Shown here in pieces: positions 1 to 64,000 of a stretch of 64,000 nucleotides of DNA. This DNA comes from Desulfitibacter sp. BRH_c19 (GTDB lineage: Bacteria; Bacillota; DSM-16504; Desulfitibacterales; Desulfitibacteraceae): NCBI GenBank assembly GCA_001515945.1, contig LOER01000036.1:1-64000 (forward strand). The letters are read 5' to 3'. Positions within the stretch are counted from its first letter, which is position 1. Each line of letters begins with the position of its first letter. The translations under genes and the position numbers were made by a program. The notes beneath the pieces are model-generated. The model was not told the DNA's origin and made no database searches. It worked only from the letters and a program-made list of their open reading frames with translations.

Positions 1-522
1 TTGATGATAGGTTTCTTTTTAGGAGCAGTAGCAGTAGGATTATCAACAGCTAATGCGTTCTTATTAGTATCTGGATCTATTATTTCACAAGATTTCTTAG
101 GAGAATTATTAAAGGTAAACATGTCTGAAAAGGGAAAAATGCTAGTAGCTCGTATAGTTATAGTGTTCATTGGAGTAGCAAGTATGATACTAGCACTTAA
201 TCCACCTGAGCTAATATGGACATTAATAATGTTTGCCATAGCCATAGTAATGCCGCTATTTCCAATACTTGTTGCGGCCTTATACTGGAGAGGAGCTACA
301 GCTCACGGTGCTATAGTAGCCGCTCTTGCAGGAACAATTACGGTATTATTGTCATACTTCCAGTGGAATATTGGCTGGAAATGGTACGGAGCTGTCGGTA
401 TGTTAGTATCAGCAGTTTTGATGATTGTTATAAGTCTTGTTACCAAGAAAACTGAAGAAAAGGTTCTTGATGAGTTTTACGGGGCTTTGAAGGCTGGCGA
501 AAACAAGTTCTACGTTAACTAG
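1..522 (+). CDS. Sodium:solute symporter (SSS family), C-terminal part
   Basis: The 173 visible residues are the end of a longer membrane protein whose start lies before the window. At least four hydrophobic segments are seen. The stretch from about residue 66 to 100 (PELIWTLIMFAIAIVMPLFP, then ALYWRGATAHGAI) is typical of late helices of pantothenate/proline-type Na+ symporters, and the tail is short and charged. The gene ends about 310 bases before the nicotinate operon, so it could be the nicotinate importer, but this rests on position alone. The family call is good; the substrate is unknown. Confidence 0.8.
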   Translation: MMIGFFLGAVAVGLSTANAFLLVSGSIISQDFLGELLKVNMSEKGKMLVARIVIVFIGVASMILALNPPELIWTLIMFAIAIVMPLFPILVAALYWRGATAHGAIVAALAGTITVLLSYFQWNIGWKWYGAVGMLVSAVLMIVISLVTKKTEEKVLDEFYGALKAGENKFYVN

Positions 523-556
523 TGAACTTGTAATAAGAGAATATAATCCAGTTGTG

Positions 557-581
557 GCCAAGGTTTTATTTAAACCTTGGC
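557..581. repeat. 10-bp inverted repeat after the symporter gene
   Basis: GCCAAGGTTT (557-566) pairs perfectly with AAACCTTGGC (572-581) around a 5-nt loop. No T-run follows. It could be a weak terminator for the symporter gene or a protein-binding dyad. Confidence 0.5.
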
Positions 582-619
582 GCAGCTATTTAAAAACCAT
601 AACTAAGCTAGGAAAAGGC

Positions 620-635
620 ATTTCATAAATGAAAT
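620..635. repeat. Short palindrome ATTTCAT-AA-ATGAAAT
   Basis: A perfect 7-bp palindrome with a 2-nt spacer lies directly against the larger inverted repeat at 636-681. Palindromes this short and symmetric are more often protein-binding sites than RNA hairpins. It sits about 105 bp upstream of the sigma-54 promoter, a usual distance for an activator site; that role is inferred. Confidence 0.4.
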
Positions 636-681
636 GTTATTGCAGAGTTGAAATGAGCAGCTATTTCAACTCTGCAATAAC
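636..681. repeat. 19-bp perfect inverted repeat upstream of the ndh operon
   Basis: The 19 bases at 636-654 are exactly complementary to those at 663-681, with an 8-nt loop (GAGCAGCT). No T-tract follows, which argues against an intrinsic terminator. It is centred about 80 bp upstream of the -24/-12 promoter, where enhancer-binding proteins usually bind. It could instead form a stable transcript hairpin ending the symporter message. Confidence 0.55.
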
Positions 682-737
682 ACTTCGCTTCAATAGAATA
701 AGTTTAGAATAGAGGATGCTAGCTTCCTAATAGCCTT

Positions 738-756
738 TTTGGCATGGAATTTGCAA
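738..756 (+). promoter_or_regulatory. Sigma-54 (-24/-12) promoter of the nicotinate operon
   Basis: The motif TTGGCATG-GAAT-TTGCA fits the RpoN consensus YTGGCACG-N4-TTGCW with one mismatch. The -24 GG is at 741-742 and the -12 GC at 753-754, exactly ten bases apart. Transcription would start near 766, about 70 bases before the first gene. A TATAAT at 760-765 overlaps but has no good -35. An RpoN-dependent activator is required; none is visible in the window. Confidence 0.6.
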
Positions 757-834
757 ATATATAATTAAGAAAGTAGATAATAATAGCTAAGAACAATATT
801 AAATAATATTTTAGTCTGATTGGTGGTGTAGATA

Positions 835-1686
835 TTGATTAATGTAGGTAGTTATTTTAGGCCACAAACAATTGAGGAAATATATGAGCTTTTATCCAAC
901 AGCAAGCAACCTACAAAGGTTTTAGCTGGGGGAACGGATTTAATACTACATTTACACAAAGCACCAGAACCTGTAAATATAGTAGATATTCGGGGCATTG
1001 ACCAACTAAGAAGTATCGAAGAAGATGAAGATAAGGTTAGCTTTGGCAGTATGGTAACATTTAATCAAATCCAAATGTCTAAAATTATTTTAGATAATTA
1101 TAAGGCTCTAGCTAAAGCTGCTTCCTTGGTTGGATCACCTCAAATACGTAATCAGGGAACTATTGTTGGAAATATTGCCAATGCATCCCCGGCTGCAGAT
1201 TCGGTTCCGGCTTTGGTGGCAATGGACGCAGAAGTTTTAATAGCCAGCAAGTATGGACAGAGATGGGAAAGGATAGAAGATGTCTTAAAAGGTATTAATA
1301 ATATTAGCTTAGCTAGTGATGAACTTATACTTGAAGTTTCATTTAAGAAAATACCAGGCCTAAGATCAGGCTTTGCAAAACTAGGAAGAAGAAATGCATT
1401 GGCTATATCAAGAATAAGCGGTGCAGTTGGAATTGTTACAAATAACAATTTTATTACAGAGGCACGAGTAGCTTTGGGAGCCGTTGCACCTAACCCTTTC
1501 CGCAGTCATCTAATTGAACAAGCATTAGTGGGAAGAAGCTTGGATGAAGTCATCTCAGATAGTGTTCTGGAAGTAGCATCGTTAGCAGTAGCAGAAAAAT
1601 TAGGAAATAGAGCTTCCGCGCCTTATAAGCGTCAGGCAATTAAGGGTGTTGTACGTCAAGCTTTAGAGGATATATTGCATGTGTAA
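835..1686 (+). CDS. ndhF: Nicotinate dehydrogenase FAD subunit
   Basis: FAD-binding subunit of a xanthine-oxidase-family molybdenum hydroxylase, 283 aa, like CoxM/XdhB/NdhF. The FAD motif AGGTDLI lies near residue 31 and the second flavin motif (GNIANASPAADS) near 113; the C-terminal part is the CO-dehydrogenase flavoprotein C domain. The start is TTG with a weak GGTGG upstream. In E. barkeri NdhF carries electrons from the 2Fe-2S subunit to NADP+ as nicotinate is hydroxylated to 6-hydroxynicotinate. The substrate is inferred from the split molybdenum subunits and the downstream pathway genes; by sequence alone it could serve another N-heterocycle or purine. Confidence 0.85.
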   Translation: MINVGSYFRPQTIEEIYELLSNSKQPTKVLAGGTDLILHLHKAPEPVNIVDIRGIDQLRSIEEDEDKVSFGSMVTFNQIQMSKIILDNYKALAKAASLVGSPQIRNQGTIVGNIANASPAADSVPALVAMDAEVLIASKYGQRWERIEDVLKGINNISLASDELILEVSFKKIPGLRSGFAKLGRRNALAISRISGAVGIVTNNNFITEARVALGAVAPNPFRSHLIEQALVGRSLDEVISDSVLEVASLAVAEKLGNRASAPYKRQAIKGVVRQALEDILHV

Positions 1687-1710
1687 AAGTTTGCAAAAGG
1701 AGGTTTTAAG

Positions 1711-2184
1711 ATGAGTTCTTTTACTTTTAAAGCAACAGTTAATGGGAAAAGTGTCGAATTAAATATAGCTACAAATCTAAGACTTTTGAATCTATTAAGA
1801 GATGTTTTAGAACTCACAGGGACTAAAGAAGGCTGTGGTGAAGGTGAGTGTGGAGCATGTACGGTGATAGTAGATGGTGAGATTGTTAATTCTTGTTTGC
1901 TTCTTGCTGCTCAGGTAAATGGTACTGAAATTATAACTATTGAAGGTGTGGCTAACGGTCATGAAATTCATCCAATTCAGCAATCATTTATTGATAAAGG
2001 AGCAGTCCAATGTGGCTACTGTATTCCTGGAATGGTCTTGGCAGCAAAAGCTTTGTTAGATAAAAATCCAAAGCCAACTAAAGAAGAGATTGCTTTATCT
2101 TTATCAGGAAATGTTTGTCGTTGTACTGGGTATGCGAAAATTGCGGAAGCTGTTGAGGATGCTGCTCACAAAATGTCATCATAG
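1711..2184 (+). CDS. ndhS: Nicotinate dehydrogenase [2Fe-2S] subunit
   Basis: Small iron-sulfur subunit, 157 aa, the usual family length. The N-terminal plant-type 2Fe-2S cluster is bound by Cys42, Cys47, Cys50 and Cys62 (CGEGECGACT). The C-terminal all-helical 2Fe-2S domain uses Cys101, Cys104, Cys136 and Cys138 (CGYC and CRCTGY). It passes electrons from the molybdenum site to FAD. AAGGAGG sits just before the ATG, and the gene lies 24 bases after ndhF, so both are in one operon. Confidence 0.9.
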   Translation: MSSFTFKATVNGKSVELNIATNLRLLNLLRDVLELTGTKEGCGEGECGACTVIVDGEIVNSCLLLAAQVNGTEIITIEGVANGHEIHPIQQSFIDKGAVQCGYCIPGMVLAAKALLDKNPKPTKEEIALSLSGNVCRCTGYAKIAEAVEDAAHKMSS

Positions 2185-2219
2185 CAAACCACAAATGCGA
2201 TTAGTGAGGTGAGACACTT

Positions 2220-3491
2220 ATGAAAAAAGGCAATGTAGTTGGACACTCTGTTACCAGAGTGGATGCAGTAGATAAAGTATTAGGTAAAAGTATATTCGCA
2301 GCAGATTTAAGAATGCAGGACATGTTATGTGCAAAAGTGTTAAGAAGTGCTTATGCTCATGCAAATATAAAAGGAATTAATACAAAAAAGGCAGAAAAAC
2401 TACCTGGCGTTGTTGCTGTTTTAACTTCTAAAGATGTCCCAGGTAAGAATGGGTATGGAATTATATTTAAAGATCAACCAGTATTAGCAGACGATAAAGT
2501 TAGGCACTTTGGTGATGCAGTAGCTGTGGTGGCAGCTGTAACAGAGGAAATTGCTGAAAAAGCCCTAAAGTTGATAGAAGTAGATTATGAAGAACTACCA
2601 GCAGTATTTTCATCCGTCGAAGCAATGGAGGAAAATGCGCCAAAGGTTCATGATAATAATATTTTATTATACAAGAAAATTAGAAAAGGCAATATTGATG
2701 AAGCATTAAAAAATAGTGCTATAGTCATAACAAATGAGTACAAAACTCAAAGCATTGAACACTGTTATATTGAACCTGAAGCTGGTATTGCTTACATGGA
2801 TGGAGACACAATTGTAGTTAAAGTAGCAACACAAAATCCCCATTATGATAGAAAAGACGTTGCACTTAACCTAGGACTCCCCTTAAACAAAATTCGTATT
2901 ATCCAGACAACCACTGGCGGTGGTTTTGGTGGGAAACTTGATATATCTGTTCAATGCCACTTAGCGCTTCTTACTCTTAAGACCAAGAGACCAGTAAAAA
3001 TGGTTTATGACAGAGAAGAATCATTTATAGCTTCTGCAAAGAGACATCCATTTGTTATTTCTTATACTACGGGAGCAGACAAAGATGGTTCATTACTAGC
3101 TATAAAGGCAAAAATCATTTGTGACACAGGTGCCTACGCTTCATACGGTTCAGCAACAATGGGAAGAGCAATGGTACATGCTACAGGACCATACGAAGTG
3201 CCTAATGTAAGTATTGACTCCTATTGTGTATATACTAACAATCCTATTGCAGGAGCAATGAGGGGGTTTGGAGTTCCTCAAGTTGCTTTTGCACATGAAT
3301 GCCAAATGGATATATTATCAGAAAAACTAGGAATGTCTCCTTTTGAAATCCGTTTAAAAAATGCATTAAGAGAGGGTTCATATACAGCTACTGGTCAGCA
3401 ACTGTTATCTAGTGTTGGTTTTGTAGAAACCCTTAACCAAGCAAAAGGTAAAGGCCTTGCATTTTTGAATAAGGAGGGACCTCAAAGATGA
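2220..3491 (+). CDS. ndhL: Nicotinate dehydrogenase large molybdopterin subunit
   Basis: N-terminal half of the CoxL/XdhA-type molybdenum subunit, 423 aa. It contains the a/b hammerhead domain (about residues 20-130), the molybdopterin motif TGGGFGGK (232-239) and the MRGFG motif. It stops cleanly in the linker before the second molybdopterin domain, which the next gene encodes. E. barkeri NdhL has nearly the same length and ends at the equivalent place, so this is a genuine split subunit rather than a frameshift. The stop TGA overlaps the ATG of ndhM (ATGA). Confidence 0.87.
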   Translation: MKKGNVVGHSVTRVDAVDKVLGKSIFAADLRMQDMLCAKVLRSAYAHANIKGINTKKAEKLPGVVAVLTSKDVPGKNGYGIIFKDQPVLADDKVRHFGDAVAVVAAVTEEIAEKALKLIEVDYEELPAVFSSVEAMEENAPKVHDNNILLYKKIRKGNIDEALKNSAIVITNEYKTQSIEHCYIEPEAGIAYMDGDTIVVKVATQNPHYDRKDVALNLGLPLNKIRIIQTTTGGGFGGKLDISVQCHLALLTLKTKRPVKMVYDREESFIASAKRHPFVISYTTGADKDGSLLAIKAKIICDTGAYASYGSATMGRAMVHATGPYEVPNVSIDSYCVYTNNPIAGAMRGFGVPQVAFAHECQMDILSEKLGMSPFEIRLKNALREGSYTATGQQLLSSVGFVETLNQAKGKGLAFLNKEGPQR

Positions 3492-4474
3492 AAAAAAAGG
3501 GAATAGGAGTTGGCTGCATGTGGTATGGGATAGGTAATACAGCAATGCCAAATCCGGCGGGTGCCTATGTTGATATATTAGATGATGGCTCAGTAATACT
3601 GCAAGCCGGTTGTGCAGATATAGGGCAGGGTTCTTCCACAATATTGTGTCAGATAGTTGCAGAAGAACTAGGCGTTCCCATGGACTATATTCGAATAGTT
3701 TCAGCAGACACAGGTGTAACACCAGATGGAGGAGCTACTTCAGCAAGCCGTCAAACCTACATTTCCGGTAATGCGGCACGTCTAGCAGCAATAGATGCAA
3801 AGAAGCATGTTCTTGAAGAAGCAGCTAAACAATTGGATTGCTCTATAGACGAAATGGCGATTAATGATGGTAATTATTTTCTAATAACAGATCCAGATCA
3901 TACCGTATCCTTTACAAAAGCTGTTTTAGCTTGTCGAGCTAAAGGTCAGTTAACTTTTGGACGTGGATGGTTTAACCCAGAGACTACTTCGCTAGATTTA
4001 GAAACTGGGCAAGGAGAACCTTATGCAACATATGCTTTTGCAACACAAGTTGCTGAGGTAGAAGTGGATACTGAAACTGGTAAAGTGGAAGTCTTAAAAA
4101 TAGCTGCAGCACATGATGTTGGTAGGGCTATTAATCCTATAAACGTCATTGGTCAAATTGAAGGTGGCTGTGCAATGGGAATTGGCTATGCATTATTAGA
4201 AGAGGTTGAAATTAATAATGGTAAGATTAAAAACCCAAATATGTCCCAATATTTAATTCCTACTATGTTAGATATGCCTGAGATATACTCTGTGATTGTT
4301 GAAGAAACTGAAATTACTGGCCCATTTGGGGCAAAGGGAGTTGGGGAGCCTGCTCTAATTCCTACTGCAGCTGCTATTGCAAATGCCGTTTATGATGCTA
4401 TAGGAGTTAGGATTACAAGTCTGCCTATAACACCTGAAAAAGTGCTAGAAGCTTTAAACCAAAAAGAGGATTAA
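3488..4474 (+). CDS. ndhM: Nicotinate dehydrogenase medium molybdopterin subunit
   Basis: C-terminal half of the molybdenum subunit as its own protein, 328 aa. It carries the CADIGQG motif (42-48) and GVGEP (284-288), whose Glu287 matches the conserved active-site glutamate of molybdenum hydroxylases. A strong AAGGAGG at 3473-3479, inside the end of ndhL, and the ATGA overlap give coupled translation and equal amounts of NdhL and NdhM. E. barkeri NdhM is about the same length and helps bind a labile selenium at molybdenum; whether this enzyme holds selenium cannot be read from the sequence. Confidence 0.87.
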   Translation: MKKKGIGVGCMWYGIGNTAMPNPAGAYVDILDDGSVILQAGCADIGQGSSTILCQIVAEELGVPMDYIRIVSADTGVTPDGGATSASRQTYISGNAARLAAIDAKKHVLEEAAKQLDCSIDEMAINDGNYFLITDPDHTVSFTKAVLACRAKGQLTFGRGWFNPETTSLDLETGQGEPYATYAFATQVAEVEVDTETGKVEVLKIAAAHDVGRAINPINVIGQIEGGCAMGIGYALLEEVEINNGKIKNPNMSQYLIPTMLDMPEIYSVIVEETEITGPFGAKGVGEPALIPTAAAIANAVYDAIGVRITSLPITPEKVLEALNQKED

Positions 4475-4495
4475 GATAACCAGGAGGATATATAA

Positions 4496-5386
4496 ATGAA
4501 AATAGCTTTTATCGGTATAGGTGCCATGGGAAAACCTATGGCAAAAAACTTACTAACTGCAGGCTACCATGTTACTGTAAACGATGTGTACAAAGCCACT
4601 GTTGAAGAAATGGTTCACCTAGGTGCTAAAAGTGCAGACACGCCGGGAGAAACAGCAAAAGGTGCAGATGTTGTAATTACTATGCTTCCTAACTATGATA
4701 TCGTTAATTCTTGTATGAATGGTAATGATGGTGTTTTTTCTACTGTTAAACCAGGAACCAAAATAATTGATATGAGTAGTGTTGCTCCGGGTCAAACAAA
4801 AAAAATTGCTGAGATAGCTGAGCAAAAAGGTTTAATATATATAGATGCCCCAGTAAGTGGAGGCGTAACAGGTGCTGAAAAAGGTGCACTAACAATAATG
4901 GTTGGTGGACCTGAAAAAGAAGTACAGGAGCTTATGCCCCTTTTTGAGAAACTAGGCAAAAAAATATACCATGTTGGTCCAGTAGGTAGTGGTGATGCAG
5001 TTAAAATAGTCAATAATCTTTTACTAGGTATTAATATGGCAGCACTTGCTGAAGCCTTAGTTTTAGGAACTAAGGCAGGTATAAAACCTGAAGTTTTATA
5101 CGAAATTATCAGTTCTAGTTCTGGATCTAGCTATGCCTTAGAGGCAAAGGTTCCAAAATTTATATTAGAGGGTAATTTTGAACCTGGTTTTGCCATTGAT
5201 TTGCAGTATAAAGATCTAGATTTAGCCATACAAACTGGTAAAGACCTAGGCGTGCCTATGTTTTTAACTAACCTAGCACAACAGATATATGAAAACTCTC
5301 GTGCAGGCGGAATGGGTAAAAAGGATATTTCTGCTGTAATTCAATATTTGGAAAAACTAACTGATGTAGAGGTCAGAAAAGGTTAG
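4496..5386 (+). CDS. hgd: 2-(Hydroxymethyl)glutarate dehydrogenase
   Basis: A 3-hydroxyisobutyrate-dehydrogenase-family protein of 296 aa. It has the Rossmann motif GIGAMG (7-12), the substrate-binding DAPVSGG (117-123) and the catalytic Lys170 in the VKIVNN context. In nicotinate fermentation Hgd reduces (S)-2-formylglutarate to (S)-2-hydroxymethylglutarate. The family also includes tartronate-semialdehyde and 3-hydroxyisobutyrate dehydrogenases; the assignment rests on its place between ndh and hmd. An AGGAGG lies upstream and the gene is 21 bases after ndhM. Confidence 0.82.
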   Translation: MKIAFIGIGAMGKPMAKNLLTAGYHVTVNDVYKATVEEMVHLGAKSADTPGETAKGADVVITMLPNYDIVNSCMNGNDGVFSTVKPGTKIIDMSSVAPGQTKKIAEIAEQKGLIYIDAPVSGGVTGAEKGALTIMVGGPEKEVQELMPLFEKLGKKIYHVGPVGSGDAVKIVNNLLLGINMAALAEALVLGTKAGIKPEVLYEIISSSSGSSYALEAKVPKFILEGNFEPGFAIDLQYKDLDLAIQTGKDLGVPMFLTNLAQQIYENSRAGGMGKKDISAVIQYLEKLTDVEVRKG

Positions 5387-5404
5387 ATAGAAGGAGGACT
5401 GGAA

Positions 5405-6841
5405 TTGAAGGAAATAACGAAGTTTGCAGTATCTAATGGGTACTCACTAGGTGCTTTAACAGTTGGTGAAACAATAGAAATTGCAAAAGATTTAGGGCGT
5501 TCAGTTAGCGATGTAGTCATTGCTGAGGCAATGTTTGAAAAGGAATTAGAATACGATGAGGTTTTAAACGCGGTTGAAGCAGCCTTTAATCATAACTTAC
5601 AAGCTATTGATGTTGGTATGAGTCACGGTAAAAGTTTTTTGATGGGTCAAACAGCGAAAGAACTAGCAGAAAATAATTTTGCAAATAAGATTATTGATGA
5701 TGAATTTATTAATAAAGCACTTGTTTATACTTTAGCAGCTCAAGTTGGCAACCATTCTGTTGGACTAACACCTTGTGCAGGAACAGGGGATTCTTGCCCA
5801 TATACTGGACTATTTAAAGCAATTAAGGAGTTTTATGGGCGAGAAAAGGCTGTAAAATCTGCCGCAGTTATGCTTAAGGTTGGTACAATTTTTAGAGAAG
5901 GCAAAGTAACAACTGGATGCAATATGGAAGGTTTCGGAGCTGGATCAGCAGCTACCGCAGCAGCTTTTGTAGAATTGTTGGGAGGAACACCAGAGGCCAT
6001 GGATAAGGCTATAGTCTTATCGTTATCTCCAACTATTGCCAATCCTTGTACTACTCGGGTTATGGTGGCTGGTTTATGTGCAGCTCATATTTCTGGAGCT
6101 ATTTTAAATGGAAATTTAGCGGCAAAACTAACTATGCATACTTCACTTCCAATTAACGTTCCTGTGGATGTTATGGTAGCGATGGCGGCAGCGGTGCATC
6201 CTGTATCTGCTAAACATGTAGTTCCTGTGGTAAATCAATATATGAGAGCTTTCTTTAAAACTAATAACGAAGTTGAAAGTTATATTGCTAATGAAATTAA
6301 AAAGAGTGAGCAAGAAGCTATTCATAATACCATAAAGGCAGCTAATGCTAGTGTTAAAAAACTTGCTAAAGCTTCTAATTCTATCATAAGTCCATTTGGC
6401 CAAGCAGTAGTAGGTGGAAGTAGCCAAGCGGTGGGATCTCCAACCAATACTGGAAGAATTGCCCACTACCTAACCAAAGGAAATATCAAAAAAGTAAAAA
6501 TTGAATTGTATCCTGAGTTATTTGCTAGAAGGGGTATTAATGTGCCAGGTATTTTGATGGGTGCGGTTTATGGTTCTCATACTGGTGATGGGGATATGTA
6601 TCATGATGTAATGGGTAAAGTATTATCCCAGGAAATTGAGGTAGAAATTATTGCCGTGGATGAAGCTCAAGTACAAAGGGTTACAATTGAAACGGATGAT
6701 GTTTCATCTATGGTAGACGCTCTCAATCGTGGTGGTGGAAGGCTTGTTCTAAGGAATGCCTCACCTTCCTTAGAACAAGCAAGAAAAGTGGCACTAGAGC
6801 TTGGAATAGTTGTTGTGGAAGATGAAAGAGGTGAGGCTTAA
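5405..6841 (+). CDS. hmd: 2-(Hydroxymethyl)glutarate dehydratase, [4Fe-4S]
   Basis: A 478-aa protein of the L-serine-dehydratase alpha-like family. It has a cysteine-rich region (TPCAGTGDSC near 120, TTGCNMEGFGAG near 170, SPTIANPCTTR near 210) that would hold an oxygen-labile 4Fe-4S cluster. The C-terminal part (about 350-478) resembles the serine-dehydratase beta/ACT-like region, making it a one-chain enzyme. Hmd dehydrates 2-hydroxymethylglutarate to 2-methyleneglutarate. It starts at TTG after AAGGAGG. Position between hgd and the dimethylmaleate genes supports this substrate over serine. Confidence 0.8.
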   Translation: MKEITKFAVSNGYSLGALTVGETIEIAKDLGRSVSDVVIAEAMFEKELEYDEVLNAVEAAFNHNLQAIDVGMSHGKSFLMGQTAKELAENNFANKIIDDEFINKALVYTLAAQVGNHSVGLTPCAGTGDSCPYTGLFKAIKEFYGREKAVKSAAVMLKVGTIFREGKVTTGCNMEGFGAGSAATAAAFVELLGGTPEAMDKAIVLSLSPTIANPCTTRVMVAGLCAAHISGAILNGNLAAKLTMHTSLPINVPVDVMVAMAAAVHPVSAKHVVPVVNQYMRAFFKTNNEVESYIANEIKKSEQEAIHNTIKAANASVKKLAKASNSIISPFGQAVVGGSSQAVGSPTNTGRIAHYLTKGNIKKVKIELYPELFARRGINVPGILMGAVYGSHTGDGDMYHDVMGKVLSQEIEVEIIAVDEAQVQRVTIETDDVSSMVDALNRGGGRLVLRNASPSLEQARKVALELGIVVVEDERGEA

Positions 6842-6842
6842 G

Positions 6843-8051
6843 ATGAATGAGATCGAAAAGTATTTGGCTAAGGCTGCTGGAAAGGATCAAGTGGCGGTAG
6901 GAGAGGATATTACAGTAAATGTAAATCTTGTTATTACTCACGATGTTACCGGACCAATGGCAGTAGAACAATTTCGAGAAATAGGAATTAAAAATGTTTT
7001 TGATCCGGGGAAGGTTGTTTTTGTTCTTGACCATATCATGCCAGCCGCTTCGCCAGAAGCAAGGGCATTTCATAATATTTTAAAAAAATTTCAAAAAGAA
7101 TTTGGTGTTGTTCTTTATGATAAATCTGAAGGAGTTATCCATCAGGTCGTTGCTGAAAAACATAGACTAGATAGAGGATCTATAATTGTAGGGGCTGACT
7201 CTCACACCTGCACGGCAGGTGCCTACGGTGTATTAGCCTTTGGTGTTGGAGCAACAGAGTTAGCTGCAAGTATGGCTACAGGAACCATAGATATTGAAGT
7301 TCCCGAAACTTACGAATTACGATTAGATGGAGAAATGAAACCAGGTGTATATGCCAAAGACATTATCCTGCATTTAATAGGCAAATTTGGAACTGCTGGT
7401 TTTACGGATAAGGCAGTCATTTATACAGGATCTGCAGTAGAAAAAATGTCCTTAGAGGATAAGATGACTATCTCCAATATGGGAATCGAGATGGGCACTA
7501 TGATTAGCTATTTCTCAGAAGAAAAAGGGGCAGAAGAGGTTAACGAAACATTTGTATTTAATATAGAAGAAATTTCTCCTTCAATTTCTTGTCCTCATTC
7601 ACCAGGCAATGTGAAAAGGGTAGAGGAAACTCTAGGAGTAGAGATAAATCAAGTAGTTATAGGTAGTTGTACAAATGGTCGTTTAGTTGATATGAGAATA
7701 GCAGCTGGGATACTTGAAGGAAACAAGGTGCATGAGAATGTTACTTTAATAGTTGTTCCTGCGTCAAATACCATAGCTTCAGCTATGAATGAGGAAGGGA
7801 TAACAAAAATTATGATGGATGCAGGTGCTATCATTACAAATCCTGGCTGTGGACCATGTTTCGGTGCTCATATGGGGTTAGCAGCTAAGGAAGATGTTGT
7901 TGTTTCAACAACAAATAGAAACTTTCCAGGTAGAATGGGTCACAAGGAAGCAAACATATATCTTGCTTCACCAAGAACTGCAGCGGAAAGTGCAGTTGCT
8001 GGCAAAATAGTGCTTCCTGGAACAGTTAAAGCACTAGGAGGTATAGCGTAG
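6843..8051 (+). CDS. dmdA: 2,3-Dimethylmalate hydro-lyase (dimethylmaleate hydratase), large subunit
   Basis: Aconitase-superfamily large subunit of the LeuC type, 402 aa. Cluster cysteines are in GSCTNGR and NPGCGPCFGAH, and the GADSHTCTAGAYG segment is present. In nicotinate fermentation DmdAB hydrates 2,3-dimethylmaleate to (2R,3S)-2,3-dimethylmalate. The ATG at 6843 is chosen over in-frame starts inside hmd because GAGGTGAGG precedes it and it begins 2 bases after the hmd stop. The paralogue 3-isopropylmalate dehydratase cannot be excluded by sequence, but leucine genes are absent here. Confidence 0.83.
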   Translation: MNEIEKYLAKAAGKDQVAVGEDITVNVNLVITHDVTGPMAVEQFREIGIKNVFDPGKVVFVLDHIMPAASPEARAFHNILKKFQKEFGVVLYDKSEGVIHQVVAEKHRLDRGSIIVGADSHTCTAGAYGVLAFGVGATELAASMATGTIDIEVPETYELRLDGEMKPGVYAKDIILHLIGKFGTAGFTDKAVIYTGSAVEKMSLEDKMTISNMGIEMGTMISYFSEEKGAEEVNETFVFNIEEISPSISCPHSPGNVKRVEETLGVEINQVVIGSCTNGRLVDMRIAAGILEGNKVHENVTLIVVPASNTIASAMNEEGITKIMMDAGAIITNPGCGPCFGAHMGLAAKEDVVVSTTNRNFPGRMGHKEANIYLASPRTAAESAVAGKIVLPGTVKALGGIA

Positions 8052-8558
8052 ATGTCATCGAAGTTCAATTTTAGCGGAAGAGTTTGGCTATTCGGAGATA
8101 ATGTAGATACTGATCAAATCTTACCAGGGTATGCAATGGCTGTTCCTAGGGAGAAACTGAAAAACTATGTTATGGCTGGTAGCAAGCAAGGAAATTTTGC
8201 GCAGTTGGTTAGGCCGGGGGATATTATAGTGGCTGGGGAGAATTTTGGTAGCGGATCAAGTAGAGAACAAGCACCTGTAGCTCTCAAAGAAGCTGGAGTT
8301 GCTTTAGTTATAGCCAAGTCGTTTGCAAGAATTTTTCGAAGAAACTCCATCAATATTGGTTTACCTGTAATGCTTTGCAATCTACTTTTAGATGTTCAAG
8401 AGGAAGATATAATAAATGTGGATCTAAAGGAAGCTAAAGTAGAAGTAACTAGAGATGGAGCTGTTGTTTATGGGGAAAAGCTTTCAGAGAGTTCTCTTGA
8501 AACATTAGATGCTGGTGGTCTCATAAATAAAGTTAGAAAACAATTTGGTATTGTCTAA
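8052..8558 (+). CDS. dmdB: 2,3-Dimethylmalate hydro-lyase (dimethylmaleate hydratase), small subunit
   Basis: LeuD-type swivelling-domain subunit, 168 aa, starting directly after the dmdA stop. It has the typical GDNVDTDQILPG motif near residue 15 and GENFGSGSSREQAP near residue 60, which closes over the active site of the large subunit. Expected partner of DmdA in a heterodimer. Confidence 0.85.
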   Translation: MSSKFNFSGRVWLFGDNVDTDQILPGYAMAVPREKLKNYVMAGSKQGNFAQLVRPGDIIVAGENFGSGSSREQAPVALKEAGVALVIAKSFARIFRRNSINIGLPVMLCNLLLDVQEEDIINVDLKEAKVEVTRDGAVVYGEKLSESSLETLDAGGLINKVRKQFGIV

Positions 8559-8573
8559 TAGGAGGCAGGAAAA

Positions 8574-10421
8574 ATGACACAAGAAAAAACCATACGAATT
8601 ATTAAAGAGGACTACGAGCGCGTACAAGCATATGCAAAAGTATTTGGCGTAGAAATGCCGCAGGTTCAAAGTGATGGATCTGTTACAGGACTACCTGCTC
8701 CTTATCCAAGGATTATTAATGGAGTGGAAAGGGGCGGCCATAGAATAGCACAGTTAGGTGAGAAGGCTGCTGAAACAAAAATTCCAGTATTAAATCCAAT
8801 TTTAGGGCGTAATACTGCAGAAGAAACTATAGAAGAAGCTAATAGTATGTATAAGATGGCAGAGAATTTAGGGATAACAATGTTTCATTTTGTTCATGCA
8901 GAAGCTACACGCCATATAGATCCGTTAGATGGTGAAGAATTAATTATACAGTCCAGGGGAAAAGGCGGCATAACCCCCATGGGAGAACGGGAATTTGTGA
9001 AACTTGGAGGTGGAGCAGTACACCCTGTTAGAATAAATGCAACAGGTGATACTCCCCATCTTTCAATAATTAATGCACTTATAGCAGGTTTTGACGGTAC
9101 AGATATCGGTCCTGTTATTCATGTTCACTTTGGAGGAAGAGGCATCCATGACTATAGAACAAAGGTTTTAAATGGCTATAAAGCTTTAGAGATATGTGGT
9201 GAAAATAATATATTTGTGCAAATAGATTCCCACAAGCATTTAAATAATATTGAAGGTACTGACGGTATGGCTTTAGCAATGTGTATTCTGTCAGAAGGGT
9301 TAGCAGTTCTAGCAGGTTTGCCAAAAGAGCTAGGAAGCATACAGATGAATGTGGGAGGAGTTAATCTTTTAGCGGACTTAGCAGTAATGAGGGCATTTAG
9401 GGAATGTATGTGGAGTAAGTACTTGATTGTTGTTCCGGAAACATTCCAGAATCCACCCCAAGATTTAATAGCCGAGCAGGCCCATTTTGCTAGAATGGCA
9501 ATAAGTGCAAAACTGGGTGGTGCTAATTTTTATAGACCTAAGGCAGCTGAATCTGTTGGAATACCTACGGGTGGTTCCATGGCTAAGGCTATCCTAGGGA
9601 GCCAAAATCTCTTTGAAAGTGTAGCAAATATAGAAATCAATGATTCTGCAATTGAGTATAGAAAAAATGAGATTATAACTGAAGCAATGGCCATTCTTAC
9701 TACAACACTTCAGATTTCTACTGAGCTAACACCTGGGGATATTATAGAGGGTTTTTGGAATAAATATGAAGCTAATCAATTAATTGACCTTATCGTAAAT
9801 GCAGGAAAAGAGGGAGTTCTTGATTGCCCTAGAGCTGGCGGTTGGGATTTAAAAAGAGAAGTTAGAACACATCGATGTAGCGATGGTGCGCGGAGATATG
9901 TTCCAGGGTACGGTCCAAATAAGGTGGACAAAGAAAAAGTTTCATTCACTACAGAAAAGGTTAAGGTAAATGAGGGTCATAAGATTACTCAGAAAGAAAA
10001 GGTTTTGCTGGCAACAGTAGGAGCTGATGCCCATGTTGTAGGGATCAATACAATAAAAGAAGCATTTGAAACTTCAGGATATGAAGTGATTTTTCTAAGG
10101 GGCATGAACTTACCTGAAACTGTGGCTGAGGTAGCTGCTGAAGCAAAAGTAAAGGTTATTGGTATTAGTAATCTGTTGGGTCTAGGTATAGATTTATTCC
10201 CAAGAGTGAGACAGCGCCTATCAGAACTCGGCTTGGCTGATGAAACAATAGTGATTTCCGGAGGAAGAATTGCTGAAAAGGAAGAAGAACATTCAATGTA
10301 TGAAGAAATGATTCGTAAGGATGGTACTGATTTTCTAGGAGTTGACGCTTTTTTTGGTCCTGAAACAAAACCAGATGATGTGATAAAATGGGTGGCTAGG
10401 AAATTGGGGGAGATGGAATAA
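8574..10421 (+). CDS. mgm: 2-Methyleneglutarate mutase, B12-dependent
   Basis: Adenosylcobalamin-dependent carbon-skeleton mutase, 615 aa, close to the E. barkeri length. The N-terminal part (about 1-450) is a TIM-barrel substrate domain. The C-terminal domain carries the base-off, His-on cobalamin motif DxHxxG (D485, H487), followed by GISNLLG and the SGGR loop. It turns 2-methyleneglutarate into (R)-3-methylitaconate by a radical rearrangement. An AGGAGG lies upstream. The mii start overlaps its stop (TAATG). A MutL-like protein two genes downstream probably serves it. Need for adenosylcobalamin links this operon with the B12 operon at 38 kb. Confidence 0.87.
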
Positions 10422-11566
10422 TGGAGCAAATTAGAATAAAATGTGCTGTTTTACGTGCTGGAACTAGTAAAGGAATATTTATACATGAGAATGATTTGCC
10501 GGCAGACAAAGAAAAGAGGAATCAACTTATCTTAAGGATTTTTGGAAGTCCTGACATTCGACAAATTGATGGATTAGCTGGAGCAGAACCGTTAGCAAGT
10601 AAGCTTGCCATAATTAGTTCAGCTAGTCATCCAGATGCAGATATAGACTATACATTTGGGCAAGTAAGCATAAACAAACCCCTTATAGATTATTCAGGTA
10701 ACTGCGGAAATATTTCATCTGGGGTTGGACCCTTTGCAATTGATGAAGGATTAGTAAAAGCAGTTGAACCAATTACTAAAGTTAGAATTTATAATACAAA
10801 TACACAAAAAATTCTCGTTGCTGAAGTTCCAGTAAAGGATGGCAAAGCAATGGTAACTGGTGACTACAAAATAGATGGTGTTCCTGGAACAGGAGCTAAG
10901 ATAATGCTTGATTTTGCTGGCACAACTGGTTCAGCTACGGGGAAAATGCTCCCAACAGGTAATCCTATAGATACTATGGATGTCGATGGTTTGGGTGAAA
11001 TAGAAGTATCATTAGTAGACGTTGCTAACCCGATGGTATTTGTTCGAGCAATTGATTTAGGACTTACTGGAATTGAAACTCCTGCTCAAATAGATGGTGA
11101 CAAGAGAATTTTAGACATTTTGGAGAGTATCCGAGCAAAGTCTGCAGTAATGATGGGAGTAGCTCAGACAGAAAAAGAGGCTAGTGAAGAATCACCTGCA
11201 TTTCCTATGGTTGCTTTTGTTGCTCCTCCCCAAAAATATCAAGCTTTTGCAACAAGTAATGAAATAAAGGCAGAAGAAGTAGATTTTGTTTCAAGACTTA
11301 TGTTTATGCAAGTTGTGCATAAAACTTATGCGGGTACAGGAACTACATGTACAGGTGCAGCTGCAAAAATTCCAGGAACCATTGTAAATGAGGTTTCAAA
11401 AAGCATTAGTTCAATAGTACGGATAGGTCATCCATCTGGAGTTATTGACATTGAAGTAGAAACGGAAGCGGACATGGATAAGGTGAATTTGAGAAGAGCT
11501 GCCTTTGGTCGTACGGCTAGACGCATTATGGATGGCTATGTATATGTGCCTGAAAATATGGTATAG
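10421..11566 (+). CDS. mii: 3-Methylitaconate isomerase
   Basis: PrpF/AcnD-accessory family protein, 381 aa, with the diaminopimelate-epimerase-like fold. The signature GNCGNISSGVGPFAIDEG sits near residue 92, and TGAAAKIPGTIVNE lies in the C-terminal half. In E. barkeri Mii shifts the double bond of (R)-3-methylitaconate to give 2,3-dimethylmaleate. Its ATG overlaps the mgm stop, so translation is coupled, and the context excludes the methylcitrate-cycle role of PrpF. Confidence 0.85.
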   Translation: MEQIRIKCAVLRAGTSKGIFIHENDLPADKEKRNQLILRIFGSPDIRQIDGLAGAEPLASKLAIISSASHPDADIDYTFGQVSINKPLIDYSGNCGNISSGVGPFAIDEGLVKAVEPITKVRIYNTNTQKILVAEVPVKDGKAMVTGDYKIDGVPGTGAKIMLDFAGTTGSATGKMLPTGNPIDTMDVDGLGEIEVSLVDVANPMVFVRAIDLGLTGIETPAQIDGDKRILDILESIRAKSAVMMGVAQTEKEASEESPAFPMVAFVAPPQKYQAFATSNEIKAEEVDFVSRLMFMQVVHKTYAGTGTTCTGAAAKIPGTIVNEVSKSISSIVRIGHPSGVIDIEVETEADMDKVNLRRAAFGRTARRIMDGYVYVPENMV

Positions 11567-11581
11567 AACTGGAGTTAAAAA

Positions 11582-13045
11582 ATGATAGACAAATGTGAAA
11601 AAACTATTTTGGTATATGATGTAGGTAGCACATACACCAAATTAACTGCATTTAAATGGACAGAAAACAAAATAACCTATGTTGGCCGGTCTCAAGCGCC
11701 TACTACTATAGATGACATAGTCATAGGACTGCAGAATGCGAAGTATAACTTGTTTGATAGCTTAGATGATATTTGCACCGATATTTTTGAGGAATTTGCT
11801 ACTAGTAGTGCTGCAGGGGGATTGAGAATGGTAGCCATGGGCTATATGCCCAGGGTTACTGCTAAGGCGGCTAAGGAAGTAGCAATGAATGCAGGAGCAA
11901 GAGTTTTGGAGATTATTTCTTTCGAGGATGCACCTGATTATAAGGTGGAGGTTCTTCGTGAAATTAACCCGGACATAATTCTTTTGGCTGGGGGTACTGA
12001 TGGCGGCGATGAAGAATCTGTTATTCAAAACGCCAACATTATATCTCAAAGCAAAATAAATACTGTAGTAATAATTGCAGGCAATGCAAATATTCAGCCT
12101 AGGGTTGAAACATTATTAGATGAATATGGCATAAAAAGTATCCGTGTTGCCAATGTGATGCCAACAATTCATCAACTCAAGGTGAAGCCTGCAAGAGAGG
12201 CTATACATGATCAGTTTATTAGGCAAATAACAAAGGCTAAGGGCTTAAGTAGAATGACGGATACACTATCGAATAAAAAAGTAATACCCACTCCCGGTGC
12301 AGTATTATTAGGAGCAGAGTTATTAGCAAATGGGACTTACAAGGTAGAAGGAATAGGTGACCTAATAATTGTGGATATTGGAGGAGCAACTACTGATATA
12401 CATTCAATTTTGCCTTCATTAGATGATATTCCTAATGAGGAACGGGGTCTTATTATAACAAATGAGAAACAAGTATCATATAGAACTGTTGAGGGGAATC
12501 TTGGATTAAGAATAAGTGCTACTGGTATTATTGAAGCTGCAAGCGCTGAGGCTATTTTGAAAAAGGTTGGTATAAAGGGTCAGAATTATGAAGAAAAGTT
12601 AAGAAATTATGCTTTATATCTTGAAAAGAATCCTGATTATATTAGTAATAGTACAGAGGAAGAAATGTTTGATGAGGCATTGGCTATAACAGCTGTTGAA
12701 ATAGCCTTAAAACGACATGCGGGTTATTTTTCCCAGAGTTATGATCCAATAATGGGGATTGCACCTGGTACGCCTGTGGGTAGAGATCTAAGAAGGGTAA
12801 AAAAAATAATTTGTGTTGGTGGAATTTTTACCCACTCATCTATAGAAAGGGTAGGTAGAATTGTAAGTAAAGCTACAGAAAATAGGGGGTTTTCGTTATT
12901 GCCAATAACCCCTGAAATTATAATTGACAAATTATATCTAACCTATGCCATAGGTGCAATCGGAGAGGTTTATCCAGATCAAATTCTAGATTTTGCCAAA
13001 GAATACTTTACACAACAGAGAGGAGAACTTAAAAATGAATCCTAG
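11582..13045 (+). CDS. MutL/GlmL-like mutase-associated protein
   Basis: A 487-aa protein of the GlmL/MutL family, which has an ASKHA-type fold. Phosphate-binding loops are seen at DVGSTYTKLTAF (near 11) and VDIGGATTDIHS (near 263). Family members sit next to B12-dependent glutamate, ornithine and methyleneglutarate mutases and are thought to release damaged cobalamin. Here it follows mgm and mii, so Mgm is the likely client. Its stop overlaps the dml start by 11 bases. Confidence 0.82.
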   Translation: MIDKCEKTILVYDVGSTYTKLTAFKWTENKITYVGRSQAPTTIDDIVIGLQNAKYNLFDSLDDICTDIFEEFATSSAAGGLRMVAMGYMPRVTAKAAKEVAMNAGARVLEIISFEDAPDYKVEVLREINPDIILLAGGTDGGDEESVIQNANIISQSKINTVVIIAGNANIQPRVETLLDEYGIKSIRVANVMPTIHQLKVKPAREAIHDQFIRQITKAKGLSRMTDTLSNKKVIPTPGAVLLGAELLANGTYKVEGIGDLIIVDIGGATTDIHSILPSLDDIPNEERGLIITNEKQVSYRTVEGNLGLRISATGIIEAASAEAILKKVGIKGQNYEEKLRNYALYLEKNPDYISNSTEEEMFDEALAITAVEIALKRHAGYFSQSYDPIMGIAPGTPVGRDLRRVKKIICVGGIFTHSSIERVGRIVSKATENRGFSLLPITPEIIIDKLYLTYAIGAIGEVYPDQILDFAKEYFTQQRGELKNES

Positions 13046-13907
13046 AAAAAAACTTAGACAACTACTTAATAATAATAAAATCTTGGTGGCGCCAGGTGCA
13101 CATGATGCACTTTCGGCAAAAATAATTGAATATGTTGGATTTGATGCTGTATACATGACTGGTTATGGTCAATCTGCCAGTCATTTGGGGCAGCCAGATG
13201 TTGGACTTTTAACTATGACAGAAATGGTGTCAAGGGTTAGTGATTTGTCAAGTGCAGTAGATATACCTGTAATATGCGATGGTGATACTGGATTTGGAAA
13301 TGTAATCAATGTAATACGTACTGTTCGAGAGTACGAAAAAGCTGGTGCAGCGGCCATACAGTTAGAGGATCAGGTTGCCCCCAAAAAATGTGGTCATATG
13401 ATAGGTAGGCAGGTTGTTCCTGCAGATGAAATGGCTGAAAAAATAAAAGCAGCTGTAGAAGCTAGAAATGATGATGATTTTGTGATAATAGCGCGTACTG
13501 ACGCTAGAACCATCCATGGAATTGATGAGGCAATTGAGCGTGGAAAGCTATATGAGAAAGCAGGAGCAGATGTTTTATTTATAGAATCCCCGGAATCTGT
13601 TGATGAAATGAAAACCATTGCAGGAAGCTTTAATGTTCCTGTATTAGCTAACATGGTAGAAGGTGGTCGAACACCCCTCTTGAAAAATGATGAGTTGGAG
13701 CAAGTAGGCTACGACTTAGTTATTTATCCTACTGCCTCGACCTATATTACGGCTGCTGCTGTACTTAATCTTATGAGAGAATTAAAAGAAAAGGGCACTA
13801 CTGAACATTTAATAGACAATATGATTTCCTTTGAAGATTTCAATTCTTTAATAGGATTGAATACAATTAGAAAAATTGAAATGGAATATTCTATAAAAAA
13901 AGCATAG
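13035..13907 (+). CDS. dml: 2,3-Dimethylmalate lyase
   Basis: Isocitrate-lyase/PEP-mutase superfamily protein, 290 aa. The GDGDTGFGNVINV region (metal-binding aspartates) is near residue 80, the KKCGHM catalytic loop near 118, and GRTP near 214. Dml splits (2R,3S)-2,3-dimethylmalate into propionate and pyruvate, the last step of nicotinate fermentation. The start is ATG 13035 after AGAGGAG; a further upstream in-frame ATG (12993) lies within the MutL-like gene. 2-Methylisocitrate lyase and oxaloacetate decarboxylase are relatives, but the operon decides. Confidence 0.85.
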   Translation: MNPRKKLRQLLNNNKILVAPGAHDALSAKIIEYVGFDAVYMTGYGQSASHLGQPDVGLLTMTEMVSRVSDLSSAVDIPVICDGDTGFGNVINVIRTVREYEKAGAAAIQLEDQVAPKKCGHMIGRQVVPADEMAEKIKAAVEARNDDDFVIIARTDARTIHGIDEAIERGKLYEKAGADVLFIESPESVDEMKTIAGSFNVPVLANMVEGGRTPLLKNDELEQVGYDLVIYPTASTYITAAAVLNLMRELKEKGTTEHLIDNMISFEDFNSLIGLNTIRKIEMEYSIKKA

Positions 13908-13957
13908 AGTAGTGGGTTAACTTAGGTAAGAGTTGATTGATGAAATTTGAAATAAAG

Positions 13958-14004
13958 AAAGCTACCCTTTTTTAGTTTAGAAAACTATGGGGGTGGCTTT
14001 TTTT
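13958..14004 (+). terminator. Terminator of the nicotinate operon
   Basis: AAAGCTACCC (13958-13967) pairs with GGGTGGCTTT (13991-14000, one G-U pair), followed by a run of T. It lies 50 bases after dml and marks the operon end. Confidence 0.8.
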
Positions 14005-14217
14005 GAGTTCTCTTTTTAATTTACTGGACTAGGGGGCCAGCTTAAGTAGAATATACTGAATATTCTAAATAATGCTACGGAAGCAGGTGCCTAAAAGGGA
14101 GAGGTAGAACTTAACCTAAAAAAGATAATGTAAGACAAAGCTAAGAGAGGCATGATAATTGTGAGACTCGAAATCGGGGGATTACTATTGAAAATAGAAA
14201 AGAAAATGGGAGGGTAC
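14005..14217. other. Leader of the EIIC-like gene; nothing recognised
   Basis: About 210 bases between the terminator and the next gene. I see no open frame with a start, no known riboswitch core and no clear promoter. Confidence 0.4.
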
Positions 14218-14219
14218 AT

Positions 14220-15245
14220 ATGTCTAAAGATGTAAAAAAGGTCAGTTTTCTTAAGAGGAAAAACATTGAGTTCTCATTAAAACGTTATGGTGTTGAAGCA
14301 TTAGGTGCTATGGCACTGGGATTATTTGCTTCATTGATTGTTGGATTAATCCTTAAAGTTTTAGGTGAAAGAACGGGTCTTGGGTTTTTGGTTGACTATG
14401 GTGTAGGTGCCATGGCTATGGCTGGTCCAGCCATAGGTGTTGCGGTTGCCTTTGGTTTAAAAGCTCCCCCACTAGTATTGTTTGCTTCTACCGTTACCGG
14501 TATGGCTGGTTATCAATTAGGTGGCCCAGCAGGTAGTTTTGTCGCTGCAGTTATTGGTGCTGAATTTGGAAAGCTTGTTTCCAAAGAAACAAAGGTGGAC
14601 ATTATCGTTACTCCAATAGTGACAATTATAGCCGGTGTTGCAACAGGATCACTTGTTGGACCTGTAATTGGTCAATTTATGACTTCTCTAGGCGTTCTTA
14701 TTATGAAAGCAACTGAATTACAGCCTATCCCTATGGGTGTCTTTGTATCTGTATTGATGGGTATGGCACTTACGTTGCCTATTTCTAGTGCTGCTTTAGC
14801 TATTATGCTAGATTTGGGGGGAATAGCTGCAGGAGCTGCTACAGTCGGATGTGCAGCTCAGATGGTTGGTTTTGCTGTTGCTAGTTTTCGTGAGAATGGA
14901 TGGGGTGGTATAGTTTCTCAAGGGCTAGGAACCTCAATGCTACAGATCCCTAATATTGTAAAAAATCCATTGATTTGGATACCGCCCACTATAGCTGGTG
15001 CGATTATTGGTCCTTTGGCTACCACACTTTTCCGTATGGAAAATGTTGCTGCTGGAGCTGGAATGGGGACTAGTGGACTTGTGGGTCAATTTGGGACTCT
15101 GGATGCCATGGGATTTAGTTCGGTGGTACTTTTTAAAATTGGACTATTACATTTTGTTTTACCGATTGTTTTAACCTTAGCGATTTCGGAGCTTATGCGT
15201 AAAAAAGGATGGATCAAGTCTGGAGATATGAAATTAGATAATTAG
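14220..15245 (+). CDS. Stand-alone PTS EIIC-like membrane protein
   Basis: A 341-aa, glycine- and alanine-rich protein with about eight to ten membrane segments. It resembles the PTS_EIIC_2 family: repeated GPxIG motifs, TLPISSAALAIML near 180, and FGTLDAMGF near 285. No EIIA or EIIB domain is fused or nearby, so sugar phosphorylation is unlikely. GGGAGG precedes the ATG. It follows the nicotinate operon after a terminator and may move a substrate or product such as nicotinate or propionate; that is inference from position only. Confidence 0.65.
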   Translation: MSKDVKKVSFLKRKNIEFSLKRYGVEALGAMALGLFASLIVGLILKVLGERTGLGFLVDYGVGAMAMAGPAIGVAVAFGLKAPPLVLFASTVTGMAGYQLGGPAGSFVAAVIGAEFGKLVSKETKVDIIVTPIVTIIAGVATGSLVGPVIGQFMTSLGVLIMKATELQPIPMGVFVSVLMGMALTLPISSAALAIMLDLGGIAAGAATVGCAAQMVGFAVASFRENGWGGIVSQGLGTSMLQIPNIVKNPLIWIPPTIAGAIIGPLATTLFRMENVAAGAGMGTSGLVGQFGTLDAMGFSSVVLFKIGLLHFVLPIVLTLAISELMRKKGWIKSGDMKLDN

Positions 15246-15279
15246 TACTAAAGATTCTTCGTGGAAGGTTTATTTGCTG

Positions 15280-16167
15280 CTATACTTTTTTTGCTGAAAA
15301 GAATCCCATAGAACTTCCGATAACTCCAAAAAACATACTTAAACTTAATATCAGAACACTTAGACCTAAAACTAAGCTTTCAGCAGGCAATAATGGAATA
15401 AAAGTTAATGCACCGGAAATGCGACTATAAATGAAATGGATGGTCCATATATTCAAGACTACTGCCATAAGTCCTCCGATAACGGATAAAATGAAACCTT
15501 CCAATAAAAATGGAAACGCAATAAAGGTTTCAGGGGCCCCTAATAGTCTCAAAGTATTAATCTCTTCTCGTCTAGCGTAAATACCTAATCGTATAATGTG
15601 GGATGTTATTATTAGTGTAGAAAGGCTTACAGCAATTATGCCAAGGTACCCAACCAGACTTAAAACCTGAACAATTCGCTGTAATTGGGACAAAACTTCT
15701 TGATTATCTCTAATATGCTCAATACCTGTTATAAGATTTAATTCTTCTAGAACTACTTGAGCTTTATCCAATTGTATATTGACCTCAATAAAAGACGTAA
15801 ATGGACTATCATCAAATACTTCAAGGACATGTGCTTCATTTCCTAGTATTTTGACCATTCTGTCATGGGCTTCCTGCTCATTAACTATTTGAGCCTCTCT
15901 AACACCTACAACCTGGTTGATTCTTTCAGATAATTGCATAACTTCAGGGTCACTTAAGCTTTCCTGAAAATATACACTAATTTCAGCTTCTTTTTGGATA
16001 GCTTCTACTACATTACCACTTATCCACCATCCAGAAACGACTATTGATAAAATGAAAAAGATTAATCCAATACAAATAGATGAGAATAAGTTTGCTATTA
16101 AGTTGAGCCTTATGGATGTTTTAACTTCTTTTAGAAAATAGCCCCAATTGTAAAAAATATTTTTCAA
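15280..16167 (-). CDS. ftsX: Cell division ABC permease FtsX
   Basis: FtsX family, about 295 aa. There is an N-terminal membrane helix (near residues 28-48), an extracytoplasmic domain with AEISVYFQESLSD, then three membrane helices; the signature LRLLGAPETFI precedes the second. TTG at 16167 is chosen because AAGGGGTG lies 8 bases upstream just after the ftsE stop; a GTG at 16179 is also possible. FtsX works with FtsE to control a peptidoglycan hydrolase or its activator across the membrane. Confidence 0.85.
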   Translation of the reverse strand: MKNIFYNWGYFLKEVKTSIRLNLIANLFSSICIGLIFFILSIVVSGWWISGNVVEAIQKEAEISVYFQESLSDPEVMQLSERINQVVGVREAQIVNEQEAHDRMVKILGNEAHVLEVFDDSPFTSFIEVNIQLDKAQVVLEELNLITGIEHIRDNQEVLSQLQRIVQVLSLVGYLGIIAVSLSTLIITSHIIRLGIYARREEINTLRLLGAPETFIAFPFLLEGFILSVIGGLMAVVLNIWTIHFIYSRISGALTFIPLLPAESLVLGLSVLILSLSMFFGVIGSSMGFFSAKKV

Positions 16168-16183
16168 TCTTATTAACACCCCT

Positions 16184-16843
16184 TTATGTTGTTTTGACAA
16201 TGCTTCCTTTACTAAGCTCAAGACACTTATAATTTTTATTATCAAGTAAGTGGCTTGCGTGGGTACTAATAATAACAGATGTATAATCATTTTTGAAGGA
16301 TGATAAAAGATCAAGAATATTTAATGCATTGTCATGATCTAGATTTCCTGTAGGTTCATCGGCAAGTATCAATCTAGGACGTCTAGCAACTGCTCGAGCA
16401 ATGGCAACCCGTTGACGTTCTCCCCAAGATAGATTATCAACAAGTGAAAAAGTTTTATGTTCAAGACCAACTCTTACTAGCGCATTTTTTGCTTCAATTT
16501 CCATTTTGGCTGGAGATAAACCTAAAAATCGCATACCAATCATTACATTTTCCAGAGAGTCTCTACCATTTATCAGTTTAAAATCCTGAAATATGGGGCC
16601 CACTAATCTTCGCAATGATCTGATATTATTACCCTCTGCCCTATTCATAGGCTGATGAAGTACTTCGAGAGTTCCCTTTGATGGATATTCAATGCCCATT
16701 AGAAGCTTTAGTAAACTGGTTTTACCTGAACCACTAGGACCCAAAATGTAGATAAGCTGACCAGGATCAATTTGTAAGGATATGTCTTTTAATGCCAACG
16801 TGCCATCAGGGTATTCAAGATAAACTGCCTGAGCATTAATCAT
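16184..16843 (-). CDS. ftsE: Cell division ATP-binding protein FtsE
   Basis: ABC ATPase, 219 aa. Walker A GPSGSGKT (35-42), the Q-loop region IFQDFKLI, the ABC signature LSWGERQR and Walker B LILADEPTGNLD are all present. It lies between the coiled-coil gene and ftsX on the minus strand with short gaps, as in a single operon. It powers FtsX-mediated signalling to cell-wall enzymes. Confidence 0.9.
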   Translation of the reverse strand: MINAQAVYLEYPDGTLALKDISLQIDPGQLIYILGPSGSGKTSLLKLLMGIEYPSKGTLEVLHQPMNRAEGNNIRSLRRLVGPIFQDFKLINGRDSLENVMIGMRFLGLSPAKMEIEAKNALVRVGLEHKTFSLVDNLSWGERQRVAIARAVARRPRLILADEPTGNLDHDNALNILDLLSSFKNDYTSVIISTHASHLLDNKNYKCLELSKGSIVKTT

Positions 16844-16861
16844 TCTAAGTGCCTCCTCACT

Positions 16862-17989
16862 TTAATTAGATGAAAAGTTTGGAATAATCATAAGTTCAAT
16901 TTGCCCATCCTTTATTTCTATAGACTGTAGTACATTTCTACCTAGCAGAGGTTGAAAGTCCATTATAAGCTGAGTATCCTGAAATAGGTCCTTTAGAGAA
17001 TTATTGTCTAGAGGAAATTCATAAAATGTTCCTCCAAGGACAGTAAAAAGTATACTGGATTTATTAATAATACTAAGGGTACCTTCTAGTACAAGATTTT
17101 TATCAGTTAATTCCAGTACGGCTACTTTTGGTAAAAACTTAAAATTAATATTTGACAGTCCTGGCTGTTGGAGTATGATCTCATTAAATGTCTCCTGAGA
17201 AAGAGTGCCTTTGATGCCCCTTAAGGTAATGGTTGTTTTAAGCGCATCTATAGGTATCTCCCCTCTGTTAATAGCCATCGAAAGTTCTTTTAAGCTCTCT
17301 AAGAAAAATGGTTTAGCTTCAACCCAAGCTATCTGCATTTCATTTAATTGGTTTAGATGCTGTTCTCGTTCATCTTCAAGAGTGATGAGGTAGTTCTCCA
17401 TTTCTGCTTTAAGATATGAAGTTTTTCGTAGTGAGTCCTCTAGTTGTTCTTCTGCATTTTCTAATTCTAAAAGCATTTCTTGATAAGTGTTTATTTCTAA
17501 CTCTAATTCACTCTTGCTTTCCTCTAAAGTATTTAAGAGGTCATATGTGTTTCTACCTATGTCTTTTATAGTATTTAGTCTTCTTAGAAAGTCTTTTAGA
17601 CTATCCGCTTGTAAGATGATCTCTAAATAAGAAGATGCACCCAGTCTTTGATAGCTTCGAAAGACTTGTTTTAATCTATTACTGGTATTTTCATAATTAA
17701 TCCGTTGCGCCTCAATATTGCTATTTAAATGCTCTATTTTAGAGTTTATAAATGAGATTTCATGTGCTAGAATTTTCTGCTCTTCTTTTACATTTTCCAT
17801 TTCTATAAGTAGGTTAAATATTTTTTCAATAACTTCCGTTTCTTCGTTAACAAGCAAATCATAATCTTGTTCCATCTCCATTATGGGTCCAGATTGTTGG
17901 GCAAAATGTGGTGGTGTAAGAAGCATTATAAAAGATGCAACTAAAATTAGTATCAATAAAGGTTTAGAATAATTAAGTTTGATAAGCAT
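16862..17989 (-). CDS. Exported coiled-coil FtsEX partner without a visible hydrolase domain
   Basis: A 375-aa protein with an N-terminal signal or anchor helix (about 10-30), then a long coiled coil (about 40-215). A PcsB-type segment (RSYQRLGASSYLEIILQADS, near 110) is the sort of helical region that contacts FtsX in PcsB/EnvC proteins. The last 140 residues look beta-rich and contain no CHAP, NlpC/P60, M23 or SPOR motif that I can see. It is first in the operon with ftsE and ftsX. It may be a hydrolase activator, as EnvC is, rather than an enzyme. Confidence 0.7.
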   Translation of the reverse strand: MLIKLNYSKPLLILILVASFIMLLTPPHFAQQSGPIMEMEQDYDLLVNEETEVIEKIFNLLIEMENVKEEQKILAHEISFINSKIEHLNSNIEAQRINYENTSNRLKQVFRSYQRLGASSYLEIILQADSLKDFLRRLNTIKDIGRNTYDLLNTLEESKSELELEINTYQEMLLELENAEEQLEDSLRKTSYLKAEMENYLITLEDEREQHLNQLNEMQIAWVEAKPFFLESLKELSMAINRGEIPIDALKTTITLRGIKGTLSQETFNEIILQQPGLSNINFKFLPKVAVLELTDKNLVLEGTLSIINKSSILFTVLGGTFYEFPLDNNSLKDLFQDTQLIMDFQPLLGRNVLQSIEIKDGQIELMIIPNFSSN

Positions 17990-18069
17990 ATTTTGGCTCC
18001 TTTATCAACTATGACTATCTGATGTAAATTCTATTTTTACTTCAAGATTCCTTTATTGCTTTATTGTAT

Positions 18070-18134
18070 ATAAACAGGATTCTTTATTCAGGTGGAGTTT
18101 CCCAATTTGGATAAACATATGGTTCTGAAACCAT
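18070..18134 (+). repeat. Dispersed repeat, partial copy 1
   Basis: ATAAACAGGATTCTT (18070-18084) and GGTGGAGTTTCCCA (18091-18104) recur in the same order at 50396-50431. A small hairpin, ATGGTT-CTGA-AACCAT (18119-18134), follows. It lies in the gap between the divergent fts operon and the ClC gene. Confidence 0.6.
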
Positions 18135-18247
18135 AAAGTATTAATAGTAATGAATTATAGGAAGAAGATAAGAGTAATCACTATCCATTACGAAAGTATT
18201 GATTAGATTTATCAACTATAGTAAGATGTTGTGTATAAAGTTAGGGG

Positions 18248-19996
18248 ATGAAAACTATTAAAGAAAATTCAAGAGGATTATTTAACCTAGATATTGATTT
18301 TAGTAAATTTTTAATAATTATCGCTGTAGTAATTGGTACTGCAGGGGGATTATTTGCAGTTTTTTTTCAGATGATGATTGGTTGGGCTAATCAGGGGTTT
18401 CATGGAGCAAGCAGGAGCTTATTCGGTTTTCTGCCTGGTAACTGGTGGCTAGTGGTTGTCCCAAGTTTAGCTGGAATTATCGTGGGACCATTAGTTTATT
18501 TTTTTGCCCGCGAGGCTAAAGGTCATGGAGTACCTGAAGTTATGGAGGCTGTTGCTTTAAAAGGCGGCCGAATGAGGATGAGAGTGATTTTTGTAAAAGC
18601 AATTGCCTCTGCATCATCCATTGGTGCAGGTGCTTCCGTGGGACGGGAAGGACCCATTGTTCAAATGGGTTCAGGGATTGGTTCAGTTATGGGCCAGCGT
18701 TTTAAGTTAAATGAAGAAAAGATTAAAACCTGTGTGGCATGCGGTGCAGCTGCTGGCATCTCAGCCACCTTTAATGCACCAATTGCCGGTGTTCTTTTTG
18801 CCCAGGAAGTAATACTAGGTAGATTTGCCTCGGCTACATTTATCCCTATTGTTATTTCTTCGGTAACTGCCTCGGTTATTGCACAAATGTTCATGGGCGA
18901 TGTTCCTGCTTTTTTTGTACACGCATATTCTTTGAATCACCCACTTGAATTAATTCTATATTCTTTGTTAGGTGTTTTGGCGGCAATTTCTGCAGTATTA
19001 TTTGTTAAAGTTTTATATAAAACTGAGGATATCATTGATGAAGTAAAAATACTTCCTGAATGGTCAAAACCTGTTTTCGGGGGAATTGTGATTGGAATGA
19101 TTGGACTTAAGTTTCCTCAGATCCTTGGGGTTGGATATGAAACAATAGAAGCTGTTTTTCGCGGGGAAATATTGCTGATAACCTTAATTGCCCTGGTGTT
19201 TGTTAAAATTATAGCTACATCTTTAACTCTCGGCTCAGGTTTTTCCGGAGGAGTTTTTGCTCCGTCTTTATTTATTGGAGCTACTTTGGGAGGTGCTTTT
19301 GGTCTGATAGTACAACAGGTGTTTCCCGGAATATCAATAGACTCTGGTGCTTATGCCATTGTTGGTATGGGAGCTGTTGTAGCCGGAGCAACTCAGGCAC
19401 CCATTACAGCTATTCTAATCATATTTGAAATGACTCGGGATTACCGAATTATTCTCCCGTTAATGATAGCTGTTGTATTTAGCACCTTGATTTTCTCTTA
19501 CTTGAGTAAGGATTCTATTTATACCAAAAAATTATCACGTCGAGGCGTTAATCTCCACTTAGGGAAAGATATCAATATTATGAAGAGAATTCGAGTCAAG
19601 GAAGTAATGTCCAGTCCTGTTGAAGTTGTTCAGGATACTGATAAGGTTGGCGATGTGATTAAGAAGATGCATAATAGCAAGCATAATGGATTTCCTGTGA
19701 TGAATTTAGCAGGAGAATTAACCGGAATTATTGCACTGCATGATATTAGAGAAGCACCTGTAAAAGGAATTATGGAAATGCCTGTACTAAGTCTAATGAA
19801 CCGCAAGCTTATTGTTACTAACCCCGATGAGACACTTGACGATGTCTTTAAAAAACTTGGATTGCATGAAATTGGACATTTGCCTGTAGTTGCTGGTGAT
19901 AACCCTAAAAAACTGTTAGGTATTATTACCAGAAGTGATATTGTTAAAGCTTATGATAAAAAACTACTTACTACAAAAGAAATAGAGACAGCTTAG
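18248..19996 (+). CDS. ClC-family chloride channel/antiporter with CBS pair
   Basis: A 582-aa protein. The ClC membrane domain (about 20-430) has the anion-site motifs SIGAGASVGREGPIV, where Glu134 is the gating glutamate, and GSGFSGGVFAPSLF. Two CBS domains (about 445-575), which often sense adenine nucleotides, form the cytoplasmic tail. The gene stands alone, with a short GGGG directly before the ATG. Whether it is a channel or a Cl-/H+ exchanger cannot be told from sequence. Confidence 0.88.
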   Translation: MKTIKENSRGLFNLDIDFSKFLIIIAVVIGTAGGLFAVFFQMMIGWANQGFHGASRSLFGFLPGNWWLVVVPSLAGIIVGPLVYFFAREAKGHGVPEVMEAVALKGGRMRMRVIFVKAIASASSIGAGASVGREGPIVQMGSGIGSVMGQRFKLNEEKIKTCVACGAAAGISATFNAPIAGVLFAQEVILGRFASATFIPIVISSVTASVIAQMFMGDVPAFFVHAYSLNHPLELILYSLLGVLAAISAVLFVKVLYKTEDIIDEVKILPEWSKPVFGGIVIGMIGLKFPQILGVGYETIEAVFRGEILLITLIALVFVKIIATSLTLGSGFSGGVFAPSLFIGATLGGAFGLIVQQVFPGISIDSGAYAIVGMGAVVAGATQAPITAILIIFEMTRDYRIILPLMIAVVFSTLIFSYLSKDSIYTKKLSRRGVNLHLGKDINIMKRIRVKEVMSSPVEVVQDTDKVGDVIKKMHNSKHNGFPVMNLAGELTGIIALHDIREAPVKGIMEMPVLSLMNRKLIVTNPDETLDDVFKKLGLHEIGHLPVVAGDNPKKLLGIITRSDIVKAYDKKLLTTKEIETA

Positions 19997-20122
19997 AGTT
20001 ATATATAGTGTTTGTAGCTATTAGCAAAAAGCAGATTACTCTTATCTGTGAGAGGACATACCACAGTTGAAGGTAAAGTAAGTGTTTTGATATATTTGGC
20101 CATAAATTTAAGGAGGTTCACT

Positions 20123-20878
20123 ATGGACGACAAAAATACGACAAATTATAAATGAGGAAGTAAAGAGATCTCTACTAGTTTAGTAGATGAGAAAACCTAT
20201 ACCAACAAAGAAGATGCCGGGGGAGAAAGAAATGCATTGGATAGTCAAGAGAACCAATGGGAAGAAGCCTTTAAATGTACTGAAGGCATGTTTGGTAGTA
20301 AAGAAAGTTACTGTGCTAGAAAAGCTTTAGAAATCTTTAAAAGAGAAAAGTGTGAGTCTGTACTTGAATTAGGAGCTGGACAGGGAAGGGATACCATCTT
20401 TTTTATTAAAAATGGTTTAAGGGTAGATGCACTAGATTATAGTACTAAAGCCCTTGATACTATAGATAATAGAGCAAGACAGTTCAATTTATCAAGTAAT
20501 GTTAACACTTTGCGTTATGATATCAGAAAGCCTTTGCCGTTTGATGACAACACTTTTGATGCATGTTATTCACATATGTTGTATTGTATGGCCTTGAGTA
20601 CTGAAGAGCTGAAATTTTTATCAAATGAGATTCAGAGAGTATTAAAACCTAATGCTTTTAACATATATACTGTGAGAAACACTACTGATAAGCATTACAA
20701 AGTGGGGGCTCATAGAGGCGAGAGTATGTATCAAGCAGGAGATTTCATAGTTCATTTTTTTGACAAAGCTAAAATTAAAGATTTATCAGAAGGCTATGAA
20801 ATAGTTGAAATAGAAGACTTTGAAGAAGGTGATCTTCCTAGAAAACTATACTTTGTTGCAATTAGGAAAAAAGCTTAG
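20123..20878 (+). CDS. SAM-dependent methyltransferase, candidate selenoprotein (Sec at codon 11)
   Basis: The class I methyltransferase part is clear: LELGAGQGRDTIFF (SAM motif I) and ALDYS (motif II), 213 aa from a TTG at 20237. The same frame continues upstream without a break, except for one TGA at 20153-20155, to an ATG at 20123 that has a strong AAGGAGG 7 bases before it. Read as selenocysteine the protein is 251 aa and begins MDDKNTTNYK-U-GSKEIS. A hairpin suited to a bacterial SECIS follows the TGA. The alternative is a 10-codon leader peptide and translation from TTG 20237, which has only GGGGGAG at a longer spacing. The methyl acceptor is unknown. Confidence 0.6.
20156..20187 (+). 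promoter_or_regulatory. SECIS-like hairpin after in-frame TGA
   Basis: TCTACTA (20171-20177) pairs perfectly with TAGTAGA (20181-20187) around the loop GTT. The loop begins with G and lies 22 bases after the TGA. A 4-16 bp stem, a small loop with an early G, and 16-37 bases from UGA to loop are the published features of bacterial SECIS elements, and all three fit. Confidence 0.55.
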
Positions 20879-20888
20879 TAGGTCCGGT

Positions 20889-21115
20889 TTAAAGTTTGAA
20901 CTCATAAACCTTCTTGGATAGGTTTATGGCCAACTTAGCATATTCTGGATCCTTCTCGAATAAAATAGGGTAAAATTCTTTAATCATAGCGATATATGGA
21001 CCCTGATTGTGCCACTACATATTCACTATCTTTAAGGAATTCACGATTGTCTTGGCAACTGCCCGTGCATCATTCCAAAACTATCTAGTCTCTTTTTGTA
21101 AAGGTAAAATAATAC
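20889..21115 (-). pseudogene. Decayed gene fragment, C-terminal end of an unknown protein
   Basis: On the minus strand a protein-like frame reads DARAVAKTIVNSLKIVNM, stop, WHNQGPYIAMIKEFYPILFE and on to a TAA at 20889. Two TAG codons interrupt it, each where CAG (Gln) would be a one-base change, and no start is found. The family is not recognised. Apart from this, 20879-21204 holds nothing else I can identify. Confidence 0.45.
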
Positions 21116-21209
21116 TCATCTTAGATGGATTAGCAGCAATCTGCTAGAAGAAGCATCTTGACATAAACAGGTTATATACAATAGAATTATGGCAAACAGA
21201 ATATTAAAC

Positions 21210-21392
21210 AAACGGGTGAATGGGTTGGAAAATGGTACTTGTACCGACCGACGGGGCAAGGGTCTAATAGACTTGAAACTCTCAGGTGTTACCTTGCTAG
21301 GTGACGGAGACCATCTCAGGACGTACCTCTGGAGAGACTTGCATTGCAGGCGCCGAAGGATTAATTCTCTCAGGCAGAAGGACAGGGGAAGA
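21210..21392 (+). promoter_or_regulatory. Tandem glycine riboswitch
   Basis: The second aptamer (about 21320-21392) is textbook: GGAGAGACTT, GCGCCGAAGG, CTCTCAGGCAGAAGGACAGG, with P1 formed by CCTCTG (21326-21331) and CAGGGG (21383-21388). The first (about 21210-21312) is more divergent: CCGACGGGGCAAG, AACTCTCAGGT, a 6-bp GTTACC/GGTGAC hairpin, then GGAGACC. The tandem layout is that of cooperative or leader-linked glycine riboswitches. It controls the glycolate-oxidase-like operon at 21588. Confidence 0.88.
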
Positions 21393-21438
21393 GCAAAAAA
21401 TGTATACAATATACAGATATTGTTGTTTTGCTTTTTTT
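21392..21438 (+). terminator. First terminator-like hairpin after the glycine riboswitch
   Basis: AGCAAAA (21392-21398) pairs with TTTTGCT (21426-21432), with an inner hairpin CAATAT-ACAG-ATATTG (21407-21422), followed by a T-run. Its 5' arm begins right where the second aptamer P1 ends, so it could be the switching element. Confidence 0.5.
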
Positions 21439-21460
21439 ACATTTGTCTTTAATTCAGAGG

Positions 21461-21492
21461 TCAAGGTTTTTAACCTTGATTTTTTGTTTTTT
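21461..21492 (+). terminator. Intrinsic terminator in the riboswitch leader
   Basis: TCAAGGTT (21461-21468) pairs with AACCTTGA (21472-21479) and is followed by T6-G-T6. This is the strongest terminator in the leader and lies between the aptamers and the first gene, so it must be prevented or bypassed for operon expression. Bases 21493-21585 hold only the ribosome binding site GGGGGAGG. Confidence 0.75.
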
Positions 21493-21587
21493 AAAAGCTT
21501 TCCAGGTATAGTGAATGCAGGGGGGAGAGTTAACTCAACATCTGTGTTTACGTTTGGAAATTTAGAGATTGAAAAGGGGGAGGCAAA

Positions 21588-22841
21588 ATGAACGAAGGAT
21601 TTATTACCCAGTTGATGAATATTTCGGAAGAAGACCAAGTTGAGAAAGTTCATGGTAATGTGGTATTTTTCCCTTATGATACTGGGGAAGTTAGTGCCGT
21701 GTTGAAGCTAGCTTATGAAAATGGAATCCAGATTTTTGTCCAGCAAAAGCCAGGTAATCGTGTAGAGCAACACTCTGGAAAGCTAGTAATTAATCTGGCT
21801 AAAATGGATACGTATTTTGAAATAGACAAAGAAAACTTAACAGCATCAGTCCATACTGGAATTACTCTGGACAGGTTTCAATCCAAACTTCTTGAGGAAG
21901 GCTTATACTTCCCACCTGTTTCTATTTGGGATTACGATGCTTTTGTGGCAACAGCCATTGCTACTAATGCTGTTGGTATTAACTCAGGAAAGTATGGAAG
22001 ATGGAGAGAGTATGTAGTTGGTATGGAGGCTGTCTTATCATCAGGAGAACTAATTGAGCTTGGGGGTAAAATTATTAAATATGTTTCAGGACTTGATCTA
22101 ATGAGCCTTTTTATAGGGTCTCAAAACCAGTTAGGGATTGTTTCAAAAGTGACAGTTCGTTTGCTTCCAAAACCAGAGGCAAAAAGGCTTCTTGTTTGTA
22201 GGTTTGCTTCTCTAGCTGATGCGGTAGCTGCTACTGATAGCCTAACACAAAGAGGATTAGCCCCAGCTCGTAATGAAATACTTTCCCCTAAGATAGCAGA
22301 CAAAATGGAGTTTTCCGGTAAAAGTAGTGGTCAGTTTGTAGTCTTAACTGAGGTAGAGGGGTTTTATGAATCACTAAGTCGTCAAGTGGCAGAAATAGAG
22401 GTAGCTTACAAAAAATTTGCTATTGAAACTGCTACAATAATTGAACACGAGGATCAGATTTATAGGATTTGGCAGAAATATTTTGATGCTGCTGATAGCT
22501 ATAAAAGCAATTCATATTATAATATTACAATTCTTCCTTCTGAGCTTCCAAGCTTAATGGGAACCCTGGAGAAGACTAAGAACGATTTGGATATAGACTT
22601 TGAAGCAATAATTCATACGAGCATTGGTAATATTGAGTTGTTTGTTGATATTCATGATATTGATAAACTAGAGGAGTTTAAGGATTCTTTAATGAAGGTT
22701 GTGCTTTTACTTGCTGGTAAAGTGGCTAGTAAAAAGATTGGAGTTGGTTCACATATCTCAACAACTGAGAAATTGGAAGAGGGCTTACGTGTTTTGTTTG
22801 ATCCGAAACAGATATTGGCAGGCAAGGGAGGTGGACAATAA
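21588..22841 (+). CDS. FAD-linked oxidase subunit, GlcE/GlcD-like
   Basis: A 417-aa protein of the FAD-linked oxidase (PCMH/VAO) family. The N-terminal FAD domain (about 20-200) includes KPGNRVEQHSGKLVINLAKM, the YGRWREYVVGMEAVLSSGE region and GLDLMSLFIGSQNQLGIVSKV. The C-terminal domain is typical of glycolate/lactate oxidases. It is more divergent than the next gene and lies where GlcE usually is. The three-gene unit resembles glycolate oxidase GlcDEF; D-lactate or another 2-hydroxyacid remains possible. Confidence 0.75.
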   Translation: MNEGFITQLMNISEEDQVEKVHGNVVFFPYDTGEVSAVLKLAYENGIQIFVQQKPGNRVEQHSGKLVINLAKMDTYFEIDKENLTASVHTGITLDRFQSKLLEEGLYFPPVSIWDYDAFVATAIATNAVGINSGKYGRWREYVVGMEAVLSSGELIELGGKIIKYVSGLDLMSLFIGSQNQLGIVSKVTVRLLPKPEAKRLLVCRFASLADAVAATDSLTQRGLAPARNEILSPKIADKMEFSGKSSGQFVVLTEVEGFYESLSRQVAEIEVAYKKFAIETATIIEHEDQIYRIWQKYFDAADSYKSNSYYNITILPSELPSLMGTLEKTKNDLDIDFEAIIHTSIGNIELFVDIHDIDKLEEFKDSLMKVVLLLAGKVASKKIGVGSHISTTEKLEEGLRVLFDPKQILAGKGGGQ

Positions 22842-24220
22842 TGCTCACATCAGCTGTTGTTGAAGAATTAAGAAGCATTGTAGGGGCTAAAAATACTTTA
22901 ACTGAAAAAGATGAATGTTTTGACTATGGGTATGATGCTACCCTAAAAGAGTATTCTGCTGATGCAGTTGTCTTCCCACGCAGTACAGAAGAGGTTGTGC
23001 AGATTATAAAACTAGCAAACAGGGAACAAATAGCGGTAATCTCAAGGGGAGCGGGAACAAACCTGAGTGGTGGCACAGTACCACATCAGGGGGGAGTAGT
23101 ATTAAATTTAACAAGAATGAATAGGGTTTTAGAAATAGATACCAAAAACAATTTGGCTGTAGTTGAGCCAGGAATTGTAAATAATGATTTTCAAGAGATC
23201 CTTGCACCTTATGGCTATTACTTTTCCCCTGACCCTGCTAGTATGAAGGTTTGTACTATTGGGGGGAATGTTGCCGAATGTGCAGGAGGGCCAAGGTGCT
23301 TAAAATACGGGGTGACCAGGGAATATATTCGAGGACTAGAGGTTGTATTGCCTTCGGGTGAGGTAGTGGTAACCGGAAGTAAAAACAGATTTACAAATGA
23401 TGGCTTCGACTTAACAAAATTAATGATAGCATCTGAGGGTATATTAGGTGTTTTTACGAAAATATTTGTAAGCATTACTCCAATGGGGGAAGCAAAAAAG
23501 ACGATGCTTTGTTCCTTTGATAAAATTGAGGATGCTAGTAAAACGGTTGCTAATATCATCGGTGAGGGGATTGTTCCTACTACACTAGAAATGATGGATA
23601 ATCTTCTTATCAATTGTGCTGAGGACCATACGAAAGTGGGTTTGCCTAGGGATGCTGCAGCCATTTTGTTGATAGAAGTGGATGGGTATAATGAGGATTT
23701 ACCCAGACAGGTAGAAACCATACGTGGGGTATGCAACAAAAATAATGTACGTGAATTCAAGGTTGCAGAATCTGCAGCAGAGGTTGATCAATTATGGGTT
23801 GCTAGAAGAACTGTAATAGGTGCAGTAGCACGGAGGAGACCGTCCTATTCAATGCAGGATGTTACTGTTCCAAGAAATCAAATGCCTGCAATCGTAAATA
23901 AAATAGTTGAAATCTCAGCTAAGTTTGATTTACCAATTGGTGTTCTAGCTCACGCAGGTGACGGAAACCTTCATCCTCTTGTCCTTTTTGATGAGCGTGA
24001 TAAGGTAGAAGTGGAAAAGGTCCATCAGGCAGAAGGTGAGATTTGTAAAGCAGCTCTTGAGCTTGGAGGTACTTTAAGTGGAGAGCATGGAATAGGTACT
24101 TTAAAACTACAGTATTTAGAGTGGGAGTTTTCCAAGGCTACTATTGATATTATGAAGGGAATTAAGAAGTTGTTTGATCCAAATAACATTTTAAACCCTG
24201 GAAAAGTAGTGGGGGTGTAG
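22841..24220 (+). CDS. glcD: Glycolate oxidase subunit GlcD-like
   Basis: FAD-linked 2-hydroxyacid dehydrogenase, 459 aa, full length. FAD-binding motifs are SRGAGTNLSGGTVP (near 67) and PASMKVCTIGGNVAECAGGP (near 133). The C-terminal substrate domain has HAGDGNLHPL (near 370) and SGEHGIG (near 407), whose histidines sit near the flavin. ATG overlaps the previous stop (TAATG). It oxidises glycolate to glyoxylate or a similar 2-hydroxyacid, passing electrons to the Fe-S subunit. Confidence 0.83.
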   Translation: MLTSAVVEELRSIVGAKNTLTEKDECFDYGYDATLKEYSADAVVFPRSTEEVVQIIKLANREQIAVISRGAGTNLSGGTVPHQGGVVLNLTRMNRVLEIDTKNNLAVVEPGIVNNDFQEILAPYGYYFSPDPASMKVCTIGGNVAECAGGPRCLKYGVTREYIRGLEVVLPSGEVVVTGSKNRFTNDGFDLTKLMIASEGILGVFTKIFVSITPMGEAKKTMLCSFDKIEDASKTVANIIGEGIVPTTLEMMDNLLINCAEDHTKVGLPRDAAAILLIEVDGYNEDLPRQVETIRGVCNKNNVREFKVAESAAEVDQLWVARRTVIGAVARRRPSYSMQDVTVPRNQMPAIVNKIVEISAKFDLPIGVLAHAGDGNLHPLVLFDERDKVEVEKVHQAEGEICKAALELGGTLSGEHGIGTLKLQYLEWEFSKATIDIMKGIKKLFDPNNILNPGKVVGV

Positions 24221-24222
24221 TT

Positions 24223-25464
24223 TTGAGCATATTAAATACAAAAGAGATATATGAAAAGTTAAATAGCTGTAATAAGTGTGGTTTTTGCCAGGCAACCTGC
24301 CGGGTGTACAAGGAGACACTAAATGAATTTAATTGTGCTAGAGGTAGAATTAAGCTTATAAAGGCTGTTGCAGATGGTGTTTTAGAACGGAATAGGTTTT
24401 ATGAGGATGCGATTAATAGTTGTACTTTATGCTTAGAATGTACCAAGACATGCCCTAGTGCTGTGCCAACGACACAATTAATATTGGCAGCCAGGCAGGA
24501 CTTAGCTCAGAAAAAAGGCTTGGGTTTTTCCAAAAGGATTGCGTTAAAAAGTGTTTTACCTAATAATTCTTTACGAAAGGTCTCCTTTAGTTCAGCTAAG
24601 ATGGTAAAAAACATGAAAAGATTCCATAAGTTTAGGGGTATTGATGTTGCTGGTATGCCAATTTCAGATGAGAGCTTTTTGGATATGGCACATAGAATTC
24701 CAAAGCTCCAAAATCCCAGACACAAGGTTGCATTCTTTGTAGGATGTATGCTCAACCATACTATGGCTGATACAGCATATAATCTTGTGAAAGTTCTTCA
24801 TGCAAATAACGTAGAGGTTGTTGTGCCAAAGGAACAGCGCTGTTGTGGGACCCCACAGCATGTATATGGTGATCTTGGTACAGTTTCTGCCTTGGCAAAG
24901 CATAATATTGATTTGTTCAATAAGCTAGAGGTTGATGCTATTATTATAGGTTGTGCATCTTGTGGTGGCATGCTAAAAACCTATGGTGATCATCTTCAGA
25001 CTAACGTGGACTTAAACGAAGAAGCTAAGAAATTTTCATCAAAAGTTAAAGATATTAATGAATACCTAGTTGATGAATTAAAAATTGATTTATCATTGAT
25101 GCAGGGTATATATTGTAAAGTCACTTATCATGATCCATGTCATTTAGTACGTGCTCAGAGTGTGAATGCACAACCAAGAAAAATATTAAAAGAGTTACCG
25201 GGAGTAGAATATAGTGAAATGCATAATGCTAGTAATTGTTGTGGAGCTGCAGGCATGTTCCAAGGCTATTTTCCTGAGATAGCTGTTCCTATTACTCAAA
25301 AAAAGATAGATGATATAATAAAAACTGGTGCAGATACAGTAATTACATCATGTCCAGCTTGTAAAAATAGGATTCAAGGCAGTTTAAATCTTGGTGGCCA
25401 CAAGCATAAAGTCCTTCACATTGTAGATTTACTTGCTAAAGCCTATGAATTGGAAAAGGGTTAG
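24223..25464 (+). CDS. glcF: Glycolate oxidase iron-sulfur subunit GlcF-like
   Basis: A 413-aa protein with two 4Fe-4S motifs at the N-terminus (CNKCGFCQATC and CTLCLECTKTCP, about 15-75). Two CCG domains (CCGTPQHVYG near 205, CCGAAGMFQG near 343) of the kind that bind non-cubane clusters in heterodisulfide-reductase-like proteins are also present. It takes electrons from GlcD/E toward the membrane pool or a flavoprotein. TTG start, 2 bases after glcD. Confidence 0.85.
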   Translation: MSILNTKEIYEKLNSCNKCGFCQATCRVYKETLNEFNCARGRIKLIKAVADGVLERNRFYEDAINSCTLCLECTKTCPSAVPTTQLILAARQDLAQKKGLGFSKRIALKSVLPNNSLRKVSFSSAKMVKNMKRFHKFRGIDVAGMPISDESFLDMAHRIPKLQNPRHKVAFFVGCMLNHTMADTAYNLVKVLHANNVEVVVPKEQRCCGTPQHVYGDLGTVSALAKHNIDLFNKLEVDAIIIGCASCGGMLKTYGDHLQTNVDLNEEAKKFSSKVKDINEYLVDELKIDLSLMQGIYCKVTYHDPCHLVRAQSVNAQPRKILKELPGVEYSEMHNASNCCGAAGMFQGYFPEIAVPITQKKIDDIIKTGADTVITSCPACKNRIQGSLNLGGHKHKVLHIVDLLAKAYELEKG

Positions 25465-25544
25465 AACAGATACGGTAATTACTAAATCATACTAATTATA
25501 AATAGACTTAGTAGGGCCTCAATTAAGCATAAATAATAGTGAAT

Positions 25545-25582
25545 AATCAGGCTAATTTCTATTTAGGCCTGATTTTTTATTT
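25545..25582 (+). terminator. Terminator of the glc operon
   Basis: AATCAGGC (25545-25552) pairs with GCCTGATT (25567-25574), followed by a T-rich tract. Confidence 0.8.
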
Positions 25583-25608
25583 ATAAGCAACTCGCATTAA
25601 CCAATAAT

Positions 25609-25968
25609 TTATTTCCTTGCTATTCCAGCCAATGTCCCATGGTACCTATACCTATCAGAATTATGGGAATTAACTAGTGCATAGCCTTTAGAATCCGCTC
25701 CAGTAACAATAGATATGTGGGCAATTTCTCCTTTTTCTTCGTAAGCTATATAATCTCCTGCTAGCAGTCTATAGGAAGCTTCAAGGACCTTATCATAAGG
25801 TCCTTGGGCAATGATAGATGCCTTTTTATTATTCAAACATATAGTCAATAAAAAATTCATAAAAAATTCTAATTTTAAGGTAGGAAGATTGTAGCTTTCC
25901 CCGAATGCCTTAATGTAATGGTTGTTTAATGTACATAATGTGCGAGAAAAGTAAACTCGTTCAGCCAA
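25609..25968 (-). pseudogene. Amidase-like (papain-fold) fragment
   Basis: The C-terminal 50 residues (AGDYIAYEEKGEIAHISIVT, then GYALVNSHNSDRYR) match the histidine half of putative amidase domains, which follow the pattern GDLIAY...HVAIVTG...LVNQHTTDR. The catalytic DCTNF half expected at the N-terminus is missing, and the first 40 residues are unlike the family. The apparent TTG start lies in a repeat element (25959-26035), so the gene looks cut off by it. It could also be a short stand-alone protein of unknown role. Confidence 0.5.
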
Positions 25969-26035
25969 AGCTGAACATCGGGGAATCAGATGGAGACTCT
26001 ACTCCACCTGATTTAGAGCCCACTTCAATAACGCA
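25959..26035. repeat. Hairpin repeat element, related copy
   Basis: GTTCAG-CCAAAG-CTGAAC (25959-25976) is followed by a longer hairpin, AATCAG-A-TGGAG / CTCCA-C-CTGATT (25984-26013), then TAGAGCCCACTTCAAT. A GTTCAG/CTGAAC hairpin, ACTCCA-CTGA and TAGAGC-ACTTCA recur in the same order at about 50449-50522, so both belong to one dispersed family. Confidence 0.55.
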
Positions 26036-26071
26036 TATAGAATATTATGGATAAATCAGGAGGTAGATTCA

Positions 26072-26518
26072 ATGAAAAAGAAGGGCGCTTTTTTCATGAT
26101 TATTTTACTAACGATTCTATTAATAATAAGTGGATGTGGGGGAAATAATGTTGATGTTCTGATACCTGAAGAGCCCGAATTATCCTCATTAGAATTAGCC
26201 GAAATGATTAGTGGTGAGTCGAAAACCTCTACACATCAATATGCAAAAGTGGAAACTACAGATAGAGGAATCGGGTGCGCTAAATGCCATGATGGAGTGG
26301 AATTTGCTGATAAAGCTGAATATACAGATCTGGAGTTTCAACCACCTCATCAAACAGGAATTAGTTGCCAAGCATGTCATACTGGATTTGGAAAAACAAC
26401 TATGGAGTCAGGTTTAGCTCAGTGACCTTTTATTAGTGAACCAACTGAAGCAGGTGCTGGTGCTACACTCCAGCTGAATGGTGGATCATTATTGGAGGCA
26501 TTGCTGCTTCAACACTAA
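26072..26518 (+). pseudogene. CXXCH-containing lipoprotein, broken near its C-terminus
   Basis: The intact part (26072-26425, 117 aa) has a lipoprotein signal (ISGC lipobox, Cys22) and two haem c motifs, CAKCH and CQACH, so it would be a small lipid-anchored dihaem cytochrome or haem-chaperone-like protein. AGGAGG precedes the ATG. After the TGA the same frame continues PFISEPTEAGAGA. A one-base frame change then leads into PAEWWIIIGGIAASTLIYSG, a credible membrane anchor. A stop and a shift are thus both needed to restore a full gene. The short form might still be functional. Confidence 0.6.
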
Positions 26519-26552
26519 TTTATAGCGGGGTGTAAAATATCTTTCTTTACTA

Positions 26553-26590
26553 CAATAATAAAGCTGTCAAATTAGGTAGCTTTATTATTG
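26553..26590. terminator. Hairpin after the cytochrome lipoprotein
   Basis: CAATAATAAAGCT (26553-26565) pairs with AGCTTTATTATTG (26578-26590). The 3' arm is T-rich, giving a probable terminator in either direction. Confidence 0.55.
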
Positions 26591-26870
26591 TTGTACAGGA
26601 GTCACTAATATTTGCGGTAGATAAAAACTTTTTAGAATTTGATGTCTATTCTATAGGAGTGCTTGTTTAAAAGCGGAATATTACGGGGAATACCCCAATA
26701 AGTACAATTATAGGTAAAGGATTCTATAGTGACTATGTCGAATTTTTAAGAAATTGTTCTAATTTTAGTAAATCCGCAAAGTATTTAATACTTCACTAGT
26801 GTCTAAGACCTGGTGATTTCAAAAAAAGTTATAGATTAAAAAATAATTAAGGTAGTTAAGGAGGTTAGAC
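26591..26870. other. Intergenic stretch before the chemotaxis receptor
   Basis: No gene, riboswitch core or repeat is recognised. AAGGAGG at the right edge is the ribosome binding site of the receptor gene. Confidence 0.4.
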
Positions 26871-26876
26871 AAAAAG

Positions 26877-28919
26877 ATGGTAGACAAAACAAAAGTAGCA
26901 ACTAGTAAATCAATTAAATTCAAATTAATTGTTATACCTCTAATACTTGTATTTATTGCAATTGCAGGATTGGCTGGTATTTCGTCCAATCTTATGAGAA
27001 ATGGCATGCTTGGGCAGATGAGAGATAATGGGTTTGTCCTTGGACACGAAGTTATAAAGCAAGTAGAGGTTGCTGCAGTATCAGAAGACACTATTACTGA
27101 AATGATAGAAAACAACATAAGGTCAGCTTCACAAATTGTATTTTCAAATCAAAATAACCTAAGTAATGAATTCTTAACACAGCTAGCAAGAGATTTAGAT
27201 TTAGATGGATTGTATTGGTTTAATAATGAGGGTGAAATAATCTATTCAACTGATGAAGGATACTTGGGCTGGATTCCAGAACAAGGACACCCACTTTATG
27301 ATTTTATGTTAAATGATGATCTTGAATTGATGGAAGATATTAGAGCGGATGCAGAATATGGTACCTTAATTAAATATGGAGCCGTTAAGAATCCTGCAGA
27401 TGGCACTTTTGTACAGGCCGGAGTTACTGCTGATGCAGTTCAAGCTTTAACAGAACAATTTAGCTATCAGAATATTGTAGACGCTTTAGCTAATAGTGAA
27501 GATATAGTATATGCATTAATTGTAGATACAGATCTAATAGCTATAGCTGATAGTGATCAAGAAGATATAGGGGCAAATTATGAGGGTGATGAAGTATATC
27601 TTAGTGCTTTAGCTGGAGATCAAACTTCTTCAGAATGGGAAGATGAAGACAGAGGGGTTACTATTTATGAAGTAGTATCCCCGTTAGAAATAGGTGGGGA
27701 AATAATTGGCATATCTGTCATAGGTTTTTCCATGGAGGAAGTTTATTCTACAGTAAATAACAATCTGCTAATGATCATCGCTCTAGGGGCTCTATTCTTT
27801 ATCGTTTTAGGTACAATATTATTTAGTGTATCAAATTATGTAGTAAGAACAGTAAATACTGTAAAAGATAATTTAAACTTAATGGCATCAGGAGACTTTA
27901 CAAAGGAAGTGTCTAATGAGCTATTGAATAAAAAGGATGAATTTGGAGAAATATCTAATGCATTAAAGGATATGCAGTATTCTTTAAGAAGCCTGGTAGG
28001 AAATGTAGTTAATAGTTCTGAACAAGTAGCATCTGCTTCAGAAGAGTTGTCTGCTACTACTGAACAATCATCAGCAGCTACAGAAGAAGTTTCTAAAACG
28101 ATAGACGAAATAGCAAAAGGTGCAGGAGAGCAAGCTACTGATACAGAAATGGGTTCCGGGAAAGCTAATGAGCTTGGGGAAATAGTAGAAAACAATCAAA
28201 AATTTATGCAAGAATTAAATCAGTCTTCTGAAAAAGTTGTTCAGTTAAAAAATGAAGGAATCAAGATAGTAGATGTATTGCAACAAAAAACATCAGAAAG
28301 TAATAATGCTGCAGGAAAAATATTTGCTTCTATCAAAGAGACTAATGATAGTGCAGCAAAAATAAATGTTGCAAGTCAGGCAATTCAAAGTATAGCTGAT
28401 CAAACAAACCTTCTTGCCTTAAATGCTGCAATTGAAGCAGCAAGGGCAGGAGAAGCAGGAAAAGGATTTGCTGTAGTAGCAGATGAAATACGTAAACTTG
28501 CAGAACAATCAACAGAATCAGCCAAGGAAATTGAAAGCGTTGTTCAGGAGCTACAAGGAAAATCAAACAACGCAATTATAACAATGGAAAGTGTAAGGAG
28601 TATAGTAGACGAACAAGAAAAGGCAGCTACAGAAACTGGCGAAAAGTTTAGTGGAATTGCTGAAGCAATTGAAACTACCAAACGAGTAATAGAGAAACTG
28701 AACGTTTCGGGAACAGAAATTAAAAACAAGAAGAATGAAATTTTAGGGGTTTTGGATAATTTATCTGCAATAGCTGAGGAAAATGCAGCTTCAACAGAAG
28801 AAGTATCAGCTTCAGCAGAGGAGCTCCATGCTGCAATCACGCGGATATCAGGTGCAAGCGAAAGTCTTTCAGGCCTTGCACAGGAACTGCAGCTAGAAGT
28901 TACAAAATTTAAAGTATAG
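26877..28919 (+). CDS. Methyl-accepting chemotaxis protein with extracellular Cache-type domain
   Basis: A 680-aa receptor. A membrane helix is seen near residues 20-40, then an extracellular double-Cache-like sensor (about 45-295, with [20 protein letters not shown] and [15 protein letters not shown] strands). A second helix near 300-320, HAMP, and a signalling domain follow; the hairpin tip [20 protein letters not shown] is fully conserved. The ligand is unknown. No other chemotaxis genes are near. A terminator follows directly. Confidence 0.92.
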
Positions 28920-28930
28920 GACAAGGTGTT

Positions 28931-28969
28931 AGCCAAACCCTTAGAAAATAGGGTTTGGCTATTTTTTTA
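28931..28969 (+). terminator. Terminator after the chemotaxis receptor
   Basis: AGCCAAACCCT (28931-28941) and AGGGTTTGGCT (28950-28960) form an 11-bp stem followed by T7. Confidence 0.88.
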
Positions 28970-29102
28970 TTATTCACTATAAGCTTTTTTTGAAGTTTTT
29001 GTTAAGATTAGTGAATATGGACTAATAAGGATGAGGGTTATGTTAGAATGTGTTCAAAGTGTAAGCCTATATATATTCAGCATGTAAAGGAGATAAAAAT
29101 GT

Positions 29103-31148
29103 ATGAATGAAGATAAACATACGAATGACCATCATCAACATGATAACCATTTTGAGGATAAGGGCGTAGAGACAAAAAATGGTCATGGAGAACACAAGAA
29201 CCATCATCAACATATGCTTGAAGAGTTTAAAAAACGCTTATTAGTTTGTATGGTTTTAACTATACCTATACTCATTCTTTCTCCGATGATTCAGCAATTT
29301 TTAGTGTTTGAAATTAGTTTTCATGGTGATATATACCTACTATTTACATTGGCAAGTGCAGTATTTTTTTATGGAGGTTGGCCATTTCTTCGAGAGAGTG
29401 TAAAAGAACTAAAGAAGAAAGAACCAGGAATGATGACATTAATTGCTTTAGCTATTACTGTGTCCTATGTATATAGTAGTGTGACAGTAATGGGTTTGCC
29501 TGGAGATGACTTTTTCTGGGAACTGGCTACTTTAATAGATATAATGCTTGTGGGTCATTGGATTGAAATGCGCTCAGTAACGGGGGCTTCTAATGCTTTA
29601 GAAGAATTAGTTAAATTATTACCCTCCAAAGCTAATCTAATTAAAAACAATGGGGAAGTAGTTAAAGTACCTATAGAAGAAGTCGAAAAGGGAGATCACA
29701 TCTTAGTTAAACCTGGAGAAAAAGTCCCGATTGATGGTGAAATAGTAAAAGGTCATTCAACTTTAGATGAGTCACTTATAACTGGGGAATCTATTCCAGT
29801 TGAAAAAAAGGCTGAAAGTAAGGTAATAGCTGGGTCCATCAATGGTGATGGCTCACTAACTATTAAAGTAGAGAAGCTGGGTCATGAAAGCTATTTATCA
29901 CAAGTAATTGAATTAGTAAAGAATGCCCAGAAAAGTAAATCTAAAACCCAAAATTTATCTGATAGAGCTGCAAAATGGTTGTTTTATATGGCACTATTTG
30001 CTGGCATTACGACACTTATTGTCTGGTTAACGGTGGGGGCGGAACTTCCTTTTGCCATAGAAAGAATGGTAACTGTCATGATAATAGCTTGCCCCCATGC
30101 TTTGGGACTAGCAGTTCCTTTGGTTGTAGCCATGTCTACAACACTATCAGCCAAGAATGGGTTGTTAATTAGAAATAGAACTAATTTTGAAAATGCAAGA
30201 AACATAAATGCTATTGTCTTCGATAAAACAGGAACATTAACAGAGGGTAAATTTGGAATAACAGATATAGTATTGTTGGATAATAACAATGAAGCTGAAT
30301 TACTTAAAATGGCTGCATCTATAGAAAGTCATTCTCAGCATCCAATAGCAAAGGGTATTACTCAAGAAGCTATTAATCGTAAAATAGAACTGGTTGACCC
30401 GGATGAATTTAAATCAATTACTGGTAAGGGTCTGTACGGTAAGATTGACGATAAAAAGGTTCATGTAGTTAGCCCTGGGTATTTGCAGGCTGAAAACATT
30501 GCATTTTCTAAAGAAAAGTATGAGAAGTTAGCCAAACAGGGAAAGACTGTAGTATTTGTAATAATTGATGATAAGGTTAGTGGAATGATTGCTCTTGCAG
30601 ATCAGGTTCGTGAAAGTGCTAAAGAAACAATTTCAGAGCTAAAAAAATTGGGCATAAAATCTATAATGCTAACTGGAGACAATAATCAGGTTGCAAAATG
30701 GGTAGGAGAAGAACTTGGAATAGATGAAATCTTCGCTGAAGTTTTACCTGATGAGAAAGCAAAGAAAATAGAAGAGATTAAAAATGAGGGGTATATTGTG
30801 GCAATGACTGGTGATGGTGTTAACGATGCCCCTGCACTAGCAACAGCAGATTTAGGCATTGCTATTGGGGCAGGTACAGATGTTGCGATGGAAACTGCTG
30901 ATGTCATACTGGTTAAAAGCAACCCCAAAGATGTGTTATCGTTAATCAAGCTCTCCAAAGCTACGTACAAAAAGATGCTTCAAAACCTCTGGTGGGCAGC
31001 AGGTTATAACATTGTAGCTATTCCTCTTGCTGCAGGAATTTTATATCAATACGGGGTGCTATTAAACCCTGCCATAGGAGCAGTATTAATGTCATTGAGT
31101 ACAGTAATTGTTGCAGTTAATGCGCAGTTATTAAGGAGAACTGAATAG
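29103..31148 (+). CDS. copB: Heavy-metal P-type ATPase, CopB-like
   Basis: A P1B-ATPase of 681 aa with no CXXC metal-binding domain, but with a histidine-rich N-terminus (about a quarter His in the first 40 residues). Motifs: TGES (227-230), the membrane metal site CPH (near 330), the phosphorylation site DKTGTLTEG (Asp374), SQHPIAKG, and GDGVNDAPALA. CPH with a His-rich tail is the CopB (P1B-3) pattern, known to export copper. AAGGAGAT lies just upstream; an ATG 4 bases earlier is out of frame. No metal-responsive regulator is adjacent. Confidence 0.88.
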   Translation: MNEDKHTNDHHQHDNHFEDKGVETKNGHGEHKNHHQHMLEEFKKRLLVCMVLTIPILILSPMIQQFLVFEISFHGDIYLLFTLASAVFFYGGWPFLRESVKELKKKEPGMMTLIALAITVSYVYSSVTVMGLPGDDFFWELATLIDIMLVGHWIEMRSVTGASNALEELVKLLPSKANLIKNNGEVVKVPIEEVEKGDHILVKPGEKVPIDGEIVKGHSTLDESLITGESIPVEKKAESKVIAGSINGDGSLTIKVEKLGHESYLSQVIELVKNAQKSKSKTQNLSDRAAKWLFYMALFAGITTLIVWLTVGAELPFAIERMVTVMIIACPHALGLAVPLVVAMSTTLSAKNGLLIRNRTNFENARNINAIVFDKTGTLTEGKFGITDIVLLDNNNEAELLKMAASIESHSQHPIAKGITQEAINRKIELVDPDEFKSITGKGLYGKIDDKKVHVVSPGYLQAENIAFSKEKYEKLAKQGKTVVFVIIDDKVSGMIALADQVRESAKETISELKKLGIKSIMLTGDNNQVAKWVGEELGIDEIFAEVLPDEKAKKIEEIKNEGYIVAMTGDGVNDAPALATADLGIAIGAGTDVAMETADVILVKSNPKDVLSLIKLSKATYKKMLQNLWWAAGYNIVAIPLAAGILYQYGVLLNPAIGAVLMSLSTVIVAVNAQLLRRTE

Positions 31149-31468
31149 AGCTAAACACATATTTAATATAAATGAAAAGGGATAGTTATTAAACACCAAA
31201 AGGATATAAGGAAAAATAGTATGAATGGCCTATTCTTTTACCTAAATGAACCTAGGATAAATTATCTTCATTATTTAAGTAGTATATATAATTTAGCTTA
31301 AAGTTAAATTTCAACCTCCATATAGGGGTGACCTTAAAGAGCGAGATAGAGGCTTAAAAGGGCGCCTTTCTTTTTGACAATCATAGAACATATGTTTGAA
31401 TTACTAGCGATTTATGGTAGAATAATAGTACTATTATTGATGATGTTCTGGAGAAGGGAAAGGCATTA
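31149..31468. other. Intergenic region with a possible promoter
   Basis: TTGAAT (31396-31401) and TAGAAT (31418-31423), 16 bases apart, would fit a sigma-A promoter for the radical SAM gene. A weak hairpin ahead of CTTTCTTTTT (about 31350-31375) may end the copB message. Nothing else is recognised. Confidence 0.4.
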
Positions 31469-32725
31469 ATGGATCTGGAAAAAAAGGTTGAAATTCTATC
31501 AGAGAGTGCAAAATATGATGTGTCATGTTCCTCTAGTGGCAGTAAACGGAGAAATACTAAGGGTGGAATAGGCAATGGAGCCTATTCTGGCATCTGCCAT
31601 AGCTGGTCAGAGGATGGCAGGTGTATATCACTATTAAAAATACTTTACACAAATTACTGCATATATGACTGTATTTATTGTATAAACAGGCACTCTAATG
31701 ATATTCAAAGAGCGGCTTTTACATCTGAAGAGCTAGCTGAGCTTACAATAAACTTTTATAGAAGGAATTATATTGAAGGACTGTTCTTGAGCTCAGGAAT
31801 TATTAAAAATCCAGACTACACAATGGAACAGTTAATCAAGGTAATGAGATTACTAAGAGAGACCAAAAAATTTAATGGATATATACATGTAAAAGCTATT
31901 CCAGGTGCTGATAGTAGATTGATCTCAATAGCGGGGCAATATGCTGATAGAATGAGTGTAAACATTGAACTGCCAACTGGAGCAGGCCTCAGCTTACTGG
32001 CACCCCAGAAAACAAAAACTGCTATTGTGGGATCTATGGGTTTAATTTCTAACAAAATTAAGCAAAACAAGGATGAAAAAAGGACTTTTAAGAAGGTTCT
32101 TCCATTTGCTCCTGCTGGACAAAGTACTCAACTAATAATAGGAGCAACTCCTGACGATGATTTAAATATTTTAAGTTTATCACAAGGTTTGTATGGAAGG
32201 TTTGGATTAAAAAGAGTATATTATTCAGCGTATGTACCAGTTAATACGCAAAGTTCACTACTCCCATCAATAGCTAGTCCGCCTATGGTTCGTGAAAACC
32301 GACTGTACCAAGCAGATTGGCTTTTACGTTTTTATGGTTTTAAAGCGGAAGAGATTTTAAATGAAAAGCATCGCAATTTAGAGTTAGACCTAGATCCAAA
32401 GAGTGGTTGGGCATTGAGGAATATGAATATTTTCCCAATTGAAATTAATAAAGCTGATTATGAAATGCTTTTACGAGTACCTGGAATTGGTGTTAAATCA
32501 GCTCGGAAAATTTTAGCCTCTAGAAGAGTAAGTACGATTACCTTTGATGGGTTACAAAAAATAGGAGTAATTTTAAAAAGAGCACGCCACTTTATTACCT
32601 GCCAGGGGAAATACTATGGAGAAAAAGGTTTTAATGAAGAGCTTATTCGTCTTTCAATTACAAATCGTTCATTATTCCTACCTACACAGCTTACCATCTT
32701 TAGTGAAGAGTCTTTGAATTCCTAA
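31469..32725 (+). CDS. Radical SAM protein of the putative DNA modification/repair family
   Basis: A 418-aa radical SAM protein with the cluster motif CIYDCIYC (Cys64, Cys68, Cys71; CxxxCxxC). A helix-hairpin-helix near 335 (LRVPGIGVKSARKIL) suggests DNA binding. The family occurs next to the partner encoded by the next gene, or to a uracil-DNA-glycosylase-like domain, and is annotated as putative DNA modification/repair; no reaction is known to me. AAGGGAAAGG precedes the ATG. Confidence 0.85.
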   Translation: MDLEKKVEILSESAKYDVSCSSSGSKRRNTKGGIGNGAYSGICHSWSEDGRCISLLKILYTNYCIYDCIYCINRHSNDIQRAAFTSEELAELTINFYRRNYIEGLFLSSGIIKNPDYTMEQLIKVMRLLRETKKFNGYIHVKAIPGADSRLISIAGQYADRMSVNIELPTGAGLSLLAPQKTKTAIVGSMGLISNKIKQNKDEKRTFKKVLPFAPAGQSTQLIIGATPDDDLNILSLSQGLYGRFGLKRVYYSAYVPVNTQSSLLPSIASPPMVRENRLYQADWLLRFYGFKAEEILNEKHRNLELDLDPKSGWALRNMNIFPIEINKADYEMLLRVPGIGVKSARKILASRRVSTITFDGLQKIGVILKRARHFITCQGKYYGEKGFNEELIRLSITNRSLFLPTQLTIFSEESLNS

Positions 32726-32774
32726 GATATTTATGAAATTTTAGCAGACATATTTTTTCCCAGGAAGTGATGAT

Positions 32775-33515
32775 ATGATAGTATATGTTTACGACGGTAC
32801 TTTTCCAGGTTTGTTGACTTCCATCTACGAAGCTTATTATAGGGATGAAAAACCGGAAAGAATATCTAAAACATGGGATTTTCAAAATAATCTATTTTCA
32901 AAACCCATTATAATTAATACAGATGATGAAAAAGCAGATAAAGTATATAATGCTATTGGAGAAAAAATATCTTTCAATGCTCTAAAGAACATATATTATG
33001 CTTTTCTGGCTGAAATAAAAAATTCTGATACTCTTATTTACAATTATGTTAGACTCGGTTTTAAACTGGGTAAAATCGTAGATGGAAATTATTCAAATGA
33101 AACAGTTTTTAAATTTCAAGAGATTTGTAAAAAAGTTGGCAAAGAAAAACATAGAGTACTAGGAATAATGAGATTCCGATTGCTTCAAAAAAAAATCTAT
33201 TATGGACCTATAGAACCAGATCATAATATTATAGCTTTGTTAGCTCCCCATTTTGCCAAGAGAATGGCAGACCAAGACTGGATTATTCACGATTTGAGGA
33301 GAAAAATTGCTATCGTATATAATCAAAGTGAATGGGTAATGACTGATCTTGAAATAAATAATCCTTTATTATTTGATGCAGAAGAAATGATTTATCAAAG
33401 TGTATGGAAAAAATATTTTGAAAAAATAGCTATCAAGGAAAGAAAAAATACCAGGTTACAGAAGCAATGTATGCCTTCACGTTATTGGAAGCATCTAGTC
33501 GAAATTTATTATTAG
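32775..33515 (+). CDS. Partner of the radical SAM protein (DUF4130 family)
   Basis: A 246-aa protein of the family described as a putative DNA metabolism protein linked to the radical SAM gene before it. The N-terminal motif YVYDGTFPGLLTSIYEAYY and the central GPIEPDHNIIALLAPHFAKR support this. No catalytic motif is known to me. It starts at ATG 32775 after AGGAAGTGA, about 50 bases from the radical SAM gene, so the two are probably co-transcribed. Confidence 0.83.
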   Translation: MIVYVYDGTFPGLLTSIYEAYYRDEKPERISKTWDFQNNLFSKPIIINTDDEKADKVYNAIGEKISFNALKNIYYAFLAEIKNSDTLIYNYVRLGFKLGKIVDGNYSNETVFKFQEICKKVGKEKHRVLGIMRFRLLQKKIYYGPIEPDHNIIALLAPHFAKRMADQDWIIHDLRRKIAIVYNQSEWVMTDLEINNPLLFDAEEMIYQSVWKKYFEKIAIKERKNTRLQKQCMPSRYWKHLVEIYY

Positions 33516-33571
33516 TTAGATTATTGTCAATACTAGTTTTTAAGAGGATTATTTCTGAAAGGAGCATCAGA

Positions 33572-33706
33572 ATGAAAAAAAAGACTAATAAATTCACCAA
33601 GGAAGCCCTATTCAAATCACGGGACATAAAGCATAGTTATTCCGAAACTTTTGTTAAATCCATGGACCCATGCGCTAAACCAGAAAACCAAACTAAGGAC
33701 AGATGA
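33572..33706 (+). CDS. Small basic protein, 44 aa
   Basis: GAAAGGAGC sits 6 bases before the ATG, and the 44-residue product (MKKKTNKFTKEALFKSRDIK...) is rich in Lys and has one Cys. It lies 56 bases after the DUF4130-family gene and just before a terminator, so it may be the last gene of that operon. No family is recognised. Confidence 0.6.
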   Translation: MKKKTNKFTKEALFKSRDIKHSYSETFVKSMDPCAKPENQTKDR

Positions 33707-33715
33707 TAACTTTAA

Positions 33716-33752
33716 AAACCCTTGCTAAGATGCAGGGGTTTATTAGTTTTTA
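33716..33752 (+). terminator. Terminator after the radical SAM operon
   Basis: AAACCCTTGC (33716-33725) pairs with GCAGGGGTTT (33732-33741, one G-U), followed by ATTAGTTTTT. Confidence 0.75.
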
Positions 33753-33809
33753 CCTTAAAGAGTTATTATGGTAAAATGAACTAAGAAATAGTGAAGGGTG
33801 GTAAATACG

Positions 33810-34454
33810 ATGGTGAAAGTGATGATAGTAGATGATCATGAAGTTGTTCGACTGGGGCTAAAAGGTTTGCTATCAAACCATCCAAACCTTAACGTAATAG
33901 GTGAGGCTGCTAGTGTAAAAGAGGCGGTTTCTAAAGCTTTCATTTTAGAGCCAAACATTATTCTATTAGATGTGCGCCTTCCTGATGGGAGTGGTATAGA
34001 AGCTTGTAAAGAGGTTAAAAAAATACTTCCGGGTGTAAAAATAATTATTCTTACGTCTTTTCCTGATGATGATGTGGTAATACAATCCATCTTGGCTGGA
34101 GCTGAAGGTTTTGTGCTAAAGGAGGTAAAGGGAAACTCCCTTGTAGAAGCCATAGAAAAGGTAGCCAGGGGAGAGACTCTTTTAGACCCAAATGTTACAA
34201 ACAAAGTATTTAATTATGTAAAAAACAACTTTCCTTTAGATGAAGCTAGTGTGGCTTTAGATAGTTTGACAAAACAGGAATTGAAGGTACTTGAACTCGT
34301 ATCAGAAGGTAAAACTAATAAAGAAATAGGTAAAGAATTATACCTTAGCGATACGACTGTTCGAAATTACCTTAGTCGAGTTATGAAGAAGTTAGACTTA
34401 AGCAATAGAGCTCAAGCTGCAGCTTTTTATGCTAGAGAAGAACAGAAAAAATAA
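33810..34454 (+). CDS. NarL/FixJ-type response regulator
   Basis: A 214-aa protein. The receiver domain (1-120) has acidic residues DD near 8 and the phosphoacceptor Asp54 in LLDVRLPDG; Thr and Lys switch residues lie in ILTSF and VLKEVKG. A LuxR-type HTH lies at about 148-205 (LTKQELKVLELVSEGKTNKEIG). ATG 33810 is preferred over GTG 33798, which overlaps the GAAGGGTGG ribosome binding site. No sensor kinase is in the window, so it is an orphan here. Confidence 0.9.
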   Translation: MVKVMIVDDHEVVRLGLKGLLSNHPNLNVIGEAASVKEAVSKAFILEPNIILLDVRLPDGSGIEACKEVKKILPGVKIIILTSFPDDDVVIQSILAGAEGFVLKEVKGNSLVEAIEKVARGETLLDPNVTNKVFNYVKNNFPLDEASVALDSLTKQELKVLELVSEGKTNKEIGKELYLSDTTVRNYLSRVMKKLDLSNRAQAAAFYAREEQKK

Positions 34455-34662
34455 AAAATAGAACTATCATAATTTTAGCCTTCAAATTAAAGACTTGGTC
34501 TCTCACCAAGTCTTGTTTAATTTTTTAGGAAGCGCAAAGGGTACATTTGTACCTAATATCCTACCTCAATGACCCAAGGATTTAAGCATAAGGGTATCAA
34601 ATCTTTATTATTAAGAAAGTTAATTTATTCACTAACAGGGTTATGTAGAAGGGGGAAATTTG

Positions 34663-35496
34663 ATGAACAAGATTAGTCGACGATTTTTTTTGAAAACATC
34701 CATCGGAACCGGTGTGGTTTTAACAGTAGGCTCAAAGAATGCTGCAAAATTATTAGCAGCTGATAACCTGAGAGTTGGAATATTATATGATACAGAAAAA
34801 TGTATAAACTGTCAGCAGTGTGTCAAGGCTTGCAATGAAGAATATAATTTACAGCCGGAAGAAGCTTATCTTGGAGTAAAAGAGTTTAGGGAAGATGGTA
34901 AGTATTTCAGAAAAAGAAGTTCATGTATGCATTGCGAGGATGCTGCTTGTGTAACTGCCTGTCCAACAAAAGCTTTATATAAAGGAAATAATGGGCTCAC
35001 TTATGTGGATAGCAGTAAATGTATTGGTTGCCAGTATTGCAAGAGAGTTTGTCCTTACGAAGCAATTAAGATGAAAAATGGCAGAGTAAGTAAATGTGTT
35101 GGTTGTCAATCTTTCGTAGAGGAAGGAAATGTTCCCAGATGTGTAAAGGTCTGTCCTGCTGAAGCTCTCAGCTTTGGCCAATGGGAGGAATTAGGTGAAG
35201 TGGGCCTTGAAACTGTAAATAGTTCACAGGGGAAGTTTCCAGAAGCACAGGTATATGGTGGAGATAAGTTTGGGGGACTAGGCCTATTAATCATTATTTA
35301 TAAAACACCTGAAATCTATGGCTATCCTGCAGATTCAGAGATTAGTGCGATTCTTAGTGGCTGGAAAGAATTACTTCATACAGGAGGACTTGGAGTAACT
35401 GCTGCCGTGGCGGGACTGGGAATAATGACCTTTGGAATAGCCAGAAATAACTACAACAAAGAGAAACTTGAGGAGGAAAAAAATGAAAACGAATAA
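34663..35496 (+). CDS. Tat-exported four-cluster ferredoxin subunit
   Basis: A 277-aa protein with a Tat signal (SRRFFLK near residue 5). Sixteen cysteines are arranged as in HybA/DmsB/FdnH-type electron-transfer subunits: CINCQQCVKAC, CMHCEDAACVTACP, CIGCQYCKRVCP, CVGCQ...CVKVCP. A C-terminal membrane helix (about 245-265) would anchor it. It carries electrons between an exported catalytic subunit and a membrane cytochrome. The cytochrome gene follows, but no molybdopterin or hydrogenase subunit is adjacent. Confidence 0.88.
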   Translation: MNKISRRFFLKTSIGTGVVLTVGSKNAAKLLAADNLRVGILYDTEKCINCQQCVKACNEEYNLQPEEAYLGVKEFREDGKYFRKRSSCMHCEDAACVTACPTKALYKGNNGLTYVDSSKCIGCQYCKRVCPYEAIKMKNGRVSKCVGCQSFVEEGNVPRCVKVCPAEALSFGQWEELGEVGLETVNSSQGKFPEAQVYGGDKFGGLGLLIIIYKTPEIYGYPADSEISAILSGWKELLHTGGLGVTAAVAGLGIMTFGIARNNYNKEKLEEEKNENE

Positions 35497-36124
35497 GCAG
35501 GAGAAATTATATCTTAGATTTAATAAAACTCAAATATTGATTCATTGGGTCTTTGCTGGTTCCTTTTTTGTCTTAGCTGGATCAGGCTTAATTCTTATTG
35601 TACCTGGACTATCAGCATTAGCTGCAAGTGGAGTTAGTGCCATTGCACATAGGGTAGCGGCATCACTTTTTATGTTATCAGTAGTAGCCTATTATATTAA
35701 AGAAAGAAATGGCCTTAAACGCCTAGTAAAAGAATCCTTTAGTTATGATAAGGATGATATCATCTGGATTACTAAAATGTTTCAGTATTTCTTAGGTAAA
35801 ACAAAGACGATGCCACCTTCAGGTAGACTTAATGGTGGGGAAAAGCTTCATCATGCACTTATCGTTATAACTTTCTTTACTATTAGCATATCTGGCTTGA
35901 CCATCTGGTTTGGAAGCAATATAAGTGCTAGTCTATTTTTAATGATGATTTGGATTCATAATCTGTCTATGTTTTTAATGCTATGTTTAACAGTAGGGCA
36001 TGTATACTTTACATTTGTCTATGGCGCATTACCACATATGATAACTGGATATACAACTGAATCCTATGCAAAAAAGCATATTAAGTGGTTAAGAGCATTA
36101 AAGGAAAATGAAAATAATGCTTAA
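35483..36124 (+). CDS. Cytochrome b subunit, formate-dehydrogenase gamma type
   Basis: A 213-aa membrane protein with four helices and histidines placed as haem b ligands (QILIHWVF near 20, AHRVAASLF near 57, KLHHALIVITFF near 122, VGHVYFTFVYG near 175). It resembles FdnI/HybB-like diheme cytochromes that reduce menaquinone. ATG 35483 after GAGGAGG is chosen over TTG 35468. It overlaps the ferredoxin gene by 14 bases. Confidence 0.82.
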   Translation: MKTNKQEKLYLRFNKTQILIHWVFAGSFFVLAGSGLILIVPGLSALAASGVSAIAHRVAASLFMLSVVAYYIKERNGLKRLVKESFSYDKDDIIWITKMFQYFLGKTKTMPPSGRLNGGEKLHHALIVITFFTISISGLTIWFGSNISASLFLMMIWIHNLSMFLMLCLTVGHVYFTFVYGALPHMITGYTTESYAKKHIKWLRALKENENNA

Positions 36125-36169
36125 AATATAACCTAACCATCTCTCTAATCCAAAACCTAACTTGGATAA

Positions 36170-36202
36170 GCAAAAATCCCCTCAAATGTAGGGGATTTTT
36201 GC
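36170..36202. terminator. Bidirectional terminator between convergent genes
   Basis: GCAAAAATCCCCT (36170-36182) and AGGGGATTTTTGC (36190-36202) form a perfect 13-bp stem with A-rich and T-rich arms. It serves both the cytochrome operon and the minus-strand aminotransferase gene. Confidence 0.85.
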
Positions 36203-36205
36203 TGC

Positions 36206-37360
36206 TTAATCATTAATTATTTCCTTCAATGCATTAATAGTGTACTCAATTTCTTCTAGTGTATTAAACCACCCAAAGCTAAAGCGGACAGTTCCTTCAG
36301 GGAATGTTCCCATAGTTTGATGTGCCCACGGTGAACAGTGAAGACCTGAACGAGTCATTATGCCATAGACCTGATCTAAAATGAAGCTAAGCTGACCACC
36401 ATCAATTTCGTTTATATTTAATGAAACGCAAGGAGTTTGCATTGATAAATCCTTGGCGCCATAAATTTTTATTTCTGGCAGCTGGCTGCATCCATCTAAA
36501 AACTTAGAAAGCAAATCTGACTCATGCTTTTTAATTTTATCCAGTCCGATCTTGTTAATAAACTCAATACCTGCTGTTAACCCCATTATACCTGGAGTAT
36601 TTGGTGTTCCGCTTTCTAATCTATCGGGAAACGCTACTGGTTGTTCTAGAAGGTGAGATTTGCTACCTGTACCACCAAGAATAATGGGCTCTAGTTTATT
36701 TGTTTCTTTCATATCTATACATAAGCCACCGATACCTGGAGGGCCAAACAAGCCCTTATGTCCTGTAAAAGCTAAGAAGTTTACTCCTAGTTTTTTCATA
36801 TCAATAAGTATACTTCCTGCTGTTTGAGCTGTGTCTAATAAGTATAAAAGGCCATGTTGGGTAGCTATTTGCCCAATTTCCTCGGCAGGCTGAAGACCAC
36901 CAAAGACATTTGACGCATGATTTAAAACTATCAGCTTAGTATTTTTTCTAATAGACTTTCTTATATGATCAGGATTGACGAAACCTTCTTCATTTGCTTG
37001 TACTATGGTGTAGTCAATTATTCCAGATTGCTTAAGGGCTTCTAAAGGGCGTGCAACCGAATTGTGTTCCAAGCTAGATGTTATAACGTGATCTCCTTCT
37101 TTTAATACACCCCTTATAACTAAATTTATTGCATAGGTTATATTCATAGTAAAAACTACCATTGAAGGATCGTCACAATTAAAAAAATTGCCTATAGTTT
37201 CTCTCGCTATTAATAGTTTCCTGCCAGCATCTAACCCTAATCTATAGCCTCCCCTTCCAGGACTTACACCAATTTCACTAAAATATTCATTTATAGCTTT
37301 AACTACGGAGGGTGGCTTTGGGTAGCTTGTTGCTGCATTATCAAGATATATCTGTCGCAT
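36206..37360 (-). CDS. Class V aminotransferase, cysteine desulfurase family
   Basis: A 384-aa PLP enzyme. The PLP lysine lies in FTGHKGLFGPPGIGG (near 195), an HNSVARP motif near 100, and a cysteine in GLHCSPWAHQ near 340 would be the persulfide-carrying residue. The start MRQIYLDNAATSYPKP is typical of the subfamily often found with selenium-donor genes. It could supply sulfur for Fe-S or molybdopterin assembly, or selenium; no scaffold gene is adjacent. Confidence 0.8.
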   Translation of the reverse strand: MRQIYLDNAATSYPKPPSVVKAINEYFSEIGVSPGRGGYRLGLDAGRKLLIARETIGNFFNCDDPSMVVFTMNITYAINLVIRGVLKEGDHVITSSLEHNSVARPLEALKQSGIIDYTIVQANEEGFVNPDHIRKSIRKNTKLIVLNHASNVFGGLQPAEEIGQIATQHGLLYLLDTAQTAGSILIDMKKLGVNFLAFTGHKGLFGPPGIGGLCIDMKETNKLEPIILGGTGSKSHLLEQPVAFPDRLESGTPNTPGIMGLTAGIEFINKIGLDKIKKHESDLLSKFLDGCSQLPEIKIYGAKDLSMQTPCVSLNINEIDGGQLSFILDQVYGIMTRSGLHCSPWAHQTMGTFPEGTVRFSFGWFNTLEEIEYTINALKEIIND

Positions 37361-37654
37361 GATTAGGCCTCCATTAGACTCGTTTAACTAAAGTTAAGAA
37401 ATTCCATGGTAATAGGAGATAGGGGCTTTTTCTCTAATACTTATGATTTCCATTCCCATTGTATCTATTATTTCAATAGAATTCAATAAAATTCACTAGG
37501 GGTCAGGCTTGACAAATTGACATTTCAATAAATGGCAAGTGAATTTACATTTCCTCAGATAAATCATGTTATTGTGGATGTTTCACTTTTAATTATGTTG
37601 CCCTTGTGTATTTGTACCTTATTGCTGTATAATATAAATAATTAAATACATTTG
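37361..37654. other. Intergenic region with probable promoter of the B12 operon
   Basis: TATAAT at 37628-37633 with TTGTGT (37604-37609) 18 bases upstream is the best sigma-A candidate just before the riboswitch. No gene is seen in this stretch. Confidence 0.45.
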
Positions 37655-37808
37655 AAAATTGGTGCCTATTATAGGTTAAAAGGGAATCAGGAACAAGCCT
37701 GAGCGGTCCCGCCACTGTAACCAGCTACAAACCGTGTCATAACCACTGAGAATTCGGGAAGGGATGCGGGGAGGATTATCTGGGAGCCAGGAAACCTGCC
37801 TGTTTTTA
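37655..37808 (+). promoter_or_regulatory. Cobalamin riboswitch
   Basis: Conserved blocks are present in order: GGTGCCT, AAAAGGGAATCAGG, GCGGTCCCGCCACTGTAA, GGGAAGGGATGCGGGG, and the B12 box GAGCCAGGAAACCTGCC (37785-37801). It binds adenosylcobalamin and would switch off the cbi/cob operon when B12 is plentiful. Confidence 0.95.
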
Positions 37809-37872
37809 GATTTTGAATGAAAGACCCCTCGAGGAAGGTGTGGTCAAATGTGGCAATTTTTAAGAATTTTTG

Positions 37873-37901
37873 CTTCTACCTTTTGGGGTAGAAGTTTTTT
37901 T
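37873..37901 (+). terminator. Riboswitch-controlled terminator
   Basis: CTTCTACC (37873-37880) pairs with GGTAGAAG (37887-37894), followed by T7. Its position between aptamer and cbiA makes it the probable expression platform. Confidence 0.85.
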
Positions 37902-37908
37902 ATTATTT

Positions 37909-37973
37909 GGGGACAAATAATCTGAGGACATTCCTCGGCTATAAGACTAGACCAAAAATAGAGGAGTGTCTCC
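37909..37973 (+). repeat. REP-like palindromic repeat, copy B
   Basis: GAGGACATTCCTCGG (37924-37938) and GAGGAGTGTCTCC (37961-37973) flank an A-rich centre. The layout and much of the sequence match 60929-60977. An upstream GGGGACA (37909-37915) is part of the same unit or a truncated neighbour. Confidence 0.6.
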
Positions 37974-38012
37974 ATGCCTTAGATGGTGTGTCCTTATTGG
38001 AGGGAGTAAAAC

Positions 38013-39419
38013 ATGAATTTTCCACGTTTAATGATTGCAGGAGTCCAAAGTGGAGTTGGCAAGACAACCGTTACTCTTGGATTATTGTCTGCATTAAAAA
38101 GAAGAGGCATCAGGGTTCAACCATTTAAGGTAGGTCCTGATTACATAGATACTGGGTTACATTACCACGCAGCTGGGCTTAAAAGTCATAATTTAGATAG
38201 CTGGATGGGTTCTGAAGAAGTAGTAAAGAGTATTTTCATTAAGAATGCGCAGGAAGCTGAGTTGGCTATAATAGAAGGTGTAATGGGTTTGTTTGATGGT
38301 GCAAAGGGAGAGAGACTTAAGGGTAGTAGTGCTCATGTAGCATTGACTCTAGGGGTACCTGTAGTTCTTGTGGTTAATGTAAAGGGTATGGCCAGAAGCT
38401 GTGTGGCACTAGTGAAAGGATATAAAGAGTATGTTCAGGGTTTAAATCTTAAGGGTGTAATACTGAATAATGCAGGTAGTGCTTACTATAAAACAGTATT
38501 AACTGCAGCATTACAAGAGGAATTAGGAGTGAAAGTATTAGGGTGCTTGTCTAGAAATAACAAGATAACAATGCCAGAAAGGCACTTAGGATTGCTACCA
38601 GCTGAAGAAAATAGTGAACTAAATTATGCTATTAACTTAATGGCAGATTTAGTTGAACAAGAAGTAGATATAGATGGATTACTTGAAATAGCTAAAAATG
38701 CTGGGCCTATGGAATTTAAATGGACAGGCCAAAAGTTGTATAAAAATGTTACCATTGGAGTTGCAAAGGATCAAGCTTTTACCTTCTACTATCAGGATAG
38801 TCTGGACTATTTGCAGGAGCTTGGGGCAAAGCTTGTATATTTTAGCCCACTAAAGGATAGTTCTATTCCGGATGTAGATGGTCTTTATATTGGTGGTGGT
38901 TTTCCAGAAATCTTTATCAAGGAGCTTTCTGAAAATCAAGCAATGATTAATTCATTGCATAATGCAGACAAGAGATCTCTTCCCATCTTTGCGGAGTGTG
39001 GTGGCTTCATGTATCTCACAAAAAAGGTTGTAGACTTTGAGGGTAATAGCTGGCCAGGGGTTGGTCTTATACCAGCGCAAGTGAAAATGACAAATAGATT
39101 GGCTGCTCTTGGGTATGTGAAAGCAACAGCTCTGAAAAAGTCTATTTTTGCAGAGGTTGGAGATGAAGTAAAAGGGCATGAATTCCATTACTCAGCCATG
39201 TCGGGTATAGGTGAGGGAGATAGTGCTTTTTCATTAGTGGGAGGTAAGGGTGCTGACTTGAGAAGAGATGGTTATGCTAAGGAAAATCTTATGGCATCAT
39301 ATGTTCATCTGCACCTCAGATCTAACCCCAAGATAGCCTTGAACTTTATAAATATCTGTTGGGAATATAAGGAAAGAAGACACATCCCTTGTAAAGCAGG
39401 GGAATGTCCCCAAACTTAA
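38013..39419 (+). CDS. cbiA: Cobyrinic acid a,c-diamide synthase
   Basis: A 468-aa protein. The N-terminal ATP-binding domain has the P-loop GVQSGVGKTT (10-19). The C-terminal class I glutamine amidotransferase domain has the nucleophile in FAECGGFMYL and a late GHEFHYS. It amidates side chains a and c of cobyrinate with glutamine and ATP. GGAGGGAG precedes the ATG. The last 14 or so residues are encoded by a REP-like repeat and are probably not part of the ancestral protein. First gene of the B12 operon. Confidence 0.93.
   Translation: MNFPRLMIAGVQSGVGKTTVTLGLLSALKRRGIRVQPFKVGPDYIDTGLHYHAAGLKSHNLDSWMGSEEVVKSIFIKNAQEAELAIIEGVMGLFDGAKGERLKGSSAHVALTLGVPVVLVVNVKGMARSCVALVKGYKEYVQGLNLKGVILNNAGSAYYKTVLTAALQEELGVKVLGCLSRNNKITMPERHLGLLPAEENSELNYAINLMADLVEQEVDIDGLLEIAKNAGPMEFKWTGQKLYKNVTIGVAKDQAFTFYYQDSLDYLQELGAKLVYFSPLKDSSIPDVDGLYIGGGFPEIFIKELSENQAMINSLHNADKRSLPIFAECGGFMYLTKKVVDFEGNSWPGVGLIPAQVKMTNRLAALGYVKATALKKSIFAEVGDEVKGHEFHYSAMSGIGEGDSAFSLVGGKGADLRRDGYAKENLMASYVHLHLRSNPKIALNFINICWEYKERRHIPCKAGECPQT
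39375..39412 (-). repeat. REP-like palindromic repeat, copy C, inside the end of cbiA
   Basis: On the minus strand GGGGACATTCCCC, about 10 bases, then GGGATGTGTC matches the arms of copy A. The repeat supplies the C-terminal codons of cbiA. Confidence 0.55.
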
Positions 39420-39437
39420 GAAAGAGGAGTGTACCTA

Positions 39438-40589
39438 GTGACCAATAACAATAAAGCTAAAAAACTCCGTTCCGGATACACTACAGGAACTTGTGCTGCA
39501 GCTGCAACTAAGGCAGCTCTAGAAATCTTACTAGAATATGAAAAACAAAACTCTCTCATCCAGCTTCCTGAGTCCAGCCCTTTAAAAGAAGTTTCAGTTG
39601 ATTTGCCAAAGGGTGGCAGTATAACAGTTCCTATAAAGAGTGTAGTTGTTGACGGTAATCTGATAATAGCTGAGGTTATAAAGGACGCTGGGGATGATCC
39701 TGATATAACCCATGGAGCAAGTATTTATGCTTCTGTAGAGGTTCTAAATACAAATCATGAGATAGTTATCCTAGGAGGTAAAGGCGTTGGTAGGGTGACA
39801 AAGCCAGGACTTTCAGTACCCGTTGGTGAAGCAGCTATTAACCCTGTGCCAATGAAGATGATAGTTTCCGAAATTAAAAAAATCCTTCCCCCGCAAAAAG
39901 GGTTGAAGGTTACCATATCTGTTCCAGAGGGAGAAAAACTAGCCAAAAAGACACTAAACCCCAGGCTTGGCATTGTTGGAGGAATATCCATCCTTGGAAC
40001 TTCTGGAATTGTAAGGCCAATGTCTGAGGAAGCATACGTAGATTCTTTGATACCACAGATTGACCAAGCTGTAGCTCTTGGACATAACTTTATCGTTCTA
40101 ACACCTGGAGGCATGGGTGAGAAAAAGGCTATGGAGCTAGGAATGCCAAAGGATGCAGTTGTCCAAACAAGTAATTTCATAGGTGCAATGCTTGAGGAAA
40201 GTGCTAAAAGAAATATTAAGGGGATACTCCTGTTTGGACATGTTGGAAAGATTATTAAGATAGCTGGAGGTATCTTTCATACCCATAGTAAAATAGCCGA
40301 TGGTCGCAGAGAAATATTAGCTGCTCATTCTGCTATGGTGGGTGCATCACCAACTATTATTCAAGAAATAATGGAATTAAACACAATGGATGCATCAGTA
40401 GAGCTGATGAAGAAATATGGTTTGCGAAATGTTTACAATACCATTGCAAAATGGGCAAGCAAACGCTCCATAGAAATGTTAGGAGAAGAAATAAGAATTG
40501 GTACAGTAATGTATTCCCTAGATGGGGAGATAATTGGTTATGATGAAGAAGCTTTGAAACTGGGGAGGGAACTTGGTTGGCAGGTATAG
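39438..40589 (+). CDS. cbiD: Cobalt-precorrin-5B C1-methyltransferase
   Basis: CbiD family, 383 aa, with the N-terminal signature LRSGYTTGTCAAAATKA and HGASIYASVEV near 97. It methylates C1 of cobalt-precorrin-5B, an enzyme specific to the anaerobic pathway. GTG 39438 is chosen because AAGAGGAG lies 9 bases before it; GTG 39429 is also in frame. Confidence 0.92.
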   Translation: MTNNNKAKKLRSGYTTGTCAAAATKAALEILLEYEKQNSLIQLPESSPLKEVSVDLPKGGSITVPIKSVVVDGNLIIAEVIKDAGDDPDITHGASIYASVEVLNTNHEIVILGGKGVGRVTKPGLSVPVGEAAINPVPMKMIVSEIKKILPPQKGLKVTISVPEGEKLAKKTLNPRLGIVGGISILGTSGIVRPMSEEAYVDSLIPQIDQAVALGHNFIVLTPGGMGEKKAMELGMPKDAVVQTSNFIGAMLEESAKRNIKGILLFGHVGKIIKIAGGIFHTHSKIADGRREILAAHSAMVGASPTIIQEIMELNTMDASVELMKKYGLRNVYNTIAKWASKRSIEMLGEEIRIGTVMYSLDGEIIGYDEEALKLGRELGWQV

Positions 40590-41206
40590 TAAAAGTAGTA
40601 GGGACAGGTCCTGGAGATGAGAATTACATTACACCCATTGGTCTTGAGACTATTAAGCTGGCGGAGATTTTGGTTGGAGGGCAACGTCTTCTAGACACCT
40701 TTGCTAATGATGGTCAAGAGCAGTTTCCGGTAGACAAAGACCTGAAAAAAGCAATTGAATATATTAATGAAAAAAGATACTCAAAAAATATTGTAGTACT
40801 GGTTTCTGGAGACACGGGTATCTATAGCCTTGCTAATTATTTAACAAAACATATAGATCCTGATGACCTAGAGTTTATTCCTGGAATTAGTTCAATTCAA
40901 CTGATGTTTGCCAGAATAAAAAAACCTTGGAATGAAGCCCAGATACTCAGTATGCATGGTCGCACCTTAGATATAGTTGTGGAAGTAGTAAAGCAATCTA
41001 AAATGACTGCCTTACTTACGGGAAGTCCTTGGACACCACAAAAGATTGCTGACTACTTGATTTCGGAAGGGGTGCTAGATATGAAAGTTATTGTTGGAAA
41101 GGACTTATCCTATCCATGGGAAATATTAATAGATACAACATTACAGGAGCTTGCTAAAGTTGAAGAAGACTATAGTAATAGTGTGATGGTGATTCTAAAT
41201 GAATAA
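40577..41206 (+). CDS. cbiE: Cobalt-precorrin-7 C5-methyltransferase
   Basis: Tetrapyrrole methylase fold, 209 aa: GTGPGDENYITP at the start, SGDTGIYSL near 77, PGISSIQLMFARIKKPW near 98 and the CbiE-typical SMHGR. It starts at TTG 40577 after GGGAGGG and overlaps cbiD by 13 bases. Separate CbiE and CbiT genes are normal in anaerobes. Confidence 0.9.
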   Translation: MAGIVKVVGTGPGDENYITPIGLETIKLAEILVGGQRLLDTFANDGQEQFPVDKDLKKAIEYINEKRYSKNIVVLVSGDTGIYSLANYLTKHIDPDDLEFIPGISSIQLMFARIKKPWNEAQILSMHGRTLDIVVEVVKQSKMTALLTGSPWTPQKIADYLISEGVLDMKVIVGKDLSYPWEILIDTTLQELAKVEEDYSNSVMVILNE

Positions 41207-41789
41207 GTGGAGCTATGTAACACCTGGCATTCCTGATGAGGAATTTATAAGGGATGACGGTGTTCCAATGACAAAAAATGAAATAAGGGTATTATCACTT
41301 GCAAAGTTGCGCCTTTTCCCAGATGCAGTAGTTTATGATGTGGGAGCAGGTAGCGGTTCTGTGGCTGTAGAATGTAAAATACTAGTTCCTGAGGGTAAGG
41401 TTTATGCAATAGAAAAAAATCCCCAGGGGATAAGCTTGATTAAGGAAAACAGTAAGAGGTTTGGTGTAGATATTGATATTATTGAAGGCTATGCTCCACA
41501 GGCAATGGCAGAATTGCCTGAAGCAGATAGAATCTTTATAGGTGGTAGTGGAGGAAAGCTGGAGGATATTTTAGAAATGTGTGATAAGAAGCTAAAAACT
41601 GGAGGATGGGTAGTGGTCAATTCTGTTACATTGAGTACTGGTCCAGATACTTTTAAAATCTTAAAAGAAAAAAATTATTCTTTAGAGGCAGTACAGGTCA
41701 ATATTGCTGTAACAAGACAGATGGGAAATGCCCAGCTCTGGCAAGCAAGAAATCCTGTGACTATAATTGCTGCACAAAAAAGGGGGTAG
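41199..41789 (+). CDS. cbiT: Cobalt-precorrin-6B C15-methyltransferase (decarboxylating)
   Basis: Class I SAM methyltransferase, 196 aa, with TPGIPDEEFIRDDGVPMTK (the CbiT N-terminal signature) and SAM motif YDVGAGSGSVAVE near 47. It methylates C15 and decarboxylates the C12 acetate. It overlaps cbiE by 8 bases. Confidence 0.92.
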   Translation: MNKWSYVTPGIPDEEFIRDDGVPMTKNEIRVLSLAKLRLFPDAVVYDVGAGSGSVAVECKILVPEGKVYAIEKNPQGISLIKENSKRFGVDIDIIEGYAPQAMAELPEADRIFIGGSGGKLEDILEMCDKKLKTGGWVVVNSVTLSTGPDTFKILKEKNYSLEAVQVNIAVTRQMGNAQLWQARNPVTIIAAQKRG

Positions 41790-41793
41790 TAAA

Positions 41794-42519
41794 TTGGCAT
41801 TAGGTAAGTTTTATGGAATTGGAGTTGGCCCTGGAGATCCAGAACTATTGACATTAAAGGCTAAAAGGGTCCTAGGAGAAATTGATGTGCTTTTAATTCC
41901 AAAATCAAAAAAGGAAAAAAGAAGCCTAGCTTTATCTATAGCTTCTGAACTTGTAAATAAAGAATGTGAGACTGTTGATCTAATATTACCAATGATTACA
42001 GATCAGGAGGATTTAAAAAGACATTGGAAACAGGCTGCTGAGCAGGTAGTTGAGGTAATGAAAGAGGGTAAGGATACAGCTTTTATTACCTTAGGTGATC
42101 CAACCATTTACAGTACCTTTACTTATTTATTAAAGTATGTGAAGCAACTAAGTTCAGAAGCAGAAATAGAAATCATTCCTGGAATTAGCTCGATAAATTC
42201 TATATCTGCCTGGATTGGTCAACCTCTCGCTGAAGGAGAGGAGAGTCTTATTATCATACCAGCTCTAAATGATAAAGAGAAGCTTGAAAAAATAATAGAT
42301 GAATTTGATAATATTGTACTTCTAAAAGCGGGGAATCAGGCGGATAAAGTAGTTGATATATTAGAGGAGAAGGGCATACTTGACAAAGGCTTTTATGCTA
42401 GTCGTTGTGGTTTCCCAGATGGGTTTTATACAAATAATCTAAAGGAAATACGCAATAAAAAGTTTGATTACCTTTCCACCATGATAATTAAAAAGAAGCT
42501 AGGAGATGATGAAAAGTGA
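41794..42519 (+). CDS. cbiL: Cobalt-precorrin-2 C20-methyltransferase
   Basis: Tetrapyrrole methylase, 241 aa: GIGVGPGDPELLTLKAKRVL, LGDPTIYSTFTYL near 100, PGISSINSISAWIGQPLAEG. This matches CbiL/CobI, the first C-methylation of the cobalt branch. TTG 41794, nine codons into the longer open frame, has GGGGG upstream and gives the family-typical start. Confidence 0.9.
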   Translation: MALGKFYGIGVGPGDPELLTLKAKRVLGEIDVLLIPKSKKEKRSLALSIASELVNKECETVDLILPMITDQEDLKRHWKQAAEQVVEVMKEGKDTAFITLGDPTIYSTFTYLLKYVKQLSSEAEIEIIPGISSINSISAWIGQPLAEGEESLIIIPALNDKEKLEKIIDEFDNIVLLKAGNQADKVVDILEEKGILDKGFYASRCGFPDGFYTNNLKEIRNKKFDYLSTMIIKKKLGDDEK

Positions 42520-43262
42520 TTTTCTTTGTAGGGGCAGGTTCAGGAGATCCTGAGCTGATTACTCTAAAAGGCTATAAACTGCTTCAAGAAGCAGATCTTG
42601 TGGTATGGGCAGGATCTCTAGTAAATGAAAAAATCCTAGATTATACAAAAGAGGATGCAAGGTTAGTCAATAGTGCCCATATAGATTTAGAAGAGATTGT
42701 TGAAACAATGGCTGAGGCCTATAATAAAGGACAAAAAGTAGTAAGGCTGCATACTGGCGACCCAAGTCTTTTCGGAGCGATAGGGGAGCAGATGGAATTG
42801 TTGGAACAAAGGGGAATTCCTTTTAAAACAATTCCTGGGGTAAGTTCCTTTTTAGCGGCAGCGGCAAGTGTGAAGAAAGAGTATACCATTCCTGATGGAA
42901 CTCAAACAGTAATTATTACTCGTTTAGAGGGTAGAACGCCAGTACCAGCCAAAGAAAACCTTGCTGGTTTAGCAGCCCATGGTTCATCAATGGCAATTTT
43001 CCTTTCAGTAGGAATGATAGATAAGGTTGTTGAGCAGTTGTTAGAAGGTTATTCACCAGACACACCTGCTGCAGTAGTTGAAAAAGCATCCTGGCCAGAG
43101 GAGCGGGTTTTAAAGGGCACCCTTGCAAACCTAGCTCAAATCACAAAAGATGCAGGTATTACTAAAACTGCACTTATTCTGGTAGGTAACTTCTTAAAGG
43201 ATACAGGGAAATCCAAATTATATGATAGGGAATTTACCCATGAATACCGGGAAGGAAAGTAA
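42516..43262 (+). CDS. cbiF: Cobalt-precorrin-4 C11-methyltransferase
   Basis: Tetrapyrrole methylase, 248 aa: FVGAGSGDPELITLKGYKLL, VVWAGSLVNE, RLHTGDPSLFGAIGEQM, and EKASWPEERVLKGTL near 190, all typical of CbiF/CobM. It starts at GTG within the cbiL stop (GTGA overlap). Confidence 0.92.
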   Translation: MIFFVGAGSGDPELITLKGYKLLQEADLVVWAGSLVNEKILDYTKEDARLVNSAHIDLEEIVETMAEAYNKGQKVVRLHTGDPSLFGAIGEQMELLEQRGIPFKTIPGVSSFLAAAASVKKEYTIPDGTQTVIITRLEGRTPVPAKENLAGLAAHGSSMAIFLSVGMIDKVVEQLLEGYSPDTPAAVVEKASWPEERVLKGTLANLAQITKDAGITKTALILVGNFLKDTGKSKLYDREFTHEYREGK

Positions 43263-44376
43263 CTGCACCGCAATACTATGCTTAACTGAAAAGGGTGCAC
43301 AGCTAGCAACTAGATTAGGTGAGATCCTTGATGGAAATTCAGTACTTTACATTCCAAAAAGGCTTAAGGATTTAAATTGCAGAGATTACGAAAAGCAAAT
43401 CAGTTATTTTGAAAACTGGCAAGAGATGTTTTCAGGGGTGTTTAGCAGTTATTCTAAAATCATATGTATAATGGCAACAGGAATAGTAGTCAGAAGCTTA
43501 TCTCCTTTGATTAACTCTAAATATAGTGACCCTGCAGTAGTAGTTGTAGATGAAAAGGGTGCCTTTGCGATAAGCCTATTGTCAGGCCATGTTGGGGGAG
43601 CTAATAGCCTGGCAAAAGAAGTAGCTAGTAAATTAAGTGGTCAAGTAGTTATAACTACTGCTACTGATGTGAGAGAAAAACCTGCTGTAGATGTACTTGC
43701 TGCAGAATTAAATGGTTTGGCTCTTCCTAGAGAAAATGTTAAGCTTTTTAACAGACTGCTGGTGGAGGATAAGACGGTATATTTGTCCAGTCCATTTCCA
43801 GTAGTTCCAACTATAAAACAAGGATTTGTCTGGCGACAATGGCCTAATTATATTGAACCTGCAATTTTAATTAGTCCATACGTTCAGGAAGTAAAAAGCA
43901 AGAAACAAGAAGCGATGGATGTATTACAGATATTACCTCGTAATCTGGTGGTTGGGATAGGGTGTCGTAAAGGGGTAACTCTTGAAGATGTTACCACAGC
44001 GTTAATGGAAACACTTAATAAATACTCCTTTGATGAAAGGTGTATAAAATCCTTGGCTACCATAGATTTTAAGGGTGAGGAGGAGGCGCTAAAGCTCCTT
44101 TCTAAAAAAATGCAAGTTCCGTTGAATACTGTAACAAAAGATGAGATTAATAGCCTAGAAGGAACTTTTGATCCTTCGGATTGGGTGACAAAACAGATAG
44201 GAGTTGGTGGAGTATGCGAACCTGCTGCAAAGCTAGTGGCAAAGAAGGGTCTCACAATTGTTCCGAAACAAAAAGTGGGGCCAGTAACAATAAGTATGGC
44301 TGTGGAAAAATCTTGGTGGTTGGACTTGGACCAGGAGATCGAAACCTTATGGCTCCAGCAGCCTTGGAAGCTATAA
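43240..44376 (+). CDS. cbiG: Cobalt-precorrin-5A hydrolase
   Basis: CbiG family, about 378 aa. The N-terminal part (AILCLTEKGAQLATRL) and the middle LLSGHVGGANSLAKEVA with TTATDV match the family; the C-terminal part has GIGCRKGVTLEDV and the VCEPAA motif. It opens the ring and releases the C2 unit as acetaldehyde. ATG 43240 follows AGGGAA and overlaps cbiF by 23 bases. Confidence 0.9.
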   Translation: MNTGKESNCTAILCLTEKGAQLATRLGEILDGNSVLYIPKRLKDLNCRDYEKQISYFENWQEMFSGVFSSYSKIICIMATGIVVRSLSPLINSKYSDPAVVVVDEKGAFAISLLSGHVGGANSLAKEVASKLSGQVVITTATDVREKPAVDVLAAELNGLALPRENVKLFNRLLVEDKTVYLSSPFPVVPTIKQGFVWRQWPNYIEPAILISPYVQEVKSKKQEAMDVLQILPRNLVVGIGCRKGVTLEDVTTALMETLNKYSFDERCIKSLATIDFKGEEEALKLLSKKMQVPLNTVTKDEINSLEGTFDPSDWVTKQIGVGGVCEPAAKLVAKKGLTIVPKQKVGPVTISMAVEKSWWLDLDQEIETLWLQQPWKL

Positions 44377-45023
44377 GAATATCAGATGTAGTAGTAGGCT
44401 ATAAAACATATTTAGACCTTGTTGAAGATATTATAGTTGATAAGAATGTTGTCAGCTCTGGAATGCGCAAGGAAATAGATAGGGCTAATGTGGCTATAGA
44501 ACTTGCAGAACAAGGTAAGATAGTTTCTGTGATTAGTAGTGGAGATCCTGGAGTTTACGGTATGGCTGGAATTGTATTAGAATTAGCTAAAGATAGGGTT
44601 CATGTGGAGGTAATTCCTGGCGTAACAGCAGCTACTGCGGCTGCAGCAGCCTTAGGAGCACCCTTAATGCATGATTTTGCTGTAATCAGTTTAAGTGATT
44701 TATTAACTCCCTGGGTGAAGATTATGAATAGATTAGAAGCTGCAGGCTTGGGAGACTTTTCAGTTGTATTATACAATCCTAAAAGTAAGGGTAGACAAAC
44801 ACATATTGAGACAGCAAGAGAGATATTATTATGGCATAAGGACCCTGAGACACCTGTAGGTATAGTGCGCTGTGCTAAACGTGGAGAACAAAGTGTTGTT
44901 ATTACAACATTAAAGAATATGCTTAAGGAAGAAATAGATATGTTGACTACAATAATAGTGGGCAATACTCAAACTAAGGTAGAGAACGGAAAAATGATCA
45001 CTCCCAGAGGTTATCAGGTATGA
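44313..45023 (+). CDS. cbiH: Cobalt-precorrin-3B C17-methyltransferase
   Basis: Tetrapyrrole methylase, about 236 aa: LVVGLGPGDRNLMAPAALEAI, SSGDPGVYGMAGIVLEL, and VVLYNPKSKGRQTH, diagnostic of CbiH/CobJ. It closes the ring and methylates C17. The homologous part begins 64 bases before the cbiG stop. The only credible starts there are TTG 44313 or GTG 44316, without a clear ribosome binding site, so translation probably depends on cbiG ribosomes. An in-frame ATG far upstream would add 44 residues unlike the family. Confidence 0.87.
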   Translation: MVVGLGPGDRNLMAPAALEAIRISDVVVGYKTYLDLVEDIIVDKNVVSSGMRKEIDRANVAIELAEQGKIVSVISSGDPGVYGMAGIVLELAKDRVHVEVIPGVTAATAAAAALGAPLMHDFAVISLSDLLTPWVKIMNRLEAAGLGDFSVVLYNPKSKGRQTHIETAREILLWHKDPETPVGIVRCAKRGEQSVVITTLKNMLKEEIDMLTTIIVGNTQTKVENGKMITPRGYQV

Positions 45024-45787
45024 TTTTTGTTTTGGCAGGAACTTCAGAAGCTAAGGAAACAATCAAATTATTAAGAGATAGGAGTTTCCAAGTATCTGCT
45101 TCAGTAGTGAGCAACTATGGTTATGAGTTGTTAGCCAATAACGGTGTAAAACACTTAAAACAAGGATCTTTTAATAAAGAGGAACTGATAAAATGTCTTA
45201 AGGAAATGAATACATTATATCTAGTAGATGCTACCCATCCCTTTGCCAAACAGATTAGTGCATTGGCAATGGAAGTAGCTGCTGAGCTTAAAATTAATTA
45301 TATTAGGCTAGAAAGACAAAGCTGTGAACTTCCTGATAATCCACTAATTAAAAAGGTGACAACCCTTGAAGAGATAGAGAAGTATCTTTTTAAAGGTCAA
45401 AAAGTTTTTAGCACCCTTGGTAGTAACAATTTAGCTGAAATAGTTTCATTAGTTAAGCGGGTTGGTGCTAACCTCACAGCAAGGGTTCTGCCAGTAAGCA
45501 AATCAATTAAAGCTTGTGAAGACCTTGGATTAAAACCTGAGAACATAATTGCTCTCAAAGGACCTTTTTCAAAGGAATTAAATACGATTCTTTTTAAACA
45601 ATTTGGAGCTCAATTAATTCTGACCAAGGAAAGTGGGAATATTGGGGGTTTCTCAGAGAAAATTGCAGCGGCAATTGAGTTGAGTATTCCAGTAGTGGTT
45701 TTATGTAGACCAGTACTAAATTACCCCCTACTGGTGAATTCACCCCAAGAGGTCTTGGAGTATATAGAGCAAGCATTAGAAAATTAG
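45020..45787 (+). CDS. cbiJ: Cobalt-precorrin-6A reductase
   Basis: CbiJ/CobK family, 255 aa: FVLAGTSEAKETIKLL at the start, LVDATHPFAKQIS near 75, and LGSNNLAEI near 133. It reduces the macrocycle with NADH or NADPH. Its ATG overlaps the cbiH stop (ATGA). Confidence 0.9.
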   Translation: MIFVLAGTSEAKETIKLLRDRSFQVSASVVSNYGYELLANNGVKHLKQGSFNKEELIKCLKEMNTLYLVDATHPFAKQISALAMEVAAELKINYIRLERQSCELPDNPLIKKVTTLEEIEKYLFKGQKVFSTLGSNNLAEIVSLVKRVGANLTARVLPVSKSIKACEDLGLKPENIIALKGPFSKELNTILFKQFGAQLILTKESGNIGGFSEKIAAAIELSIPVVVLCRPVLNYPLLVNSPQEVLEYIEQALEN

Positions 45788-45861
45788 AAGCTAGAGTATA
45801 GAATATTATAATAAAAACAAAGAAGTTAGAAGCTTCCATAATTAACATTCGATATCAAATT

Positions 45862-45893
45862 TCCGATATCCGACTTCTGACTTCCGAAACGAA
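45862..45893 (+). repeat. Degenerate TCTGACTTC-type repeat, copy 1
   Basis: CCGATATCCGACTTCTGACT lies between cbiJ and cbiX. GATATC-x-GACTTCTGAC recurs between cobU and cbiP. These short near-tandem units are intergenic only. Confidence 0.5.
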
Positions 45894-45909
45894 GGGTAGG
45901 TTTTATGTC

Positions 45910-46284
45910 ATGAAAGAAGGCGTTATTTTATTAGGCCATGGTAGTAGAAGAGAAGAAGCAAACGAAGAAATTCGTAGTATGGCCAAAATGGTACAGGAAG
46001 CTGATAAGGAAGGCCTTTATGAGGTAGCTTTTTTGTCCTTTGGTACTCCACATTTAGCAGATGCAGCAGAAGTCTTAATTGAAAAGGGTTGTGAAAAAAT
46101 AGTTGTTGTGCCAATGTTCCTTGTAACAGGTAATCATATTAACAGAGATATTCCAAGCAGACTTTTGTTACAAAAAACAACATATCCCAATATCAATTTT
46201 GTCCTGGCAAAGCATTTTGGGGCACATCCTGGTATTATAAGTATAGTTCAGGAGAGAATTAAAGAAGCTTCCACTTTAATCTAA
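45910..46284 (+). CDS. cbiX: Sirohydrochlorin cobaltochelatase, short form
   Basis: CbiX-small, 124 aa, with LLGHGSRREEANEEI at the start (catalytic His) and VPMFLVTGNHINRDIP near 75 (second metal-binding His). Short CbiX proteins act as homodimers that insert cobalt into sirohydrochlorin, the entry step of the cobalt-early pathway. Its position after cbiJ fits the operon. The ribosome binding site is weak. Confidence 0.87.
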   Translation: MKEGVILLGHGSRREEANEEIRSMAKMVQEADKEGLYEVAFLSFGTPHLADAAEVLIEKGCEKIVVVPMFLVTGNHINRDIPSRLLLQKTTYPNINFVLAKHFGAHPGIISIVQERIKEASTLI

Positions 46285-46286
46285 AC

Positions 46287-46338
46287 AAGAAGAAGGAAAA
46301 CAGAAAATAGAAAACAGGAAACAGAAAACAGAAGAAAG
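46287..46338 (+). repeat. Purine-rich tandem repeat (GAAAACA-like)
   Basis: About 50 bases of near-pure purine made of degenerate GAAAACA/GGAAACA units after cbiX. It looks like a slipped-strand product rather than a regulatory site. Confidence 0.6.
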
Positions 46339-46553
46339 GTAGTATTGCTTGGTCACCAGAGTTAGCAGCTACTCATTTGTTTGATTCGCTAGCCCTCCAA
46401 AACCTTTAGGTAATACAGTAAGTTACCTTGGAGTGCTTTAACGCTTCACAAACTGCATTCGTTGACGCTGCTTTAACTCAAGTGTTCCCAGAGCGATACT
46501 GCCATGTTAGCATAATTCATTCTGGCTCCTGAATTCTAACTTCCAGAAAGGGC
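46339..46553. other. Intergenic stretch cbiX-cbiC with a bulged hairpin
   Basis: CTCCA (46395-46399) plus AGGTAA (46408-46413) can pair with TTACCT plus TGGAG (46423-46433). No open frame or known element is seen. Confidence 0.4.
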
Positions 46554-46565
46554 TGGTGACATTAA

Positions 46566-47195
46566 TTGGAAATAATTTGGAATCCCAAGGAAATTGAAGA
46601 TAAAAGTATGGGGATAATCGAAGAGTATTTAACAGGTCACAACTTTACTCCTGTTGAGAGAGCTGTTGTGAAAAGGGTTATCCATACCACAGGTGATCCT
46701 GCAATAATTAACAATATACAGTTTCATCCTGATTCCACAAGAGTTGGCGTAAAAGCTATCAGAGAAGGTGCAAATATATTTACTGATGTAAATATGCTCA
46801 AAGCTGGTATTAACGCCAAGACATTAAATAGCTTTGGTGGTGATACTTTTTGCGGAGTTGCAGACCAGAAAACAATAGAGGGAGCTGGGGAGTGGGGTAT
46901 TACCAGATCGGCTGCAGCAATGAGGTTGTTTGGAAAAAGACTTAATGGGTCTATCGTCGCCATAGGAAACGCTCCTACAGCTCTTTTTGAGGTGCTCGAT
47001 TTAATTGAAAAAGGTATTGCGAAACCCGCCTTGATAGTCGGAACCCCTGTTGGTTTTGTGGGAGCAATGGAATCAAAAGAACTAATGATTGAAAAAAATA
47101 ATGTACCATATATAACTGTACGAGGTACTAGAGGTGGCAGCCCCATAGCAGCATGTATGGTTAATGCACTCATGTATTTTAAGGAGACGGATTAG
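46566..47195 (+). CDS. cbiC: Cobalt-precorrin-8 methylmutase
   Basis: CbiC/CobH family, 209 aa, with RVIHTTGDPAI near 37 (catalytic His), TDVNMLKAGI near 75, and GNAPTALFEVLDLIE near 137. It shifts the C11 methyl to C12, giving cobyrinate. TTG start with GGTGAC 7 bases upstream. Confidence 0.92.
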   Translation: MEIIWNPKEIEDKSMGIIEEYLTGHNFTPVERAVVKRVIHTTGDPAIINNIQFHPDSTRVGVKAIREGANIFTDVNMLKAGINAKTLNSFGGDTFCGVADQKTIEGAGEWGITRSAAAMRLFGKRLNGSIVAIGNAPTALFEVLDLIEKGIAKPALIVGTPVGFVGAMESKELMIEKNNVPYITVRGTRGGSPIAACMVNALMYFKETD

Positions 47196-47771
47196 ATGTC
47201 AAGGATAGTCATGGTCATTGGCGGCAGTAGTAGTGGTAAAAGTGTTTTTGCAGAGGAGATAGTCCATAGACTGCAAAACACTCAATCCTGTCCTGTTACA
47301 TATGTTGCGACTGGGACTATTTGGGATGATGAGTTTGCAAAAAGGGTTGAAAAGCACAAGATCAGGAGGCCAAAAAACTGGGGTATTATTGAGGAACCGC
47401 GCAATCTACATCAAGCTTTAGTAAATAAGGTAGATGAAGAAGAGTTATTCTTAATAGATGGTATTGGGACATGGGTTACTAATATCATGTATTTTTGTAG
47501 CTCAATGGGCAAAGAGGATCCTCAGGAATTCAGCTGGAAGAAAAGCCAAGAAGATGAGTTTAAGGAATTTTTAGGACTCTTTATGGAAGCTTGTAAAAAG
47601 TTTAATGGTACGATTATAATGGTTGCAGATGAAGTGGGAATGGATGTTATACCTTACCATAAGGAAGGTAGAGTATTTAGAGATTTAAATGGAATGGCAA
47701 ACCAGAAACTTGCCAAATGTGCAGATGAAGTATATTTGGTGGTTTGTGGGATACCAATGCAGATCAAGTAG
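47196..47771 (+). CDS. cobU: Adenosylcobinamide kinase / guanylyltransferase
   Basis: CobU family, 191 aa, with P-loop GGSSSGKS (9-16), YVATGTIWDDE near 38 and the VADEVGMDVIPY motif near 144. It phosphorylates adenosylcobinamide and transfers GMP to it. It follows the cbiC stop directly. Confidence 0.9.
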   Translation: MSRIVMVIGGSSSGKSVFAEEIVHRLQNTQSCPVTYVATGTIWDDEFAKRVEKHKIRRPKNWGIIEEPRNLHQALVNKVDEEELFLIDGIGTWVTNIMYFCSSMGKEDPQEFSWKKSQEDEFKEFLGLFMEACKKFNGTIIMVADEVGMDVIPYHKEGRVFRDLNGMANQKLAKCADEVYLVVCGIPMQIK

Positions 47772-47788
47772 CTAAATAAATTTTTAAT

Positions 47789-47828
47789 CGGATATCTGAC
47801 TTCTGACCTCTAACATCAGACATCTGCT
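47789..47828 (+). repeat. Degenerate TCTGACTTC-type repeat, copy 2
   Basis: CGGATATCTGACTTCTGACC, then CATCAGACATCTG, between cobU and cbiP. It shares GATATC-x-GACTTCTGAC with the copy near 45862. Confidence 0.5.
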
Positions 47829-47844
47829 ATAAGGGGGATTTGCT

Positions 47845-49419
47845 TTGAGAGCTTCAAAGTCGATTATGTTCCAGGGGACATCTTCAAATGTAGGAAAAAG
47901 TGTTTTATGTGCGGCCTTCTGTAGAATTTTTTATCAGGACGGATATAGAACTGCTCCATTTAAAGCACAAAATATGGCCTTGAATTCAGCTGTTACTCCT
48001 GATGGAGGCGAGATTGGAAGGGCACAGGGAGCTCAAGCTGAAGCTGCTGGAATAAAGCCTACTGTAGATATGAATCCTATTTTAATAAAACCAAAACAAG
48101 ACATGCATGCACAGATCATTGTTAGGGGAAAGCCTATAGGTGATATGTCAGCTAAGGATTATCGAAATGATTATTTGCCTAAGGCGGAAGGTCTTGTCCT
48201 AGAAAGTATAAATAGACTTAAAGATGAGTATGAGGTTTTAGTTATTGAGGGAGCTGGAAGTCCAGCAGAGGTGAATTTAAAGGACAGGGACATTGTGAAT
48301 ATGAAAACAGCAGAACTTGCAGATGCCCCAGTACTTCTTATTGCTGATATTGACAGGGGTGGTGTTTTTGCTTCCTTAATAGGAACCCTAGATCTTTTAG
48401 AACCTCATGAAAGGGATAGAGTTAAAGGTTTTGTGATTAATAAATTCCGAGGGGACCTTGATCTTTTAAAGCCTGGCCTTGACTTTTTAGAAGAAAGGAC
48501 AGGCAAAGAGGTTTTTGGTGTGATACCTTATATGCATGACCATGGAATTGAGGAAGAGGATTCAGTATCTCTATCGGAGTTTAAAACAAAGGGTAGTAAG
48601 GATGCACCCATCCAAATTGCAGTTATTCAACTGCCGCGGATCTCAAACTTTACTGATATAAATCCATTTTTAGAATTACCGGATACCAGAATCAGATTTG
48701 TTAAAAAAGGTGAAGCAATTGGTGAAGCTGATGTCGTAATAATTCCTGGTACAAAGAACTCTATTTTGGATTTGCTTTACTTAAAAGAACAGGGATATTA
48801 TGGTGAAATTCTTGAGTTGGCTAATAGAGGAAAATATATAGTTGGGATATGTGGCGGTTATCAGATGCTAGGGCAAGACCTGCTAGATCCAGAAGGTACA
48901 GAAGCAGACGTAGGTTCTCTTAAGGGCCTTGGCCTTCTTCAATGTATTACAACTTATGGAACAGAAAAGAATACTCATCAGGTTGAAGCCAAAATCCAAG
49001 CATCAGTAGGTGTTTGGGGTGATTTAAAAGGACAAACAATTAAAGGCTATGAAATTCATATGGGTCAGGTTGAAGTGCTTAGTGATGATAGCTGTCTTTT
49101 ACAAATAGAGGAGCGTTCTGGTAAAAAGGTTCAAATAAGAGATGGCGCTTTTAGTTTAGACGGGAGAGTATTTGGAACTCATATACATGGATTTTTTGAC
49201 AATCTAAACGTGATGCTAACTTTTACAAATGCTATTCGTAAAGAAAAAGGGTTAAGTTTACTTTATGAAAAAGATTTAGATATTTACCAAAAGGAAAGAA
49301 ACTATAATAAGGCAGCTGAAATAGTAAGAAAGTCTATTGATATGGAAAAGATCTACAAGATGATGGGACTGGAAACAGGGATCAGAAGTGAGAATTCAGA
49401 AGTTCGAGCTCAGAAATAA
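47845..49419 (+). CDS. cbiP: Cobyric acid synthase
   Basis: CbiP/CobQ family, 524 aa. The N-terminal part is a dethiobiotin-synthetase-like ATP domain (GTSSNVGKS near 10); the C-terminal part is a glutamine amidotransferase (VGICGGYQMLG near 333, and a late GTHIHGFFDN). It amidates side chains b, d, e and g. TTG start after AAGGGGG. The last 15 residues look like read-in to intergenic repeat sequence. Confidence 0.92.
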   Translation: MRASKSIMFQGTSSNVGKSVLCAAFCRIFYQDGYRTAPFKAQNMALNSAVTPDGGEIGRAQGAQAEAAGIKPTVDMNPILIKPKQDMHAQIIVRGKPIGDMSAKDYRNDYLPKAEGLVLESINRLKDEYEVLVIEGAGSPAEVNLKDRDIVNMKTAELADAPVLLIADIDRGGVFASLIGTLDLLEPHERDRVKGFVINKFRGDLDLLKPGLDFLEERTGKEVFGVIPYMHDHGIEEEDSVSLSEFKTKGSKDAPIQIAVIQLPRISNFTDINPFLELPDTRIRFVKKGEAIGEADVVIIPGTKNSILDLLYLKEQGYYGEILELANRGKYIVGICGGYQMLGQDLLDPEGTEADVGSLKGLGLLQCITTYGTEKNTHQVEAKIQASVGVWGDLKGQTIKGYEIHMGQVEVLSDDSCLLQIEERSGKKVQIRDGAFSLDGRVFGTHIHGFFDNLNVMLTFTNAIRKEKGLSLLYEKDLDIYQKERNYNKAAEIVRKSIDMEKIYKMMGLETGIRSENSEVRAQK

Positions 49420-49451
49420 GGCGTTGCTTTTTGCAGGATGGAGGATGGATG

Positions 49452-50399
49452 ATGGAAATAATAATATTAGTTGCTATTTTACTTGATTTAATAGTAGGTG
49501 ACCCGAGGTGCTTACCCCATCCTGTTATCTATATAGGAAAAGTAATATCATATGGCGAAAAATTAATACGCAAGATAACCATTACTCCCATAGGATTAAA
49601 AATAGCCGGAACTATATTATCTATATCTGTAATATTGGGCACATATTTCCTTTTCCTGGGATTGATATGGTTAGCATTTAAAGTTCACCTTTATTTAGGA
49701 ATAATACTTAGTATATTTGTTATGAGTCAAACGTTAGCAATTAATAGTTTATATAAGCACTCCCTAGCTGTGGCAAAACCATTAATAGTGGGAGATTTGA
49801 TAAATGCAAGAAAAGAACTCTCCATGATTGTGGGGAGGGATACGGAAGACATTGGGGAACAGGATATTGTTAGAGGTGTTGTGGAAACAGTATCAGAAAA
49901 TACAGTAGATGGAATAACAGCACCATTATTCTATGGTTTTATTGGGGGACCTCCCCTGGCAATGGCCTATAAGGCTGTGAACACGCTTGATTCTATGATA
50001 GGATATAAGGATGAAAGATACATTAATCTAGGTTGGGCAGGAGCTAGACTGGATGATTTGGCCAATTATGTACCAGCAAGAATTACAGGATTAGTTTATC
50101 TGTTGATTTCCTTTTTTACCCCTGGAGGTTTTAAAGGAGTATGGAATACGATAAAGAAGGATGCACCTAAGCACCCCAGTCCTAATAGTGGAATTCCCGA
50201 AGCAGCTGTTGCTGGTGCCCTACAAATACAATTAGGAGGGCTTAACTATTATAGGGGAACAGCATCCCATAGAGCCTTAATGGGGCAACCTATCAAGACG
50301 TTAGAGATGAAGCATATTCATCATAGTTTATATATTATGCTTGCTGTATCCGGATTGATGTTTATTTTAGGGAGTTTGGGTTCTTTATATGTACGATAA
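49452..50399 (+). CDS. cbiB: Adenosylcobinamide-phosphate synthase
   Basis: CbiB/CobD membrane protein, 315 aa, with LLDLIVGDPRCLPHPV at the start, RGVVETVSENTVDGITAPLFYGF near 144, NTLDSMIGYKDERY near 178 and APKHPSPNSGIPEAAVAGAL near 237. It attaches the aminopropanol arm to cobyric acid. ATG 49452 is preferred because GGAGG lies 7 bases before it. Confidence 0.92.
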   Translation: MEIIILVAILLDLIVGDPRCLPHPVIYIGKVISYGEKLIRKITITPIGLKIAGTILSISVILGTYFLFLGLIWLAFKVHLYLGIILSIFVMSQTLAINSLYKHSLAVAKPLIVGDLINARKELSMIVGRDTEDIGEQDIVRGVVETVSENTVDGITAPLFYGFIGGPPLAMAYKAVNTLDSMIGYKDERYINLGWAGARLDDLANYVPARITGLVYLLISFFTPGGFKGVWNTIKKDAPKHPSPNSGIPEAAVAGALQIQLGGLNYYRGTASHRALMGQPIKTLEMKHIHHSLYIMLAVSGLMFILGSLGSLYVR

Positions 50400-50522
50400 A
50401 CAGGATTCTTGACTTTAGGTGGAGTTTCCCACAGGATTAGTTCAACTACAGTTCAGGAAAAAGCATCTGAACTAAGTTTCACTGAATTACTCCATCTGAA
50501 GGTTATAGAGCGAAACTTCATT
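50396..50522 (+). repeat. Dispersed repeat, fullest copy
   Basis: It starts inside the cbiB stop codon with ATAAACAGGATTCTT and GGTGGAGTTTCCCA (shared with 18070-18104). GTTCAG/CTGAAC, ACTCCATCTGA and TAGAGCGAAACTTCA follow, in the same order as at 25959-26035. Confidence 0.6.
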
Positions 50523-50700
50523 TAATCAGCAGATTAAATGTTTAGCTGAGCTAATCCTTTAGGGGAAACCGTTATCCAGGGACATAGCACCGCTTATCTC
50601 CCACTTATAGAAGATGGGAGTCTTGGAGTGAAACTTGTCAACTTGTTGACATAACTGAACCCATGCAAGGCTAGCGGTGATAGTCATCGAATAAACGAAT
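50520..50700 (+). other. Hairpin-rich region, possible structured RNA
   Basis: Several perfect pairings lie close together: ATTTAATC/GATTAAAT (50520-50539), TTAGCT/AGCTAA (50542-50554), CTCCCACTT/AAG-A-TGGGAG (50598-50620) and GTCAAC/GTTGAC (50637-50650). CACCGCT (50588-50594) pairs with AGCGGTG (50673-50679), closing the last two hairpins into a three-way junction. No open frame is present. It lies between cbiB and cobA and matches no RNA family I know. Confidence 0.45.
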
Positions 50701-50777
50701 ACGGGAGACAGAGTTAAGAAGTGTGATTTGAAGATTTCATCTGACTCCTGACTATGTAGTCTGAAAGGAGAACTAAT

Positions 50778-51341
50778 ATGATCCAGATATATACTGGAAA
50801 TGGAAAAGGTAAAACAACTGCATCCTTAGGACTTGCAATGCGGGCAGCAGGTCATGGTTTTAAGGTGAGAATCATTCAATTCATGAAGGGTAGTACCTAT
50901 AGCGGAGAATTAAACTCTGCTGAAAAGTTAGGTATTGAAGTCTTTCAATTTGGGAGAACCTGCCCCCATGCCGCTGTGATAAAAAGTGGTTTTATGAAAT
51001 GTCTTAGCTGTGGTGGTTGTTGGATAGGGTTAAAGGAAGTCACAGACATAGATATAAAAAAGATTGATATGGCATGGCAGTTAGCAAAGGATACAGTTAC
51101 TGAGGGAAAACACGATTTACTGATTCTTGATGAAATATTGAATGGTTTTAAAAAAGATCTTGTTAACTTGGATGACGTAGTCCAGTGGCTCAAACAGGTT
51201 CCCGAGGATATTGAAATAGTTTTAACAGGCAGAAATGCACCCCCTGAATTAATTGAATTAGCCCACCTAGTATCTGAGGTAAGGGAGATAAAGCACCCCT
51301 ACAAGCAAGGCATTGAATCAAGAAGAGGAATTGAGTATTAA
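50778..51341 (+). CDS. cobA: Cob(I)yrinic acid a,c-diamide adenosyltransferase
   Basis: CobA/CobO/BtuR-type adenosyltransferase, 187 aa, with P-loop GNGKGKTT (7-14) and LLILDEILNG near 114. It has an extra cysteine cluster (CPHAAVIKSGFMKCLSCGGC, about 58-78). This is the enzyme that makes the adenosyl form needed by Mgm. AAAGGAG precedes the ATG. Confidence 0.9.
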   Translation: MIQIYTGNGKGKTTASLGLAMRAAGHGFKVRIIQFMKGSTYSGELNSAEKLGIEVFQFGRTCPHAAVIKSGFMKCLSCGGCWIGLKEVTDIDIKKIDMAWQLAKDTVTEGKHDLLILDEILNGFKKDLVNLDDVVQWLKQVPEDIEIVLTGRNAPPELIELAHLVSEVREIKHPYKQGIESRRGIEY

Positions 51342-52102
51342 TGAGTAGTTTTTTACTAGCCTTTAGTTTTTTAACGATTATACCAGCATATGGTAGTAGA
51401 GTTGCAGGGGAAAAAGATATGGCAAATTCACTATATTTTTATCCTTTGGTTGGTCTTTTAATAGGGGGATTTTTGGCTTTAATGGCATATGCAAGTGACG
51501 TTCTTTCACTCGGACTAGGTGGAGATGCACTTATAGTTGTTATCTGGATAATCTTGACAGGTGGACTCCACATGGATGGTGTGATGGATTCAGCAGATGG
51601 ATTATTTAGTGGAAGAGACAGGGAAAGAAAACTTGAGATATTGAAAGATAGCAGGGTTGGTGCCATGGGAGTTATTGCCTTAGGCGCAGTATTATTACTT
51701 AAATTTTCGTTTTTGGTATCTTTACCTTTTGAGCATAAATTATGGGCCTTGTTTTTAGCACCTGCGGTTGGTAGAACAGCCATGGTTTATTCAGTTTTGT
51801 ATTTTCCCTATGCACGTTCAAAACCGGGACTTGGAAAATGCTTTGGTGAAAATGTTGGCAGGAAAAAATTCTATGGAGCAGCGGCTATTACTTTGGTAGC
51901 GGCATTTATGGTTGCTGGAAGCACAGGTGTGACATTGGTACTGACGTCTCTTTTAATAGCTGCAATTATTGCTAAATGGTTTGCATGGATTTTAGGAGGA
52001 CAGACTGGGGATACATATGGAGCGCTGTGCGAGGTCTTGGAAACCATATTTTTAATATTAATAGTAATAGTCATAGGAGTGGCGGGATTTTATGGATCAT
52101 AA
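51341..52102 (+). CDS. cobS: Adenosylcobinamide-GDP ribazoletransferase (cobalamin synthase)
   Basis: CobS family, 253 aa, multi-pass membrane protein with GGLHMDGVMDSADGLFSGRD near 70 (metal-binding aspartates) and KDSRVGAMGVIALG near 102. It joins adenosylcobinamide-GDP with alpha-ribazole. The ATG overlaps the cobA stop (TAATG). Confidence 0.9.
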   Translation: MSSFLLAFSFLTIIPAYGSRVAGEKDMANSLYFYPLVGLLIGGFLALMAYASDVLSLGLGGDALIVVIWIILTGGLHMDGVMDSADGLFSGRDRERKLEILKDSRVGAMGVIALGAVLLLKFSFLVSLPFEHKLWALFLAPAVGRTAMVYSVLYFPYARSKPGLGKCFGENVGRKKFYGAAAITLVAAFMVAGSTGVTLVLTSLLIAAIIAKWFAWILGGQTGDTYGALCEVLETIFLILIVIVIGVAGFYGS

Positions 52103-53195
52103 AAATAAAAATATAGACAAGGGTAAACCTGTCCATGGAGGCAATGTATGGGCAGCATCACAAAGATGGGGAATTGCTCCCGAGAACTTTTTAGACTTTA
52201 GTGCAAATATTAATCTATTAGGACCTTCTCCAAAGGCAATTGAAGTAATTCAAGACAGCTTAGGAGTCTTAAGCCATTATCCTGAGCCTACAGGTGAAAG
52301 CTTTAAAATCTGCTTGAGTAAATTTTTTAATATTAATTCAGAAAACATAGTCTTAGGCAATGGTGGAGCAGAGCTAATATATTTAGTTGGAAGAATTTTT
52401 TATAAAAAAAGGATATTACTCCTAGCCCCCACTTTTTCTGAATATGGAGAAGGTATTGAAAATCCTAATATTATTTATATTGGGTTGGATTCGAAAGATT
52501 CATTTATGTTGCCAACTAATGAAATAATTCATAATATGGAAAAGAATGATTTGATATTCATTGGAAACCCTAATAACCCCACGGGCGGCATTTTTCCAAA
52601 AGAGGAAATCAAAAAGATACTAGAAACTGCAGTAGAAAAGAGTGCAGTAGTTATTATTGACGAAGCCTTCATAGATTTTTTAGGTGACGAGTCGTATTCG
52701 GTTAGATATTGGGTAAATGATTATCCAAATTTAATAGTTGTAGGTTCATTGACAAAATTCTTTGCAATACCATCGTTACGTCTTGGATATGCAATAGCCG
52801 CAAGAGATACCGCTTTAAGGATGGAATACCTCTTACCTACATGGCGAATTAATACATTTGCTCTAAAAGCTGGGGAAGCTTCTATTAATGACAAAGAGTA
52901 TATTCAAAAGACACTAAACTTTGTCAAAGAAGAAAGAGAATTTCTTACCAAGGGGTTAACTTCCATTAAAGGGCTTAAAGTTTATCCAGGAGCAGCAAAC
53001 TACATTTTGGTTGATGGAGAAAGCCTTGGGTTAACTAGCGGAGAGCTGCAAGAAAGGCTTGGACCCTATGGTATTTTAATAAGAAAATGTGCTTCCTATT
53101 ATAATCTTAGCCCATATTATTTTAGGTTAGGCGTGAAAAAAAGGGAAGAGAATATAAAATTATTAGAAACATTGAAGAAAGTAGCTGATATATAG
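52092..53195 (+). CDS. cobD: L-threonine-O-3-phosphate decarboxylase
   Basis: PLP-dependent class I/II aminotransferase fold, 367 aa, CobD/CobC family: HGGNVWAASQRWGI near 15, LDFSANINLLGP near 33, NPNNPTGG near 155, PLP lysine in SLTKFFAIPSLRLGY near 220. It makes aminopropanol phosphate for CbiB. Histidinol-phosphate aminotransferase is related, but operon and N-terminus support CobD. It overlaps cobS by 11 bases. Confidence 0.87.
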   Translation: MDHKNKNIDKGKPVHGGNVWAASQRWGIAPENFLDFSANINLLGPSPKAIEVIQDSLGVLSHYPEPTGESFKICLSKFFNINSENIVLGNGGAELIYLVGRIFYKKRILLLAPTFSEYGEGIENPNIIYIGLDSKDSFMLPTNEIIHNMEKNDLIFIGNPNNPTGGIFPKEEIKKILETAVEKSAVVIIDEAFIDFLGDESYSVRYWVNDYPNLIVVGSLTKFFAIPSLRLGYAIAARDTALRMEYLLPTWRINTFALKAGEASINDKEYIQKTLNFVKEEREFLTKGLTSIKGLKVYPGAANYILVDGESLGLTSGELQERLGPYGILIRKCASYYNLSPYYFRLGVKKREENIKLLETLKKVADI

Positions 53196-53782
53196 TGAAA
53201 ATTATTTTAGTTAGGCACGGACAGACTGAGTGGAATCTTTTACAAAAATATCAGGGACAAACGGACATACCATTAACTGACTTAGGAAGAAAACAGGCTC
53301 AAGCTGCAGGAGAGTATCTTGCTAATATCGAGAAAATAGAAGCATTATATTGTAGTGATTTGTCCCGTACAAAAGAAACAGCAGAAATAATTGGGAACAG
53401 TATAAATTTAAATCCAAAATCTGATTCACGCCTTAGGGAGCTTTGCTTTGGACTTTGGGAAGGACTAACATTTACTGAGGTATATGAAAAATATCCTAAA
53501 GAATTTGATAACTGGTACAATGATACCCATAAAACAAAAGTTCCGGAAGGAGAGTCCTTTGAACAATTAATAGAAAGGGCTATGGAAACTCTTACAGAAA
53601 TATTGGAAAGGCATACTGGGACAGTAGTAGTAGTCACTCATGGTGGAGTTATCAAGGGCGTACTATCACAAAGTGTAGACAAAAATGACATGTGGCAAAC
53701 AGGAGTTGACCCTGGTTCAATAACTATCCTAGAAGCAACTGGGGATAAGATGCAACCTATTAAAATAGGATTAGTACCATAA
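53195..53782 (+). CDS. cobC: Alpha-ribazole phosphatase-like histidine phosphatase
   Basis: Histidine phosphatase, 195 aa, with RHGQTEWN (His8 is the phosphorylated residue), CSDLSRTKETAE near 58 and VVTHGGVIKG near 147. In this operon it most likely dephosphorylates alpha-ribazole phosphate or B12 phosphate. GTG start directly after cobD; last gene of the operon. Confidence 0.85.
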   Translation: MKIILVRHGQTEWNLLQKYQGQTDIPLTDLGRKQAQAAGEYLANIEKIEALYCSDLSRTKETAEIIGNSINLNPKSDSRLRELCFGLWEGLTFTEVYEKYPKEFDNWYNDTHKTKVPEGESFEQLIERAMETLTEILERHTGTVVVVTHGGVIKGVLSQSVDKNDMWQTGVDPGSITILEATGDKMQPIKIGLVP

Positions 53783-53797
53783 TCCATATTTCGGACA

Positions 53798-53825
53798 TTG
53801 ACAATTTCTATCAACTGGCTATAAT
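53798..53825 (+). promoter_or_regulatory. Consensus sigma-A promoter of tRNA-Gly
   Basis: TTGACA (53798-53803) and TATAAT (53820-53825) are both perfect, 16 bases apart, and end 31 bases before the tRNA. Confidence 0.8.
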
Positions 53826-53856
53826 TAAGTATACAAAGAAGTTAAATAATCAATAA

Positions 53857-53931
53857 GCGGAAATAGCTCAGCGGTAGAGTATTGGCTTCCCAAGCCGAGG
53901 GTCGCGGGTTCGAATCCCGTTTTCCGCTCCA
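53857..53931 (+). tRNA. tRNA-Gly (anticodon CCC), CCA encoded
   Basis: 75 bases forming a full cloverleaf. The acceptor arms GCGGAAA / TTTCCGC (53921-53927) pair perfectly, the anticodon loop is TTCCCAA, and the T-arm is GCGGG-TTCGAAT-CCCGT. The discriminator T and CCA are encoded. Confidence 0.95.
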
Positions 53932-53946
53932 ATCTTTAAAAGCTTT

Positions 53947-53975
53947 AGAGTTCTTATAATAAGGACTCTTTTTTT
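53947..53975 (+). terminator. Terminator after tRNA-Gly
   Basis: AGAGTTCTT (53947-53955) pairs with AAGGACTCT (53961-53969, one G-U), followed by T7. Confidence 0.82.
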
Positions 53976-54079
53976 GATTCATTAAACACACCACGTTAAG
54001 CCTTCTTACTATCCTTGTAAAATGACCAATTCGACATTATATGACAATATATGTCAAGGAAATGCACTATTTTTATTGA

Positions 54080-54454
54080 ACTTGCAATTATGACGCTACA
54101 ATAGAAAAGTTAAGTGTAAATACTAAAGATTTTATTATTGATAATATATTTAGTGATGAAGACAATTGGTATGATATTGGAAATAGAGATATAGACAACT
54201 TTTATACTATTTTTATAAAAGAAATTGATAGCTCTAAAGATAATAACTTTAGCATTAACTATCGGAGCGTTATAACAGATATACTTGATAAAAGCAACTT
54301 ATCAGCACTTTTATTTGAGATTGAGCAGCTTAAAGGTGATAGTACAAATATATTGCAAATAAACTATCCGATGAAAGCTTCAACAAGCGGAGGTCATGTA
54401 CTAAAAAAGGATATGGGAAAGAATGATGAAGATGGAGCTATCATAAAAGTTTAG
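54080..54454 (+). pseudogene. Gene remnant without a start codon
   Basis: A 124-codon open frame with natural-looking codons (KDFIIDNIFSDEDNWYDIGN...) ends at TAG 54452. It has no plausible start or ribosome binding site; the only ATGs are close to its end. It is the C-terminal remnant of an unrecognised acidic protein, lying just after the tRNA gene. Confidence 0.5.
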
Positions 54455-54511
54455 ATCTTTTACAAAAAACTTCCGTTAGACCGTTATAGTGTACTTTACC
54501 ACATTTTGCCC

Positions 54512-54853
54512 CTAACCCGGCAGGCATATTTGTTGATCAATTTGCAAGTTGTTGGGATTGATGCCCAAGTTCAATTCCAATAGACTTTCTACAGAGGTGC
54601 CTACCTCCTGAGCAATACTGAAAAGGGTATCTCCTGCACTCACAACCCAGAATATTCCTGAAGGACAGGGCGTTGGACTGGGTATACAGATCGACTGTCC
54701 AACCCTTAGGTTTTGCGGATTAATATTTGGGTTGAGTTCCAGAATGGCATCTACTGTACTGTTTATTTGCAGGGCGATTTTAAATATAGTATCACCTTCT
54801 CTAACCCTCCAGAAGCGGTCAGTAGGGCAAGGTGTGACCTGCCTGTTTTGCAT
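54512..54853 (-). CDS. Two-LysM-domain protein
   Basis: A 113-aa protein with two LysM repeats (about 12-58, FWRVREGDTIFKIALQIN; about 64-112, FWVVSAGDTLFSIAQEVG), each starting after a CP-rich linker. LysM binds N-acetylglucosamine polymers. There is no signal peptide, which is usual for spore-coat or mother-cell LysM proteins. The start at 54853 follows AAGGAGG. Confidence 0.82.
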   Translation of the reverse strand: MQNRQVTPCPTDRFWRVREGDTIFKIALQINSTVDAILELNPNINPQNLRVGQSICIPSPTPCPSGIFWVVSAGDTLFSIAQEVGTSVESLLELNLGINPNNLQIDQQICLPG

Positions 54854-55098
54854 TGGACTTACCTCCTTTTCAAATATGTTACCTATAATAGAATATGCTG
54901 ATAACCTTTTGGTTGACAATAATCAAGTAGGCTGGATTAAAGGAATGTAAAACTATGCAATAAAGAAAGAGCCAATGGAAAATATTTTTTAGGAATATTT
55001 GGAGATAATTATTCCTATTTTTTCTTCTGGCTATTTCGCCCATAAGCTTACATTAAGATAGATGTTCCCCAGGTTATAGGGTTTACATTATACTCATG

Positions 55099-55129
55099 TT
55101 GTCACAATACCTAAAAATTACCATATAAT
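55099..55129 (+). promoter_or_regulatory. Possible sigma-A promoter of the DUF2935 gene
   Basis: TTGTCA (55099-55104) and TATAAT (55124-55129), 19 bases apart, 30 bases before the ATG. The spacing is slightly long. Confidence 0.4.
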
Positions 55130-55158
55130 ATAATAAACACCAACCAGGAGGAGATTTT

Positions 55159-56130
55159 ATGAAAGTAAAAAAAAGATTGCCAGAAATGTATTCTCAATCT
55201 ACTACATGTAACTTCATTGAAGAATCTTTACGTCAGAATCTATTTTGGCTTCGCATCATGGCAGAACATGCTTTTTTTATTAGACTTGGATTACCATGTG
55301 AAGAAACAGCTTTACGTATAGAAGCTGAAGAACTACAAGCAGATTTTAACAGTCTATTAGAAGAAGCTAAACGAATAGCAAAAAGTCCGACGAATAATGA
55401 AGTTTTCAGATTAAATCGGGAAGCAATAAATCTAACCACAGCCATAATTGACTTTAAGAGCAGTGTCCTACAACTAATAATTTGCTGTAATATTACCACA
55501 GGTTTCAATTTTCCACTCCTCATTGACCATATTAGACGTGAAGCTATTTTTTTCAGGGCTGCCTTGGTCAGACTACAAGAAGGAAGATTAATAAATCCTG
55601 TGGAAGAACTTTTACAAGAAAACCTATTTTGGTTGCGGATTATGGCGGATCACAGTAAGTTTATAGCACATCTGCTTGATCCATCTGAAAGAAGATTCAT
55701 AAAAACGGCTAAAGATTTCAGCAAAAAATTTGACGATCTAAGACTTCATAATAGGGATTTTGAAAGCATGCTGGCTCCACAAACCTTTGAGAACTCTCTG
55801 CTTGACGATACTGCTCTCACCCAAGCTAGACCGGGAGTATTTGGCATAGGCCTACCAGATCCATTTTCGATTGGTACATTAGAACGTTTTACAAGTGAAA
55901 CCATAGAGGCTACTGATCAGTTAAGAGATTTCAAGCTTGCTGCAAGGGATTTAATTAATAACTGCAAAATATTAAGCATTATTTCACCACTATTGGCCGA
56001 TCATATTTTTAGAGAAGCTCAACGAGCTATTGAGGATATCAAATTGGCCTTTAAGCAATTACCTGCTCCATGTGCAACCATATGCTCAGAGGATTTACGG
56101 ACTCCATCCGGCAATAAGGATGAAGCCTAG
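55159..56130 (+). CDS. DUF2935 protein with two repeats
   Basis: A 323-aa helical protein with an internal duplication. FIEESLRQNLFWLRIMAEHA (near 19) and EELLQENLFWLRIMADHSKF (near 150) begin the two halves, each followed by a long-helix segment with conserved His and Glu. DUF2935 is common in spore-forming Firmicutes; the His/Glu pattern suggests metal binding, but no function is established. AGGAGGAG precedes the ATG. Confidence 0.83.
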   Translation: MKVKKRLPEMYSQSTTCNFIEESLRQNLFWLRIMAEHAFFIRLGLPCEETALRIEAEELQADFNSLLEEAKRIAKSPTNNEVFRLNREAINLTTAIIDFKSSVLQLIICCNITTGFNFPLLIDHIRREAIFFRAALVRLQEGRLINPVEELLQENLFWLRIMADHSKFIAHLLDPSERRFIKTAKDFSKKFDDLRLHNRDFESMLAPQTFENSLLDDTALTQARPGVFGIGLPDPFSIGTLERFTSETIEATDQLRDFKLAARDLINNCKILSIISPLLADHIFREAQRAIEDIKLAFKQLPAPCATICSEDLRTPSGNKDEA

Positions 56131-56183
56131 TAAATACCGATAGCTAAAATTATCCAAACTTATTACGAATGAAAGCAGGGGGA

Positions 56184-56556
56184 ATGATGAAAAAGAAATT
56201 CACAATAGGTATTGTAATCTTGTTAGCACTCTTATACAGTCATATTTTACGTACAAAAAGATGTCTCGTATAAAGAGTTAGCATTATCGGATACTTCTCA
56301 AGAAATAAAAAGCCACATATCAGATATTCCTTCTAGCGAAAACACTAGTAAGGGAATGGCACAAGTAGGTTTATGGACATATGCCATCATAGTTGGTCAA
56401 ACTGAATAACAGATTGAAATAATTTCTGTTGAAAGATCCGAAGACGTTGGCATAGAGGTTCTTTATAGAATCAAAAAATCAACCGATTCTAGCTCTGAAC
56501 ATCCTGTTAAAATAGTGAGTTTCTTAAAGTCTTTTCGGAGGACCTATTGGTTTTAA
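56184..56556 (+). pseudogene. Decayed gene for a small exported protein
   Basis: It starts well (GCAGGGGG, MMKKKFTIGIVILLALLYSH: a signal or anchor helix), then needs a frame change near 56245 to read SYKELALSDTSQEIKSHIS. An in-frame TAA at 56407 follows, after which QIEIISVERSEDVGIEVLYR continues to 56556. Two lesions make it a pseudogene. The family is not recognised. Confidence 0.55.
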
Positions 56557-56593
56557 GGAATTGGATAACTATAGCTACTATAAAAAATTTTAC

Positions 56594-56623
56594 AAAATTC
56601 CACTTATTTGAGTGGAATTTTTG
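56594..56623 (+). terminator. Terminator after the decayed gene
   Basis: AAAATTCCACT (56594-56604) pairs with AGTGGAATTTT (56611-56621), followed by more T. Confidence 0.75.
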
Positions 56624-56878
56624 TTGCTTAAATGATGTGATTGCCCACCACCTAGTCAATTCTATGTATTTTTTATACCCCGATAATGACGAAAGAAATA
56701 ATAGATCAGTATCCAAGAAGAGATAGGGATTTAGAAGACCAAATTACGAATTAGAAGAACAACTTGATGAAGCTAAAGAGTATGATGTGGCGCTTAGAAA
56801 GTAAATGTGTGATATTATAATAATAATGATAAATTCTTAGGTTTAAATAAAAGATTATTAAAAGGGAGGCATTCAATT

Positions 56879-57484
56879 TTGACTAAAAAAACTATGATTA
56901 TTGGATTTATTTTAGTGGCAGTTATTTCCTTAATACTTGTATTTAGCAATACTGCTGACCCTTTTGATCCAATCGAGGATATGAGGAGCACTCTACTTGA
57001 TAGCCATGAGGTCATTGATATAAAAGAGACAGAGGCAGGTACTATGGTATATTCTGTTGGTAGAATAAATAATAACGTAGATAACATGTATTTTGTTGAT
57101 ATGGTAAAGAAATCATTAATAGGTTATAAGTGGTTAGGTGGTGGTGGCCATATTAATAGGGATGTTGGGCGAAATGAAAATTTTATCTTTTCATCACAGT
57201 TACTAAATGAAAGACAAAATATAAATCCTACTATGTTTGGCGTGTTTGCGGATGAAAAAATTAAAGATATTGATGTACTAACACCAGACGGAACGTATGA
57301 TGCTATCTTTTATGATGGAAGAAGTGGCGAAAAGGTTTACTATATCCCGCTTGATAATCACGTTTCTAATTATATGTCTTTAATATTAATAATTACCTAC
57401 GAAGATAACGAAAGAGTTGACTATATTATTTCAAATGATGAGATTTCCAGCTTTCAAGAAGGCAAATCAATATATTTCTATTAG
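56879..57484 (+). CDS. Membrane-anchored hypothetical protein
   Basis: A 201-aa protein with one N-terminal membrane helix (about 6-24) and an extracytoplasmic domain of mixed alpha/beta character (YDAIFYDGRSGEKVYYIPLD near 145). No known motif. TTG start with GGGAGG 8 bases upstream. Neighbouring remnants suggest an accessory, decaying region. Confidence 0.65.
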   Translation: MTKKTMIIGFILVAVISLILVFSNTADPFDPIEDMRSTLLDSHEVIDIKETEAGTMVYSVGRINNNVDNMYFVDMVKKSLIGYKWLGGGGHINRDVGRNENFIFSSQLLNERQNINPTMFGVFADEKIKDIDVLTPDGTYDAIFYDGRSGEKVYYIPLDNHVSNYMSLILIITYEDNERVDYIISNDEISSFQEGKSIYFY

Positions 57485-57489
57485 AACCA

Positions 57490-57594
57490 TTTGAACTACC
57501 AGCAATTGAAGACCTAGCTACAAAGAGTAATAGCCAGCTGGTTAAAGATTTTGATAACTTATATAAGGCTTTTAATAAGCTAATGAAAAGATAG
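57490..57594 (+). pseudogene. C-terminal gene fragment
   Basis: A 34-codon frame (FELPAIEDLATKSNSQLVKD...) without a start, ending at TAG 57592, looks like the tail of a lost protein. Confidence 0.35.
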
Positions 57595-57703
57595 ATATTT
57601 GCCAAAAAGCATAATTGGTAGATAGTTTTAATTGCAGAAAGTCGGTTAGAACATGGCACAGTAGATAGAAACTCTTTCATAAATTAATATTGAGGAGGTA
57701 CAT

Positions 57704-57811
57704 ATGAGTTACTTAAATAATTTATTCACGGTGTTTTTAGGGTTCGGAATTACAGGGGTGATTTGTTCTATATTTTTATACTATTATTTTATTTCTTTAA
57801 AAAGCTCATAA
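57704..57811 (+). CDS. 35-aa single-helix membrane protein
   Basis: TGAGGAGG lies 8 bases before the ATG. The product (MSYLNNLFTVFLGFGITGVI...) has one membrane helix (about 8-31) and a basic C-terminus. Its last 28 bases overlap, tail to tail, the end of the minus-strand padR gene. Function unknown. Confidence 0.55.
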   Translation: MSYLNNLFTVFLGFGITGVICSIFLYYYFISLKSS

Positions 57812-58089
57812 GCTTTTTCCCTTGCCTCGATAAGAATCACATTTCCTGCATTGGTAGTTGAATAATACTTTCTAATTTTACCTTCTACATTTCGTTCTTC
57901 TTTGAAAAGAAGTCCATTGGATTCCATTTTGTGAAGTATTGGATATAAGGTGCCTGCGCTAATACTATAACCATGTTCTTTCAGTTCTTCAAGCATCCAT
58001 AGACCGTATATTGGATGTTCTTTGGCATGATGTAATATATGTATTTGTATAAAGCCTAGAAATAACTTTCTTAATACTTTTTTTTCCAA
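57784..58089 (-). CDS. PadR-family transcriptional regulator
   Basis: A 101-aa winged-helix protein: the N-terminal HTH with HPIYGLWMLEELKEHGYSISAGTLYPILHKME is the PadR signature, and a short C-terminal dimerisation helix follows. PadR proteins usually repress transporters or their own gene. The divergent fetAB-like operon at 58413 is a plausible target. Confidence 0.88.
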   Translation of the reverse strand: MEKKVLRKLFLGFIQIHILHHAKEHPIYGLWMLEELKEHGYSISAGTLYPILHKMESNGLLFKEERNVEGKIRKYYSTTNAGNVILIEAREKAYELFKEIK

Positions 58090-58099
58090 AGTATAACCC

Positions 58100-58160
58100 T
58101 CCGATACCTCAAAATAGATATTGAATATAGATATTGCATTTCGATAATGATATAATAACA
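58100..58160. promoter_or_regulatory. Possible padR promoter/operator region
   Basis: Two near-direct repeats TAGATATTG are seen at about 58113-58121 and 58125-58133, with more ATAT-rich dyads up to GATAATGATATAA. It lies directly upstream of padR and would suit autoregulation. Weak evidence. Confidence 0.3.
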
Positions 58161-58245
58161 GAGAATTAATGCTATTTCAATGGAAAAACTCTGCCACATA
58201 AAATAGCCAATAACGGTTAAATTAGAACAGGTAACTGTCTTTTAA

Positions 58246-58386
58246 TTGAATATATTGCTGTTTTTTGAATATCATGACAAGTCCTGGTATGACCTTGATA
58301 TGGATATTGAAACCTATAGGTACATGCTTGGCGGCTATTTTATTTGGCATGTTAAAGTAGTGGAAGTTACCACCCTTGGTTATTAA
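58246..58386 (+). pseudogene. C-terminal gene fragment upstream of fetA
   Basis: A 46-codon frame (FFEYHDKSWYDLDMDIETYR...) ends at TAA 58384 and has no usable start. It is probably the remnant of a gene lost next to the transporter. The rest of 58161-58412 holds only the fetA ribosome binding site. Confidence 0.4.
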
Positions 58387-58412
58387 TAGTTATTTTCTTA
58401 TGGGAGGATAGT

Positions 58413-59042
58413 ATGATAGTTTATAACGATGTTTCCGTTACATTTAATAACCACTATTTATTTAGGAATATAAACCTGAAGGTGAACAAAGGTGATAAAG
58501 TATTGGTTTATGGCAAATCAGGGATAGGTAAATCTGTTTTATTTAAAATGTTACTGGGATTTATTTTACCAAAAGAAGGAGAAGTTTACTTTGATAATAA
58601 GTTGCTAAATAGCAAAAATGTCTGGAATGTTCGAAAAAAAATAGCTTATGTCAGTCAAGGTGTTGATATCGGTTCTGTTGCAGTAATAGATTTAATTAAT
58701 ACTATTTTTTCGTATAAAGCTAACTCCCACCTGCTTTTAGCTAGTAGTCCACTAATTCAATTACTATATGACTTTGAATTAACAGAGGAAACTCTAACTA
58801 AAAACTTATCTGATTTATCAGGTGGAGAAAGGCAGCGAATTGCAATTATTCTTGCGATTTTATTGGGTAGAGATGTTTTTCTTTTGGATGAAGTAACAGC
58901 TGCACTTGACAGTAACTTAAAAAACAAGGTAATTAATCTTTTTATTGGAAATCCAAACTGGACTGTCTTAATTATATCTCATGACAAAGACTGGCTAGAA
59001 AATAAACAAATTAAAGTTTTTAACCTGGAGGAGTACCAATGA
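58413..59042 (+). CDS. fetA: ABC ATPase, FetA-like
   Basis: A 209-aa ABC ATPase with Walker A GKSGIGKS (near 34), signature LSGGERQRIA (near 135) and Walker B VFLLDEVTAALD (near 158). It pairs with the UPF0014 permease that follows. FetAB (YbbL/YbbM) of E. coli exports iron and protects against oxidative stress. GGGAGG precedes the ATG. Confidence 0.82.
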   Translation: MIVYNDVSVTFNNHYLFRNINLKVNKGDKVLVYGKSGIGKSVLFKMLLGFILPKEGEVYFDNKLLNSKNVWNVRKKIAYVSQGVDIGSVAVIDLINTIFSYKANSHLLLASSPLIQLLYDFELTEETLTKNLSDLSGGERQRIAIILAILLGRDVFLLDEVTAALDSNLKNKVINLFIGNPNWTVLIISHDKDWLENKQIKVFNLEEYQ

Positions 59043-59824
59043 GCACACCAGATATTACGAGCTTTTCCATGATTTTGGCTTTTTTGCTTCTAACTATTCC
59101 TATTATTGTAAGTATAGTATTAAAGCTAGGTATATTGATGACAATCTTAAACTCGGTTTTTAGGATGTCTGTGCAGTTGTTTCTAGTGGCGATATTTTTG
59201 AACTATTTATTTGCCTGGAATAACAGCCTGATTAATATAATGTGGTTTATAATCATGGTGACATTTGCCACATATTCTGTTGTGAGAGAAAGCAAATTGA
59301 ATCTTCAGCTCTTTTTCAAACCCGCTTTTTTTGCCTTTGTCCTAGCTAATGGTGCAATTCTACTGTATTTTAATGGGTTAGTTGTTAGTTTAACAAATTT
59401 GTTTGATGCTAAATATTTGATTGCTATTGGCGGGATGTTATTAGGCAACTCGTTAAATTGGAATATTGTTGGATTAAGTAACTTTTATCAAAATATAAAG
59501 AGAGATGAAAACAGGTATTTATACAATTTGTCTTTAGGAGCAACCCAACTAGAAGGACTTATTCCATACTTTAGAAATAGTTTAATAGCTGCCTTAAAGC
59601 CCAGTATTGCCAGTATGGCTACAATGGGAATAGTTTTTCTACCTGGGTTAATGACAGGGCAGATACTTAGTGGGCTTAGCCCAATAGTAGCTATCAAATA
59701 TCAAATTGCTATTATGGTAGCAATCTTTGCTTCTACAACTCTTAGCGTAGGGTTAACTATTTTGGTTACTGCTAAAACGAGTTTCAATGATTATGGTGTA
59801 ATTAAAAAAGGAGTGTTTAGGTAA
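59039..59824 (+). CDS. fetB: UPF0014 permease, FetB-like
   Basis: A 261-aa membrane protein with about seven helices and the family signatures GGMLLGNSLNW near 130, SLGATQLEGLIPYFRNSL near 163 and ATMGIVFLPGLMTGQIL near 195. It overlaps fetA by 4 bases (ATGA). Probable iron exporter with FetA. Confidence 0.85.
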   Translation: MSTPDITSFSMILAFLLLTIPIIVSIVLKLGILMTILNSVFRMSVQLFLVAIFLNYLFAWNNSLINIMWFIIMVTFATYSVVRESKLNLQLFFKPAFFAFVLANGAILLYFNGLVVSLTNLFDAKYLIAIGGMLLGNSLNWNIVGLSNFYQNIKRDENRYLYNLSLGATQLEGLIPYFRNSLIAALKPSIASMATMGIVFLPGLMTGQILSGLSPIVAIKYQIAIMVAIFASTTLSVGLTILVTAKTSFNDYGVIKKGVFR

Positions 59825-60235
59825 ATAATATGCTGAAATATTATGATAAGGCTACTAGAAAAGGGAATATTTCATAACATAGAATAATTGCGTCAGGCTT
59901 TGCTACTCACTCACGCAGGAAGGATATCTTGTGGTATTTGAAGTTAGAAAGTGGTATTCCTGTTTTGGCCAAGGTATGTTACTAACTCAACACCAGAATT
60001 GCTAAAGTATGCATAAACTTAACAATTTCTTAACGAAATCAAAACAGGTGAATTGTGTTAGAATGTAGAATTATCTTTATAAGCAGTACCGGACGTTACT
60101 CGAGAAGGGCTTCTTTATTGAGGGTCCTTCTCTTATTTAACGGAATTAATAGAAACCTCTAGTATTTCTGGAAATAGCAAGATAGTGTATAATGACAAAA
60201 GTAACATCTTTAGATTTTAATTTAACCTTAAGGTT
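59825..60235. other. Intergenic region between fetB and ccdA
   Basis: GAGAAGG (60102-60108) and CCTTCTC (60126-60132) can form a hairpin with TTATTT after it, a weak terminator. No open frame, riboswitch core or SCIFF-peptide-like gene is seen. Confidence 0.45.
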
Positions 60236-60913
60236 GTGTGTTTAGTGGTACTCTATTTAACGTCCTTTACAGCAGGAATCGTATCCTTTTTCTCACCCTG
60301 TGTAATCCCACTTATACCGGGTTTTTTGGCTTTTTTAACCGGAGAAACAGTTATAAAACTAGATAAAGGATTGAACTGGAATGCCTTTTACAAATCGTTA
60401 AGTTTTGTAGGTGGTTTTTCTATTGTTTTTGTTTTAATGGGTTTATCAGCAAGTACTATTGGAAGATTTTTAATTAACTACCAGACAAGTATTAATATAG
60501 TTGGTGGTGCAATTATCATCTTGTTTGGATTACACATGCTCGGATTGCTGGAATTATCCTTTTTATTAAGAGGCGGAATGAAAACGCCTAAGTTTAGCAA
60601 TGGTTTTTTATTGGGGGTGGCTTTTTCCATAGCCTGGACTCCTTGCGTAGGTCCATTTTTAGCATCTATTCTGATTATAGCAGGCTCAGAGGCCTCAATG
60701 AGTCAAGGAGCAATTCTATTGTCCTTCTATTCATTAGGTCTTGGCATTCCATTTTTACTTGCTGCACTATTTTGGGGAAAAGTAATGGGTTATGCTAGTA
60801 ATCTTGCAAAGTTTAGTTGGTATCTAAATAAATTGGCTGGAGCAATACTAGTTGTACTTGGAATTTTAATAATGACTGGAAAGTTTACCCAGTTGGCGGC
60901 ATTTCTGTCATAA
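60236..60913 (+). CDS. ccdA: Cytochrome c biogenesis protein CcdA
   Basis: A 225-aa, six-helix membrane protein of the DsbD transmembrane family. It has two conserved single cysteines in FFSPCVIPLIPGF (near 20) and AWTPCVGPFL (near 138), which carry reducing equivalents from thioredoxin across the membrane. The start is GTG 60236 or GTG 60245; AAGG lies just upstream. The next gene encodes a likely extracytoplasmic acceptor. Confidence 0.9.
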   Translation: MCLVVLYLTSFTAGIVSFFSPCVIPLIPGFLAFLTGETVIKLDKGLNWNAFYKSLSFVGGFSIVFVLMGLSASTIGRFLINYQTSINIVGGAIIILFGLHMLGLLELSFLLRGGMKTPKFSNGFLLGVAFSIAWTPCVGPFLASILIIAGSEASMSQGAILLSFYSLGLGIPFLLAALFWGKVMGYASNLAKFSWYLNKLAGAILVVLGILIMTGKFTQLAAFLS

Positions 60914-60928
60914 GTTGGGACATCAGCT

Positions 60929-60977
60929 GGGGACATTCCTCGAGGACAAAGAATAGCTCAAAAAGAGGTGTGTCCCC
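60929..60977 (+). repeat. REP-like palindromic repeat, copy A
   Basis: GGGGACATTCCTCG (60929-60942) and GAGGTGTGTCCCC (60965-60977) are imperfect inverted arms around an A-rich centre. It sits between ccdA and the thioredoxin gene and matches copies at 37924 and 39375. Confidence 0.65.
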
Positions 60978-60998
60978 GTACTATAAGGAGGGAGTAAA

Positions 60999-61505
60999 TT
61001 GGGCAAGAAAAACGTAATAACCTTAGTTCTACTATTGGTGGTGGTTGGAGCAGCTTTTGCTATGTTCTTTCTGCAAGATACAGAAAAATCCGAAGGAACT
61101 TTTGATATATTGTCAAACATGGATGTTCTTAATGGCGAAATGATTTCAGAAGCTGATTTTTCAGCGCGTCCTACACTTGTTGTAAAATGGGCAACTTGGT
61201 GTCCAACCTGTGTAGATGAGTTGTTATATTTAAAAGATAATCATCAGGAATTTCAAGAAAGAGTGAATCTTCTTGCTATTAACATCACTGGAAGTGAGAG
61301 GAATACTAATGATGTAATAAATCTGATAGACTCGTATGAGCTGCCTTTTTTGGTCCTTGCAGATATGGAAGATAAGAGCTCTAAGCATTTTCCAGCTAAA
61401 TATATACCAGCCAACTTTTTATTAAACACTAATGGTGAGGTGGTTAATAGTCTTGAAGGCCCTATTGACCTTGAAACGTTAGATGAATGGCTAGAGAACA
61501 TGTAA
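60999..61505 (+). CDS. Membrane-anchored TlpA-like thioredoxin
   Basis: A 168-aa protein with an N-terminal membrane helix (about 6-25) and a thioredoxin fold with the active site WCPTC (Cys68, Cys71). IPANFLLNTNGEV near 130 contains the cis-proline. It would be reduced by CcdA and act on thiols outside the membrane, for instance apocytochrome c haem sites. TTG start after AAGGAGGGAG. Confidence 0.87.
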   Translation: MGKKNVITLVLLLVVVGAAFAMFFLQDTEKSEGTFDILSNMDVLNGEMISEADFSARPTLVVKWATWCPTCVDELLYLKDNHQEFQERVNLLAINITGSERNTNDVINLIDSYELPFLVLADMEDKSSKHFPAKYIPANFLLNTNGEVVNSLEGPIDLETLDEWLENM

Positions 61506-61524
61506 TATTAACGGGAGGGTTTTT

Positions 61525-62964
61525 ATGTTAGCCTTATTATTGGAAAAAGCATCCAATGGTCAATGGGAATCTGAAGTCCATTCCTTTGCCTTTGATGATT
61601 TGTATATTTTATTAGATATAAATAGTGGGAGTGTCCATATCTTAGATGAGATAAGCTGGAATATAGTAGAGGCAGTTAAGAAAAGTAAGGGAAATGAAGA
61701 GTATTTTAAAAAGCAGGTAGAAAAGTATACAGATGAACTTATTAAGGAAGCCATAGTTGAATTAAATGCACTAATAGCAGAAGGGATTCTTTTTGGAGTA
61801 AGTGTCCATTCAATGAAAGATATTTCTAATAACTTTGATAATGTCATAAAATCCCTATGCTTGAATATATCACATGATTGTAACCTCGCTTGCTCATATT
61901 GCTTTGCTGGTAAGGGGAATTTTGGTGGACCAAAGAACAATATGAGCTTTGAGGTAGGGAAAAAAGCACTAGATTTTCTCATTGAAAACTCAGGAAATAG
62001 ACCTACCTGTGAGGTGGACTTTTTTGGGGGTGAGCCATTATTAAACTGGGGAACAGTCAAAAAACTTGTTGAATATGGAAAAGAAAAGGCCGCTTTAAAA
62101 AATAAGAGATTTAGATTCACATTAACAACCAATGGATTACTCTTAAACCCTGAAAAAGAGGAATTTTTAAATAGGGAAAATATAAGTGTTGTTTTGAGCA
62201 TAGATGGTAGAAAAGAGATCCATGACAAAATGCGGCCAGTAACTTCTGGAGTTGGAAGCTATGATTTGATTTCACCGAAAATCAAATCACTAGTTAAATC
62301 TCGTGATGAACAAAATTATTACGTAAGAGGTACCTTTACTAGAGAAAACATGGATTTTACAGAGGATGTGGCGTTTCTTGCAGATGAAGGATACTCTGAA
62401 ATCTCTCTTGAGCCAGTTGTTGCTGATCCTTTAGAGGATTATGCATTTAAAGAAGAGGATAGATCTCAATTAAAAGATGAGTATAAAAAGCTAGTCAAAG
62501 AATATCTAAAGAGGAAAGAACTGGGAAAGCCATTCAACTTCTTTCATTTTAATGTAGATTTGGAGAATGGACCATGTCTGCCAAAGAGAATTACTGGTTG
62601 TGGTGCAGGGTTTCAGTACCTGGCAGTAACACCTGAAGGACAGCTTTATCCTTGCCACCAATTTGTTGGCAAAGAAGAATACTTACTGGGAGACTTATCT
62701 CGAGGAATAGTAAATAAGGAGTTAGTTGAAAAATTCAAACAAGCTCATATTTACAATAAAGAATGCAAGGTGTGTTGGGCAAGATATCTTTGTAGTGGTG
62801 GTTGCCATGCAAACGCTGTTAATCACAATGGATTAATTGAAAAACCCTATGAAATGGGATGTTTTTTACAGAAGGTTAGGTTAGAAGCAGCAATTTACTT
62901 GTTTGTAAAGAAAAAGCAAGAATTATCATGTCAAGCGTTTTTGAAAATGTCCCAAAAAAATTGA
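61525..62964 (+). CDS. scfB: Radical SAM/SPASM maturase of the SCIFF family
   Basis: A 479-aa protein. The N-terminal peptide-recognition-like region (about 20-100) has LLDINSGSVHILDE. The radical SAM motif CNLACSYC (Cys119, 123, 126) is followed by EVDFFGGEPLLNW. The C-terminal SPASM region (CGAG, YPCHQFVG, CKVCWARYLCSGGC, MGC) holds auxiliary clusters. This agrees with SCIFF maturases that make thioether bonds in a small Cys-rich peptide. No SCIFF precursor gene is seen beside it. It is 19 bases after the thioredoxin gene, so co-transcription with ccdA is likely. Confidence 0.85.
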   Translation: MLALLLEKASNGQWESEVHSFAFDDLYILLDINSGSVHILDEISWNIVEAVKKSKGNEEYFKKQVEKYTDELIKEAIVELNALIAEGILFGVSVHSMKDISNNFDNVIKSLCLNISHDCNLACSYCFAGKGNFGGPKNNMSFEVGKKALDFLIENSGNRPTCEVDFFGGEPLLNWGTVKKLVEYGKEKAALKNKRFRFTLTTNGLLLNPEKEEFLNRENISVVLSIDGRKEIHDKMRPVTSGVGSYDLISPKIKSLVKSRDEQNYYVRGTFTRENMDFTEDVAFLADEGYSEISLEPVVADPLEDYAFKEEDRSQLKDEYKKLVKEYLKRKELGKPFNFFHFNVDLENGPCLPKRITGCGAGFQYLAVTPEGQLYPCHQFVGKEEYLLGDLSRGIVNKELVEKFKQAHIYNKECKVCWARYLCSGGCHANAVNHNGLIEKPYEMGCFLQKVRLEAAIYLFVKKKQELSCQAFLKMSQKN

Positions 62965-62970
62965 AACATT

Positions 62971-62994
62971 AGCACCAAATTTTTAGATGGTGCT
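62971..62994. terminator. Hairpin between the maturase and the transposase
   Basis: AGCACCA (62971-62977) pairs with TGGTGCT (62988-62994). On the minus strand it is followed some bases later by a run of T, so it may end the transposase message or read-through into it. Confidence 0.5.
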
Positions 62995-63002
62995 TAAGGA
63001 TT

Positions 63003-64000
63003 TTAACAGGCATGTTCTGTTCGGTCAGTTTGTGCATTTAGATGCTTCTCAAAAGAAACTTGCCTCCAAGGATGGCTCATAGGTGGAATATATCTTTTTT
63101 TGGGTTTTATATCTGTTGTTGGGAAATCAAAATTTCTAGAGATCTGTTCATGCTCAAGGATTTCATCCAATGAATAGACCTTATCCCCTACACAAGCAAA
63201 AAGGTTTCCATCAAAGGCTTTAACGACCAACAGGAGGTGCCCTTGTAATAATAAACAGGGTATCCATTAGAGTCTAAAGGTTTAAAATACTTCTTATTGA
63301 AGCGAATGCAGTGACCATTGTCAATCTTACGTGGTGCAAGAATAGCAAGTGTAAGATTAATTTTTTCATCATCTGGTTGTCTTTCGAACACAGATTTGCT
63401 ATCATCTATAGGTAGAGCGAACTTGGCATTATATTCTTTTATGTAGGAGTTTAAGAATATATTTGCTTGCTCCAGGGTTGTTGCGCCTGCCAATCTTAAT
63501 TCGAGAGGCAGGCGTGATTGTAGAGTTTGAAACATCCTTTCTACACGGCCTTTAGCCTGTGGAATACTGCTTGTTTTGATTTCGACACCTAGTTGCTTAC
63601 AAGCATAACCGAATTGTGTAAAAGTATCCTCTTCAATCGAAGGGGATTTTTTCTGCTTATACTCAAACACAGTACGTCTGTCTGTATAAAACATATAGGG
63701 TATACCGTAACCTTTTAAAATCTGGTGGAAGACATGATAATACCCGTTTAAGGTCTCCTGGCGATCAAAGTAAGCACCTACAATCATGCCGGTAGAATCA
63801 TCAACAGCGATGTGCAGCTGAGACTTGTGTAATCCAAACCAATGATGGAGGGAAGCATCCATTTGAAGTATTTCACCAAAGAAAGCACAACGGGGTCTTC
63901 TTGGATGAGCATCCTCAATAGCAAGGATATTCTCTGCAATTTTGGCTATTTCATTTTTAGAGAAAGCATTCTTCCTTTGTTCTTCTAGTTGGGCTCTAAC
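63003..64000 (-). mobile_element. ISNCY-like transposase gene, frameshifted and cut by the window edge
   Basis: The frame is open to the right edge at 64000. It reads the catalytic-core segments EILQMDASLHHWF (first Asp), YTDRRTVFEYKQK (where the second Asp sits) and PQAKGRVERMFQTLQSRLP (Glu), as in the rve-type core of ISNCY transposases. At about 63230 the frame changes by one base. The true C-terminus (VKAFDGNLFACVGDKVYSLD..., ending at 63003) continues in the other frame, consistent with a single-base deletion. The N-terminal HTH and right end of the element are outside the window; I could not identify the left terminal repeat. Confidence 0.75.

Follow-up and report, generated by a model that had tools for sequence, protein, structure and literature searches.

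Nearly all known selenoproteins have Cys homologs (PMC13188914), and the same work lists a SAM-dependent methyltransferase among the selenoproteins, namely ArsM (UxxG), a Sec-containing arsenite methyltransferase. The gene considered here lies in a window of 64,000 nucleotides (the whole stretch of DNA that was analysed) and probably encodes another methyltransferase selenoprotein. Its closest named family is MduS, the methyltransferase domain-containing double selenoprotein (NF045649), to which the query is related without being a member. Residues 41–250 match positions 6–215 of the MduS profile with 283.8 bits (E 1.6e-84). This score is below the 380-bit cut-off of the family, and both the C-terminal AhpD-like domain, with its CxxU motif, and the two Sec residues are missing; the query ends at TAG 20876, directly after the methyltransferase. 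In a phylogenetic tree, the query has a long branch, which counts against the Sec reading, and does not group with MduS, its place among the other relatives not being settled by the tree. Two further candidate identities were rejected. The query scores 18 bits against the ArsM profile NF008823 (cut-off 263) and has no UxxG motif. The tellurite methyltransferase TehB has the same fold and is among the nearest solved structures (about 22% identity), and the score against its profile, NF008405, is 33.4 bits, versus a cut-off of 218.

The Selenocysteine Machinery of the Host

The draft genome of the host (3.85 Mb) carries selA, selB and the tRNA-Sec gene adjacent to one another on one contig (C47), and it also contains selD, so that SelA, SelB, tRNA-Sec and SelD are all encoded and the set of sel genes on which the proposal of a selenoprotein depended is present. 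Three formate dehydrogenase genes (fdhA) of the same genome carry a TGA in the context ARL-U-HS and grdB carries one in the context U-GTC, in all cases with SECIS-type hairpins. The sel genes, together with these TGA-containing genes, indicate that the host is a Sec decoder, whose own SECIS elements provide a standard for comparison. The genome has two selD genes (L129 and L130), each with an in-frame TGA.

An Open Frame Interrupted by a Single TGA

The proposed full coding sequence (20123..20878, plus strand) would specify 251 residues, including Sec11, and terminates at TAG 20876–20878. Its ATG, at 20123, is preceded by the Shine–Dalgarno sequence AAGGAGGT (20110..20117, plus strand), an 8-nt match at good spacing, the two being separated by the 5-nt spacer TCACT. 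Between this ATG and TAG 20876, there is a single in-frame stop, TGA 20153 (20153..20155, plus strand), and the translated N-terminus reads MDDKNTTNYK-U-GSKEISTSLVDEKTYTNKEDAGGERNALDSQENQWEE... This TGA is the candidate Sec codon for residue 11, in view of the Sec machinery in the genome and of the SECIS-like hairpin located downstream. The first-pass annotation had started from an ATG with a Shine–Dalgarno sequence and a TGA as the only stop of the frame, and both the sequence and the reading of the frame bear this out: the UGA is in frame, within an otherwise open coding sequence that has its own start and ribosome-binding site. Past the TGA, the frame first offers a start at TTG 20237 (20237..20239, plus strand), so annotation pipelines would begin the protein at what is a conserved internal leucine (Leu39) and would lose residues 1–38, as had been foreseen.

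A Hairpin of the Form Found in the Host's Own SECIS Elements

Downstream of the TGA lies the SECIS-like hairpin UCUACUA-GUU-UAGUAGA (20171..20187, plus strand), with arms at 20171–20177 and 20181–20187 and the loop GTT at 20178–20180. All 7 pairs are Watson–Crick, and the loop begins 22 nt past TGA 20153, in full agreement with the earlier description of a perfect 7-bp hairpin with a loop starting with G at that distance. The elements of the three fdhA genes and grdB of the host follow a narrow rule, the form N-G-[G/U]-N-N' with its 3-nt loop closed by a stem of 7–8 pairs (G-U allowed), and the candidate obeys it with 7 pairs and the core AGUUU. Its spacing of 22 nt counts against the Sec reading when compared with the 18–19 nt found in the host's own genes (GGUCU at 19 nt in fdhA, CGGUG at 18 nt in grdB). 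Both selD TGA sites fail the narrow rule, and the one in L129 has no hairpin fitting the simple, general bSECIS rule either, so neither rule is exhaustive.

How often such a hairpin arises was estimated in 476 kb of the host genome, made up of 20 sampled 20-kb stretches, the window and the sel locus. Of the 16,077 TGAs in this background, 0.65% are followed by a stem of at least 7 Watson–Crick pairs with a G in the loop at 16–37 nt, and 0.32% by the narrow form with 7 pairs or more. When the same peptide was recoded synonymously, 2.7% of the recodings yielded at least 7 pairs. The general bSECIS rule was taken as a loop of 3–9 nt, a stem of 4–16 bp, a G in loop positions 1–2, a spacing of 16–37 nt and an energy of −7.5 kcal/mol or lower, the latter being the published bound (PMC13188914). 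The candidate conforms to it and is borderline in energy (−7.9 kcal/mol when folded over 55 nt, just within the bound, and −6.5 over 51 nt, outside it). The hairpin is AU-rich and reaches about −5.8 kcal/mol alone, which also counts against the Sec reading, and the folding energy of the surrounding stretch is ordinary (z = −0.13). In terms of free energy, the hairpin is ordinary; its SECIS form is what is rare. A terminator at this position was ruled out, there being no plus-strand terminator call at the site and no T run.

The site was picked from many windows in the first-pass annotation, and for this reason the chance figures weigh somewhat less. A blind scan of the same 476 kb limits this concern, within the host genome. 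The scan covered 154 TGAs, each with a run of 100 or more open codons behind it. An upstream Shine–Dalgarno match of at least 6 nt was found at 4 of them, the candidate included, and a hairpin of at least 6 pairs at 2, with at least 7 Watson–Crick pairs at the candidate only. Three of the 154 passed a loose joint filter for Shine–Dalgarno sequence and hairpin: a true fdhA, a weak site and the candidate, which was the best of the three on both counts.

Probable Translation of the N-Terminal Extension

The alternative that survives best, which we nevertheless regard as unlikely, is that of an ordinary methyltransferase starting at TTG 20237, in which case ATG 20123 would open a 10-residue leader terminated by an ordinary UGA, and the hairpin would be incidental or would have some local regulatory role. 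No start precedes this TTG downstream of the TGA, GGGGGAG lies 12 nt upstream of it, a well-initiated short leader (given the good ribosome-binding site) could exist, and the extension is absent from relatives. The Shine–Dalgarno match of the TTG is just 4 nt, however, and the hairpin and the codon usage upstream of the TTG would both have to be coincidences. As to the latter, codons 12–38 are coding-like (0.197 nats/codon, versus 0.093 in the gene body), which ranks them among the highest 6% of the intergenic stretches that are open; at the extension's length, chance alone leaves about one intergenic stretch in five open.

The comparison with relatives bears on the same question. Most of them, from many phyla, start near residues 28–34 and share the motif [DE]-K-[EN]-I-L-[ND]-x-Q, within which TTG 20237 corresponds to Leu39, a position at which about 24 of 28 relatives, after weighting, have Leu. 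A start of all homologs at the position of the TTG, with no conserved Cys upstream, would have spoken against the proposal; instead, the codon is a conserved internal one and most starts lie further upstream, which argues against initiation there. Residues 29–38 of the query still resemble the N-termini of relatives (p 0.0015 against random frames, 0.019 against composition-matched shuffles), and codons 32–40 (20216..20242, plus strand), which match these N-termini, form the first predicted helix of an AlphaFold2 model with a mean pLDDT of 86, in which residues 1–31 are below 50. A start at TTG 20237 would cut this predicted helix and so delete some of a conserved element. In the frame from the TGA up to TTG 20237, no ATG, GTG, TTG, CTG, ATT or ATA occurs, and a single ATC is found (20168, codon 16). 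Since relatives start further upstream, where the query has no usable start and yet continues to match them over codons 29–38, ribosomes most likely reach this segment from ATG 20123, by way of the UGA, as far as can be judged from the sequence comparison.

The Methyltransferase Body and Its Relatives

Residues 80–178 (20360..20656, plus strand) match a SAM-dependent methyltransferase domain (PF13649, E 8.5e-16), and the body keeps 65 of the 69 conserved positions of the family, as many as the relatives do; it is an intact class I SAM-dependent methyltransferase. A structure search returned a generic class I methyltransferase, with no indication of a substrate, and the gene neighborhoods of relatives are too varied to point to one, AhpD-like and peroxiredoxin genes adjoining the methyltransferase gene in some of them. 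Two Clostridium relatives of the methyltransferase (L041 and L046) have a C-terminal Cys-Cys.

Several other features were observed in the window. A decayed open frame on the minus strand (20882–21190) has WHNQGPYIAMIKEFYPILFEKDPEYAKLAINLSKKVYEFKL at its end and three in-frame stops, all of them TAG, and gives no Pfam match. A glycine riboswitch aptamer (Rfam RF00504) at 21319–21395 lies ahead of genes resembling an FAD/FeS operon of the glycolate-oxidase type (21588–25464). Further away, a cobalamin riboswitch (37643–37817) is followed downstream by a long run of cobalamin-biosynthesis genes.

The Search for a Cys or Sec Counterpart

The first-pass annotation had looked to homologs for a Cys or Sec at residue 11, and here the proposal found no support: among about 100 relatives, none has a residue aligned at that position, be it Cys or Sec, or an N-terminal extension comparable to that of the query. 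Two genomes of the same genus contain no ortholog at E 1e-30, and none with the same extension was found in about 1,300 genomes searched. The viral contigs searched contained no relative, and the plasmids searched contained only distant ones (at most 42% identity), none of them aligning upstream of residue 33. The extension has therefore been seen in the host genome only, and the finding rests on one genome.

These results have to be set against the idea that the longer protein is real, or was so until recently, and that the TGA arose recently by nonsense mutation or reflects an error of assembly, the gene being damaged or misread and devoid of Sec. The coding appearance of the extension, the long branch of the query and a site without a conserved Cys or Sec would all be in keeping with this explanation. 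It is made improbable by a body that retains as many conserved positions as those of its relatives and by a SECIS-type hairpin that is placed at the right distance, as happens after merely 0.3–0.65% of TGAs. Highly improbable is a full or nearly full protein made without Sec, either by another kind of UGA readthrough (by a near-cognate tRNA), of which SelB-independent cases are known in general, or from a non-standard start at the one ATC of the extension, since ATC starts are very rare and neither the hairpin nor the complete Sec machinery would be required.

A Putative Selenol Tail and Its Possible Role

On balance, the gene probably encodes a selenoprotein with an N-terminal selenol tail. 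The candidacy put forward by the first-pass annotation is strengthened by the sel genes, by the TGA-containing fdhA and grdB and by the matching SECIS form of the hairpin, and weakened by the lack of a homolog with Cys or Sec at residue 11. Under this selenoprotein reading, a class I SAM-dependent methyltransferase would be translated from ATG 20123, and the UGA at codon 11 would be decoded as Sec by the host SelB and tRNA-Sec, directed by the hairpin at 20171–20187. The product would have a disordered tail of ~31 residues with one Sec (NYK-U-GSKE), placed ahead of the conserved methyltransferase fold. The flexible selenol might then present to the methyltransferase, or bind, a soft substrate such as a metal, a metalloid or a redox-active small molecule, a role proposed because relatives have redox domains and tails that carry Sec or Cys. 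By analogy with these tails, the Lys-Sec-Gly context may have a redox or metal-binding function, as originally surmised.

A different role for the early Sec codon, doubtful at present, would be that of a selenium gate: at low selenium, the ribosome would stop after ten residues, whereas plentiful selenium would allow the methyltransferase to be made, perhaps as a means of clearing surplus selenium, or some other soft element, by methylation. Sec11 would in that case have a regulatory and not a catalytic function, and the missing Cys counterpart would be accounted for. If the selenoprotein reading is true, this would be a new selenoprotein, invisible to methods based on Cys/Sec pairs because it lacks a Cys homolog, in a methyltransferase family whose tails, at either terminus, carry Sec or Cys, and it would offer a direct test case for distinguishing tails that act as substrate-binding arms from selenium-dependent expression gates.

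Comparison with Known Systems

The query and MduS have homologous methyltransferase domains, and MduS is also a predicted selenoprotein. They differ in that the MduS-type relatives have Sec in the C-terminal AhpD-like domain and in the tail, while the query would have one Sec, in an N-terminal tail, and has no C-terminal domain. MduS-type proteins encoded in the genomes of other groups present GC[DE]xU and TUG tails, mostly followed by SECIS-like hairpins. Two methyltransferases of the family (L173 and L176) have no AhpD domain and end in a short C-terminal tail, GKTUGTU or GFTUGT, and are apparently tail-only relatives of MduS. They share with the query the combination of a methyltransferase and a short, putative Sec-Gly tail in the absence of AhpD, but their tail is C-terminal and that of the query (NYKUGSK) is N-terminal, only Sec-Gly being common to both. 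By a simple count, these two lack a strong hairpin, which makes their Sec less sure.

An in-frame TGA upstream of a methyltransferase, together with a SECIS-like hairpin, is likewise found in another relative (L045:2145-3215 and L156). There, a thioredoxin-like protein containing TVGFS-U-RMF, with a perfect SECIS-like hairpin of 10 bp, continues in frame into the methyltransferase; the TGA is the sole stop before the latter, as would fit either a fusion or an overlapping pair with a selenoprotein. Unlike in the query, the Sec belongs to a thioredoxin-like domain that spans at least some 95 residues and not to a short tail, and there is no evident similarity to the extension of the query. From these comparisons, we infer that the family uses thiol or selenol tails repeatedly, and that the query would carry one at the opposite end.
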